Shown here one piece after another: positions 1 to 40,303 of a stretch of DNA of 40,303 nucleotides. The position numbers were made by a program, and so were the translations under genes. Under the pieces are notes generated by a model. It did no database searches and was not told the origin of the DNA. It saw nothing but the letters and a program-made list of their open reading frames with translations. The DNA is from a virus. The stretch's first letter is position 1. Every line of letters starts with the position of its first letter. The stretch is from the IMG/VR virus record IMGVR_UViG_3300046529_000252, positions 1 to 40,303 of that record; one strand, given 5' to 3'.

Positions 1-127
1 GCGAACAGACCAAGCTCCGGATCGTCAGCGAGCTTGAAGAGAACCTTGATGCTCGGCGACGGACCCCGGTAGCTCTTGGCCGCTTCCTTGCGGTCCTTGA
101 AGAACATCGGGCAGCCGCACGGGCGTC
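1..127. repeat. Terminal overlap, copy 1 (identical to 40177-40303)
   Basis: The first 127 bases repeat exactly at the end of the window. They lie inside a coding sequence that reads through the join in frame, so this is a circular-assembly overlap rather than a biological terminal repeat. A length of 127 is a common maximum assembler k-mer. Confidence 0.93.
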
Positions 128-497
128 CCTCATCCTCCGAAGGAGACAGAAACTCGACTCCGTCACAGTGGTGGACAAGCTTGCCGTTGATCCACTGCTT
201 CATGTCCGACTGAATCGCGGACGGGCCGGACAGAATGATCTGCACGCTGTCAGCTTCGGTCTCGACGTCGAGGAAGTTTTCCTTCTCCGAACCGGTGTCA
301 ACCTTCGGGGCGCGGAACAGCTCACTGAGCGCATCCGCCACGCTGTGCTCACCAGTCGAGAACCGCCAGAAAGGCAGGGAAACCGGCCGGTTGTTGACCA
401 CCTTCCCGGAATGAATCTTGCCGATCGTCCCGTCATCGAACGTCACGCGGGGCTTCGGCATTGCCTCAGGGTCGGTCTCGAAAATGCGCATGGCCAT
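1..497 (-). CDS. Recombination directionality factor, phiC31 gp3-like (5' part; continues at 39981-40303)
   Basis: The gene starts at ATG 497 (alternative ATG 491) behind a GAGGAG-type ribosome site. It runs off base 1 and continues in frame through the circular join to the TAG at 39981, giving 230 residues. The N-terminus (MAMRIFETDPEAMPKPRVTF), the acidic/basic mix, the CGCP segment near residue 127 and the overall length fit the gp3 family of actinophage proteins. In phiC31 that protein (244 aa) binds the serine integrase and switches it from integration to excision. Having both a serine integrase and a gp3-like protein in one genome supports this role. A promoter-like motif (586-603) and a strong hairpin (530-575) lie in its leader. 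The family call is from recall of N-terminal pattern and context, not from an alignment. Confidence 0.68.
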   Translation of the reverse strand, partial: MAMRIFETDPEAMPKPRVTFDDGTIGKIHSGKVVNNRPVSLPFWRFSTGEHSVADALSELFRAPKVDTGSEKENFLDVETEADSVQIILSGPSAIQSDMKQWINGKLVHHCDGVEFLSPSEDEGRPCGCPMFFKDRKEAAKSYRGPSPSIKVLFKLADDPELGLF

Positions 498-529
498 AGG
501 GGTTCTCTCCTCTGTGAAGCGACTTGGGA

Positions 530-575
530 AAGGGGCGAGCGGGAAGCTTTCGCGAAGCACATCCGCTCGCCCCTT
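530..575 (-). promoter_or_regulatory. Leader hairpin upstream of the RDF gene
   Basis: A perfect 13-bp inverted repeat (AAGGGGCGAGCGG at 530-542, its complement at 563-575) with a 20-nt loop that can itself pair (GCTT/AAGC). It lies between the promoter-like motif at 586-603 and the RDF start at 497. The following minus-strand bases are CCTTTCCC, a poor T tract, so it may be an attenuator, processing site or weak terminator. Confidence 0.6.
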
Positions 576-585
576 CTGTACTGCA

Positions 586-603
586 CTAGGTGACCCGTAT
601 GCC
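586..603 (-). promoter_or_regulatory. Phage promoter-like motif (PM1)
   Basis: Minus-strand GGCATACGGGTCACCTAG. One of eight copies of an 18-bp motif found upstream of minus-strand genes; this copy precedes the RDF and follows the stop of the 603-794 gene. Confidence 0.6.
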
Positions 604-794
604 TACGGCGCTAGGTAGAAGTGCTCAGGGTCCGGCGTCCCCAACCAGCGGCGCTCAGGCACGTACTCAGGCGGATCAGGGGTGTACGAGCCACCCTCAC
701 CGCAACATCCGCCGCCGATCGGCACCCGCAACTCAAGGTCCCCGTGCGCCTCAACTAGCGCTTGCAGCTTGGCAATTACCTCGCTGGCAATCAC
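603..794 (-). CDS. Small hypothetical protein (63 aa)
   Basis: The GTG start at 794 overlaps the TGA of the RNA ligase gene (GTGA), implying translational coupling. The first half looks helical (ASEVIAKLQALVEAHGDLEL). The second half is Gly/Pro/Tyr rich, with a CC pair (GGGCCGEGG). No enzyme motif is visible. It ends the ligase operon; the next promoter-like motif overlaps its stop. I do not recognise a family. Confidence 0.72.
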   Translation of the reverse strand: MIASEVIAKLQALVEAHGDLELRVPIGGGCCGEGGSYTPDPPEYVPERRWLGTPDPEHFYLAP

Positions 795-1417
795 GCCTTG
801 GCCTCTTCCCACTTGCCAGCGTCGTTGTTGTCGAGCGTCACCTTGTAAACGCTTCGGGTCTGCGAGTGCCACACGCACAGCCCCTCAGGGTCCGGGAAGC
901 CAGGCACAGCGACGGAGCCGAACTGTGCAAGGTTGCGAAGCCAGTGCTTGATCTCAACCTCGCTGAACGGCCCCTGATACAGCACAGGAACCGACTCGAC
1001 CCGCGCCCCGCCGATGACCAGTTGCAGCGCCCGCCACTTGTGCGTGTTGAACAGCGAGAAACGGCGCTCCGTCAGCCCGTAGTGGCGTCCGATCTTCTGT
1101 CCCCACCACTCGCCGAAGTGCAGCCCCTCACCCAGCACCATGACGAGATCCGCAGCGTTCGCGCGCACCCATGCGGCAAAGCCTGCGTTGTCGTTGCCAG
1201 GGACGATCAGCCGCTTACGAGACTGTGCGGTCACACGCCAAATGTGGCCATCCGCGTAGACCTCTTCCGGCATCAGCGGCGCTACCTGAAACACAACCTC
1301 GCTGACCGCAATGCCGCGCTCAATGTGAATGGCAGCGTTCGTGCCATCAAGCTTCTCCGTGATGACGATGTCACGGAACAGACGTGGCGTCTTCGGCCAC
1401 GGAGTGAACTCAGCCAT
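791..1417 (-). CDS. RNA ligase family protein (Rnl2-like nucleotidyltransferase)
   Basis: A 208-residue protein from ATG 1417 (an in-frame TTG at 1426 is also possible). Motif I is TEKLDGTN, with Lys22 as the expected AMP-accepting lysine. DPEGLCVWH fits motif IV and VYKVTL motif V of covalent nucleotidyltransferases. The family joins or repairs RNA ends using ATP; in phages it is linked to repairing tRNAs cut by host anticodon nucleases. That link is notable because this phage also carries a tRNA array with altered anticodon arms. It is coupled at both ends: its start overlaps the preceding 33-aa gene and its stop overlaps the next start. Whether it acts on RNA or DNA cannot be told from sequence. 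Confidence 0.85.
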   Translation of the reverse strand: MAEFTPWPKTPRLFRDIVITEKLDGTNAAIHIERGIAVSEVVFQVAPLMPEEVYADGHIWRVTAQSRKRLIVPGNDNAGFAAWVRANAADLVMVLGEGLHFGEWWGQKIGRHYGLTERRFSLFNTHKWRALQLVIGGARVESVPVLYQGPFSEVEIKHWLRNLAQFGSVAVPGFPDPEGLCVWHSQTRSVYKVTLDNNDAGKWEEAKA

Positions 1418-1511
1418 GATGTCCAATCAGGAGTTGGGCAAGCAGGAAGCCAGCAGCAAAAGCGGCTATGCGGGCCAGCGACCAGCACACAGCCTTGAGG
1501 TACGGGCTCAT
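1410..1511 (-). CDS. Tiny single-span membrane protein (33 aa)
   Basis: ATG 1511 to TGA 1410, read directly from the sequence. The protein begins MSPYLKAVCWSLARIAAF and has one continuous hydrophobic stretch (about residues 8-29), followed by GHHG. It starts two bases after the stop of the previous tiny gene and overlaps the start of the RNA ligase. Its function is unknown. Tight packing and the membrane-like composition argue that it is real. Confidence 0.6.
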   Translation of the reverse strand: MSPYLKAVCWSLARIAAFAAGFLLAQLLIGHHG

Positions 1512-1610
1512 TCACGCTCCCAGCGATGCGAAGGCGAGAATGGTCACCAGCGCGGCGGACGCCCCTACCCAGACAGCGAGTAGGAGCGTCCACCTAAGCT
1601 TGCGGATCAC
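1512..1610 (-). CDS. Tiny single-span membrane protein (32 aa)
   Basis: The GTG start at 1610 overlaps the stop of the upstream 53-aa gene (GTGA). The product starts MIRKLRWTLLLAVWVGAS: a basic N-terminus, then one hydrophobic helix to about residue 30. Together with the next gene it forms a tandem pair of single-span peptides. Function is unknown; possibilities are an envelope-targeted peptide or an antiholin-like accessory. Confidence 0.58.
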   Translation of the reverse strand: MIRKLRWTLLLAVWVGASAALVTILAFASLGA

Positions 1611-1768
1611 TTGCTGGTCGGCTCCGGGGTGGTGGTCGAGTAGCGCAGGATGCTGTGCTCCGACTCGACCAGACCGGTAGCCGTGCGGCGGAAGACCGGC
1701 AGACGATCCTCAGGGCCGTTCTTGACGTGGCGGACAGTGCTGCGCGTGGTGCTCTCGGACAGGAACAT
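1607..1768 (-). CDS. Small hypothetical protein (53 aa)
   Basis: ATG 1768 overlaps the upstream stop (TGATG); it ends at TGA 1607. It is polar, Thr/Arg/Glu rich (begins MFLSESTTRSTVRHVKNG) and has no transmembrane segment. The only argument for it is the unbroken chain of stop/start overlaps from 3035 down to 603. No recognised family. Confidence 0.6.
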   Translation of the reverse strand: MFLSESTTRSTVRHVKNGPEDRLPVFRRTATGLVESEHSILRYSTTTPEPTSK

Positions 1769-2193
1769 CAGAACGTACCCCCAAGGATGTCGGCGAACTT
1801 GTCGTCACAGATGATGCCGTTGGCGCACTGCTCATCGGTGTACTTGCGGAGCGCTGTCACGATCTCAGCGTCAGTGCGGTACGGCTGCTCTCGCGTCTCC
1901 AGCCCCCACGCGCCGTCAAGGTTCACGCGCATGCCAGGCTCAAGCGCTGTCCACTCCGTGAAGCGGGCACCACGGGCCGCGTGACCGATGCGCGTGCGGT
2001 ACTGCATGCGGGGACCGATCGGACCGAGCGGCCGAATCTGATCCGCTTTGACCCACGTGAGATCACCATTGGCGACCCTGACGCGGTACGGATACGTGCT
2101 GTCGTAGGTGTCGACGTCAGCGACGACGCCCCGTGCCCACCCCTCACCCTCGTTCCACTCGACCGGCTGATTTACGACGTAGACAGGGATCAA
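1768..2193 (-). CDS. Hypothetical protein with SH3-like beta-rich N-terminus (141 aa)
   Basis: The start is taken as TTG 2193, which overlaps the nuclease stop (TTGA) and has GGAGGG seven bases upstream. Earlier in-frame starts would lie inside the nuclease gene without such a site. The first 60 residues (VYVVNQPVEWNEGEGWARG, then RVRVANGDLTWVKADQIRPL) have the strand/turn pattern of small SH3- or Tudor-like domains. The C-terminus is helical, with two cysteines. Operon partner of a RecB-like nuclease and an RNA ligase. Function not assigned. Confidence 0.75.
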   Translation of the reverse strand: MIPVYVVNQPVEWNEGEGWARGVVADVDTYDSTYPYRVRVANGDLTWVKADQIRPLGPIGPRMQYRTRIGHAARGARFTEWTALEPGMRVNLDGAWGLETREQPYRTDAEIVTALRKYTDEQCANGIICDDKFADILGGTF

Positions 2194-3035
2194 CGTGCCC
2201 TCCGCTGAGTACCCGTGACGATGTGTGCGGTGGCGCTCTCCGCAATTGCCTTGCCGATCACGGACTTTGACGCGTCGCGGTCCCAATCGAAGATGGTTCG
2301 CAGCGCCAGGAAGAACCGGAACACCTCTTCGCCGATCACAATCGGCTTGAACACCCAACCCTCAGGCGTGATGTGGAACACCGCAGCGCCGTGAACCTCA
2401 GGCATGGGGTGTGAGGACCCGTCCGCTGTGATCATGCGGTCAGCGCTGGAGTACGCCGCGAGCTGCAACGCCACTTCCGGATACGTCGCCTTGCTGGTCT
2501 TGTAGTCCACCATCAGGTCAACGGGCTCACCCACCTTGCGGGTTGGGTCCGGGGTGTTGTCCGGCAGCAGCCACACGCGCAGAACGGCGTCATAGCTACC
2601 CGCGTACTGGTGAGTGTCCGACCACGCAACCTCTTCGGCGCTGATCAGCTCCGGATTGACAGCGGCAAGGAACTCCGCGAAGCCACGCCGGTACGGCTCC
2701 ATGTCGGGGTGCACGCGGCCGATGTACTCACCGCGAATCATCCGCTCGAACATGTCGTGAGCGTCGCTGCCGATGTTGGCGCGCGTCTTGGTGTAGCGGG
2801 TCGCTGCTCCCTTGATGTAGTCAACAGCGCCTTGCCGGTCGCGCTCCGCCATGCTCGCGATGATGGGCAGGGAGTCCACCGCAAGCTCTGCGGCCATCTT
2901 CGCTGTCCAGTACTGCAAGAACGGCTTGGGGAGCATGCTGATAACGCTGGTGACGCCGGGGACCGTTACGAGCGGCCTTTCCGGGTCTACGTAGAAGCGC
3001 GAACCGCCGCGCTTGACTGTCTGTACCTGACCCAA
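2190..3035 (-). CDS. PD-(D/E)XK nuclease, RecB/Cas4-like exonuclease
   Basis: A 281-residue protein from TTG 3035, with AGGGG seven bases upstream. Motifs in order: VPGVTSVISML near the N-terminus; GSDAHDMFERM (the His of the RecB motif); YAGSYDAVLRV with the acidic residue of motif II; and DYKTSKATYPEVALQLAAY, the D-x-K plus QxxxY signature. This family degrades or processes DNA ends, often alongside phage recombination or replication proteins. It heads the operon that ends with the RDF, and sits behind a promoter-like motif and one of the two 92-bp elements. No recombinase partner was seen next to it. Confidence 0.85.
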   Translation of the reverse strand: MGQVQTVKRGGSRFYVDPERPLVTVPGVTSVISMLPKPFLQYWTAKMAAELAVDSLPIIASMAERDRQGAVDYIKGAATRYTKTRANIGSDAHDMFERMIRGEYIGRVHPDMEPYRRGFAEFLAAVNPELISAEEVAWSDTHQYAGSYDAVLRVWLLPDNTPDPTRKVGEPVDLMVDYKTSKATYPEVALQLAAYSSADRMITADGSSHPMPEVHGAAVFHITPEGWVFKPIVIGEEVFRFFLALRTIFDWDRDASKSVIGKAIAESATAHIVTGTQRRAR

Positions 3036-3078
3036 CGTCCGGCCCCTGTCTAGTGGCTGTAGTGGCTTACATCAGGTA

Positions 3079-3096
3079 CTAGGGGTCCGGTATGCC
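3079..3096 (-). promoter_or_regulatory. Phage promoter-like motif (PM2)
   Basis: Minus-strand GGCATACCGGACCCCTAG, 43 bp upstream of the nuclease start. The 92-bp element begins two bases further upstream. Confidence 0.6.
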
Positions 3097-3098
3097 TT

Positions 3099-3190
3099 GG
3101 GACGGTGGGACGGAAAAGTTGAAATCCTGGGATGCCTTAAGACTTTCTATAGGGATTCTGGAATTAACAAATCTCCGTCCCACCGTCCCA
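3099..3190 (-). repeat. 92-bp inverted-arm element, copy A
   Basis: Bounded by GGGACGGTGGGACG and its inverted copy CGTCCCACCGTCCC, with an AT-rich centre carrying CCTTAAG and CTATAGGGA. It aligns without gaps to 24965-25056 at 69 of 92 positions by hand count. Both copies lie immediately upstream of a promoter-like motif in the same orientation. Confidence 0.85.
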
Positions 3191-3240
3191 TCCTCTTGCG
3201 CTGTAGCGGCCGAAGCCGTGAGTGCCCGCCTGAGGGCATG

Positions 3241-3281
3241 CAAAAGCCCCGCCGGACCACTGGGGTCTGACGGGGCTAGTA
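3241..3281 (-). terminator. Rho-independent terminator after the 68-aa gene
   Basis: Stem AGCCCCG (3245-3251) / CGGGGCT (3271-3277), followed on the minus strand by TTTTG. It separates the repressor-region transcript from the nuclease operon. Confidence 0.8.
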
Positions 3282-3308
3282 GGCGCTCATGCGCCCGTGT
3301 GTGGCTTC

Positions 3309-3515
3309 CTACGCCTCTTCTGAGACGTGATACTCGAACCGCTTGTGCGTGATGGTCTCGCCGGATACCAACCGGCTGACCGTTGCCTCAGGGTCATCCG
3401 TCCATCCGTCAGCGCGGAGCAGGATCACAAGGTTCTGTGCAGCCTGCTCCGCGCTGTCGAACGGTCGCGATGCTCCCCTGCCTGTGCGGCTGTTGACCGC
3501 CTGAGCGTGGAACAC
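3309..3515 (-). CDS. Small hypothetical protein (68 aa)
   Basis: GTG 3515 lies nine bases after the stop of the putative repressor, so the two probably share a transcript. The sequence has an amphipathic helix (SAEQAAQNLVILLRADGW) and a strand-rich end (THKRFEYHVSEEA). A terminator follows. It could be an accessory to the repressor, but no motif supports a function. Confidence 0.72.
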   Translation of the reverse strand: MFHAQAVNSRTGRGASRPFDSAEQAAQNLVILLRADGWTDDPEATVSRLVSGETITHKRFEYHVSEEA

Positions 3516-3524
3516 CGCTACCCG

Positions 3525-4433
3525 CTACGCGAGCTGTGCAAGCAGAGCGTTGAGCGCAACAATCTGCGCCTTGATGTCGCTCTTGAGCGCGCTCCGCTCC
3601 TTCTCGTCCAGCGTGCTGACCGCAGAGGGGTCAACCGATTCCGTGGTCTTCACCGCGCGCTTGATGCTCGCGGCAACCTTGCGGATGTCGCCCTCACCGG
3701 TGGTCAGCTCCGCCGTTGCGCGTCGCTCTGCCTGAAGTTCACGGCGCGTCTGGAGCTTGATGCCGTAGTACTGCGCAACCGCTTCGCTGGGCTGCACGTT
3801 GGGCTTGACCGCAGCAGCGAAAGCCTCAAGCTCCTCAGGGCCGGAGTGGTCAAGCGCCCGGATGTACTCCACCCGGACATCAACCATCGCATCCTGGGCA
3901 CTGCGCTTGATACTGGTGATCTCGTCGCGGATACCATCGGCAAACTCATCGGTGCCCTCAGCGGGAAGGGCACTGGTCACACGGTCGTAAACCTCGCTGC
4001 TCGCGGTCTTAGCGGCGTGGCTACGGCCCTTAAGGTCCGGCAGACCGTCCGGCAGGATGATCCGGCGGCGCATGTCAAACAGGATCTCTGCGATTGCGCG
4101 CCCACCCTTGAGCTTACTCTCCGTGACCTCACGGACACGCTCAGCACCAAGGCTGACTAGCTCCTCAAGACCCTCAACCTCAGCGATGGTCTGCGGCATC
4201 TTGAGCTCAACCTCAGTTGACGGCGCAGGCGCGGCATCCTTGGCGCTCTTGAGCTGGTCGCGGTACCCCTTGCGCTTGGCGACCGACCCCGTGCCCTTGA
4301 TTGAGTCGATCATCTCGCTGATCTCCGTGGACAGCTCCTCAGCGCCCTCGGTGTTGCCCTCCGACGTGAGCGCCGCAATGCGCTCAATGCCACTCTCGAT
4401 CTCCGCGAACAGGTCTGCGTTTACGTCTGCCAT
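3525..4433 (-). CDS. Putative immunity repressor (phiC31 c-like)
   Basis: A 302-residue, almost wholly helical, charged protein from ATG 4433, with GAGGGAG at ribosome-site distance. An upstream in-frame ATG at 4487 lies ahead of the predicted transcription start, so it is unlikely. Conserved-looking middle block: IAEILFDMRRRIILPDGLPD then KGRSHAAKTASSEVY, a plausible helix-turn-helix neighbourhood. It has its own host-type promoter (TTGCGG, 17 bp, TATCGT), abutted by one copy of the genome-wide palindrome. That is the arrangement of the autoregulated phiC31 repressor, whose operators are conserved inverted repeats spread through intergenic DNA. Function is inferred from this context; the fold has not been tested. 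Alternative: a helical scaffold or replication accessory. Confidence 0.5.
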   Translation of the reverse strand: MADVNADLFAEIESGIERIAALTSEGNTEGAEELSTEISEMIDSIKGTGSVAKRKGYRDQLKSAKDAAPAPSTEVELKMPQTIAEVEGLEELVSLGAERVREVTESKLKGGRAIAEILFDMRRRIILPDGLPDLKGRSHAAKTASSEVYDRVTSALPAEGTDEFADGIRDEITSIKRSAQDAMVDVRVEYIRALDHSGPEELEAFAAAVKPNVQPSEAVAQYYGIKLQTRRELQAERRATAELTTGEGDIRKVAASIKRAVKTTESVDPSAVSTLDEKERSALKSDIKAQIVALNALLAQLA

Positions 4434-4472
4434 GGTGACTCCCTCGTTGCCGTGGTTGACCTTACAGAGGGA

Positions 4473-4501
4473 ACGATAGTGGCTCATGCGACCGCCCGCA
4501 A
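4473..4501 (-). promoter_or_regulatory. Host-type promoter of the putative repressor
   Basis: Minus strand: TTGCGG at 4501-4496, 17-bp spacer, TATCGT at 4478-4473, giving a start near 4466 and a leader of about 33 nt. Two bases separate the -35 from the palindrome at 4504-4525. Confidence 0.55.
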
Positions 4502-4503
4502 GT

Positions 4504-4525
4504 CACCTACGCACGTGCGTATGTG
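4504..4525. promoter_or_regulatory. Conserved palindrome (operator candidate) 1
   Basis: CACCTACG / CACG / TGCGTATGTG, 22 bp with one mismatched pair. It abuts the -35 of the putative repressor promoter and follows the terminator of the dNMP kinase operon. Confidence 0.75.
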
Positions 4526-4530
4526 CCCCA

Positions 4531-4572
4531 ACGCAAAAATCCCCCGCACAGCCGAAGCCATACGGGGGATCT
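4531..4572 (-). terminator. Rho-independent terminator after dNMP kinase
   Basis: Stem ATCCCCCG (4539-4546) / CGGGGGAT (4563-4570) with a GCTTCGGC loop core, followed on the minus strand by TTTTTGCG. Confidence 0.87.
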
Positions 4573-4573
4573 T

Positions 4574-5128
4574 TCAAACCAAGGTGCCTAGCACGTCGAA
4601 CAGTTCAGCCTTAGAGCCATTGTTCAACAGGGTGTAGTCACTGTGGTACTCGTCAAGCGCGGTCTCACTCTCATGGGTGCCGCTGTTGTCTTGCCGATCG
4701 CTGATCACACGGACAGTCAGAAAACCCTGCTCCGCAAGTGCCTTGACCTCATTGGGGTACCGCACGTCAGTCACGACAACCGGCAGCCCAAACACCCGGA
4801 AAATCTCAATCTGCTTGAGTGCCAGGTTCACCCAGTAGTCAGGGTCAATCTTGCGGACACCCTGCCCAATCCGCTGGAGAGCGCGGCGAACCTCCGGGTA
4901 AGTGCGCTTCGCGCTCTCAAACGACATGCGGCGGAGCACGTCCGACAGGTGGACCGGAAGCGGCCCGCAGCCGGACGGCTCGTACTGCACGATCGGGTCA
5001 GCCTCAACCACCATGGACTTCAGCGGATCAGCGAACGCCACCCGCGAGTAGCCGTGACCCGCAATGAGCCCCGCCGCCGCAGTGTCCTTACCAGAGCCGA
5101 TCTTGCCGATAAGCGCAATGTCTCGCAT
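4574..5128 (-). CDS. Deoxynucleoside monophosphate kinase
   Basis: A 184-residue P-loop kinase. GKIGSGKDT at residues 8-16 is the phosphate-binding loop, followed by FADPLKSMV and LPVVVTDVRYPNEVKAL, the typical DVRYPNE segment of phage dNMP kinases (T4 gp1 fold). It phosphorylates dNMPs to dNDPs in the cytoplasm and so feeds replication, alongside ThyX and dCMP deaminase encoded elsewhere in the genome. Transcribed from its own promoter-like motif (5166-5183). A 12-bp hairpin whose 3' arm contains the ribosome site (GGGG, five bases before ATG) could limit translation. A strong terminator follows. Confidence 0.9.
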   Translation of the reverse strand: MRDIALIGKIGSGKDTAAAGLIAGHGYSRVAFADPLKSMVVEADPIVQYEPSGCGPLPVHLSDVLRRMSFESAKRTYPEVRRALQRIGQGVRKIDPDYWVNLALKQIEIFRVFGLPVVVTDVRYPNEVKALAEQGFLTVRVISDRQDNSGTHESETALDEYHSDYTLLNNGSKAELFDVLGTLV

Positions 5129-5133
5129 GGTGT

Positions 5134-5172
5134 CCCCTAGTGCTCGTTCTTGCTGTTGATGAGCACTAGGGG
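5134..5172 (-). promoter_or_regulatory. Hairpin sequestering the dNMP kinase ribosome site
   Basis: Perfect 12-bp repeat CCCCTAGTGCTC (5134-5145) / GAGCACTAGGGG (5161-5172). On the minus-strand RNA the downstream arm ends in AGGGG five bases before the ATG, so folding would hide the ribosome site. The upstream arm includes the CTAG end of the promoter-like motif. Confidence 0.65.
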
Positions 5173-5183
5173 CGTCGTATGCC
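5166..5183 (-). promoter_or_regulatory. Phage promoter-like motif (PM3)
   Basis: Minus-strand GGCATACGACGCCCCTAG, 37 bp upstream of the dNMP kinase start. Confidence 0.6.
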
Positions 5184-5188
5184 TGCGC

Positions 5189-5554
5189 CTACTGAATCGG
5201 CTGAGCAACCTGCGGCGGGTAGACCACGCTGGCCACCGGAGCCACCGGGGCGGGAACCTCAACTACCGGAGCAGGGGCCGGAGTTGGCTCCACATACTCA
5301 GCTATCCGAGAGAACGGCACGCCAAGCTCATCCGCGATGCTGACAACCTTCTCCGCATCCTTCTCAAGCGCGGGGTGCGTGGTCAGGTAGCCGCTGGCAA
5401 AGGTGACACCCGCAGTGACCAGCGCCAGCCACAGACCCTTCACGTCAGCGGGGGTGCCGTTGGGGAAGACGTACGGGCCGACGATGCCACCTACGACAGT
5501 CGCAGCAGATGCGGCAACGGTGGAGGCAGTGACCTTAGGAGAGAAGCCGCTCAT
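5189..5554 (-). CDS. Holin
   Basis: A 121-residue protein with two hydrophobic spans (about residues 8-30 and 41-58) joined by a short loop, then a soluble tail that is Pro/Ala/Val rich. Topology, size and position behind the endolysin fit two-span actinophage holins, which open the cytoplasmic membrane so that the endolysin reaches the peptidoglycan. Its ATG overlaps the stop of the 56-aa gene before it (ATGA). The C-terminal EVPAPVAPVA tail is unusually long and low in complexity, and may lie in the cytoplasm or wall. Confidence 0.82.
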   Translation of the reverse strand: MSGFSPKVTASTVAASAATVVGGIVGPYVFPNGTPADVKGLWLALVTAGVTFASGYLTTHPALEKDAEKVVSIADELGVPFSRIAEYVEPTPAPAPVVEVPAPVAPVASVVYPPQVAQPIQ

Positions 5555-5721
5555 GAATCCTCATTCTCTAGATGCTCGCGCAATTCGCGCAGGATGTGTT
5601 CCCGCTGCTTGGTCAGCATGCGGTCAAGATGGGTTAGGTGCCAGAGGCCAACGACCGGAATCCAGAGGATGTCAGCGGCAAGGTTCGGCCATATCTGCGG
5701 CCAGAGGCCAGCAAGGTTCAC
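5551..5721 (-). CDS. Small membrane protein of the lysis cassette (56 aa)
   Basis: GTG 5721 overlaps the TGA of the 104-aa gene, and its own stop overlaps the holin ATG. Read directly: MNLAGLWPQIWPNLAADILW, then IPVVGLWHLTHLDRML and a charged C-terminus (REHILRELREHLENEDS). One Trp-rich hydrophobic segment (about residues 5-28). Position between a DUF2746-like protein and the holin suggests an accessory or antiholin. No homology could be tested. Confidence 0.68.
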   Translation of the reverse strand: MNLAGLWPQIWPNLAADILWIPVVGLWHLTHLDRMLTKQREHILRELREHLENEDS

Positions 5722-6032
5722 GGCTGCTCCCTACGCCGCTCAAGCCTCACGCCGCGCGTCAGCCGGTTCACGGCGTGCTCTGTGACGTGCTCAGCCTGCC
5801 ACGTCTGTACGTCCTTGAGCTGATCTGACATGACGTCCAACCGGCCATGCAAACCGCCAACTGCCTGATTCAGCGCGTCAGTTACAGCGTTGCGGGTAGC
5901 TTCACCCTCCGTGCGGGCAGCGTTACGATTCCGGCGAGCCAGGTACGCGGGACCGGCTGTGATGGCCGCAGCAACCGCTGAGCCGACTACCCACGCCGTA
6001 TCAGGGGTCAACCCGTACTCGTGTCCGGCCAC
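5718..6032 (-). CDS. Membrane-anchored coiled-coil protein, DUF2746-like (104 aa)
   Basis: GTG 6032 overlaps the last base of the endolysin stop. One transmembrane helix (about residues 13-32) is followed by a basic stretch (RRNRNAARTE) and a predicted coiled coil (residues 48-85). This resembles the DUF2746-type proteins found beside holins in actinophages. Probable role: lysis timing or a second holin/spanin-like component. The assignment rests on topology and neighbourhood. Confidence 0.75.
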   Translation of the reverse strand: MAGHEYGLTPDTAWVVGSAVAAAITAGPAYLARRNRNAARTEGEATRNAVTDALNQAVGGLHGRLDVMSDQLKDVQTWQAEHVTEHAVNRLTRGVRLERRREQP

Positions 6033-6724
6033 TACTTCACCTTGGCCTGTAGAGCCTTGACCTCAGCCTCAAGGGCAGTCACGCGGGTGTTCAGCGTGGT
6101 GAGAGTCGGCGCGGCAGGCACAGGCTTCGGCACGGGCTTCGGTGCCACCTTCACGGGCGCGGGAGCAGGCTTGGGGACCGGAACACCGGACCATGCCTTG
6201 AGCGCCGCCAGAGAGGCAAAATTGGCCACGTTGTGGTCAACACCAGCGCTGGAGCTGTACTGATGGAACGTCCACGCGTGCTTGATGCCAGGGTGGCCAA
6301 CCGAGTGATTCGGGTCAGCGATCCACAGACCATCCCCGCAGTAGGACTCAGTGTCGTGGTGCGTCCAGAAATCCACGTTGCAGTAGAGAATGACGCGCAC
6401 GGTCGGGTGCTGCGCCTTGACGTACTTCATAAACGCGTCGCGCTCAGCCTGCGTCTCCCCCGCATACTCCCAGTCAAAGGCCAGGAAATCGCCGGTCTTC
6501 AGACTGACGTGCTTGAGGAAGTACTGCGCCTCAGCGACGCCACCCCTGTGACCAAAGTGGTAGTGACCAACCACCAGGCCGTGAGCCCGCGCATGTGCGA
6601 GCTGTCCGGCATAGTGCGGATTCAGATAGCCCGTGCCCTCAGTAGCCTTGAGAATGGCGAACGAGTCGCCAGTGACGTCAAAGGTGTCGGACTGGAAAGA
6701 TGAAACGTCCTTACCGTAAAGCAT
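6032..6724 (-). CDS. Endolysin, glycoside hydrolase family 25 muramidase
   Basis: 230 residues from ATG 6724. GH25 features: KDVSSFQ (Asp6), the LAFDWEY catalytic strand (Asp84, Glu86), VRVILYCN, and SSAGVDHNVA (Asp163). The family cleaves the MurNAc-GlcNAc bond of peptidoglycan. The catalytic domain ends near residue 178. It is followed by a Pro/Ala/Lys linker (about 181-205) and a short coiled coil (LTTLNTRVTALEAEVKALQA) instead of a wall-binding domain, so it may oligomerise. There is no signal peptide, so release depends on the neighbouring holin genes. Confidence 0.93.
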   Translation of the reverse strand: MLYGKDVSSFQSDTFDVTGDSFAILKATEGTGYLNPHYAGQLAHARAHGLVVGHYHFGHRGGVAEAQYFLKHVSLKTGDFLAFDWEYAGETQAERDAFMKYVKAQHPTVRVILYCNVDFWTHHDTESYCGDGLWIADPNHSVGHPGIKHAWTFHQYSSSAGVDHNVANFASLAALKAWSGVPVPKPAPAPVKVAPKPVPKPVPAAPTLTTLNTRVTALEAEVKALQAKVK

Positions 6725-6733
6725 TCAAGCTCC

Positions 6734-7261
6734 TTACGCGTGCACCCAGAGGCACAACATGGATGAGAGGTGACTGGCGCTGGTCGCTAGCGTGGTGGTG
6801 CTGATTTGGTAGCCCCAAAGCTCCACATAGTCACCGGTCCCGTTCAGGTACACGAGACACATACCGGTAGCGCTAGCAAACGGCGTGGTACCGGCAGAAA
6901 AGCCAGCGGCCCCCAGTACCTCAGTGCCGTTCTTGTAAATCGTTGCCCCACGACCAGCGGTAGCGTTCGGGCCGAAGACCACGGTGCCGCTGACTAGGTA
7001 CCAGCCTGGAATCTGCGCGACATACCTACTGTTATTCGAGCTGTTGCTATGCCCGGCGTAGGTGTCGATGGTCGAAGAGTCCAGCGTGATGGCCGCAGCA
7101 GCGTTGTTGGTGAGGCTCTGCGCCGCCGACTGATAGCCGTAGAACATAGGAACGTTGGTGGAAAACGTGATGCCGTTGGCAACGTTGGCATTCCAGAGCG
7201 CGCCAGTGATCAGGCTGCCAGGCTGCACGGTCGCCGGAACGGGAACGGGCAGGTTAGTCAT
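6734..7261 (-). CDS. Tail-tip/receptor-binding protein with C1q-like domain
   Basis: 175 residues from ATG 7261. The N-terminus (VPVPATVQPGSLITGALWNA) is the short tail-attachment type seen in actinophage tail proteins. Residues 45-175 read as a beta jelly roll: ISRYVAQIPGWY-like strand, VSGTVVFGPNATAGRGATIY, then GDYVELWGYQ near the end, the pattern of C1q/TNF-like trimer domains. It lies between the large minor tail protein and the endolysin, so a host-recognition role is likely. It has its own preceding palindrome/terminator (7276-7307). Confidence 0.7.
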   Translation of the reverse strand: MTNLPVPVPATVQPGSLITGALWNANVANGITFSTNVPMFYGYQSAAQSLTNNAAAAITLDSSTIDTYAGHSNSSNNSRYVAQIPGWYLVSGTVVFGPNATAGRGATIYKNGTEVLGAAGFSAGTTPFASATGMCLVYLNGTGDYVELWGYQISTTTLATSASHLSSMLCLWVHA

Positions 7262-7275
7262 GAGGACTCCAAAGA

Positions 7276-7307
7276 GGGGCCACCTACGAACGTGCGTAGG
7301 TGACCCC
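7276..7307 (-). terminator. Palindrome-based terminator after the minor tail gene
   Basis: GGGG / CCCC extend the palindrome at 7281-7302 into a longer hairpin followed by CTCTTT on the minus strand. Confidence 0.55.
7281..7302. promoter_or_regulatory. Conserved palindrome 2
   Basis: CACCTACGAACGTGCGTAGG plus TG; between the minor tail gene and the C1q-like gene. Confidence 0.75.
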
Positions 7308-7311
7308 AGTA

Positions 7312-10185
7312 CTAGTAAGCGAAGTTCACGCTGTTTGCCACAGCGGCTAGGTCATAGATCGTCGGATCACTATTGGCGACACTCGGAAGCGGCTCGCTGC
7401 ACAGGAAGCCGTTCGTGTGAGAGTGCGCCAGCGCGGCAGTGAACGTGACGGTTGCGGTAGTCCAACCGGGAGAGGTGGCACTAACCGACTTGACGGTCAT
7501 CGTTTCGGGCACCGCTCCACCCTGGCCAACGACAAGCTTGGTACCCACGCCAAGCTGAGCCGCGAGCGGGTTTTGGTTGTCGAACGTCGGCGCGTTGACC
7601 GTGATGGACGTAGCCCCAACGGCAGCAGCAGCACCAAGAGTGCAGCGCCAACCGGCGAACATCGCATACGGGGTAAGGTCAGCGGGACTGCACATCAGCG
7701 TCAGCAGCGCATTGCCCAAGTTGTCGTAATCCCACTGGATTTGCTCAATGAAGCAGTCAATCTGAATCGGCGGGCAACCCAGCGGGCGGCGCATCACACG
7801 GATACGCGACCCAAGCTCAAGACCCAGCACATTGCCCCAAGCGGCGGGCTGTGCAGCAAGGTTCACCTTTAGCGAGCTAACCCGCATCACCGCATCCTTG
7901 TAGCGGCTCACTAGGTACGCCGCTGCATCCTGGCACTCAAGCGCGTTCGCGGTGTTCACGCTGCGCGTCAGAAGCCGCTGACCGTACCGCGCAATGCTGA
8001 CGTCATCCTGCGCCGTGAAAACCTGACCGGTCGACGTCTGCGTGATCTGAACAATGTTCCCCAAGTGCGTTGTGTCGAAGTCAAGTTGAAGATCCTCGTA
8101 CGGCGTCTCTCCGACACCCTCACCAAAGGTCATCACCGGAGTGAGGGTGTTGTACTTCGCTGCGCGACTACGGAACCGAACCGTCCCGGAACCCTGCACC
8201 CAGTGAGCGCCGGACTCCGTATCCACCACCTCTTGCAGCGCCGACAGGCCATCCGTCCCGCTGAAGTCGCACGGACCCATGTTCTTGGTCGTGCCCGCGT
8301 CGATCCACGTGCTCCCGGTGTAACCCAGGTACCGCAGGATGCGCGAGTACCGGGCGTCAGTGCTCTCACCAGCAGCAGCCGTGCGCCACGCCTTGTAGAG
8401 GTTGGAAATCTGCGCGGCAGTCAGCAGCGTGGGGAACTCCGCCACTAGGGCGACGTCACCAGCGAACGAGAAGTCAGCAAAGTTGCCCATACTCGAAACG
8501 ACCAGCGCGCCGATGCTGTCACACGCAATGGACGTGGGTACCGAACTGCCGGACGTACCGGGGCTGAAGTTTGTGGTGACAAACGCAGCACTCGTGTCCC
8601 CGTCAAGACTGCCCATCAGCGTTCCGCCGTTGGCGTCCATTCCGAAGACCGCTAGGTGCCAATTCCCGTTAGTGACAGTCTTGTTGCCCGAAAGCCCCAT
8701 GTTCGGGCCGTAGAACTGGTTCGATCCGCCGACGCTGAAGAACACACCACTGTCGGTCGCGAGAAGTTCAATGTTTGCCCCACTCGGCGAACCCTGGCCA
8801 TTGTTCCGGCTGTCATACGCGGTCCAGACGTACGAATCCCCACCGCTCAGGCTCGCCGGAATACGGAAGGCGACAACTCGCGTCCACAGGTTGGGATTTG
8901 CAGGACCCTTGATGCCCGCGCTGTCCAGCGACAGATAGGACGTGGGCTTAGGGGGCGGGGTTGTGGTGTTGTCTACACCCGGAGAGGGGTTGGACAGCGT
9001 GAGGACCGTATCCGACCCGTACCACGCGCCGGTAGCCGAAACCGACGTGATGTCAGTGCCGAACGCGAACGGGGCCCCACCAGCCTTAGCACTGGCCACC
9101 GTAGCGGGACCAAACGAGCCGGTTGAGTCAGCAGCAGAGGGCGAGCCAGCGGGATCGTTGAGCCTGTACAGGAAGCGCGGATTGAGAGCGTTGATCTCTT
9201 CCGTAAGCGCGTCGTTCATCGTCCGCTGAGAGAACAGCGCCATGGAGTCGACCGCCGTAACGGCCACTTCGGCTCGCGTACCGGCATCCTGGTACTGCGG
9301 AGTCCAGCGCTCAACGAAACCGGCGAACTGCCCATACCAGTAACCGGGGTAGACCCAAGTGGTAGCCGCAGACCCTAGCTCCAACTGCTGAGCGTCAACC
9401 TGAATCACGCAAGCCGTAACCTGCCCAGCAGAGGGCAGCGAGAGCAGTAGCTCAGCGCCGTAGGTGTTGGCAGGGGCCGTACCGGTGACCGTAAGGCGAG
9501 TCCACGTGGACGTAGCGGAGCCCACAAGGGTGACGATTGTGCCGCTGGACCACGACGTAACGGCCGTAGTGTTCGTGCCAAGCCAGCCAATTGCCGCGTA
9601 CAGCTGAGTACTTACGCTAGGCGTGATGTTCCGCACGTAGGTGGAAAAGGTGTACGTCTGTCCAGGCTCAACCGCCCCCGCGTCGAACACCATAGGCTTG
9701 CCGTACGCGACGGTTGCGGCCGGTATCGAGAACTGAAAAACGTTGGTCTCTTCAAACGCAACTCCCGTGCCAGCAGCGACGATTGAGCCACCGGTGGAGT
9801 CGGTTCCGCTGGTGATCCCCCACGTGGGCGGGATGAGACCAGCCGTGAACCCCTCACCACCCGTCGCGATGGTCTGTAGAAGCCTGTTGGCGACCGGCGA
9901 CCACTGGGCGCGATGCTTGAAAGGCTGGAACGGGCGAATGTTCCCCGCGAACGGGCCAGCCGTATTCAGCGGGTCAAGCGAGCCATCAGAGTTGTCTAGC
10001 GTGGTGGTCAGCTCACCCGCCTGAACCGTATCTAGCTCATACTGCTTGCCGCGCTTGATGGACGTGGAATACCGCGTGCGCTGCGTAACACCCGTCCACT
10101 GATTGACCGGCTGAGTACCACCATTGGCACCGTAGGAAGGTGACCAAGCGTCCTCAAGGATCGGAAACTTCTGATTGATGGACAA
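7312..10185 (-). CDS. Minor tail protein (957 aa)
   Basis: TTG 10185 with AGGAAGG upstream. The N-terminus contains WTGVTQRTRYSTSIKRGKQY and ELTTTLDNSDGSLDPLN, the typical start of actinophage tail proteins that follow the tape measure. Residues about 100-280 resemble a carbohydrate-binding beta sandwich; residues about 400-590 resemble a concanavalin/LamG-like domain (strands around SLDGDTSAAFVTTNFSPG). The last third is a baseplate-hub-like region (GLSALQEVVDTESGAHW and repeated beta segments). Probable tail hub/fibre that contacts the host envelope. Domain borders are estimates. Confidence 0.8.
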   Translation of the reverse strand: MSINQKFPILEDAWSPSYGANGGTQPVNQWTGVTQRTRYSTSIKRGKQYELDTVQAGELTTTLDNSDGSLDPLNTAGPFAGNIRPFQPFKHRAQWSPVANRLLQTIATGGEGFTAGLIPPTWGITSGTDSTGGSIVAAGTGVAFEETNVFQFSIPAATVAYGKPMVFDAGAVEPGQTYTFSTYVRNITPSVSTQLYAAIGWLGTNTTAVTSWSSGTIVTLVGSATSTWTRLTVTGTAPANTYGAELLLSLPSAGQVTACVIQVDAQQLELGSAATTWVYPGYWYGQFAGFVERWTPQYQDAGTRAEVAVTAVDSMALFSQRTMNDALTEEINALNPRFLYRLNDPAGSPSAADSTGSFGPATVASAKAGGAPFAFGTDITSVSATGAWYGSDTVLTLSNPSPGVDNTTTPPPKPTSYLSLDSAGIKGPANPNLWTRVVAFRIPASLSGGDSYVWTAYDSRNNGQGSPSGANIELLATDSGVFFSVGGSNQFYGPNMGLSGNKTVTNGNWHLAVFGMDANGGTLMGSLDGDTSAAFVTTNFSPGTSGSSVPTSIACDSIGALVVSSMGNFADFSFAGDVALVAEFPTLLTAAQISNLYKAWRTAAAGESTDARYSRILRYLGYTGSTWIDAGTTKNMGPCDFSGTDGLSALQEVVDTESGAHWVQGSGTVRFRSRAAKYNTLTPVMTFGEGVGETPYEDLQLDFDTTHLGNIVQITQTSTGQVFTAQDDVSIARYGQRLLTRSVNTANALECQDAAAYLVSRYKDAVMRVSSLKVNLAAQPAAWGNVLGLELGSRIRVMRRPLGCPPIQIDCFIEQIQWDYDNLGNALLTLMCSPADLTPYAMFAGWRCTLGAAAAVGATSITVNAPTFDNQNPLAAQLGVGTKLVVGQGGAVPETMTVKSVSATSPGWTTATVTFTAALAHSHTNGFLCSEPLPSVANSDPTIYDLAAVANSVNFAY

Positions 10186-10205
10186 CGAGGTACCTTCCTA
10201 CGGTC

Positions 10206-10227
10206 CACCTACGCACGTGCGTAGGTG
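10206..10227. promoter_or_regulatory. Conserved palindrome 3 (perfect copy)
   Basis: A perfect 22-bp palindrome around CCTACGCACGTGCGTAGG, between the tape measure stop and the minor tail start. Confidence 0.78.
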
Positions 10228-10228
10228 C

Positions 10229-12943
10229 TTAACGGCGATACGGCACATACGTACCGGAGTTACGGCCACCAAGCCGCAACATTTCTTGCTGTAGCACGTC
10301 GCGCAGGTCACGATCGCTGCGCACAGTGCCCTGTACGGTCACCTGGACCACGTTCTGAACCACGGTGCCGCTACCGGCCATCGCGGGCGAGGTAGTGCCA
10401 CCTAGGGCCGGTCCAATACCGCCAACGGTCTTACGGGCCACACCCCGCACAGCGTTAGCTGCAACGTCCGCGTGATCCGTCACACCCTGTGCGATACCGT
10501 GCGAGATCCACTTACCAACCTCGTTGGCGAACAGGCGCGACGGCGAGTTGATGCCAAGGAAGGACTTCGCCGACTTCAGCGCACCCTCAGCGACGTTCTT
10601 AAGCGCGCCGCCGAGCTTCCCCGCATTGTTCTCAACACCGTGGACCATGCCCATAACGATGTTCATGCCGATATCGGCCCAAGAACTCAGCGTGTTCTTC
10701 ACCGCCTGGATAGCGCCATTCAGACCGCTTGTAATCTTGGTCTTGATTTGGCCAATCCACTTTTCGACAGTGCTAGCCGCTACCTGAATCGGGTGGATGA
10801 TGTACGTGCTGATCATCGACCAAACGGCGCTCGCCACGTGGGAAATTTCCTGCCACTGAGACGACAGCCAGCGGGACAGCGGATTCCAAACAGCGTGGAA
10901 AATTGCCTCCACGGTGTGAACGTCCGCACTGAAGTTGGCTGAGATGCGCCGCCAAATCGAGCTAGCTTCGCTGCTGATCCAATTCCAGATTCCCGAGAAA
11001 AACGATGCCGTTTTGTTCCAGACAGACGAGATTTCCTTAGTCGTCGCGTTGATGTTGTCGGAAAAGAACGACGAAATTGAGCCCCAGGCTGCGGACGCCT
11101 TACCGGCTATCCACTTCCAAATGCCCACAAAGAAATTCGCCGTAGCATTCCAAGCAGTCGACGCCATCGAAAACGCTGCCTTGTGGAAGTGGTTCCACAT
11201 TGCAATCAGCGTGGCGAGCGGCAGATCAAAAATGACCAGCAGCAACGGCCACCACTTCATGAAAAACGCAGAGATGCGATTCCACGCCGCTGACGTCGCG
11301 CTAGCAAGCCAATTCCATCCGGCGACAATCGGCGCGGTCGCCTTTCGCCACGCACCCGACAGGTAGCCGGTTATGGAATTCCACGCTGACGTAGTCTCGC
11401 GCGAAATCCAGTGCCACGCGCCCACAATCGGGTCAACCACAGAATGCCAGGCACCAGAGAACCAATTCGCGGTAGCCCGCCAAGCGGAAACCACCTTGCC
11501 GCAAATCCAATCCCACGCCTGCGACGTCTCGCTAGCCAGCCAATGCCACGCTGTAGCCAAGCCGCTCACGGTCGCGTGCCACGCCATATCAAGCCACGCC
11601 GCTACAGACTTCCAATGCAGGATCAGCTCAATCAGTCCGGCCACAACAGCCGCGATTCCGACAACCACCCACGTCAGCGGGTCCGCCAGAATGGAATCCT
11701 CAAAGCTCCACGACGCAATAGCAGCGGCAGCAAACGCAATGGCAACAACACCCATAGCACCCGCAAACGCCTCCATGGCCCCGATATGCGTGGTCATAAA
11801 CCCAACCACGCCACTGAGAGCACCCGCAGCCTTGGTGACTATCGGAAGGAATCCCTGACCGATCTTCACGCCTAGCGCGTCCATCGCTGCGCCAGCATCC
11901 TTCATCTTCTGGTTGTACGTCGCCTGATTCTCGGCAACCGCATTCCCGAAGTTGTTCGCACCCTTGGTCAGCTCCGGGTACTTGGAATTCACGCGGTCAA
12001 TCTGCGCGGTAAGCACAGCCAGCCCGCTACCCGCCTTCTTACCGAAGATTTGGGTAATCAGCGCACCCTGCTCCTTGGCCGTAACGCCAGCCTTCTGCAT
12101 GTGCTGGACCAAGTCATTCAGGGCGAGCTTCAGCCCACCCTTCTGCATATCCTTGCCGAGATCCTTAGTGGAAAGCCCGATACCCGCCAGCGCCTTAGCA
12201 CCAGCGTGCGCGGGAACGGCAAGCGCCTGGACCGCCATACGGAGATCCGTAGCCGCAGCAGCACCACGAATGTTGTTGTCACCAAACGTCGCAAGCGCGG
12301 CACCCACGTCAGTGAGGCTCAGGCCATAACCCTTGACGACAGCGAGCACACCGGTACCCATTGCGTCGGCGAGATCCTGCATTTGCATATCGCCGGAACC
12401 GACGATCGCATTCAGCGCACCCATGGCTTGGCTGTAGTTCTGAACACCGGGAATACCCGAAGCGATAGCGGCATCTAGCGCGTTCGTGACGTCAACTAGA
12501 TTGGCGTGGCCAGTAGCCGCACCCTCCGCCGCAATCTTCAGAATGTCCAGCGCCTCAGGCCCCTTAATGCCCACAGAAGCAAAAGAGGACTCGACGTGAT
12601 ACAACGACTCAGCCAGCGAATCGGGCGAGAAACCCACCTTGCCCGCAAGCGCTAGAACCGAATCACCCAACCCCGCTAGCTGCGCCTTAGGCACACCCGC
12701 CTGCGTGGATATTTGGAGCATGTTCGACTGAAAGTCAGCCGCCATCTTGGTTGTCTTCCAAGCGACAGCAACAGCGGCAACACCAATACCAAGTAGCGCC
12801 GCCTTGCTAATCGCGCTGAGCTTGGCCATATTCGCGCCACCCTCAGCCCGAACGGTGGCAAGCTCAGACTTGACGCCCGTAACGGTCGCCTTAAGGCCCG
12901 TATACGAGCCAAGAAATTCAATGAATACCGGGGGTAGTGCCAT
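10229..12943 (-). CDS. Tape measure protein
   Basis: 904 residues, among the longest genes, placed between the tail chaperones and the minor tail protein. N-terminal coiled/helical region (SELATVRAEGGANMAKLSAI), a TP901-type core (DFQSNMLQISTQAGVPKAQL, GLSTKDLGKDMQKGGL), hydrophobic segments near residues 385-450, then Trp-rich repeats of the type AWHWLASETSQAWDWI over about 450-720. Its length sets tail length in siphoviruses and it is ejected with the DNA. ATG 12943 overlaps the preceding TAA by one base. Confidence 0.92.
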   Translation of the reverse strand: MALPPVFIEFLGSYTGLKATVTGVKSELATVRAEGGANMAKLSAISKAALLGIGVAAVAVAWKTTKMAADFQSNMLQISTQAGVPKAQLAGLGDSVLALAGKVGFSPDSLAESLYHVESSFASVGIKGPEALDILKIAAEGAATGHANLVDVTNALDAAIASGIPGVQNYSQAMGALNAIVGSGDMQMQDLADAMGTGVLAVVKGYGLSLTDVGAALATFGDNNIRGAAAATDLRMAVQALAVPAHAGAKALAGIGLSTKDLGKDMQKGGLKLALNDLVQHMQKAGVTAKEQGALITQIFGKKAGSGLAVLTAQIDRVNSKYPELTKGANNFGNAVAENQATYNQKMKDAGAAMDALGVKIGQGFLPIVTKAAGALSGVVGFMTTHIGAMEAFAGAMGVVAIAFAAAAIASWSFEDSILADPLTWVVVGIAAVVAGLIELILHWKSVAAWLDMAWHATVSGLATAWHWLASETSQAWDWICGKVVSAWRATANWFSGAWHSVVDPIVGAWHWISRETTSAWNSITGYLSGAWRKATAPIVAGWNWLASATSAAWNRISAFFMKWWPLLLVIFDLPLATLIAMWNHFHKAAFSMASTAWNATANFFVGIWKWIAGKASAAWGSISSFFSDNINATTKEISSVWNKTASFFSGIWNWISSEASSIWRRISANFSADVHTVEAIFHAVWNPLSRWLSSQWQEISHVASAVWSMISTYIIHPIQVAASTVEKWIGQIKTKITSGLNGAIQAVKNTLSSWADIGMNIVMGMVHGVENNAGKLGGALKNVAEGALKSAKSFLGINSPSRLFANEVGKWISHGIAQGVTDHADVAANAVRGVARKTVGGIGPALGGTTSPAMAGSGTVVQNVVQVTVQGTVRSDRDLRDVLQQEMLRLGGRNSGTYVPYRR

Positions 12944-13440
12944 TACGTTCTCGTTGCCTTCCCCCAGGCGGTTTCCCAGACCTTTGCCATCTTCGGTTCA
13001 GCCTTTTTCACCCCTGGCTTCATAAATGGGTATGAGCCTTCAATGTCGTTGCGGTAAATGGCCGTGATGGACTTCGGGCCACCCACACCCACACCACCCG
13101 TATAGCCGAAACGACCCTTGCGCTTTGGACGCTTTACACCACCAACAGCCCCGCGCAAATGGCCCGTCAGCTTGCCCGGACCACCACCCTTAGTGACGTG
13201 GTGCGGGGAGAGATTCAGATTCACCGCTTCAACGGACTTGCTGCGGCCAATAGCGCCACGCCTATCCCAGCGGGGACGGCCACGCATGCCAGACTTCACA
13301 GAGGCTTTGGCAACCGTCTGTGCAGCCTTCATCGCTGCCAGCGTGGCAAGGTCAACCCGCGCGGTAATCGCGTCCAACTCAGCTAGATCAGGCTTAATGT
13401 CACGGATGATGGCGGATATGCCGCCCATCGGATCACCCAT
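12943..13440 (-). CDS. Basic tail-associated protein (165 aa)
   Basis: ATG 13440 sits six bases after AGGAGG and overlaps the previous stop by eight bases. Helical start (ISAIIRDIKPDLAELDAITA) followed by a strongly basic Gly/Arg/Lys region (RGAVGGVKRPKRKGRFGYTG) and an ending EGSYPFMKPGVKKAEPKM. The last motif resembles HK97 gp10-like tail completion proteins, although those usually lie before the tail tube gene. Here it is between the chaperones and the tape measure. Likely a tail assembly or completion factor. Confidence 0.65.
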   Translation of the reverse strand: MGDPMGGISAIIRDIKPDLAELDAITARVDLATLAAMKAAQTVAKASVKSGMRGRPRWDRRGAIGRSKSVEAVNLNLSPHHVTKGGGPGKLTGHLRGAVGGVKRPKRKGRFGYTGGVGVGGPKSITAIYRNDIEGSYPFMKPGVKKAEPKMAKVWETAWGKATRT

Positions 13441-13630
13441 TGTTTGCCTCCTGCTGCCTCTCCTTTCGGAGCTTCGCCACGGTGTCATCAACGGCTAGAA
13501 GCCAATCGAGCGTGACGGCCGATTCGTTCTCAAGCTCGGACGGGCGACAATGCAACAGCGTGCAAAGTCGCCACGTCCGATACTCTTCCGACGGAAATTC
13601 ATCCGCCGCATACTCGTGCTTTCCGGCCAA
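13433..13630 (-). CDS. Tail assembly chaperone, downstream frame (gpT-like)
   Basis: 65 residues if started at TTG 13630. Its frame is -1 relative to the preceding gene and stays open upstream to about 13675, so a frameshift product would continue through PYQRLKSLEGALAGKHEY. Position just before the tape measure region fits the gpG/gpGT chaperone pair of siphoviruses. A weak GAGGG lies four to five bases before the TTG, so separate translation is also possible. Confidence 0.65.
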   Translation of the reverse strand: MAGKHEYAADEFPSEEYRTWRLCTLLHCRPSELENESAVTLDWLLAVDDTVAKLRKERQQEANNG

Positions 13631-13647
13631 AGCGCCCTCAAGGCTCT

Positions 13648-14061
13648 TTAGCCGTTGGTAGGGGTTTCCTTGTCCTTAGCCGGAGCAAAGTCAGGCATTA
13701 GCTCAGCCAGGTACGGCGCAACGGCTTCCCGCAGCGCATCAAGGTCCCTACCAGGAAGGTCAAGGACGTTCTCGTACTCAACCGGGAAGTCGTAAGACCA
13801 CCCGCGAACGGCAGCAACAACTAGCCGATCGTTCAGCTCCTCCAGCGGCTCGAACGCTTCGCCCAGACCAGCGGCTAGCGCATCCTGATCAGCCTTGGTC
13901 AGCTTCTTACTGCTGCGCGCCTTCTCAATCGCTGCACCGAAATCGGTTAGGCGCATTAGCTGAGTCTGGATTCGCTTCAGCGGACGGCGGTGCCGCTCCG
14001 TGATGTCAGCAGCGGGACGGAGATCAGCGGTCGCGCCGCTGGGAAGAGTGATGTGAGTCAT
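13648..14061 (-). CDS. Tail assembly chaperone, upstream frame (gpG-like)
   Basis: 137 residues from ATG 14061. It begins THITLPSGATADLRPAADIT, is mostly helical, and lies directly after the tail tube gene. In siphoviruses this protein coats the tape measure during tail assembly and a fraction is extended by frameshifting into the next gene. It is separated from the tail tube gene by a palindrome. Confidence 0.72.
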   Translation of the reverse strand: MTHITLPSGATADLRPAADITERHRRPLKRIQTQLMRLTDFGAAIEKARSSKKLTKADQDALAAGLGEAFEPLEELNDRLVVAAVRGWSYDFPVEYENVLDLPGRDLDALREAVAPYLAELMPDFAPAKDKETPTNG

Positions 14062-14103
14062 TTTTGGGTCCTTGACCTAGTGCAGTAAGTAAGGGGAAGA
14101 GAG

Positions 14104-14125
14104 CAACTACGCACGTGCGTAGGTG
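14104..14125. promoter_or_regulatory. Conserved palindrome 4
   Basis: CAACTACG/CACGTG/CGTAGGTG, one changed base in the left arm; lies between tail tube and chaperone genes. Confidence 0.75.
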
Positions 14126-14127
14126 GG

Positions 14128-15081
14128 TTAGTACAGACCGGACGCAATGCCGTTCTTGAGAGTGACAACCAGCGGGCCATAACCGGCCGAAGCGCCAATG
14201 TCAGTGGTGTTCGCGTATGCCTTGAAGGCAATCGGAAGCTCGATGTAGTCCTTGCCGCGAGTGATGTCCGCAGACGTCCAACTCACCTTGCTCATCTTGA
14301 AATCAAGCGAAGTGTTCGCGTCGACCGCAAGGTTCAGCTCAAGCGTGGACTTCGCCGCAGTAAGGTACTGAGTCAGGTAGGTGTCATCCTCCATGATCAG
14401 AGTTGCCTTACCCTCAACGGCGACCGGACCAGCCCAAATCGCGTAAGGCTGCTGCGAGTTGTTCACAGCCTTGATGATGGTCACCTGCCGCTTGATGTTC
14501 AGCTCAGCGTCAGTAACCTCGCTGTTGACAGTGCCACCAATGGTGATCGCAGCGCGCCAAGCAGCCAGCGGAGCAAGAGCCCCAAATGCCGGAGTCGGCT
14601 GAGTGGCAGTCGCGGAACCGTAGGTCAGCGTCTTGGCCGAATAGGTCAGCAGCGCATCGGGCGACAGCTTGAAATCAAGCTCGGTGTACATCGCACCCGC
14701 ATAGGCGCGAGTACCCGCCGAGTAGAAGTCAGTGATGGTCTGCGAAACCGGCTGCCCGTTCCCGCTGTTCAGAAGCGCGAACTTGTGGGTATACGGCGCG
14801 GCAGAGCCAGTCTCGACAAGGTCACCCATGATGCCCGCGAGCATGTAGCCGATGCTGTCCGGGAACACATCACCATCGAAATCCAGGGAGCCGCTGAGAG
14901 CGCCAGCCTGAGCGTCGTACGCGTCCACCATGGAACCGCGCCAACCCTTATCAACAAGCTGAGTAACGCTGTCCTTCGGCGTGATGGTGTGCACCGGAAT
15001 GAACACACTAGGGGCTACCGCAGTACCGGGAATGGCCTCAACGGATAGCCCGAGTACGGACCGTGCAGAACTCTTAGGCAT
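14128..15081 (-). CDS. Major tail (tube) protein
   Basis: 317 residues. The start MPKSSARSVLGLSVEAIPGT and the beta-rich body (GALSGSLDFDGDVFPDSIGY, TELDFKLSPDALLTYSAKTL) match actinophage tail tube subunits. A repeated Ig-like or tube-domain half lies around residues 180-250 (TVNSEVTDAELNIKRQV). Forms the stacked hexameric rings of the tail. Its ATG overlaps the stop of the 90-aa gene upstream. Confidence 0.85.
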   Translation of the reverse strand: MPKSSARSVLGLSVEAIPGTAVAPSVFIPVHTITPKDSVTQLVDKGWRGSMVDAYDAQAGALSGSLDFDGDVFPDSIGYMLAGIMGDLVETGSAAPYTHKFALLNSGNGQPVSQTITDFYSAGTRAYAGAMYTELDFKLSPDALLTYSAKTLTYGSATATQPTPAFGALAPLAAWRAAITIGGTVNSEVTDAELNIKRQVTIIKAVNNSQQPYAIWAGPVAVEGKATLIMEDDTYLTQYLTAAKSTLELNLAVDANTSLDFKMSKVSWTSADITRGKDYIELPIAFKAYANTTDIGASAGYGPLVVTLKNGIASGLY

Positions 15082-15346
15082 TCTTGCTCGCCTCCTTCAC
15101 GATCTGAGCGGCAAGCGCGGGATTCGCCTCAAGCGCGGCTTCCGCAGCGTGGATGATGTCTGCCTGAGCAACAGCCACAGGGGCGGGCTCAGGGGCCGAA
15201 ACGGGGCCGGTAGCGGGTGCAGCACCCTCAGCGGTCCAGAGGCGGTCAGGGGCGCTCTCAAGCTCATAGGACTTGCCGGGCTCAGCCCAGAGACCAGAGC
15301 CGATGTAGTAGAGCGGAGACGCGCCAGTGAAAGTGAACTTAGCCAC
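15074..15346 (-). CDS. Small virion-region protein (90 aa)
   Basis: GTG 15346 with GGAG eight bases upstream. A beta-like N-terminus (FTFTGASPLYYIGSGLWAEP) is followed by a Pro/Ala linker (about residues 43-60) and a short helix (DIIHAAEAALEANPALAAQI). It lies between tail terminator and tail tube genes, so it may decorate the virion or act in head-tail joining. No family recognised. Confidence 0.7.
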   Translation of the reverse strand: MAKFTFTGASPLYYIGSGLWAEPGKSYELESAPDRLWTAEGAAPATGPVSAPEPAPVAVAQADIIHAAEAALEANPALAAQIVKEASKNA

Positions 15347-15357
15347 TCAGTGACTCC

Positions 15358-15825
15358 TTAGATTTGGGCGAAGCACGAAATTTCGATCGTGCTGGTTACG
15401 TGGCGTCCTAGGTGATCCGCGTCCCACTCGCCCTCAGCGCTGTCAGAGACAGGGGTGGCGGTTAGCACCGCACCACCCAGCGAGAGATCAGAGCGCACGA
15501 CGTCAACCACGCCATCGGCGAGCACCTGTGCACGTGCGTAGGTGGCCTGCGCATCGTCGCCACCCCGGAAAACGTCAATCGAAACCGTGATCGTGTAGCG
15601 CTCCTTGAGCCACCCAGCGCCACCGGAGCCGACGAACGCGCCAGCCTCAAAGGTCCGCGCCACGTTGTTAACTGACACGATGTCATCCGGCTGATTGGGC
15701 CCCGGATCGTCGTAGCAGACCAGCAGCGAAGCGGCAGGGTTGTCAGGGTCGGGCGTCAGCGTCGCTGTGAGCTGATCAAACAGCCACTTGCGGGCAGCAG
15801 GAGCAGTTGAACGGGGTATAGCCAT
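15358..15825 (-). CDS. Tail terminator-like protein
   Basis: 155 residues. ATG 15825 overlaps the connector stop by one base; the in-frame upstream start lies inside that gene. Pattern typical of gpU/gp17-like tail terminators: N-terminal helix (RKWLFDQLTATL), strands (ERYTITVSIDVFRGG), helix (RAQVLADGVVDVVRS), and a final beta pair. A degenerate copy of the genome palindrome (15523-15544) is embedded in the coding sequence and encodes ATYARAQV. Confidence 0.7.
   Translation of the reverse strand: MAIPRSTAPAARKWLFDQLTATLTPDPDNPAASLLVCYDDPGPNQPDDIVSVNNVARTFEAGAFVGSGGAGWLKERYTITVSIDVFRGGDDAQATYARAQVLADGVVDVVRSDLSLGGAVLTATPVSDSAEGEWDADHLGRHVTSTIEISCFAQI
15523..15544. promoter_or_regulatory. Conserved palindrome 5 (intragenic, degenerate)
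   Basis: CACCTGTGCACGTGCGTAGG plus TG: two changes in the left arm, wholly inside the tail terminator gene. Confidence 0.55.
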
Positions 15826-16715
15826 TACGCGATTCCAGGCGGACGGCGGTACGTCGACCACAGCTCAAGCACGCGCGCCGGAATGGCAAAGCCAGTGAGC
15901 ACAGCGGGACCATCGGCACCGTCCAGCGCAGAACCGCCGAACTTCGGGCGTCCACCCTGCTGAGTCATCTGCCAGAGGTGGCGGATCAGCTCAAGTGCAC
16001 CCAGACGCACGCTGTACGGGACGTCCTCAGTGCGACCGGCGACGTAGACAACCTTGATGTTCTTCGCACCACGCGCCCAGTAAGCGGCTTCCCCGCCGAA
16101 CGTGCGCCGAGTCAACTCCCCCGACGTGTAGTCAGCGGTGAAGCTGAACGCGTCCATCTGTGCGCCTAGCGGCTGCTCCGTAATGGCGAACGAGCTAAGA
16201 CCGTAGTACTCGGTAACCGAGAGGATTTTGGAAACGGGCAGCCAATCGGGCACAAGCCGCGAATAGCCCCCATCGAAATACTGCGTGTGAGTTTCAGGCA
16301 GGAACGGCCCGCAATGGTTACGGGCAAGCTCAGCAGCAGCGAGGATGTATCCCTGTAGTTCGGCATCCTGTCGGGTGTCGTTCTGCGGAATGTTCAAATG
16401 CGCCTTGACCGAAGCCATGTCGATGAGCTGTTCAATGCCCACCGCGCGCACTTGGAACTGATCTTCGCTCACCCACGAAACCCCGGTGCCCTCAGCAGTC
16501 CAACGGACCAGCCAGACACCGGGGATCGCAACAGACTCGACAACGGCCCCATACGCCCCGCTAACGGTCTGCGAGACCGTAGGGAGGGACAGGGCCCCGG
16601 ACGGGTCCGTAACGGTCACAGAGACCACTACAGGACCCGCCACGGGGCTACCGCTGTCATCCAAGGGTGAAGCTGTGAGCCCAACGTCCTGCCCTACGAA
16701 GTAGAGCAGTTGCAA
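15825..16715 (-). CDS. Head-tail connector with N-terminal Ig-like domain
   Basis: 296 residues from TTG 16715 (AGGGG upstream). Residues about 95-200 hold the connector signature (SVKAHLNIPQNDTRQDAELQ, then GYILAAAELARNHCGPF) of HK97 gp6-like proteins, which form the ring under the portal. The first 90 residues (VTVTDPSGALSLPTVSQTVS, then GVWLVRWTAEGTG) read as a separate Ig-like beta domain, making this longer than the usual 100-170 residue connector. Fusion of an accessory Ig domain is inferred. Confidence 0.75.
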   Translation of the reverse strand: MQLLYFVGQDVGLTASPLDDSGSPVAGPVVVSVTVTDPSGALSLPTVSQTVSGAYGAVVESVAIPGVWLVRWTAEGTGVSWVSEDQFQVRAVGIEQLIDMASVKAHLNIPQNDTRQDAELQGYILAAAELARNHCGPFLPETHTQYFDGGYSRLVPDWLPVSKILSVTEYYGLSSFAITEQPLGAQMDAFSFTADYTSGELTRRTFGGEAAYWARGAKNIKVVYVAGRTEDVPYSVRLGALELIRHLWQMTQQGGRPKFGGSALDGADGPAVLTGFAIPARVLELWSTYRRPPGIA

Positions 16716-16727
16716 GGCTCAGTCCCC

Positions 16728-18077
16728 TTAGATGAAGGAAGGCGCGGCAAGAGCCGAACCGGTGATCACAGAAACCGACTTCGGGTAACGACCAGCCTGG
16801 AAAGAGCCGTACGAGTACAGGCGAACGAACACGCTCATCTGATTCGCGTAGGTCTGCTGGAAAGCCTCAGCACGAATGTCCGACTCCCACAGCATCAGGT
16901 CAGACGCGCGAGTAACAATGATCACGTCCTCACCGGTGCCAGCGTCAGCCGCGTAGGTCAGCGGGATCAGCGCGTCAACGTAGACCGGCAGACCCAGCAT
17001 GGTCCCGACGTAACCCTGAGAGTTGACCTCACCAGCGTTAGCCAGGTTGTTCATCGGGCTGTTCGCCGAGGGCAGCACCAGCGGGCGACCCTGAGCGTCA
17101 ACCTGCGAAAGCAGCGAAGCCCAACGGCGCGGGTGCATGACGATGGTGTCCGGGGGAAGGAACCGGTTCGTGTGGATCTGCTGAATGGCGTTCGCCACAG
17201 CCTTGTAGATCTGACCCGCAAGAGTCTGACCGCCGGTCGGAGCAGGGCAGTCAATCGCGTTGACGCCAGCAAGGGTCAGAATGCCGGTGGGGTTACCGCC
17301 GGTACCAGTGCCCGCCAGAACCAGCGAATTCAGCTGCATGGCGTAAGCCGCAGACAGATCCCCTAGAACGATCTCGTCAATGTTCAGCGGAGACTGCTCA
17401 ACGAGCTGGAGAGAAATGGTCTGGCCACCCGCGACAGTGAAGACGCTGGAGCTGATAGACGTGGTAGTCACGTCAGTCTGCGGAACAGCAGTGTTCTGAG
17501 TGGACATCAGGTTGACCGAGGTACCGGTGTTCACCTTGGGAATGTTGATCGAGTCGGTACCGGCCGGAAGCGGCATGTTCGGAACGAGGTTCGCAGTGAT
17601 TCGGCCCGGTCGAGCGAGCTTGACAAACTGATCCTCAAGCCACAGCGGAGGAACGAACTCTCCACCAGCGCCATTCGCGGTAGAAATGGCTCGCTTCTCA
17701 GCGACGATCCGGTCATTCCGACGCAGGCGCTCAGCAGCGGTAGCGTCACCGTTCTGACGGACGTTGAAAAGGTCCTTGAAGTAGGACTTGGAGCCAAGCC
17801 CGCGCCGGTAAACCTCAGGCTCGCTGGTGACCTTGACGGAAGGCGCATAGCGCTTCATGGTCTCCGCGTGCTGCTCATCCGCCCGAACCTGCTCGTCCAG
17901 GCGGGCAATCTCAGCGTCAAAGCCCCGGATCTCGCCCTCTTCGCGGTCGAACCGAACAGTCTCATCGGCATTCAGCTCGCGCTCAGCGGTACGGGCCTCA
18001 GTGACCAGGGTGTCTAGGCCATCACGTAGCGCGGAACGCTTGGCGGACAGCTCAGCGATAGTCTTACGCTTGTCCAT
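16728..18077 (-). CDS. Major capsid protein (HK97 fold)
   Basis: 449 residues from ATG 18077. Residues 1-75 form a long charged coiled coil (scaffolding delta domain). The HK97-fold body follows: GAGGEFVPPLWLEDQFVKLA, LNIDEIVLGDLSAAYAMQLN, DTIVMHPRRWASLLSQVDAQ. Downstream of portal and protease genes, as expected. The protease presumably removes the delta domain during maturation. Confidence 0.93.
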   Translation of the reverse strand: MDKRKTIAELSAKRSALRDGLDTLVTEARTAERELNADETVRFDREEGEIRGFDAEIARLDEQVRADEQHAETMKRYAPSVKVTSEPEVYRRGLGSKSYFKDLFNVRQNGDATAAERLRRNDRIVAEKRAISTANGAGGEFVPPLWLEDQFVKLARPGRITANLVPNMPLPAGTDSINIPKVNTGTSVNLMSTQNTAVPQTDVTTTSISSSVFTVAGGQTISLQLVEQSPLNIDEIVLGDLSAAYAMQLNSLVLAGTGTGGNPTGILTLAGVNAIDCPAPTGGQTLAGQIYKAVANAIQQIHTNRFLPPDTIVMHPRRWASLLSQVDAQGRPLVLPSANSPMNNLANAGEVNSQGYVGTMLGLPVYVDALIPLTYAADAGTGEDVIIVTRASDLMLWESDIRAEAFQQTYANQMSVFVRLYSYGSFQAGRYPKSVSVITGSALAAPSFI

Positions 18078-18101
18078 ACGGTTTTACTCCATGGGAAAGA
18101 G

Positions 18102-18123
18102 CACCTACGAACGTGCGTAGGTG
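18102..18123. promoter_or_regulatory. Conserved palindrome 6
   Basis: CACCTACGAACGTGCGTAGG plus TG, between protease and capsid genes. With flanking AG/CT it makes a hairpin followed by CTTTCCC on the minus strand, so it may also attenuate. Confidence 0.75.
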
Positions 18124-18145
18124 CTAGAAAGACCGGCTGAACCGG

Positions 18146-18859
18146 TTAGAGGGAAAGCATGCGAAGACGCACACTGTGAAGGGAGAGAAGCCCCTTGGCC
18201 TCAATCTCAGGCTGAGCCTCAGTAGCCTCAGCATCGGTCAGCGCCTTTAGAAGCGCCTCCCTGGCCTCAGGTTCGAGACCCCCAGCATCGCGGAGCGCAT
18301 TGGCGAAGCGCCGTACCTCCGCACTACGCAGCGAAGCACCAGCGGTAGCCGGATTCGCGCCGTAGTTGACCGCGCTGACGTCACCCTTATGGATGTCAGC
18401 GCCAGTGACCGAACGATTCAGGTAGTCCGGAGACCACATGTCGTCAGTCACGCGGAAGGCGAATGACATTTCGTCAATATCGCCCCTGTCCATAGCACTT
18501 CGGAGTGCCTGAACCTGCGGGTTAGCAGGGTCTAGGCGTGCCTCCACGTGAAGACCCTTAGAGTCCTCCGCGAGCTGCATAGTGCCGCTCTTAGTGCGCG
18601 CCAAAGTCATACCCTCATGATTGAGCTTGAAGGGGACGTCAGCGCCAAGAGCCAGCGACCGCGCAAAAGCACCGGGCGCAATGGTCTCGTTGAACGAGCC
18701 AAGCCAGTCATTCACCTCATACGGAGCGTCGAACACCGACGCATACCCCGTGAAAGTCAGCGACTTACCGCCAGAGTCCTCACGTAGCTCCGCACCGTCA
18801 AACGGGCGAGAGCGGGACTCAATCGAGTTGCGGGCCTCTGCCCGCGTGGATAGATCCAT
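18146..18859 (-). CDS. Prohead maturation protease
   Basis: 237 residues. ATG 18859 overlaps the portal stop. HK97-type serine protease features: KSLTFTGYASVFDAPYEV, VPFKLNHEG with catalytic His81, DIDEMSFAF with catalytic Ser132, and GDVSAVNYGANPAT. Cleaves the capsid delta domain and itself during assembly. The C-terminal Glu/Ala-rich region is probably a scaffold-targeting tail. Confidence 0.92.
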   Translation of the reverse strand: MDLSTRAEARNSIESRSRPFDGAELREDSGGKSLTFTGYASVFDAPYEVNDWLGSFNETIAPGAFARSLALGADVPFKLNHEGMTLARTKSGTMQLAEDSKGLHVEARLDPANPQVQALRSAMDRGDIDEMSFAFRVTDDMWSPDYLNRSVTGADIHKGDVSAVNYGANPATAGASLRSAEVRRFANALRDAGGLEPEAREALLKALTDAEATEAQPEIEAKGLLSLHSVRLRMLSL

Positions 18860-20106
18860 TACAAAACCGCCCCTAGTGCGTCTGCTGTCGGCTGCGACTT
18901 GCCAGCCTGTGAATCCTTGAGCGGCTTCACGTTGGAATTCAGCGGCGCGGCGATATCGTCACCACCATCAATCGGCGGGTAGTTCTCACGAGCGCGGATT
19001 TCGTTGGTCGTAAGAATCGCGGCCGAACGAGCGGACGTGTAGACCGCGTAACGTCCAGCCTCATCGGTACGCAACAGCGCGTTGACGTCGAACTGCGCAA
19101 CCTGACCGTTCACGAGCATGGCGGACCATGCCTCTTCAATCCGGCCAAGCCAAGCGCTCAAGGTATAGGTGAGAAAGCCCATGGATTGCTGCTCAATGCC
19201 GGTACCCCACGACGTGGTTTTGTCGATCTGCCCCAGCATGTGCGGCGGAACACCAAACAGCATCGCGACGTCAAGCGCCTGAGCCGCGCGAGTACCAAGG
19301 AACTGAGCGTCATCCGGCGAAACCGAAATCGGCTGCCACTTCGCTCCCCCGCTGAGCACACCAACAGCGTGACTGTTCTGCACGCCACCATGCGAAGCGG
19401 TGAAGGATTCCTTGAGCCCGCGTGCGCGCTCCTTATCTAGGTCACCCTCAATCTGAATGATGCCGGACATGTGAGCGCCGTTTCCGAAGAACCGCGCGCC
19501 GAACATTTCCGCAGCGAGACCAAGACCAATGGAATTGCGGGCATTCTCAATAACCGACATGCCCACCGGATGCTCCGGGTAGCTCATGCCGATGATGTGG
19601 ACCACGTCAGCCGTATTCACGGGCTTGCGGTCAATCTCGTACGCTCGCACACCCTCCTTGGTGTACGCACACGCCACACGGTCCGGATGGAGCACACGGA
19701 GCCGTAGCGGGCGGTTGCTGGCATCCCGTGCCGTAACCAGACAGTACGCATTCCCTCGCAGCAGCAGCGAGACCATGATCTGTACCAGACCCTCACGCCG
19801 CTTAGGCAGGCTTGGATCGCTCAGACCGCCAAACGGATCAGCGATGATCGTAGGCTGAGTGGGAACGGGATTGCGTACCTGCCCGCTGGCGAGCCTCACA
19901 GACTCAAAGGGCAGACCGGCGACGGTATCGGAGATCAGCCGCACACAGGCGTGCACGCTGAGCAGACTCATTGCCGTTGTCTCAGTAACGGGGATACCCG
20001 AAGTGGTGACAGCGGCCAACGAGCCGTTAGTGGGAATGGCCCAGGGATCACCCGAACCGCTGGGAAGGAACGCGCGGACTTCCCTTGCGCGCTTAGTCAG
20101 ACTCAT
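18859..20106 (-). CDS. Portal protein
   Basis: 415 residues, HK97/phiC31-type portal. Typical blocks: LLSVHACVRLISDTVAGLPF, GLVQIMVSLLLRGNAYCLVT, LRVLHPDRVACAY, DVVHIIGMS, and GVPPHMLGQIDKTTSWGTGI. It forms the dodecameric ring through which DNA is packaged by TerL, encoded upstream. Starts inside the end of the 63-aa membrane gene. Confidence 0.94.
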   Translation of the reverse strand: MSLTKRAREVRAFLPSGSGDPWAIPTNGSLAAVTTSGIPVTETTAMSLLSVHACVRLISDTVAGLPFESVRLASGQVRNPVPTQPTIIADPFGGLSDPSLPKRREGLVQIMVSLLLRGNAYCLVTARDASNRPLRLRVLHPDRVACAYTKEGVRAYEIDRKPVNTADVVHIIGMSYPEHPVGMSVIENARNSIGLGLAAEMFGARFFGNGAHMSGIIQIEGDLDKERARGLKESFTASHGGVQNSHAVGVLSGGAKWQPISVSPDDAQFLGTRAAQALDVAMLFGVPPHMLGQIDKTTSWGTGIEQQSMGFLTYTLSAWLGRIEEAWSAMLVNGQVAQFDVNALLRTDEAGRYAVYTSARSAAILTTNEIRARENYPPIDGGDDIAAPLNSNVKPLKDSQAGKSQPTADALGAVL

Positions 20107-20284
20107 GCGTCACCCATCCGAAGAACAGAAGCGCGACACCCGTAGCGACCAGCCCCACGACCGGCAACCACCAATAGGCAGCACCGACCAGGCAGCCGAT
20201 ACCCAGCACGTCAAGGGAGTCAGAGAACTTGGCACGCGACACCCCACGCAGGGCACCTACGCACGTGCGTATGAGCTTGCGCAT
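20093..20284 (-). CDS. Small membrane protein between terminase and portal (63 aa)
   Basis: ATG 20284 behind GGAGG. Two hydrophobic stretches (about residues 27-40 and 42-57) around a Trp-rich turn (AAYWWLPVVGLVATGVAL). Residues 5-11 (IRTCVGA) are encoded by a copy of the genome palindrome, so an operator candidate sits just inside the gene. Role unknown; its location in the packaging operon is unusual for a membrane protein. Confidence 0.72.
   Translation of the reverse strand: MRKLIRTCVGALRGVSRAKFSDSLDVLGIGCLVGAAYWWLPVVGLVATGVALLFFGWVTHESD
20254..20275. promoter_or_regulatory. Conserved palindrome 7 (just inside a gene)
   Basis: CACCTACGCACGTGCGTATG plus AG, within the first 11 codons of the 63-aa membrane protein gene. 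Confidence 0.7.
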
Positions 20285-20296
20285 AGGTGCGCCTCC

Positions 20297-21814
20297 TTAT
20301 AGATCAGACCAGTTGAAGAACTGCGCGATTGGCTGGACTTCAGGCTCAATACACGCGCGCTCAAGTGCCATGACAGCGGACACAGCGAGGTCGATCTTTC
20401 GGGGCGAACCCTTGGATTCCTTGCTCAGCCGAGAACCTCGGTTGTCCGTGCGAATCACACAGTTGGAAAGGTGCCGCGCTAGGCGCTGGTCCCCACTGTG
20501 CGAAATCGTTTTGTTCAACACCGCTTCATAGAACCGCTGAGTAGCGGGCACCATGCGAGCGGGAGACTGTGGAAACTCGACTACCGGCAAACCCTCATCC
20601 TCAAGGATTTGGTACGTCCGTGCCCAGCGGAACGGGTCACAGACAATCTCCCGAACCTGCCACTTGCGGCACGCCTTCCGGATCTCTTCCTCAACGTCAA
20701 CAATCGGGACACGCCAATCATTGGCGGAGCCTTGCGGCTTCTCCCATACAGCGGCAACGTCAATATGCGGTGGCTGCTCATCCGTCGGAGTGGAGACCAC
20801 CACGAGAGCAGTGCTGTCATTCGAGAAAGAACCATCGAACCCAAGCACCACCTCAGCACCTAGCGGGATGTCCTGCTTGACGTCTTCACACGCTTCCCAA
20901 GCACCTGCCGGTAGCCATGCGGTCGCAGTAGAAACCCACTGATTGAGACGCTTGGTACGGAATTCGTTCTCTGGAGTACGTAGAACCGCTGACGCGAAAT
21001 CCTCAGCGGACACGATGTCATCAAAACCAGGGTTTGCCGCCAGCCAAACGTCAGGGTCAGTGTGATCAGCACCCTCAGGGACTCCCCAGTACTCGTAATA
21101 GAAAGCAGGGTCGGCGACTTCACCAGACGCAACCCGCTGTCCGTACTGATGCAGCGTGTAGCAGAGGGAATCTCCGCCGGTCTGGTCAGTCTTGACGCCA
21201 GCGGTAGAGATTCCGAGCATGAGCGGTTCACGTCGCGCGCCAGTGGCGAGGGACATAACCTCCCAAAGCTCACGATTGGGCTGTGCGTGCACCTCATCGA
21301 AAATCACAAGGTGCGGCGAAAGCCCCTCTTTCGTGAATGCCTCACTCGACAGCACGCGGTACACACTGCCGGTCGGCAGAAACTCGATAGCGTCGCGGTA
21401 CGTCTTGAAGTAGCCCGTAAACCGGGGCTCCATCTCAATCATTTTCTTGGCAGTGCCAAAAACGATTCTCGCCTGCTCCTTATCAGCGGCACAGGAGTAA
21501 ACCTCACCGCCGCTGGGACCATCGAACAGCCCATACAGCGCGATACCGGCACTGAGTGCGCTCTTGCCGTTCTTACGCGGCAGCAGCACTAGCGCCTGCC
21601 GATGCTTGAGCCTGCCATCGGGACGGCGGGCAAACACCCGACCAAGCATGTCCGTCTGCCAGTCACGCATGACCAGCAATTCGCCAGCAGAACCGCCAAC
21701 GCTGTCTTTGGTCACGCGGAGAAACTGTGTGAACTCAGCGAAGCGGGCACCATCACCGCGCGCTACGTCTTCCGGGTCTACTCCGGTGAGGATGAACGGC
21801 TTTCCCACCCTCAC
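20297..21814 (-). CDS. terL: Terminase large subunit
   Basis: 505 residues from GTG 21814, which overlaps the TerS stop. Walker A LLPRKNGKS at residues 77-85, Walker B LVIFDEVHAQ (Asp172, Glu173), coupling region LMLGISTAG. Nuclease domain with VVLGFDGSFSNDST and later REIVCDPFRW, giving the expected acidic residues. It drives ATP-dependent DNA packaging and cuts the concatemer. Resembles the phiC31/HK97-like cos-type group more than headful types; an HNH gene just upstream supports cos cutting. Confidence 0.95.
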   Translation of the reverse strand: MRVGKPFILTGVDPEDVARGDGARFAEFTQFLRVTKDSVGGSAGELLVMRDWQTDMLGRVFARRPDGRLKHRQALVLLPRKNGKSALSAGIALYGLFDGPSGGEVYSCAADKEQARIVFGTAKKMIEMEPRFTGYFKTYRDAIEFLPTGSVYRVLSSEAFTKEGLSPHLVIFDEVHAQPNRELWEVMSLATGARREPLMLGISTAGVKTDQTGGDSLCYTLHQYGQRVASGEVADPAFYYEYWGVPEGADHTDPDVWLAANPGFDDIVSAEDFASAVLRTPENEFRTKRLNQWVSTATAWLPAGAWEACEDVKQDIPLGAEVVLGFDGSFSNDSTALVVVSTPTDEQPPHIDVAAVWEKPQGSANDWRVPIVDVEEEIRKACRKWQVREIVCDPFRWARTYQILEDEGLPVVEFPQSPARMVPATQRFYEAVLNKTISHSGDQRLARHLSNCVIRTDNRGSRLSKESKGSPRKIDLAVSAVMALERACIEPEVQPIAQFFNWSDL

Positions 21815-22287
21815 CCTCGCTGCTGTCGCTTGCTAAGCATTTCTTCAAAAGCGTTCTGTGCCTTCACTTCGGCGAGCCCCATCCGCGTACGGTCAGCGGG
21901 AGTGAGGCCAAGCGATGAGGCTAGGTCTACGATTTGCTTTTCAGTCGTGGCGAGCATCTGCATAACCGGATTCGCCACCATGTGCCCATCGGGACGCATG
22001 ATCAGCGGGCCATCGGCAGCAAGGTGACCGGACAGCATCGCGCGCCTGTCGTACAGCTCGCAGAGGAGCAGCAGAGTCGGCGAGTCGGACGGCGCTAGCC
22101 ACGCCTTAGCGGCCTGCGTGACGCTCTCCCATAGCGAGAGACCATCCGGGCCTAGATCGGGCTGCACAGCGGCGCTCAGGGGCGCTAGAGCGGCAACCTC
22201 ATCCCTTGCGGGAAGCTCGCGGCGTCCGGGGTTGCCAAGTCGGCGCTTCTGTTCGGCCGGTTTTGGTGGTCTTCCCACGCTTGGCAT
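21811..22287 (-). CDS. terS: Terminase small subunit (P27-like)
   Basis: 158 residues from ATG 22287, chosen because AAAGGTGG lies eight bases upstream; an in-frame ATG at 22305 lacks a ribosome site and lies within a TGCATA repeat. The basic start PSVGRPPKPAEQKRRLGNPG and the core DGLSLWESVTQAAKAWLAP, then KQIVDLASSLGLTPADRTRM, match P27-family small terminases. It recognises the packaging site, probably in the 22288-22674 non-coding region just upstream. Confidence 0.88.
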   Translation of the reverse strand: MPSVGRPPKPAEQKRRLGNPGRRELPARDEVAALAPLSAAVQPDLGPDGLSLWESVTQAAKAWLAPSDSPTLLLLCELYDRRAMLSGHLAADGPLIMRPDGHMVANPVMQMLATTEKQIVDLASSLGLTPADRTRMGLAEVKAQNAFEEMLSKRQQRG

Positions 22288-22674
22288 GGTCGCACCACCT
22301 TTCATGCATAACTATGCAAACGGCCTAGAAGTTGATCAAGGAAAATCAAGCCCCGAATTTCGCGAAAATGTCTGACTCCATGGGGCTGGGTCCAAAAGGA
22401 TCATGGTTCCGGACTTTGCACTACCCCGGGTGTATGCATAAAGGTGCTCTGACCTGCGGTTTTGTAAATGTGCACAGATATTCAACCTGACGTGGTGTCA
22501 GTGAATAATGAATAACCGCAGGTCAGAGGCTTAGCCCCTGCTTCTGATGTTGTGTTAGATAGAGTGTTGCTACTGATGGAGTGTCAGACTATGCACTACC
22601 TACCAGGCTGAGACTGCATACTTATGCACCACACTCCAGCACCACAGTCAGCACTACCAAGCCAGCACTCAGCC
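22288..22674. other. 387-bp non-coding region: candidate cos / terminase binding region
   Basis: No convincing gene on either strand. It holds TGCATAACTATGCA (22305-22318), TATGCATA (22433-22440), TGCATACTTATGCA (22615-22628), a direct repeat GACTTTGCACTACC / GACTATGCACTACC (22412-22425, 22587-22600), and a 15-bp inverted repeat CTCTGACCTGCGGTT (22447-22461) / its complement (22514-22528). The latter encloses a nested TGAC/GTCA dyad. In cos phages with an HNH protein beside the terminase, cohesive-end sites usually lie here. The exact nick position is not visible. Confidence 0.5.
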
Positions 22675-23019
22675 CTACAACACAGCCGGATAGCTGTCTT
22701 TCTTTGAGCTGTTACAGCTACGACAGAGCACACTCAGGTTCACGCGGTCCACACTCCCACCACGCGCCAGCGGTACCACATGGTCCACAGTGAGGTCTGT
22801 AGCGGCGTGTGCAGGGCGACGATGCCCAGGGCACACATTCCCATACACAGACCGATGCTCAGCCAGCACAGAGGCACGCACCGTCTGGTACTTACTCCCG
22901 TAGCCTCTCGCTGTCGCACTACCACGCGCCACATTCCAAGCGCTCTGGCACCCATCACAGCGGCTAGGGTTCGACGTAAGCCGCTGGCAATTCAAACAGG
23001 GTCGCCTAGACACACTCAC
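22675..23019 (-). CDS. HNH endonuclease beside terminase
   Basis: 114 residues from GTG 23019 (GTGA overlap; GTG 23022 also possible). N-terminal zinc ribbon CLNCQR and CDGCQSAW, then the HNH core: TDLTVDHVVPLARGGSVDR, NLSVLCRSCNSSKK. The paired cysteines and DH-N-H order are intact. HNH proteins located next to terminase genes assist specific cos cleavage and packaging in phages such as HK97; that role is inferred here. Confidence 0.9.
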   Translation of the reverse strand: MSVSRRPCLNCQRLTSNPSRCDGCQSAWNVARGSATARGYGSKYQTVRASVLAEHRSVYGNVCPGHRRPAHAATDLTVDHVVPLARGGSVDRVNLSVLCRSCNSSKKDSYPAVL

Positions 23020-23384
23020 CACCCAGCGGGCAGAGCAGGCGCGTCAGGCTGCACAGGTGGCGTCTGAGTCAGCGGCTCAGGCGTGCAATCACAGCTAGGC
23101 AGGTTGGCCACATTCGGCGCTGTACAGGTGGACTGATGGACGAAAGGAGCTAGCTCCAAAGCGATGCCATGCGCGGCACAGCCATACACCGCAATCACGG
23201 TGTTCGTAGCGTCCGGCAGATCAGCGAAGACCGGTTGCGGAAGCTCAGGATCAGCATTCAGCAGGATTTCGGCTCGCCGCTCATTCTCGGCAGCGAGTAA
23301 ACCGGCCACCTCATCGGCATGCGGTCGGCGACTCCACTGCACAGCGGCATTGCCAGGACAAGCAGTCAGGGAACAGTTAGCCAC
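23016..23384 (-). CDS. Cysteine-containing hypothetical protein (122 aa)
   Basis: GTG 23384 follows the previous stop by two bases. Four to six cysteines at SLTACPG, YGCAAHG, STCTAPN and SCDCTPE suggest metal binding. It ends in a Pro-rich tail (EPLTQTPPVQPDAPALPAGW). It is coupled to the HNH gene by a GTGA overlap, so it may work with it. No family recognised. Confidence 0.7.
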   Translation of the reverse strand: MANCSLTACPGNAAVQWSRRPHADEVAGLLAAENERRAEILLNADPELPQPVFADLPDATNTVIAVYGCAAHGIALELAPFVHQSTCTAPNVANLPSCDCTPEPLTQTPPVQPDAPALPAGW

Positions 23385-23386
23385 GC

Positions 23387-23887
23387 TCAGGCTCCAATCA
23401 GACGCGCGATATCACCCGGAGCAACATCACCGGGGATTCGATTCGGGAAAAGGTCGATTCCCGCACGCCTGTAGGCCAAATCAGCGAGCTGCGAGCAAAT
23501 GACGTGGCCCGACTCGCTGACGTAGTCCTCAAGAGCCTTGATGCCAGTGAAGCGCGCTGCGCCAATCGCCGCGTAGTCGAGAAAGCTGTACGGGGTGCCC
23601 ACAAGCAGTTTCGCGTGAGCACAGATCAGTGCACGCTGCCTGTCAGACAGGTCAAAATCGCTGTAGGCGACCCTCCGGCCATCCACAGCGCCAAAGAGGC
23701 TTGTGAGGACCGCTCCGCCAGGCTGAGCCTGAACAGCGAGATCGTCACCCACCACGACGAAAGCGTGCGTGAAGTAGCTCCCGGAGCCCACTAGACGCTG
23801 ACCCAGCGAAATGCCTGCGCCGACAGCGCCAGTGATGCGAACTAGCCCGATGTCGCCCGGAAGCGGGTTGGCAGTCTTGAAACTCAC
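23387..23887 (-). CDS. Permuted NlpC/P60-like (papain-fold) hydrolase
   Basis: 166 residues from GTG 23887 with GGAGG seven bases upstream. PLPGDIGLVRITG opens the domain; FTHAFVVVGDD supplies a His (His41), and GHVICSQLADLAYRRAGIDL supplies the Cys (Cys131), the order of circularly permuted NlpC/P60 proteins. Members cleave peptide, amide or thioester bonds, often in cell walls. It is first in the gene line leading to terminase rather than beside the lysis genes, so it may be a virion or early cell-wall enzyme. There is no signal peptide. Confidence 0.72.
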   Translation of the reverse strand: MSFKTANPLPGDIGLVRITGAVGAGISLGQRLVGSGSYFTHAFVVVGDDLAVQAQPGGAVLTSLFGAVDGRRVAYSDFDLSDRQRALICAHAKLLVGTPYSFLDYAAIGAARFTGIKALEDYVSESGHVICSQLADLAYRRAGIDLFPNRIPGDVAPGDIARLIGA

Positions 23888-23914
23888 GCGCAACCCTCCG
23901 GGAACGCAAAGAAA

Positions 23915-23938
23915 GCCCCGTGGCGGTTGCCATGGGGC
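23915..23938 (-). terminator. Terminator after the tRNA array
   Basis: GCCCC/GGGGC with inner GGC/GCC, followed on the minus strand by TTTCTTTG. It ends the tRNA transcript and touches the adjacent palindrome. Confidence 0.72.
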
Positions 23939-23959
23939 ACATACGGACGTGCGTAGGTG
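23938..23959. promoter_or_regulatory. Conserved palindrome 8
   Basis: CACATACGGACGTGCGTAGG plus TG, between the tRNA array and the NlpC/P60-like gene. Confidence 0.72.
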
Positions 23960-24083
23960 CACGGAAGTTAGCTGCGCTACTCGCCGGAACTGCCCCGGAA
24001 GCCCGCAGGGTCTTACGACGCCGTAGCGCTTTCAGCCATCGTGCCCTAGGTGGTATCTCTCCACAGTTGCACGGTCAAGCAAG

Positions 24084-24156
24084 TAGCCACTCCCGGATTC
24101 GAACCGGGAACCTTGCGCTCCTAAGGCGCACGCCTCTGCCGTTGGGCTAAGCGGCC
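24084..24156 (-). tRNA. tRNA with UAG anticodon (Leu CUA), short variable loop
   Basis: A 73-nt cloverleaf: acceptor GGCCGCT/AGTGGCT (two G-U pairs), anticodon stem TGCGC/GCGCA with loop CTTAGGA (anticodon TAG), variable loop AGGTT, T arm CCCGG-TTCGAAT-CCGGG. No encoded CCA. Leucine tRNAs normally have a long variable arm; this one does not, so its charging identity is uncertain. Confidence 0.75.
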
Positions 24157-24158
24157 TT

Positions 24159-24228
24159 GTCTAGGAAACCGGGAACACCGGTTAGGGAGTGCATGCCTCT
24201 CGTAGCCCCGTAAAGGGTCGTCCTAGAC
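24159..24228 (-). ncRNA. 70-nt structured spacer closed by an 8-bp stem (cloverleaf-like)
   Basis: GTCTAGGA / TCCTAGAC close the segment exactly between the Leu and Tyr tRNAs. Inside are CCC/GGG, GAG/CTC and AACCG/CGGTT pairings in tRNA-like order, but it lacks the TTCRA T-loop. It may be a decayed tRNA or a processing structure. Confidence 0.4.
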
Positions 24229-24232
24229 TCCG

Positions 24233-24310
24233 TGCGCTGCCCCGGAATCGAACCGGTCTAGCCCGCAGGCAGGGGCTTTACAGGCCCCTTGGTGTCCCAG
24301 CACTCAACGC
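24233..24310 (-). tRNA. tRNA-Tyr (GUA)
   Basis: Anticodon arm GGGGC-CTGTAAA-GCCCC (anticodon GTA), long variable arm GCC-TGCG-GGC as in bacterial tRNA-Tyr, T arm CCGG-TTCGATT-CCGG. Acceptor GCGTTGA/GCAGCGC pairs at six of seven positions. The D arm is short and irregular. No CCA. Confidence 0.7.
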
Positions 24311-24356
24311 GAGTCCGCCATGATTCTGGCCAGCGGCAGGGCCATCTACGTGAATG

Positions 24357-24429
24357 CTGGCATGGCAGGATTCGAACCTGCGACACAGGGATTAACAATC
24401 CCCTGCTCTACCGACTGAGCTACATGCCA
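24357..24429 (-). tRNA. tRNA-Asn (GUU)
   Basis: A fully canonical 73-nt cloverleaf: acceptor TGGCATG/CATGCCA, D arm GCTC/GAGC, anticodon loop TTGTTAA (anticodon GTT), T arm GCAGG-TTCGAAT-CCTGC, discriminator G, no CCA. Confidence 0.93.
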
Positions 24430-24476
24430 AAGCGTCAGGGTTTCGCTGCGGAGGATTGCACTACCTGACTCCCGCT

Positions 24477-24563
24477 CGTGCGAGGCAACCGGAATCGAAC
24501 CGATCACGCGGGCCGGTGTTCACTACAGGAGCGACCCCGTAGCTACTAGCTTCCCTCCCACCT
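24477..24563 (-). tRNA. Degenerate tRNA-like sequence
   Basis: Only the T arm (ATCGG-TTCGATT-CCGGT) and a tRNA-like 3' acceptor (TGCCTCG) are clear. A partly pairing 5' arm CAAGGTG would give about 86 nt, but no acceptable anticodon arm with a U33 was found. It may be a decayed class II tRNA. Confidence 0.35.
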
Positions 24564-24616
24564 TGGGCATACCTCTTACGACTATCGTTGGGTTCGCGGC
24601 CCTATTGTTGTCGTCG

Positions 24617-24687
24617 CTGGTGCGGCAGGATTCGAACCTGCGTACCCGGTTTTGCCACCGGTGCTCTGCCCATTGAGCCACGCGCCA
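24617..24687 (-). tRNA. tRNA-Cys-like (GCA) with 6-nt anticodon loop
   Basis: Acceptor TGGCGCG/CGCACCA (one mismatch), D arm GCTC/GAGC, T arm GCAGG-TTCGAAT-CCTGC and a 4-nt variable loop GTAC as in actinobacterial tRNA-Cys. The anticodon stem CCGGT/ACCGG encloses only GGCAAA, one base short and without U33. An Ala GGC reading cannot be excluded. Confidence 0.55.
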
Positions 24688-24741
24688 TTGTTGCTAGGGT
24701 TTTGACGTGCACTGACAGAACAGTACCTAGCTCACACATCG

Positions 24742-24809
24742 GGCGTCCGCCTGGACTCGAACCAGGATTACCCGACAAACGGGGCGGCTTACCATTAGCC
24801 GAAAGACGC
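24742..24809 (-). tRNA. tRNA-Gln-like (UUG) with shortened anticodon arm
   Basis: Acceptor GCGTCTT/CGGACGC, D arm GGCT-AATGGTA-AGCC and T arm CCTGG-TTCGAGT-CCAGG are good. The anticodon arm is only CCCG-TTTGT-CGGG, about three bases shorter than normal; it retains TTTG, compatible with a former UUG anticodon. Confidence 0.5.
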
Positions 24810-24933
24810 TTGTGCGGCGCTCTAGAAACACGCTCCGGAGGAGAGTGCGAAGCGTGGAGCGCACGCAGGATGGAGGGTGCCTCAAGCGCGTGCCTTTGGT
24901 GTTTGATGCGCGGGCATTTCCCTCTACCCTTAA
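24810..24933 (-). other. Leader between the tRNA promoter motif and the first tRNA
   Basis: 124 bp without a substantial gene. An 11-codon ORF (minus strand, ATG at about 24920, MPAHQTPKARA) follows GAGGG, but at poor spacing; it is not called as a gene. Confidence 0.4.
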
Positions 24934-24951
24934 CTAGCTGATTCGTATGCC
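24934..24951 (-). promoter_or_regulatory. Phage promoter-like motif (PM4), tRNA array
   Basis: Minus-strand GGCATACGAATCAGCTAG, 124 bp upstream of the first tRNA; a 92-bp element copy lies 13 bp further upstream. Confidence 0.62.
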
Positions 24952-24964
24952 TGAAACGACAGGT

Positions 24965-25056
24965 GGGACGCTGGGACGAAAATACTGAAATCTCGGTATC
25001 CCTTAAGAAACTCTATAGGGAATGCTAGATTTACTGATTTTCGTCCCACCGTCCCA
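24965..25056 (-). repeat. 92-bp inverted-arm element, copy B
   Basis: Gapless 75% match to 3099-3190. Right arm CGTCCCACCGTCCCA is identical to copy A; left arm GGGACGCTGGGACG differs at one base. The centre keeps CCTTAAG and CTCTATAGGGA. Confidence 0.85.
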
Positions 25057-25141
25057 CTAGTCAATAAAAGTGCTGGTCAGAGGCTTGCGCCTACCTCGCT
25101 GACGCGGGACGCAGGCCACCAACCGGGACGCACTTCCTGTG

Positions 25142-25171
25142 CAACACTTTGTTGAATCTCACATAGTGAGA
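25142..25171 (-). terminator. Possible integrase terminator
   Basis: Two small hairpins just after the int stop: TCTCAC-ATA-GTGAGA (25157-25171) and CAACA-CTT-TGTTG (25142-25154). T-richness is low, so this is tentative. Confidence 0.35.
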
Positions 25172-25173
25172 CG

Positions 25174-26799
25174 CTAGCTGTTGTACACAGGCTCATCGGC
25201 CAGTGCAAGCGCCGCTTCGCTGTGGAAGGGATCGCGCACTGAGAAGTGCACACGCCCTTCATTCAGCTTGCGCCACCCACCCCGCCCGCCAGCATCCACG
25301 CTGAGGTGCGCACCTGCGTTCTGCAAGAGCTGTCGCCTGCCTGCCACGTCGGTCCGCTCCCACAGCGTGTAGTACGTCGTTCCGGACCGGATCTCTTCGG
25401 TACGCGGTTCTACCTTCTCCCTGCTCTCCAGCTCAGCGAGACGCGCGTCCAGGGCATCCGCGTGCCTCTGCCATGCTGCCTTGGCTGCGCTCGACTTCTG
25501 GCGTCCCTGCTGCGCCTGGTGCTCCTCAAACTCAGCGAGGGTCGCGTCAATCTCCGGTTGCGGGTCGTATCCGGGAATGGCGCGCGTGTGCGTGACTTCA
25601 AGCGCTCCCAGGATTCGCAGAAACTCGCGCTCGGCGTACTCATCTGCCCAGTCTCGTTTAACGCCTGCTGGTGCCGTGCATGTGCGGCCCGTTGTGTTCG
25701 CGCTGCACTTGTAGGTTTCCGTCCTGGTCGTGCTCTTGCTGTTAACGGACGGGCGGTGCAGGTACATTCGCCCCCCGCAGGTTCCGCAGTGAATCACCCG
25801 CAGCAGCAGTGCCACGGTGTCCACGCGGTCCGCTGGCTTGTCCACTGACCGGTCAGTCAGCATGGCACCGATGGCATCGAATTCTTCGCGCGTGAGGATT
25901 GGCTCAGCGGTAGCCATGATGGGTGCTCCATCGCTGTCCCGCACGGGCCGGTTATCCGTGACCTTCCAACCCAACAGGCGCTCAGACGTCAGCAGTTCCT
26001 TTGTGGCTCCGTGCCGCCAGGAAAAGCGCTCGCTCGTGACGGTCTCACCAGGTTGACCGCCAGTCTTCCCACCTGTCTTGCGTCCTTGCTTGATACTCCA
26101 GTGATCGCGAGATGACGGAATCCCATCGTCGTTCAATCCTCGTGCGATTGCCGCGAGGCTCTTACCGGGAATGCCATTGCTCGGATCGCCCATGAGTTCC
26201 CGAATGATGCGCTCCAGGACTGCAACGGCGTCAGGGTCCTGCACCAGCGTCCAGCCACCACCTTCCAGCGGGGCAGGCATGTAGCCGTACGGCGGACGTG
26301 AACCGCGCCACCGTAGCGGCATGACGCGCATTGCAGCCTGAGCGCTGGTGACGCGTTCCCGAATGGCCTGCGCTTCCATCTGCGCCGCGAACGCAAACAG
26401 GGTGACCATGAGCTGAGCCATGGGGTCCAGCGGGTTGCGGAAGTCGAGCTTGAGAAGCCCGCCCGGACCCTCCGCGAACACGATCATTTTCCGGTGGTCG
26501 CGTCCCCACTTTGCTAGCTCGTGCATGTCGTCCATGGACCTAACGGCCCGGTCGAAACGCCAGAAAACCAGCGCGTCAAACTCAGTGGGACGGCGAAGCC
26601 ACTTGCCCAACTCGGGGCGCTCAAACGGGGTTGTCTTGGATGCGCTCACACCCAGGTCTACGGCTTCACGGTCGCCCAGGTCGATCCCCTGAGAAGCCGC
26701 AGCGTTCCTGTTGGCTTCCCGCTGGCGTTCGGGGCTAGTGGTCTCGTCAGTCAGTACGGAGAGGCGGAGGCAGGAGACGCCCCGGAGGTTGGTGGACAT
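25174..26799 (-). CDS. int: Large serine integrase
   Basis: 541 residues from ATG 26799; a longer reading from 26859 would run through a promoter-like motif. The catalytic domain begins CLRLSVLTDETTSPERQREA with nucleophile Ser14, then VFWRFDRAVRSMDDMHEL. The recombinase domain (about 160-330) has GLNDDGIPSSRDHWSIKQGR. A zinc ribbon follows with Cys338, Cys341, Cys365 and Cys374 (HCGTCGGRM, YKCSANTTGRTC), then a coiled coil (about 405-460). Integrates phage DNA at attB without host factors. Shorter than phiC31 integrase (about 600 residues) but complete in domains. Its partner RDF is encoded at 497/39981. Confidence 0.95.
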   Translation of the reverse strand: MSTNLRGVSCLRLSVLTDETTSPERQREANRNAAASQGIDLGDREAVDLGVSASKTTPFERPELGKWLRRPTEFDALVFWRFDRAVRSMDDMHELAKWGRDHRKMIVFAEGPGGLLKLDFRNPLDPMAQLMVTLFAFAAQMEAQAIRERVTSAQAAMRVMPLRWRGSRPPYGYMPAPLEGGGWTLVQDPDAVAVLERIIRELMGDPSNGIPGKSLAAIARGLNDDGIPSSRDHWSIKQGRKTGGKTGGQPGETVTSERFSWRHGATKELLTSERLLGWKVTDNRPVRDSDGAPIMATAEPILTREEFDAIGAMLTDRSVDKPADRVDTVALLLRVIHCGTCGGRMYLHRPSVNSKSTTRTETYKCSANTTGRTCTAPAGVKRDWADEYAEREFLRILGALEVTHTRAIPGYDPQPEIDATLAEFEEHQAQQGRQKSSAAKAAWQRHADALDARLAELESREKVEPRTEEIRSGTTYYTLWERTDVAGRRQLLQNAGAHLSVDAGGRGGWRKLNEGRVHFSVRDPFHSEAALALADEPVYNS

Positions 26800-26807
26800 G
26801 TACTGCC

Positions 26808-26825
26808 CTGAGGGTGTCGTATGCC
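26808..26825 (-). promoter_or_regulatory. Phage promoter-like motif (PM5), integrase
   Basis: Minus-strand GGCATACGACACCCTCAG, the most divergent copy (CTCAG end). It ends eight bases before the int ATG, with no clear ribosome site. Confidence 0.5.
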
Positions 26826-26836
26826 CGATGGTGCGC

Positions 26837-26947
26837 CTGACCTGCGGTGATGCCGTCATGGTGGCGGTCTCCAGAACTACTAGTTGGAGACTCTTCGGAT
26901 TGCCGAAGAGTACTGACTTGCAGTTCTAGCACATCGGCGCAGGTCAG
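26837..26947. repeat. Inverted CTGACCTGCG arms around the attP candidate
   Basis: CTGACCTGCG at 26837-26846 and CGCAGGTCAG at 26938-26947 flank the attP-like dyad. The same arms flank a dyad in the putative cos region (22449-22458, 22517-22526). Confidence 0.6.
26873..26927. other. Candidate attP site
   Basis: A 55-bp imperfect dyad directly upstream of int: outer AGAACT/AGTTCT and inner ACTCTTCGG (26890-26898) / CCGAAGAGT (26903-26911) around ATTG. Size, symmetry and position match serine-integrase attP sites, which are about 50 bp and often sit beside int. The crossover dinucleotide is not identifiable; a hairpin terminator or int operator is the alternative. Confidence 0.5.
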
Positions 26948-27034
26948 CGCAGGTACTTCAGACAGGTGCGGGTGCCACTGGCCACGGAAATTCGGGCCTC
27001 TGGACCACTCCGAATCCACCTAGGCTTGTCAGCC

Positions 27035-27301
27035 ATGGATGACATAGAACTGATCACGGATCAGGCTGATGCGCACCGAATCCGGACCGCCCGCAACGAT
27101 GCTGCCTATGCGCTGATCATGGCGGAGCGCACCGAACTGACCGCTGAAGAACTCCGCTCGCTGATTCGGAAACTCGCAGACACCGTGCAAGACGTCGCCA
27201 GCGTGGCAGAGCGGCGGAGGGAGCGCGCCAATGAGCCCGCCTACGGTCCTGCTGCACGCGCCCTTGAGCAAGCCTTGAGGGAGTCCCTGAGCCGTTTCTG
27301 A
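27035..27301 (+). CDS. Hypothetical helical protein (88 aa)
   Basis: ATG 27035, chosen over an earlier in-frame ATG because the region before it looks like a promoter (TAGGCT at 27021-27026) and has no ribosome site; it may be leaderless. The product MDDIELITDQADAHRIRTAR is followed by a charged helical body (ELTAEELRSLIRKLADTVQD). First gene of the plus-strand island next to attP. No family recognised. Confidence 0.7.
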   Translation: MDDIELITDQADAHRIRTARNDAAYALIMAERTELTAEELRSLIRKLADTVQDVASVAERRRERANEPAYGPAARALEQALRESLSRF

Positions 27302-27368
27302 GGTTGCCGCACCGGGCACGGGTATCCCCATGGACGCGCGTGCCTGGTCAGCGGGTTAGTTTGGACGT

Positions 27369-27623
27369 ATGAGCACATCCGGCCGCAGGCGCATCACAGG
27401 GTGTCTCAGCCGTGCGGACGCTGATCATCTGTGGCATGAGCTTGCCCGCACCTGCGTCACCCTTGGCATCCCCTACCGGGTCGGTCGCGCGAAGTACGGC
27501 ACGGGGTACGCGCTGTATCTCGCCGATGCACCCGACATTGAAGCCAAGCGGGAAGCCAATCCAGAGCTGTTGTTCGCTCTCGCTGCTGCGGTAGGTCAGC
27601 GCGACCGGCTACGTAAGGCGTGA
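27369..27623 (+). CDS. Hypothetical basic protein (84 aa)
   Basis: ATG 27369, six bases after TAGTTT, so possibly leaderless. Begins MSTSGRRRITGCLSRADADH, with an alternating helix/strand pattern (LWHELARTCVTLGIPYRVGR, GYALYLADAPDIEA) suggesting a compact alpha/beta fold. Small, basic and in the attP-proximal island; a regulatory or anti-defence role is possible but unsupported by any motif. Confidence 0.7.
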   Translation: MSTSGRRRITGCLSRADADHLWHELARTCVTLGIPYRVGRAKYGTGYALYLADAPDIEAKREANPELLFALAAAVGQRDRLRKA

Positions 27624-27689
27624 GACGGTTACTAGCCCGTACCTGGCTCATGTGTTCTAATCCGGAAACGTACTACCGGAGAAACGCAC

Positions 27690-28373
27690 ATGCCTGCCAA
27701 GCACGCTTCACCAAAAGCCCATGATCAGCGACTCGACCGTGCTGCCGCTTTCCTCGTTGTGGCGTTCATCGCTGCCGCTGTGGTTGGTACTGCTGCTGAT
27801 GCCATTGCCAGACCGCGCACAGGAAAGGCACAGGCAGATGACGAATGGATGGAGCATCCCAGCGAGTTGCTTGCTGACGCGACGAATCCGGACAAGATCA
27901 TTGGCGAGGTTTCCAAGATCCTGCCGGTAGCCCACCACAAGGCACCCGCGAAGCCTGCGCCGACAGCGAGCGCGAAGCCTGCGCCAGTGGTGACCGTGAA
28001 GTCTGCGCCGACTGCTGCGCCCACACCTGCGAAGCCTCAGAAGCCCACCAGGAAGCCCGTAGAACCCACCAGGCACCCGAAGCCCGCTAAGCCCACGAGA
28101 GCCCGCCACAAGGCACCCAGGGGCCCGCGTAAGACCACGCACGGATACGCTCCCTGCATGGGATATCAGGTGACCGCACAGGGGCTTACCGGCCGCACGT
28201 CGTACAACGCTGACACGCTGCCGGACGTGCTCAAGTTCCTGGTATCGCACGGGCTGACCGCTGATCAGGATTCGGTGCGCAAGCAGCTCGCCGACACAGG
28301 CGATTGGCGCGGGATGATCGGGTACGGGCCGCACGCATTGACGGTGCACGTAGTGGTGGACCACCACGGGTAG
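27690..28373 (+). CDS. Membrane-anchored Pro/Lys/Ala-rich surface protein (227 aa)
   Basis: ATG 27690 behind GGAG. A basic N-terminus and one hydrophobic segment (about residues 18-38) anchor or export it. Residues about 80-150 are a Lys/Pro/Ala-rich, wall-spanning type linker. The last 75 residues (HGYAPCMGYQVTAQGLTGRT onward) form a small globular domain. Single-span proteins with wall linkers expressed near attP often change the lysogen surface or block superinfection; that is inference. A promoter-like TTCTAAT lies at about 27654-27660. Confidence 0.8.
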   Translation: MPAKHASPKAHDQRLDRAAAFLVVAFIAAAVVGTAADAIARPRTGKAQADDEWMEHPSELLADATNPDKIIGEVSKILPVAHHKAPAKPAPTASAKPAPVVTVKSAPTAAPTPAKPQKPTRKPVEPTRHPKPAKPTRARHKAPRGPRKTTHGYAPCMGYQVTAQGLTGRTSYNADTLPDVLKFLVSHGLTADQDSVRKQLADTGDWRGMIGYGPHALTVHVVVDHHG

Positions 28374-28393
28374 TTCAGGCCACAATTGACGCT

Positions 28394-28762
28394 ATGACAG
28401 AGCGCCTAATCACCCGCCGATCAAACCGCTACGTCGTGATGCCGTGCCGCTCAGAGACCGTCAAGGGTGCTGTTGAGCGCTGGTACGGCATCCTGGACAC
28501 GATGGTCACGGATACTCAGCTGAGCAACGCCCCTGCCTGGTGCTCCCTGCCCGATACGGGTCGGTTGGAGTGGCAGGACATGACCGCCCCCATGCGATGG
28601 CTCAATGAGTGCCGCGCCAAGCGTGAACGGGACGGCGGGCCAGCGTGGTACTTGCCGGAAGGCTGGTACGGCCCAGGTTTCGAGCGACGCGCCGACGCAC
28701 GGGCTTCCGTGAACCCTTGGGAGGATCTGCCCCCAGACTCCCCGCTGGTGCGCCACCCGTAA
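28394..28762 (+). CDS. Hypothetical protein (122 aa)
   Basis: ATG 28394 preferred over in-frame ATG 28304, which lies inside the preceding gene. The sequence runs MTERLITRRSNRYVVMPCRS, with a Trp-rich C-terminal half (WCSLPDTGRLEWQDMTAPMR, GGPAWYLPEGWYGPGFERR). No ribosome site is clear, so leaderless translation is possible. Last gene of the plus-strand island; a bidirectional terminator follows. No family recognised. Confidence 0.75.
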   Translation: MTERLITRRSNRYVVMPCRSETVKGAVERWYGILDTMVTDTQLSNAPAWCSLPDTGRLEWQDMTAPMRWLNECRAKRERDGGPAWYLPEGWYGPGFERRADARASVNPWEDLPPDSPLVRHP

Positions 28763-28775
28763 GGCCAGAAACGCA

Positions 28776-28818
28776 ACAGAGCCCCGTTCCGGACACTCTC
28801 CGGGTAACGGGGCTCTGT
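28776..28818. terminator. Bidirectional terminator between convergent genes
   Basis: A perfect 13-bp stem ACAGAGCCCCGTT (28776-28788) / AACGGGGCTCTGT (28806-28818) with an inner CCGG/CCGG pair. Serves both the plus-strand island and the minus-strand early operon. Confidence 0.8.
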
Positions 28819-28833
28819 CGTCTCTGTGACTGC

Positions 28834-29211
28834 TCATGAGGCACGCTCAAGGGCATACAGCGCTGATTGTCTGCACGTCGCTGGGAGGTCATCCCACGTT
28901 GCGGACCATACGAACACATTTTCGAATGGCTCGTAACGGTTGCGGCGCGTCCACTCCCCCATGCCGCACAGGATGCGGGTTGTAACGCCCCTGGCAGCGA
29001 TCCGGAAGCCCGTGTGCTGGCTCTCGTTGAGGCGCTGGACCACGATCCCGCCGATACGGGCAACGAGCGGGCCACACTCTTCGGGTGACCGCACGAACTC
29101 AATGAAGGCCAGCCCCTCACCGTTGAGTCGGGTGGGTGTCCACACGGTCCGGCCGGATGGGTCGCGCTGAGGGACTGTCAAGGTGACGTCTGCTCGGTAG
29201 ATTCGTTCCAT
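28834..29211 (-). CDS. Hypothetical early protein (125 aa)
   Basis: ATG 29211 (an in-frame start at 29232 is less likely). Starts MERIYRADVTLTVPQRDPSG; alternates strands and helices and ends in ATCRQSALYALERAS. It contains FIEFVRSPEECGPLVARIGG and GMGEWTRRNRYEPFENVFVW. Last gene of the leftward early block, facing the plus-strand island. No family recognised. Confidence 0.72.
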   Translation of the reverse strand: MERIYRADVTLTVPQRDPSGRTVWTPTRLNGEGLAFIEFVRSPEECGPLVARIGGIVVQRLNESQHTGFRIAARGVTTRILCGMGEWTRRNRYEPFENVFVWSATWDDLPATCRQSALYALERAS

Positions 29212-29382
29212 ACCCGAAATCCTGGCAGCCACCTGGGGGGAAACCGTCAGCCTGTCGGGCGACAGAAATTAACGACTCCCTAACGCCAGAGACGTACGTC
29301 ACACTCATACTTTTGGATGACGCCGGTACGCACAGCCTGACCCCCCGTCAGGTTACCCATGGTTACAGAACGCAGAAAAGGA

Positions 29383-29402
29383 CACTTACCTCAAGGTAAG
29401 TG
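29383..29402 (-). terminator. Hairpin terminator with CACTTACC palindrome
   Basis: CACTTACCT-CA-AGGTAAGTG, a perfect 9-bp stem, followed on the minus strand by TCCTTTT. It resembles the genome palindrome in layout but has a different core. Confidence 0.6.
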
Positions 29403-29423
29403 CCCCACCTGCCCGCCGGTAAG

Positions 29424-30017
29424 TCAGTCATCGTCGTGGCTCAGCGGAGGCATGTCGGCGAAGCACGACCGGAGCCAGCGAGAGACTGTCTCATCCATGG
29501 TGATCTCAACCGGGCCGCGAATCGCATCCTCAGCAATGATGACCAACTCACCGCGCTCATTCAGACTCGCATGCGCACTGCCCAGGCGAAGCTTTGCGCG
29601 GCGAACCGGTGCGGCGGGCTTCGCAGCAGGCCAGGCACCCCGCGCGGTCAGATTGGCGACCCTGGCCATGATCTGTGCGTGCCCACCCTCAACCGGCGCT
29701 GCCTCAACGGGCTCAAGCTCCGCAACCGCAGCGACCAGCGCGTCAAGCTCAGCTTGTGCAGCCTTCTCGCACGTCATGCAGAGCCTCCGACCGCCAGCCT
29801 TGCGCGCATTCTCCAGAGCCTCCGCCAGCGTCTCAAACGACTTGTCACGGCTCATCGTGCGACCGTAGCGAGTCAGCGACGGGCAAGCGTTCTCGGCGTA
29901 GTAGGCGACGTGCCCGCGCTCGCTGTTGCGCTCCTCAGAGGCACCGTCGCCCAGCGTCTTCGCGCCGATACCCTCAATGTGGTTCGTGGTGCGGTTGCTG
30001 CGGATGGTGTAGGTCAC
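29424..30017 (-). CDS. Hypothetical early protein with CxxC motif (197 aa)
   Basis: GTG 30017 with AAGGAG upstream. N-terminal half contains ERGHVAYYAENACPSLTRYG and, near residue 80, RRLCMTCEKAAQAELDALVA, a possible zinc-binding or helical segment. The last 50 residues (GELVIIAEDAIRGPVEITMD) resemble the 72-aa protein encoded at 30773 (KIRFTAKDRIRGDVEVTLSD), implying a shared domain. Preceded by a terminator and palindrome. Function unknown. Confidence 0.75.
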   Translation of the reverse strand: MTYTIRSNRTTNHIEGIGAKTLGDGASEERNSERGHVAYYAENACPSLTRYGRTMSRDKSFETLAEALENARKAGGRRLCMTCEKAAQAELDALVAAVAELEPVEAAPVEGGHAQIMARVANLTARGAWPAAKPAAPVRRAKLRLGSAHASLNERGELVIIAEDAIRGPVEITMDETVSRWLRSCFADMPPLSHDDD

Positions 30018-30058
30018 GGTGTCTCCTTAGTCGATTGCGTTGGCACAACAGTAGCACC

Positions 30059-30080
30059 CACATACGCACGTGCGTAGGTG
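30059..30080. promoter_or_regulatory. Conserved palindrome 9
   Basis: CACATACGCACGTGCGTAGG plus TG, immediately after a terminator and 42 bp upstream of the 29424-30017 gene. Confidence 0.76.
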
Positions 30081-30088
30081 CTCCAACG

Positions 30089-30117
30089 AGAAAAACCCCG
30101 CCGAAGCGAGGTTTTCT
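30089..30117 (-). terminator. Rho-independent terminator
   Basis: Stem AAAACCTCGC-TTC-GGCGGGGTTTT on the minus strand, ending in TTTTTCTCG; follows the 30130-30654 gene. Confidence 0.85.
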
Positions 30118-30129
30118 CTGCCCTACCGG

Positions 30130-30654
30130 TCACGCGTTCGTGGTCACCATCACGCCGTACAGCTTGGTTCCGGACCCGCCGTACATGGCAGCAACGGCAG
30201 GATTCCCGGTGTGCGGCTCATACGAGACCATGAACGTGCGCGCCGAACCCAGCGGGCGGGCGGTCCACTCACCCCAGTGGCGACCCTCACCATGCTCCGC
30301 AACAGCCTGCGAGATGGCCGCTCCCCGCTGCTCCCGGTAGATCGTGAGCGCGTCCCACTTCGCCCGCCCGAAGTTGTCCAGCACCACGACGTTGCCGCAG
30401 TTCCACAGCCGGTACCAAATCCCGCCAGCGGGGTGACCCTCACCCTTGATGAGCACCTGCGGCGAAGCGTGGTACTGGCTCCGCACGGCAACGAGCGTCC
30501 CGCGAACCGTGCAACCGGTCTGATTGTCAGTCTCAATCATGACCTCCCCGCCGTCCAGCGCCTCAATCAGCGCCGCCATGTCCGCCCCGCTCCAACGCTC
30601 GCGGTTCGCGTCAGTGGTCTTGCTGCTGAAGTCCTTAGCCTTGACCGTGATCAC
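30130..30654 (-). CDS. Hypothetical early protein (174 aa)
   Basis: GTG 30654 with CGGAGG upstream. Begins MITVKAKDFSSKTTDANRER; a beta-rich core (GEVMIETDNQTGCTVRGTLV, GGIWYRLWNCGNVVVLDNFG) and an ending GSGTKLYGVMVTTNA. Bounded by terminators on both sides, so it is a single-gene unit. No family recognised; a nucleic-acid-binding or modification accessory would fit the fold but is not shown. Confidence 0.75.
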   Translation of the reverse strand: MITVKAKDFSSKTTDANRERWSGADMAALIEALDGGEVMIETDNQTGCTVRGTLVAVRSQYHASPQVLIKGEGHPAGGIWYRLWNCGNVVVLDNFGRAKWDALTIYREQRGAAISQAVAEHGEGRHWGEWTARPLGSARTFMVSYEPHTGNPAVAAMYGGSGTKLYGVMVTTNA

Positions 30655-30737
30655 TGTGTGCCTCCGTCGCTGTTTTCGTGCTTACGTCGCCGATACTGCA
30701 CCCTCCGCGCTGCGCCGCGCAACCCCGAAACGCAAAA

Positions 30738-30759
30738 ATCCCCCGCCGAAGCGAGGGAT
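30738..30759 (-). terminator. Rho-independent terminator
   Basis: ATCCCCCGC-CGAA-GCGAGGGAT followed on the minus strand by TTTTTGCG; ends the dCMP deaminase / 72-aa gene transcript. Confidence 0.85.
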
Positions 30760-30772
30760 TCTCTTGCGAAGA

Positions 30773-30991
30773 TCAGTCCGGCATCCGGCCGTAACCGGCA
30801 TCCTCCGGGGTCGCGTTGCCTGACCAAACGGCCACCGTGGTCATGAGGAACTGTGCGAGCTTGAGCACGTCCTCAGGATCAGAGAGGGTCACCTCAACAT
30901 CCCCGCGTATCCGATCCTTGGCCGTGAAGCGGATCTTGCCTTGATCCGAGAAGTGCAGCGCGTCCAGCCCACTCAGGTCCAGCTTTGCCAT
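30773..30991 (-). CDS. Small hypothetical protein (72 aa)
   Basis: ATG 30991; an upstream in-frame start would lie in the palindrome and deaminase gene. Starts MAKLDLSGLDALHFSDQGKI. The segment IRFTAKDRIRGDVEVTLSDP is similar to the C-terminus of the 197-aa protein at 29424, so the two probably share a small domain. Separated from the deaminase gene by a palindrome. Confidence 0.72.
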   Translation of the reverse strand: MAKLDLSGLDALHFSDQGKIRFTAKDRIRGDVEVTLSDPEDVLKLAQFLMTTVAVWSGNATPEDAGYGRMPD

Positions 30992-31001
30992 TTCGTCTCC
31001 C

Positions 31002-31023
31002 CACCTACGCACGTGCGTACGTG
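31002..31023. promoter_or_regulatory. Conserved palindrome 10 (overlaps deaminase stop)
   Basis: CACCTACGCACGTGCGTACG plus TG. On the minus strand it encodes the last residues TYARA and the TAG stop of the dCMP deaminase. Confidence 0.76.
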
Positions 31024-31412
31024 CTTGCCTCCGGTGTAACCACCCGCACAATGCCACACGCCCGGATCAGTGTCCAGCAGGAAGGGCACGGTTCCCGCGT
31101 GACGTACAGCGTGGACCCCGGTAGCTCAGTGGGCGGAGTGTGGCGTATCGCGTTCCGTTCGGCGTGGTCCGCAAGGCAGTTGGCGTAATCGCTGTTCGGT
31201 GCACACTCGTCCACTGAAAGCTTCCCGCGCGGACAGGCACCAGCGGACGCACACCCGGGAACACCCGCAGGAGCGCCGTTGTAGCCCGTTCCGCGAACCT
31301 CATGGGCAGCGTTCACCAGAACCGCCCCCACGCGGCTACGGGTGCAGTCAGCGCGCTGGGATGCCCACTCCGCACCTGCCAGGAAGTAGGCATCCCAATC
31401 GGGTCGACTCAC
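31005..31412 (-). CDS. dCMP/cytidine deaminase family enzyme
   Basis: 135 residues from ATG 31412. Zinc site: HAE (His83, Glu85) in CLADHAERNAIRH and PCPSC (Cys109, Cys112). RVGAVLVNAAHEVRGTGYNG and the extra CPRGK insertion fit dCMP deaminases, which convert dCMP to dUMP, the substrate of ThyX. Its operon neighbours support that role. The C-terminal TYARA tail is supplied by the palindrome. Confidence 0.92.
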   Translation of the reverse strand: MSRPDWDAYFLAGAEWASQRADCTRSRVGAVLVNAAHEVRGTGYNGAPAGVPGCASAGACPRGKLSVDECAPNSDYANCLADHAERNAIRHTPPTELPGSTLYVTREPCPSCWTLIRACGIVRVVTPEASTYARA

Positions 31413-31744
31413 CAGCGCCGACCGAACTTGACCCTGATGGAGTTGGATGCTTCCGGCAGGAGCGTCAGCATGTCGTCACCCTGCAAGTGAAGCGCGCCAT
31501 CCTCCATGTGAACCTTGACGCTGCGCCGAATCCGGCCATCGTCCGGTGACATGTGAAACGCGATGCGCGCGCCGACCGGCAACGCGTAGTCGCCATGCAG
31601 GTAGTTCTGAACGTACGTGTCCGACTCGCCCCGACTCTCGCGAAGCTCAGCGGCGTACGCCTCAACGCTGACCACCTTTGCCCGCAGGCGGATCAGCTCA
31701 TCCTGCGCCCACTTCGGCAAGCGGGCTTCGCGTGCGTCAGACAT
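31409..31744 (-). CDS. Hypothetical protein (111 aa)
   Basis: ATG 31744 overlaps the preceding lipoprotein stop; its own stop overlaps the deaminase ATG. N-terminal helix (REARLPKWAQDELIRLRAKV, VVSVEAYAAELRESRGE) then beta strands (GDYALPVGARIAFHMSPDDG, SVKVHMEDGALHLQGDDMLT). This coiled-start/beta-end layout is common in small actinophage proteins of unknown role. Coupled to nucleotide metabolism genes. Confidence 0.75.
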   Translation of the reverse strand: MSDAREARLPKWAQDELIRLRAKVVSVEAYAAELRESRGESDTYVQNYLHGDYALPVGARIAFHMSPDDGRIRRSVKVHMEDGALHLQGDDMLTLLPEASNSIRVKFGRRW

Positions 31745-31931
31745 TCGGCGTGGCCTTTCCGTAGACGTCGCAATCCCACACGGGCACCAGAGTTGGCGTC
31801 TTGCCAACTGTCATCATCACGTAGTCGTAGTGACCCTTGAGACAGGGCCGCTCCCGGTTGTCACACGCGGCAGTGCCGAACAACACCGCAGCGACCAGCG
31901 CGAGAGCGGCGAACAGGCGACGGAACTTCAC
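31737..31931 (-). CDS. Small putative lipoprotein (64 aa)
   Basis: GTG 31931 (GTGA overlap with the previous stop). The N-terminus [20 protein letters not shown] followed by AAC is a signal peptide with a lipobox-like cysteine (Cys23). The mature part has two more cysteines (RERPCLKG, VWDCDVYG) that could form a disulfide. Phage lipoproteins can block superinfection; placement in an early nucleotide-metabolism operon is unusual. The -3 residue (Thr) is atypical for a lipobox. Confidence 0.68.
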   Translation of the reverse strand: MKFRRLFAALALVAAVLFGTAACDNRERPCLKGHYDYVMMTVGKTPTLVPVWDCDVYGKATPNV

Positions 31932-32080
31932 TCAGAAACCTCAATCAGTAGGCCAACGACCAAATCGGTTGCGATCTGCACCGCCATATCCGGCGGAAGC
32001 TCATGCAGGAAATCACCCAGCGGTGAATCCCACAGACGCTCAGTGAAACGCGCGGCTAGGTCGAGCTGGTCACGCGCCAT
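31928..32080 (-). CDS. Small acidic protein (50 aa)
   Basis: ATG 32080 overlaps the end of thyX; it ends TGA 31928, overlapping the lipoprotein start. Read directly: [20 protein letters not shown], then [20 protein letters not shown] and a hydrophobic end. Helical and acidic. Tight overlaps on both sides support it. Confidence 0.68.
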
Positions 32081-32768
32081 AGGGACTCTCCGGAATGTCT
32101 TGGAAGCTGTTCGGCGCGATGTCGCGCAGGCTGGTCAGGATCTCCCCCGCAAACTCACGGATCTCAGCGTCAGCAGCCACGTGCCACCGCTTGCCCAGCA
32201 CGTCACGCCAAGCGCGCAGATTGCCGGACACAACCATGTCGACCGGTGCAGCGTTCGGCAGTACACACCGTGCAGCTTCGCGAGCCTGCTTGCGCGGGAG
32301 TCCCTTGCGAATGAGTCGCGCGGTCAGCCGGTCGTATATGGCAACCGCATCGGCGTACGCGTGGATGAGGCTTTCAACCGTGGCGGGCTCATCCACCAGC
32401 GCGGGCGGGATGACAGGCTCAGTGTCGCTGTAGTCGACATACCGCTGTGACACGACGCTGAACGACAGGTGACGATGCCGGGTCAGCTCCGCCAGCAGCG
32501 CACGGGACACGCCGCGTACCAGGAAGCTCGCCGACGAGTGCTCAAGCACGCTGTAGTGCCCTTGAGCAAGGATGTTGGCCATGTAGCCAGGGTTCTTCGC
32601 GGTCGCCGGATTCGGGCGGTCGAACGACTTGTAGCACAGCCGTCCGGCAGCCTCAGCGAGCGCGTCAGCCTCAGTCGTGTCATGGATCGCGGGCAGCATC
32701 TCGTACCCGTACGCCTCCCACATCGGGAGATCCATGATCATGGTCTTGCCGATCAGTTCAACGTGCAT
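32070..32768 (-). CDS. thyX: FAD-dependent thymidylate synthase
   Basis: 232 residues from ATG 32768. The ThyX signature RHR-X7-S is present (Arg97, His98, Arg99, Ser107 in [16 protein letters not shown]), together with [20 protein letters not shown] before it and [18 protein letters not shown] later. Converts dUMP to dTMP using methylene-THF and FAD, working with the dCMP deaminase downstream and dNMP kinase elsewhere. A palindrome/terminator unit precedes it. Confidence 0.95.
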
Positions 32769-32786
32769 GCTCTCTCCTCAATGAAA

Positions 32787-32816
32787 AGGGCACCTACGCA
32801 TGTGCGTAAGTGCCCT
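32787..32816 (-). terminator. Palindrome-based terminator before thyX
   Basis: AGGGCAC/GTGCCCT extend the palindrome into a 30-bp hairpin followed on the minus strand by TTTTCATT. Confidence 0.72.
32791..32812. promoter_or_regulatory. Conserved palindrome 11
   Basis: CACCTACGCATGTGCGTAAG plus TG, inside the terminator hairpin between the sigma-like gene and thyX. Confidence 0.75.
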
Positions 32817-32836
32817 ACCCTGCTTGCTAGTTGACG

Positions 32837-33739
32837 TCAGGCAGCAACGCGACGGAAGCGGTTGCGCTCCTCCTGGTACGCCTCCCACCACTCAGCGGCA
32901 GCGTCAGCGTCCCCATCGGTCACAACGGGGATGTAGCGCTTGGCGAACGACATGAGCCCCTTGGCCCGCGCGGTCTTCACCTGCTTCTCAGTCTTGCCAA
33001 GGAATGCGGCAAACTCCGCATCCTGGTTGTTGCTCCGCTCGTACCCGAACAGCGGGCTACCACTGATGCCGAAGTTGCCGCGCAGCACAGTCGCCTCAAG
33101 CGCCCCCATGGCGTCCAGCACAGCGCGCACCATGGCAACGTTCTGCCGCTTGTCCTCCGCCGAAAGGTCAGCCGACGTAAGGAACTCTTCCGGTATGCCC
33201 AGCGTGCTCGCAAGCAGGTTGGCGTACGTGCAGTCTTCCCCGTCGCTGTCATCGCTGCCGAACGTGGCGTCAAGCGAAGCAACAGCCTGCCAGGCAAGGC
33301 GAGCGGCATGCGCACGGTCACGGCCCAGACGTCGACCACCCTCCGGCGGAACGGTCTGGCACATCTGCTCAGCGAGCGCCACATCCCCATCACAGCGCTT
33401 CACCCAAGCGGCGAACAGCTTGAGCGCGTCGCGGTCAGCACCGGGGTTGCGCTCCTCACTCGCGGCTTCCTTGAGCGACCCGCTCAGCGTCCGGTGCATG
33501 AAACCGAAGAAGTCGTCAACGGTCTCTCCAGCGAAGCGCGGAAGCGCCTCCCACACAGCGATGCGGGCTTCCTGTGCGAACTCATCCGAGAAGTACGCGG
33601 TGTCACGCTGGAGCCTGCGCGCCTCAGCCTTGGCAAGGGACTGGATACGGTCTTCCATGGCGGTCACAACCGCTTCGGTAGCGGCAAGGTCGTTGTTCTG
33701 GGCGGCCCGGATCTGGTCCATAGTGAGCGTGGCAGTCAT
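32837..33739 (-). CDS. Sigma-factor-like protein
   Basis: 300 residues from ATG 33739 with AGGAGAG upstream. Region 2-like segment near the N-terminus: MEDRIQSLAKAEARRLQRDT, then DEFAQEARIAVWEALPRFAG, the DxxQEgrialweAl pattern of sigma-70 proteins. The C-terminus holds a region 4-like helix-turn-helix (AEFAAFLGKTEKQVKTARAK, GLMSFAKRY). The middle is less conserved. It may redirect host RNA polymerase to phage promoters, such as the GGCATACGA motif found eight times here, one copy of which drives this gene. Activity is not shown. Confidence 0.72.
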   Translation of the reverse strand: MTATLTMDQIRAAQNNDLAATEAVVTAMEDRIQSLAKAEARRLQRDTAYFSDEFAQEARIAVWEALPRFAGETVDDFFGFMHRTLSGSLKEAASEERNPGADRDALKLFAAWVKRCDGDVALAEQMCQTVPPEGGRRLGRDRAHAARLAWQAVASLDATFGSDDSDGEDCTYANLLASTLGIPEEFLTSADLSAEDKRQNVAMVRAVLDAMGALEATVLRGNFGISGSPLFGYERSNNQDAEFAAFLGKTEKQVKTARAKGLMSFAKRYIPVVTDGDADAAAEWWEAYQEERNRFRRVAA

Positions 33740-33781
33740 GATCGTGACTCTCCTAGCTGGGGTTCTAGTCTCTGACCATCT

Positions 33782-33799
33782 CTAGGTGACTCGTATGCC
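33782..33799 (-). promoter_or_regulatory. Phage promoter-like motif (PM6)
   Basis: Minus-strand GGCATACGAGTCACCTAG, closest to consensus; 42 bp upstream of the sigma-like gene. Confidence 0.65.
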
Positions 33800-33981
33800 T
33801 GCCACCGCCAGATTCGGAGCCGCTGTTTCCGGCTTCGCAACGGATCTAAACATGGAGGATCATCGTCCGGCAACACACAATCTCTTCACATCACGCACCG
33901 TGACCGGAACGAGAGGCGGGCTCATACCTCAGGATGAGCCCCAACCCCCATACGTAACATGCTCGTTACCGACCCGTAGAC

Positions 33982-34003
33982 CACATACGCACGTGCGTAG
34001 GTG
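33982..34003. promoter_or_regulatory. Conserved palindrome 12
   Basis: CACATACGCACGTGCGTAGG plus TG, between the DNA polymerase stop and PM6. Confidence 0.76.
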
Positions 34004-34004
34004 C

Positions 34005-34021
34005 CCGAAAAAATAGTTCGG
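34005..34021 (-). terminator. Weak terminator after DNA polymerase
   Basis: Minus-strand CCGAA-CTATTTT-TTCGG, a 5-bp stem with a T-rich loop, just after the polymerase stop. Confidence 0.4.
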
Positions 34022-34031
34022 TAAGCCGCGC

Positions 34032-35882
34032 TCAGTAGTCAGCCCCGTACAGGCTCCCCCACGATCGGCCCCCAATCTCCCCCTCAGCGTCGATCGGAAC
34101 CCCGCCCAGCGTCATCGTCATGCACTTCTCGACCGCCCGGACGATCTCCTCAGCCTCAGCGCGCGGAGCGAACCCAACCACCTCATCGTGAATCGGCAGG
34201 CGCAGGTACGGCAGCAACCCCGCCTCATCCATGTTGATCAGCGCCTGCCCCAGCACGTCACGCGCGGCACTCTGACACTGGTAGTTCGTGACTGTGTACA
34301 GCCTGTGCGCGTCTACCGGCAGGATGCGCCCCGTAACGCTGACGCTCATGAGCCCGTTTGAACGCGCCTCTCGCTGCCAACGGCGACCCGTGCGGGCAAT
34401 CTCCGGGTAGATGCGGTTGTACACGCTCAGGCAGTGCTTCACGTCCGCCAGAGGGGCACCTGTCTGCTTGGCCAGCGTGTCAGCGCCACCGCCGTACACC
34501 TTGCCCAGACCAACACCCTTGGACGTCTTGCGGTTCTTCGGCGTGAACCCCGGACCGTAGATCAGCTCCGCCGTGAAGTCGTGAAGATCCCTACCCGCCG
34601 CAATGGCCTCTTTCATCCTGCGGACGTCAGCGAGAGCAGCCAACACGCGCAACTCAATCGCTTTGAAGTCGACAGAGAAGCCCGCTTCGCCCTCGGCGCC
34701 GATGATTGCGCGACGGATCATCCAATCGGAGCTTGGCAGCGTTTGCGCCGCGAGATCCCCCGTAATCGACATACGCCCCGTGCGGGCTTGCAGGGTGTTG
34801 ATTGACGGGTGGATCAGCCCGTTAGCGTCGACCCCGTTGCGGAACTTCTGAACGTACGACGATTGCCACTTGTGCGCCCGCTTCGCATGGAACACAGCCT
34901 CAGCGAGCGGATTCACGGGCACGTCGCCGATCGGATCGCCCTTGATGTCCAGACCGGCAAGCGGATTGATGACGTTCTTGTCCACCACCCACGCGCCCGC
35001 ATCAGTGCGCTCCGACAGCTCAACACCCATACCCAGCAGCGCATCCGCAACCTGCGCCCCGCTGTTCACGCTGGTCACCCCGTAACGGGCAGCCACGCGA
35101 AGCCACTTGGACTCTTCGGCACGCAACTTCTCGTCAAGCCCCATGACGTACGGCATGTCCAGCAGCAGCCCCGTGCGCGTCATCGTCGCAGTGATCCGCA
35201 GTAGCTCATGCTCATACTGCGAAAGGTCACGGCGGACGCCACGCCGCTCAAGCTCACCCGTCAGCTTCGGATACAGGCGCGCTACCAGGATCACATCCCC
35301 GCCCGCGTACGACAGGTACGTCTTATCCCACAGCGGAATACCGGCCCACCCCGTTGACTTGGTCAGCCCGTACGAGCGGAACACCTTCACTAGGTCCGCT
35401 TGCGTGTCCGGCGCGGAAGGGTCCAGCCAGTAGGCAGACAGCGGCTTGAGTCCCGCACCCATCCCGCCATCCTCAGGGCCGCGCGGGTCAACCAGCTTGG
35501 CGAGAACCTGCGTATCAACTGTCTTGGGGTGTAGGAACTCCAGCGATATGCCAGCGTGCGTGTCACACACAAGCCAGTCGAACGGCGCGTTATGGATCAA
35601 CAGCTCGCGCGCAGTGCGAAGCGCCCAACGGACTACCTCAGCAAACTCGCCCCCAAGCTCAAACGGGATCACCCACGCTTCGCGCCCCGTGCCGAACTGC
35701 GCGAGCCTCAGCCGGTAACCGGGGCGGAAGATATCCAGACCGGTCGTCTCAGTGTCGAACGCGATTGGCCCGCGCGCACTCTCGTACTCAAACCACTCAA
35801 TGAACGCATCTAGGTCCACGGAGCGATCCGCAACATGCACCGGAACCGCTTCGCCAGCGAGCGGGAAAGTAAGTTCAATCAT
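34032..35882 (-). CDS. DNA polymerase, family A (with 3'-5' exonuclease)
   Basis: 616 residues from ATG 35882; a longer frame from 35933 would cross a promoter-like motif and palindrome. Exonuclease motif I FDTETTGLD (Asp43, Glu45), motif II LLIHNAPFDWLV, motif III LSYAGGDVILVARL. Polymerase motifs: A FSVDFKAIELRVLAAL, B around KTSKGVGLGKVYGGGADTLA, C LPIHDEVVGF. Replicates phage DNA. Together with the primase-helicase upstream it forms a minimal replisome. Confidence 0.96.
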   Translation of the reverse strand: MIELTFPLAGEAVPVHVADRSVDLDAFIEWFEYESARGPIAFDTETTGLDIFRPGYRLRLAQFGTGREAWVIPFELGGEFAEVVRWALRTARELLIHNAPFDWLVCDTHAGISLEFLHPKTVDTQVLAKLVDPRGPEDGGMGAGLKPLSAYWLDPSAPDTQADLVKVFRSYGLTKSTGWAGIPLWDKTYLSYAGGDVILVARLYPKLTGELERRGVRRDLSQYEHELLRITATMTRTGLLLDMPYVMGLDEKLRAEESKWLRVAARYGVTSVNSGAQVADALLGMGVELSERTDAGAWVVDKNVINPLAGLDIKGDPIGDVPVNPLAEAVFHAKRAHKWQSSYVQKFRNGVDANGLIHPSINTLQARTGRMSITGDLAAQTLPSSDWMIRRAIIGAEGEAGFSVDFKAIELRVLAALADVRRMKEAIAAGRDLHDFTAELIYGPGFTPKNRKTSKGVGLGKVYGGGADTLAKQTGAPLADVKHCLSVYNRIYPEIARTGRRWQREARSNGLMSVSVTGRILPVDAHRLYTVTNYQCQSAARDVLGQALINMDEAGLLPYLRLPIHDEVVGFAPRAEAEEIVRAVEKCMTMTLGGVPIDAEGEIGGRSWGSLYGADY

Positions 35883-35889
35883 GACTTCT

Positions 35890-35907
35890 CTAGCTGACTC
35901 GTATGCC
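35890..35907 (-). promoter_or_regulatory. Phage promoter-like motif (PM7)
   Basis: Minus-strand GGCATACGAGTCAGCTAG, ending only seven bases before the DNA polymerase ATG. If it is a promoter, transcription must start inside or just after it. Confidence 0.6.
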
Positions 35908-35925
35908 CGCCCGGAAACACAGAAA

Positions 35926-35957
35926 GGGACCACCTACGAACGTGCGTAGGTGGCCCC
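35926..35957 (-). terminator. Palindrome-based terminator after primase-helicase
   Basis: GGG/CCC flank the palindrome with one mismatch; CCCTTTCTG follows on the minus strand. Confidence 0.55.
35931..35952. promoter_or_regulatory. Conserved palindrome 13
   Basis: CACCTACGAACGTGCGTAGG plus TG, between primase-helicase and DNA polymerase genes, upstream of PM7. Confidence 0.76.
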
Positions 35958-35966
35958 TCAGTGCTG

Positions 35967-38399
35967 CTACTTGGCGAAGATCCCCGGACCGGCAACCGCC
36001 ACCGGACTAGCGAGCCGCACACCCTCAAGGATGATGCCCTGATAGCCCGTGAGCCGACCCTTGCGCTTGGACACGCCGCGCTCGCTCATGGCCTCATAGA
36101 AAGCCTTGCGCGACCACACGTCCTTACTCGTCAACCCCTCCTCCTCACACCATGCCTGATACGCGTTGTACGCCTCAGCGCCAGACATGGGAGTGTCATC
36201 GTTGGTCAACTCCAGTACGCCCGGGAAGAAACCGGCAAGCTGGTCGCTGGTCTCCCGATACTCGCGCGTCTCGTCGCCGATCAGCTTGGGGTCACGCAGA
36301 CCACCCCGGTACCACTCGACAGCGCCACGCACAGCCCAAGCCGCAATGCCCTCAGCCTCAGCCATCAACTTCCGGTCGAGATCGTAGTCACGCTCATGCG
36401 GAGCAAACCAGCGCTGGAACGGGATCAGCTTGACACGACGCCACAACCCCTCATCCTGACCCTTGAAGCGCGGCTTGTGGTTGGTCGCCAGCAGAATAAG
36501 GAACGTCGGCGAGAACGTGAAGAACTCTTGCCGCAGGAACCGCGCCGTCACCTTGTCCTTACCGGTGATCCGCTTCAACACCGCTTCGGACATCTGCTTG
36601 CCGCTCTCACCCTCCGAAGCCATGACCAGACGCGCACCACGCAACGCAGCGAGATCGTTGGGAATCCCGCCGGACTGCTTCTCTTCAAACGTCGCGAACG
36701 GCGTAGTCGTAGTCACCCGCTGAAACACACTCGTCAGCGTCTCCGTGAAGACTGACTTGCCGTTCGCACCCTTCCCCCACAACACCGCGAAACACTGCTC
36801 ATCGGTGTTGCCAGTGATGCCGTAGCCGGTCAACCGCTGCATGTAGTCCGGCAGTTCAGGATGGTTCGGGAAGATTTCACGCAAGAACTCTTCCCAGCGC
36901 CCGCACGTCGCATCCGGCCGGTAGTCCAAGTCAAGGCAGTACGTCAACATGTCTGCCTTGTCGTGCGGACCCATCACGCCGGTACGCAGGTCCACTGTGC
37001 CGTTCCGGAAGTTCAGCAAGTGCCGCTGTGCGTCGAAATCCTCAGCGCCGACGTGGACACTCGGCACACTCCGAAGCTCCGTCAGCAGCGCGTCAATGCG
37101 CGTCGTCATCGTGAAGCCCCGCGACTCCGGAAGCTTGCCCGCCAGCACCAGCGCTGCGCCCATACGGTGCACCTCTTGCCGCACCTTGACTTCGCTCTTT
37201 TCCCACACGCGACCATTCCACGTGTAGAAGCCAAGCCCAGCGGCGAACTTGATACGCCCGTCCGTCCAGGCGACCAGCGCGTGAGCGTTCATCGCGTCCG
37301 ACTCGCCGTAGCGCGCGACCAGACCGGCAAGCACCTTAGCCGCATCGTCACCCTGGTCAGACGTCACGACAGACGCGCCAGTGCGCTCGTTCAGTGCCTC
37401 ATCCCGCTTGGCAACCTGCGACACGTCCGACGTGCGTGCAGCCTTCACCGCAGTGTGCAGCGCCGAAGCGAAGTTCTGCGGAGCCCGCTCACGCCACTCA
37501 GACAGGTCACTGACACCCGCAGGAAGCGCCAGCGTGTAAACGGTCACACCGTGCGCCGAAAGCCCCTCAGCGAGCCGCAGAGAGAATCCCTGACCCGCTG
37601 CATCGGCGTCCCCACAGGCGATCACCTGCGAACCCTTGAGCCCCGCCGCAAGCTCCTCAATCAGCTCCGGTGAGCCAGCGAGAGCGGCACCGCGAACGGC
37701 AACGGCGTCGTAGCCCACAGAAACCGCTGAGAGCGCGTCTCCGGGCCCCTCAGTGATCAGCGTGACACCGTAGCCACCCTGACCGCGAAAGACGCCATAC
37801 GGGGCCCAGCGTTCGCCCTGAGGGTTGCTCAGCGACACCCACCGGCCCGGACACTGCCCGCTGAGGTCACGACCCTGCAAGCCGCGCGGAGTGCCGTTGA
37901 AGTCGAACAGCGGAACCGTGAGGCGCGGGTACGCCGTGAATGCGCGCCCCCGGTACTTGAATGGGTCACGCTCGCCAGCGTCAACACCAAGGGACAGCTC
38001 ATGCGCTGCCTCAGGGTCGATACCGAAACGATCCTCGGCATACGTCGCTGCGCTGATTGCAGGCTCAGTGTTCAACCGGCGCATCTCATCCGCACGGCGG
38101 TCTACATAAGACGCCAGCGCCGCGATATGCGCAATGCCCACGATTTGCGGCCGCTCTTTCGGGACAGTGGCACCCTCACCCCTAGCGTCAAATAGATCCG
38201 TCCACTCAAGACCGGCAGCCTTTCGTACGTCGTTGGTGTCACAGCCGGTACGGCATGTGAGTCGAACCTTGAAATCGTCGCCCCGCCAAATGCGAAGCGA
38301 CGGACGCGAGTCGTCGTGCGCCGGACAGACAGCGAGGTATCCCCCGTCCGACTGTGCCTCAGGGTCGGCGAAGCGGGCCAGGATGTCACGAAATTGCAT
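35967..38399 (-). CDS. Primase-helicase (zinc finger, Toprim, SF3/D5-type helicase)
   Basis: 810 residues from ATG 38399 with GAGAGGAGAG upstream. Residues 20-55 form a CHCC zinc finger (Cys25, His28, Cys49, Cys53). A Toprim-like domain follows (VTLITEGPGDALSAVSVGYD, VIACGDADAAGQGFSLRLAE). The C-terminal half is a D5/P4-type helicase: Walker A FAVLWGKGANGKSVFTETL, Walker B-like ALRGARLVMASEGESGKQMS, and FLILLATNHKPRF. Makes primers and unwinds DNA at the fork with the polymerase encoded next. Confidence 0.94.
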   Translation of the reverse strand: MQFRDILARFADPEAQSDGGYLAVCPAHDDSRPSLRIWRGDDFKVRLTCRTGCDTNDVRKAAGLEWTDLFDARGEGATVPKERPQIVGIAHIAALASYVDRRADEMRRLNTEPAISAATYAEDRFGIDPEAAHELSLGVDAGERDPFKYRGRAFTAYPRLTVPLFDFNGTPRGLQGRDLSGQCPGRWVSLSNPQGERWAPYGVFRGQGGYGVTLITEGPGDALSAVSVGYDAVAVRGAALAGSPELIEELAAGLKGSQVIACGDADAAGQGFSLRLAEGLSAHGVTVYTLALPAGVSDLSEWRERAPQNFASALHTAVKAARTSDVSQVAKRDEALNERTGASVVTSDQGDDAAKVLAGLVARYGESDAMNAHALVAWTDGRIKFAAGLGFYTWNGRVWEKSEVKVRQEVHRMGAALVLAGKLPESRGFTMTTRIDALLTELRSVPSVHVGAEDFDAQRHLLNFRNGTVDLRTGVMGPHDKADMLTYCLDLDYRPDATCGRWEEFLREIFPNHPELPDYMQRLTGYGITGNTDEQCFAVLWGKGANGKSVFTETLTSVFQRVTTTTPFATFEEKQSGGIPNDLAALRGARLVMASEGESGKQMSEAVLKRITGKDKVTARFLRQEFFTFSPTFLILLATNHKPRFKGQDEGLWRRVKLIPFQRWFAPHERDYDLDRKLMAEAEGIAAWAVRGAVEWYRGGLRDPKLIGDETREYRETSDQLAGFFPGVLELTNDDTPMSGAEAYNAYQAWCEEEGLTSKDVWSRKAFYEAMSERGVSKRKGRLTGYQGIILEGVRLASPVAVAGPGIFAK

Positions 38400-38420
38400 T
38401 AGCTCTCCTCTCGACCCTCT

Positions 38421-38438
38421 CTAGATGTCTCGTATGCC
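38421..38438 (-). promoter_or_regulatory. Phage promoter-like motif (PM8)
   Basis: Minus-strand GGCATACGAGACATCTAG, 21 bp upstream of the primase-helicase start and overlapping the end of the HNH gene. Confidence 0.62.
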
Positions 38439-38843
38439 TGGCCACGACAGCACCCACTCAGCAAGGGTCTTCGCACCCTTGGACAGATTGCAGGGAGCAC
38501 ACGCGGGCACGATGTTGCTCGCCACGTCCTCACCACCCTTGGACAGCGGATGCACGTGGTCTAGGTGCTCCGCTAGCCGATCGCAGTAGCAACACCGGTA
38601 TTTCCAGCGGTACAGGATCTCCGTCCGGCTGTACTCTTCCGTCCGCACGCCGTACTTGGCCGCGCGCTTCCCCATCGTCAGCGTGTTCCGCTTGTCCGGC
38701 GGAAGCTTCCGGTAGTAGTCCTTGACGTGCTGCTTACGGCGCTTCTCGCGACACGTCCGGCAGGCACGGGAAGGCTTGCGCGCCTTGCCCGCCAGAAAGT
38801 CATCCTCAGGCTTCGCACGTCTGCACAGCTCGCACGTCTTCAC
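38421..38843 (-). CDS. HNH endonuclease (second copy type)
   Basis: 140 residues from GTG 38843 (GTGA overlap with the upstream stop). N-terminal zinc ribbon CELCRRAKPEDDFLAGK and CRTCREKRRKQ, then the HNH core CCYCDRLAEHLDHVHPLSKG, with NIVPACAPCNLSKGAKTLAE. Unlike the terminase-adjacent HNH it sits in the early region ahead of the replication genes, and resembles free-standing homing-type endonucleases. Its stop lies in the promoter-like motif that serves the next gene. Confidence 0.88.
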   Translation of the reverse strand: MKTCELCRRAKPEDDFLAGKARKPSRACRTCREKRRKQHVKDYYRKLPPDKRNTLTMGKRAAKYGVRTEEYSRTEILYRWKYRCCYCDRLAEHLDHVHPLSKGGEDVASNIVPACAPCNLSKGAKTLAEWVLSWPGIRDI

Positions 38844-39013
38844 CCGCGCACCACCAGCGCGCCACGCACGAACGCAACCCCGATGGCATCCCAACACCTA
38901 GGCCAGTCACGGCGCGACGTCGCGTCCCTGTGAATGACGATGATGTCCCCAACTCCGCACGCCCGTAGGTCCCCTATCGCTGGCGAGCGGTCTTCCGTAA
39001 CGACTCTGATCAT
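38840..39013 (-). CDS. Small hypothetical protein (57 aa)
   Basis: ATG 39013 with GAGGGAAG upstream. Product MIRVVTEDRSPAIGDLRACG, then VGDIIVIHRDATSRRDWPRC and a Val/Gly-rich end (AFVRGALVVRG). Likely a small beta protein. First gene after palindrome 14, coupled to the HNH gene. Confidence 0.7.
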   Translation of the reverse strand: MIRVVTEDRSPAIGDLRACGVGDIIVIHRDATSRRDWPRCWDAIGVAFVRGALVVRG

Positions 39014-39025
39014 GCTTCCTTCCCT

Positions 39026-39047
39026 CACCTACGCACGTGCGTAGATG
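39026..39047. promoter_or_regulatory. Conserved palindrome 14
   Basis: CACCTACGCACGTGCGTAGA plus TG, just after a terminator and 12 bp upstream of the 57-aa gene. Confidence 0.76.
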
Positions 39048-39055
39048 CCCAACGC

Positions 39056-39093
39056 AAAAAGGGACCGGACAGGCACAGTGCCCATCCGGTCCC
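39056..39093 (-). terminator. Rho-independent terminator of the RDF operon
   Basis: GGGACCGGA (39061-39069) / TCCGGTCCC (39085-39093) with inner GGCAC/GTGCC, followed by TTTTTGCG on the minus strand. Confidence 0.9.
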
Positions 39094-39106
39094 AACTCCC
39101 TTGCCG

Positions 39107-39385
39107 CTACTTCAGATCGGCCACCCCAGGGTTAATCAGCCGCACATGCTCAGCGGCAACCCACACAGCGCGTGCAGACTTGCGGCGCGTGAACCCCGAC
39201 TCTTCGCCGGTTGGCTTGAGCAGCAGCATCGGCCGCAACCGCCCCCCAACCTTGCGCGCGGTCACCTTGTGCACGATCGCATCCGTTAGCCGGACCCGAT
39301 TGCCGTGCCGAACCGCGTACGCCACTAGGTCACCCCGGTACAGCTCCTCACCCGCGTAGTCCGTGACTACCCCGCGCTTGCTCAC
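39107..39385 (-). CDS. Small beta-rich hypothetical protein (92 aa)
   Basis: GTG 39385 overlaps the previous stop (GTGA). Begins MSKRGVVTDYAGEELYRGDL; the strand pattern (LVAYAVRHGNRVRLTDAIVH, RLRPMLLLKP, AVWVAAEHVRLI) suggests an SH3-like barrel. Last gene of the RDF operon, followed by a strong terminator. No family recognised. Confidence 0.76.
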   Translation of the reverse strand: MSKRGVVTDYAGEELYRGDLVAYAVRHGNRVRLTDAIVHKVTARKVGGRLRPMLLLKPTGEESGFTRRKSARAVWVAAEHVRLINPGVADLK

Positions 39386-39753
39386 ACGGTCACCGGAGAG
39401 GGTAGGTACGCCTCAGCGGCAGTGAGCGCGTCTGCCCACTTCTCCCCGCTGTCCTGCTGACCCTGAGCGGCGTCAAGAAACTGACCGGCCCGAGTGTCGT
39501 TGCCGACGATGTTGATCAGCGACGACATGACCACTCCGGCGGGCTGACCCTCATGCTTGTGGAACTCAGCGAGCGGGACGCCGAGACGATGAAGAACCTG
39601 ACCGACCAGGCAACCGGGCACGTCCCCGTGCGAATACAGGCACATGCCGGGCTCGTACGGACTGCCCTCCGGAGCCTTGTAGATGCGCTCCGGGCTCTCA
39701 GCCACAACCGCACGCGTCGTCTCATAGATCGTGTTCTCGGAAACCGTCAGCAC
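39382..39753 (-). CDS. Hypothetical protein (123 aa)
   Basis: GTG 39753 with GAGGAG upstream. Begins MLTVSENTIYETTRAVVAES; contains GMCLYSHGDVPGCLVGQVLH and a helical end (AGQFLDAAQGQQDSGEKWAD). Similar helical proteins with a G-C-L-V-G segment are common in actinophages, without known role. Second gene after the RDF. Confidence 0.75.
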   Translation of the reverse strand: MLTVSENTIYETTRAVVAESPERIYKAPEGSPYEPGMCLYSHGDVPGCLVGQVLHRLGVPLAEFHKHEGQPAGVVMSSLINIVGNDTRAGQFLDAAQGQQDSGEKWADALTAAEAYLPSPVTV

Positions 39754-39762
39754 TGTCTCTCC

Positions 39763-39978
39763 TCAGCGGTATTCGGGATCGAAATCGTCTTCGCCGTTGG
39801 GCGCTCCCCATCGGCGTGCACGCTCATGCAGAACCGCCCGACGCTCATTCGGCGGGAACTCCCAGAGGGGACGGCGGACATCCTCATCCGCCGCCTGCCT
39901 CAGGGTGATTCGCGCCAGTGCGTCAGCGTTCAGAATGTGCGTCTCGTCGTACACTCGCCACTCACGCGACTCGCTCAT
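39763..39978 (-). CDS. Small hypothetical protein (71 aa)
   Basis: ATG 39978 lies two bases after the RDF stop. Begins MSESREWRVYDETHILNADA; predicted helical, with many charged residues (RRAVLHERARRWGAPNGEDD). Co-transcribed with the RDF, so a role in excision or early takeover is conceivable. No family recognised. Confidence 0.73.
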   Translation of the reverse strand: MSESREWRVYDETHILNADALARITLRQAADEDVRRPLWEFPPNERRAVLHERARRWGAPNGEDDFDPEYR

Positions 39979-39980
39979 GC

Positions 39981-40303
39981 CTACTCCGCAATGGCAGCGT
40001 TGTAAGAGCGGATGTTCTCAAGCACCGGCTTGCGATACTCCACGTTCTGACCCGCCTTGGTCGTGAACTTCACCAGCTCAAGCCGCATATCGGCGACAAC
40101 CTCACCGCCCACACGGTCTATGGCCTCCTCGTACTCGTGAAGAACCTCAGCCATGGTCCACGCGCCGGACTGGAACGCGAACAGACCAAGCTCCGGATCG
40201 TCAGCGAGCTTGAAGAGAACCTTGATGCTCGGCGACGGACCCCGGTAGCTCTTGGCCGCTTCCTTGCGGTCCTTGAAGAACATCGGGCAGCCGCACGGGC
40301 GTC
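39981..40303 (-). CDS. Recombination directionality factor, gp3-like (3' part; begins at 497)
   Basis: C-terminal part of the 230-residue gene that starts at 497. Codon phase is preserved across the join (bases 40177-40303 duplicate 1-127). This part includes SPSIKVLFKLADDPELGLFA, TMAEVLHEYEEAIDRVGGEV and the ending RKPVLENIRSYNAAIAE. In an annotation of the circle these are one gene, not two. The TAG is followed two bases later by the next ATG. Confidence 0.68.
   Translation of the reverse strand, partial: RPCGCPMFFKDRKEAAKSYRGPSPSIKVLFKLADDPELGLFAFQSGAWTMAEVLHEYEEAIDRVGGEVVADMRLELVKFTTKAGQNVEYRKPVLENIRSYNAAIAE
40177..40303. repeat. Terminal overlap, copy 2 (identical to 1-127)
   Basis: The exact duplicate of the window start; remove one copy to obtain the 40,176-bp circle. 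Confidence 0.93.

Follow-up and report, generated by a model that had tools for sequence, protein, structure and literature searches.

Changes in the anticodon loops of phage-encoded tRNAs have been proposed to permit escape from host tRNases (PMC10264068; van den Berg et al., 2023). The tRNA arrays considered here resemble those of that account in belonging to actinobacterial phages, in the focus of change on the anticodon loop and in the nuclease resistance that may be proposed for them. However, as far as the accessible text goes, the tRNAs described there have a standard loop and are proposed to continue decoding, and it mentions no shortened loops, whereas the present ones have loops of 5–6 nt, mostly without U33, or carry a hairpin. 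One enzyme of relevance is RloC, a disrupter of anticodon loops that has tRNA-Glu as its favored target and cleaves Gln, Ala and Gly species as well (PMC2610378). Phage-encoded tRNAs have also been set against host defence in the case of those that evade retrons and other systems (PMC11555353), the abstract of that source mentioning no shortened anticodon arm. tRNAs with a 4-bp anticodon stem, which provide an alternative reading of the 15-nt arms described below, are known from bacterial genomes, where they are linked to altered decoding (PMC13092985), but the arm reported here is two bases shorter and its loop is closed by an invariant C:G pair.

Temperate actinophages with tRNA-dependent lysogeny (PMC10865867) likewise have tRNA genes near their integration functions; that system combines a tyrosine integrase with an attB site in a host tRNA gene, whereas the phage studied here encodes a serine integrase. 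RNA-repair phages with a T4-like Pnk/Rnl1 system encode an RNA ligase, and the preliminary description had ascribed one to this phage too, but no RNA ligase family match was obtained when ORFs, including part of the short ones, were compared with Pfam or PHROGs. The stable non-tRNA RNAs of the T4 tRNA cluster, species 1 and 2 (rnaC and rnaD), invite comparison, by annotation alone, with an element of about 110 nt described in the last section. A search of the open-access literature returned nothing on point about phage tRNAs that act as decoys or have an anticodon loop of 5 or 6 nt.

The tRNA array and its genomic setting

The window, i.e. the whole stretch of 40,303 bases that was analysed, is the IMG/VR virus fragment IMGVR_UViG_3300046529_000252. 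The similarity of its TerL, integrase and primase to those of Streptomyces phages marks it as a predicted phiC31/Vashvirus-like temperate phage. Its tRNA array lies between the serine integrase and terminase genes:

20297..21814, minus strand: terminase large subunit, which served as the query for relatives
21811..22305, minus strand: terminase small subunit
23387..23962, minus strand: ORF of phrog_1128, directly downstream of the array, with homologs after the array in L005, L006, L015 and L034
24084-24809, minus strand: tRNA array
25174..26859, minus strand: large serine integrase, upstream of the array, 62-64% identical to the Euratis, Vash and Lilbooboo integrases

Here and below, L-numbers are labels of loci in relatives; the virus contigs are fragments, and hosts were assigned from similarity. 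The Resolvase, Recombinase and Zn-ribbon domains of the integrase identify it as a large serine recombinase. In Vashvirus Euratis the interval after the integrase, which corresponds to the site of the window's array, holds a single tRNA-Thr. For the DNA of the array itself, the best matches listed among known phages cover the Asn gene only, and a search for TerL relatives in bacterial genome contigs yielded none that could be confirmed. The window also contains two HNH endonuclease genes (22675-23022 and 38421-38897), of which one lies in the interval that separates the terminase genes from the array. An imperfect long inverted repeat, GGGACG...CGTCCC with CTATAG at its centre, is located between the array and the integrase gene's 3' end in both the window (24966-25060) and L015 (about 5078-5225) and is a possible attP or terminator.

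ARAGORN and the Rfam tRNA model (RF00005) together delineate five minus-strand tRNA genes, the Tyr gene being called by ARAGORN while Rfam agrees on the other four. Given that these four exceed the curated gathering cut-off of 29 bits, the array is not a chance assembly. Its members are:

24084-24156, minus strand: tRNA-Leu(UAG), 56 bits, complete, without a long variable arm
24232-24310, minus strand: tRNA-Tyr(GUA), with a D arm of 3 bp and a 6-nt loop (GUG-CUGGGA-CAC)
24357-24429, minus strand: tRNA-Asn(GUU), canonical, 72.8 bits
24481-24504, minus strand: T arm and 3' acceptor strand alone (AUCGG UUCGAUU CCGGU UGCCUCG)
24617-24687, minus strand: Cys-like tRNA, 50.7 bits, anticodon arm CCGGU-GGCAAA-ACCGG
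24742-24809, minus strand: Gln-like tRNA, 34.1 bits, anticodon arm C-CCCG-UUUGU-CGGG

The preliminary description had read the Asn gene as perfect, which it is, and had recognized the member reduced to a T arm; it had omitted the complete Leu gene, so that one of the six members was missed or misread, and its "nearly perfect" Tyr gene has the reduced D arm noted above and is matched in the Rfam search only by the tRNA-Sec model, and weakly (23.9 bits). The 24481-24504 segment is without a matching 5' half and has a counterpart at 5587-5610 of L015; it looks broken and is the sole member of the array that fits a tRNA pseudogene. A reduced Tyr D arm (about 3 bp, CUGGGA loop) also occurs in L015 (5842-5919), L010 (5783-5859), L034 (3465) and L028 (203). 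The D stem covaries around the same loop, GUG/CAC in the window against GCG/CGC in L015, and on this account the miniature arm, too, is maintained. The tRNA-Leu(UAG) of close relatives is, like that of the window, of class I size, while more distant ones have the long variable arm. T5-like Klebsiella phages also have a similar tRNA-Leu.

The Cys-like and Gln-like genes have one acceptor mismatch each, with the remaining pairs intact, and depart from the standard form in the anticodon arm. In the Cys-like gene a 5-bp stem (CCGGU/ACCGG) encloses the 6-nt loop GGCAAA, with G in place of U33. The Gln-like gene pairs at 6/7 acceptor, 4/4 D and 5/5 T positions, and its anticodon arm consists of 4 bp (CCCG/CGGG) and the 5-nt loop UUUGU; its D and T stems are 19 nt apart where the canonical Gln in L013 has 22, which bears out the earlier estimate of an arm about three bases short. 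Neither loop combines seven nucleotides with U33, although a U33 can be assigned in the Gln-like loop and not in the Cys-like one. Positions 32-38 are altered or missing in both genes, which amounts to mutations at the nuclease cleavage site. The concern that normal folds had been misaligned was not borne out, as unconstrained folding and the Rfam tRNA model both upheld the short loops, the former returning a cloverleaf for each gene.

A recurrent class of tRNAs with short anticodon arms

Relatives of the window, with arrays in the corresponding position, revealed that short-arm tRNAs form a recurrent class, with a defined anatomy, covarying stems, a hypervariable loop and a bias towards certain tRNA types. 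TerL searches supplied 14 loci and then 80, and further ones came from D-arm and RNA-element patterns. The scan of all these loci accepted a tRNA gene if its T stem was fully paired, 6 or more of the 7 acceptor pairs were formed and a D arm was present, a rule that undercounts decayed copies. We used the D-to-T spacing, 22-23 in canonical tRNAs, as the measure of length, as canonical Asn and Pro arms can otherwise be parsed as 6 bp and a 5-nt loop. Among 294 distinct tRNA genes the spacing was 22-23 in 221 and 21 or less in 25; by this measure L071 and L122:6635 come out as matters of parsing and not as clearly short loops. All 40 Asn and all 42 Leu-UAG genes were canonical, and in the control phages T4 and Sugarland 23 of the 24 parsed genes were canonical and none was shortened. 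A narrow short-arm pattern found no match in 85,000 bacterial genomes, though it is too narrow to exclude host copies.

The largest group consists of 15 tRNAs with a Glu-type body, typified by U11:A24 and a 4-nt variable region, and a spacing of exactly 20 nt, made up of one base, 5 bp, a 5-nt loop, 5 bp and 4 nt. Standard pairs occupy 101/105 acceptor, 60/60 D, 75/75 anticodon-stem and 75/75 T positions. In the first 14 members, anticodon-stem pairs 1 and 3 occur as five and four pair types respectively, and none of 5000 shuffles matched the observed pairing, a figure that is not to be read as a probability since the sequences are related. The compensating changes are apparent by eye in stems such as CUCCC/GGGGG, UCUCC/GGAGA, CCUCC/GGAGG, GCCCC/GGGGC and UCACC/GGUGA. 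The pair that closes the loop is C:G in 14 of 14 members and also in L174, which came to light by way of the RNA-element pattern rather than the D-arm pattern and fits the same rule for closing pair and loop. When the 15-nt arms are drawn instead with an open loop of 7 nt on a stem of 4 bp, this C:G falls at 32:38 in every member, whereas C:G or G:C at 32:38 is found in just 5 of 243 canonical arms.

The loops are of two kinds only, G-NNN-A (GGAAA, GUGAA, GCGAA, GGUGA, GAGAA) and Y-NNN-C (UGCCC, UUGCC, CUUCC, UUUCC, UUCCC). With an identity of 0.36 the loop is the least conserved part of the class, against 0.86 for its T arm, whereas in the canonical tRNA families of the arrays the loop (0.73-0.98) is among the most conserved parts. 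An extreme case is the pair L122 and L130, which are identical at 31/31 acceptor and T-arm positions and at only 5/15 in the anticodon arm, with both arms fully paired. About half of the class have G at position 33; several loops retain U33 and a plausible anticodon (e.g. U-UUC-C in L118 and U-GCC-C in L130). Glu genes with 17-nt arms in L056, L133, L136 and L150 also have C32:G38 and can close to a 5-nt loop, and open-loop Glu genes are present in other phages (L106, L112, L129, L175). Two members belong to isolated Streptomyces phages, Sycamore (MT701593, 42226-42297) and Success (OP751148, 24388-24460), and are annotated as ordinary tRNAs, tRNA-His and tRNA-Glu respectively.

Altered arms were also detected on other bodies. 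Apart from the window, a Cys-like 6-nt loop is seen at L048:3819-3888, where the similar arm CCGGU GGCACA GCCGG sits on a different acceptor stem; the 5-nt loop CGCAA occurs in L109, L178 and L186, and the Cys tRNAs of L054 and L055 join a normal loop (CUGCAAA) to a mini D arm. Pro-like bodies (C1:G72) with a 6-bp stem and the tetraloops AAGG, AGGG and AGUG are found in L053, L069, L074 and L179, and a related arm in L088 has the tetraloop GGUG. In L181 the D arm, variable region and T arm match the window's Gln-like gene nearly letter for letter, and the anticodon arm is replaced by CCCAGGUAGCGCUUCGGCGUGAAGGG, a hairpin with a UUCG cap and no anticodon; the cloverleaf is the minimum-energy fold of this RNA but is not strongly favored. 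Anticodon arms enlarged with extra hairpins were observed in L010 (5542-5625), L075 (3786-3865), L107 (8168-8246), L169 and L170. Close orthologs of the window's own genes are few, namely L048 for the Cys-like and L181 for the Gln-like gene.

Possible roles of the closed anticodon arms

The change noted earlier as focused on the anticodon arm is present in the window and far stronger in the relatives. Random decay of all arms, against which the preliminary description had set its proposal, is the opposite of what the relatives display, their stems being intact and covarying. That description had offered decoys, resistant tRNAs or simple pseudogenes as options, of which the last fares badly for the class even if it suits the T-arm remnant. 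Its observation is largely real and partly confirmed, and its interpretation is partly supported.

Given the above features, the window's Cys-like and Gln-like genes could belong to a recurrent class of tRNAs with selected bodies and closed arms that do not decode and are perhaps nuclease-resistant or bait, the likeliest reading, to which we assign a probability of roughly 40%. For these two genes it leans on the class, as each has one or two informative orthologs. The tRNA bodies, with acceptor, D and T arms kept intact, would remain processable and L-shaped, while the anticodon arm would be turned into a closed hairpin, with a loop of 5 or 6 nt or a longer hairpin in some relatives, that could not present the normal 7-nt decoding loop. 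A closed 5-nt loop, a G at position 33 or a UUCG cap should each preclude decoding, and the RNAs would be transcribed, processed and non-decoding. What they might do for the phage is less certain. They may help it against host enzymes of the RloC, PrrC or VapC type that attack anticodon loops, either by binding these via the tRNA body while escaping cleavage or as a source of tRNA bodies that stay uncut, and rapid change of the loop would suit an arms race. Most members of the class are Glu-bodied, and tRNA-Glu is the reported favored substrate of RloC (PMC2610378). In our view, interaction with host tRNA-attacking enzymes would fit best, and it is from the sequences that we infer a decoy or nuclease-resistant function.

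An alternative is that these tRNAs decode, with a 4-bp stem, a 7-nt loop whose C32 and G38 are complementary by accident, and an anticodon used at 34-36. This is how ARAGORN reads the short-arm genes, obtaining sensible triplets (Glu, Gly, Ala, Ser, Phe or His, depending on the phage); tRNAs with 4-bp anticodon stems exist and can function (PMC13092985), the Ala(CGC) of L157 has such a stem with an open loop, and L113 and L118 give a Glu(UUC) reading on a Glu-type body. However, an open 7-nt loop leaves the invariant C:G unexplained, the frequent G33 is at odds with decoding, and L181 has no anticodon at all. Moreover, the triplets found on the one Glu-type body across phages stand for many amino acids, so that charging identity and anticodon would disagree; we regard decoding as unlikely. 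We are similarly doubtful that the genes serve as processing punctuation or structural spacers, i.e. tRNA-shaped units for cutting by RNase P and RNase Z in which any compact hairpin would be tolerated. The acceptor and T arms are indeed the best kept, anticodon arms have been shortened, lengthened or replaced (L181, L010:5542, L169, L170), and a conserved non-tRNA element is bracketed exactly by tRNAs. Yet punctuation accounts neither for the invariant closing C:G and the two loop types nor for the bias to Glu, Cys, Gln and Pro bodies, and it does not explain why neighbouring canonical tRNAs would be insufficient.

Early decay of redundant tRNAs, in which the anticodon arm is lost first, has some basis in that decay is real in these arrays, as the T-arm remnant and the degenerate tRNA copies in L015 attest, and in the score of just 34 bits of the window's Gln-like gene. 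Nevertheless, pseudogenes are disfavored for the class and appear improbable, as its stems are intact and covarying across diverged phages, its loop is hypervariable, its 5-nt architecture is repeated in many contigs and shortening is limited to certain tRNA types. Whereas pseudogenes would lose both pairing and conservation in every arm and show no compensation, the anticodon stems pair throughout with covariation. The covarying stems, the invariant closing pair and the tRNA-type bias together make random decay fail as an explanation.

Returning to the closed, non-decoding arms, we tentatively propose more broadly that Streptomyces phages may maintain anticodon-disabled tRNAs, with complete bodies mainly of Glu, Cys, Gln or Pro type and a closed, fast-changing hairpin, which would counter host defences that attack tRNAs by acting as non-decoding competitors or as substrates that cannot be cut, and that a separate conserved RNA of about 110 nt is embedded in the same arrays. 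If true, the tRNA as decoder would be separable from the tRNA as bait or substrate, and the old question of why phages carry tRNAs would have a defence hypothesis directly testable in an isolated phage, Sycamore. The annotated anticodons of short-arm genes, such as that of the Sycamore tRNA-His, may then be meaningless.

A structured non-tRNA element in the arrays

Many of the relatives' arrays contain a conserved structured element of about 110 nt that is not a tRNA. It was sampled through an alignment of 21 sequences, a profile search (26 loci) and an exact pattern (42 contigs), and it lies on the tRNA strand in 34 of 34 distinct cases checked. Its start usually abuts the 3' end of the upstream tRNA, where such a tRNA is annotated, and the next tRNA often begins 5-9 nt past it. 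RNAalifold predicts 17 pairs, 9 of them with compensatory changes, and the structure includes a hairpin whose 7-nt loop reads CUAGUCA. The copy in Streptomyces phage Shady had no match in Rfam up to E = 10. Copies include:

L066 3341-3451, L053 3269-3378 and L020 10400-10509, among others: element
L138 2873-2983 (Streptomyces phage Shady): element, unannotated
L122 2270-2372, minus strand: element
window 24578..24614, minus strand: 5' domain of the element, directly after the Cys-like gene

The full element was not detected in the window, even without filters. The 5' domain comprises P1 (ACGAC/GUCGU), an internal loop (ACAAUAG/ACGAUA) and P2 (GGG/CCC), and the site expected for the 3' domain is occupied by the T-arm remnant at 24481-24504.
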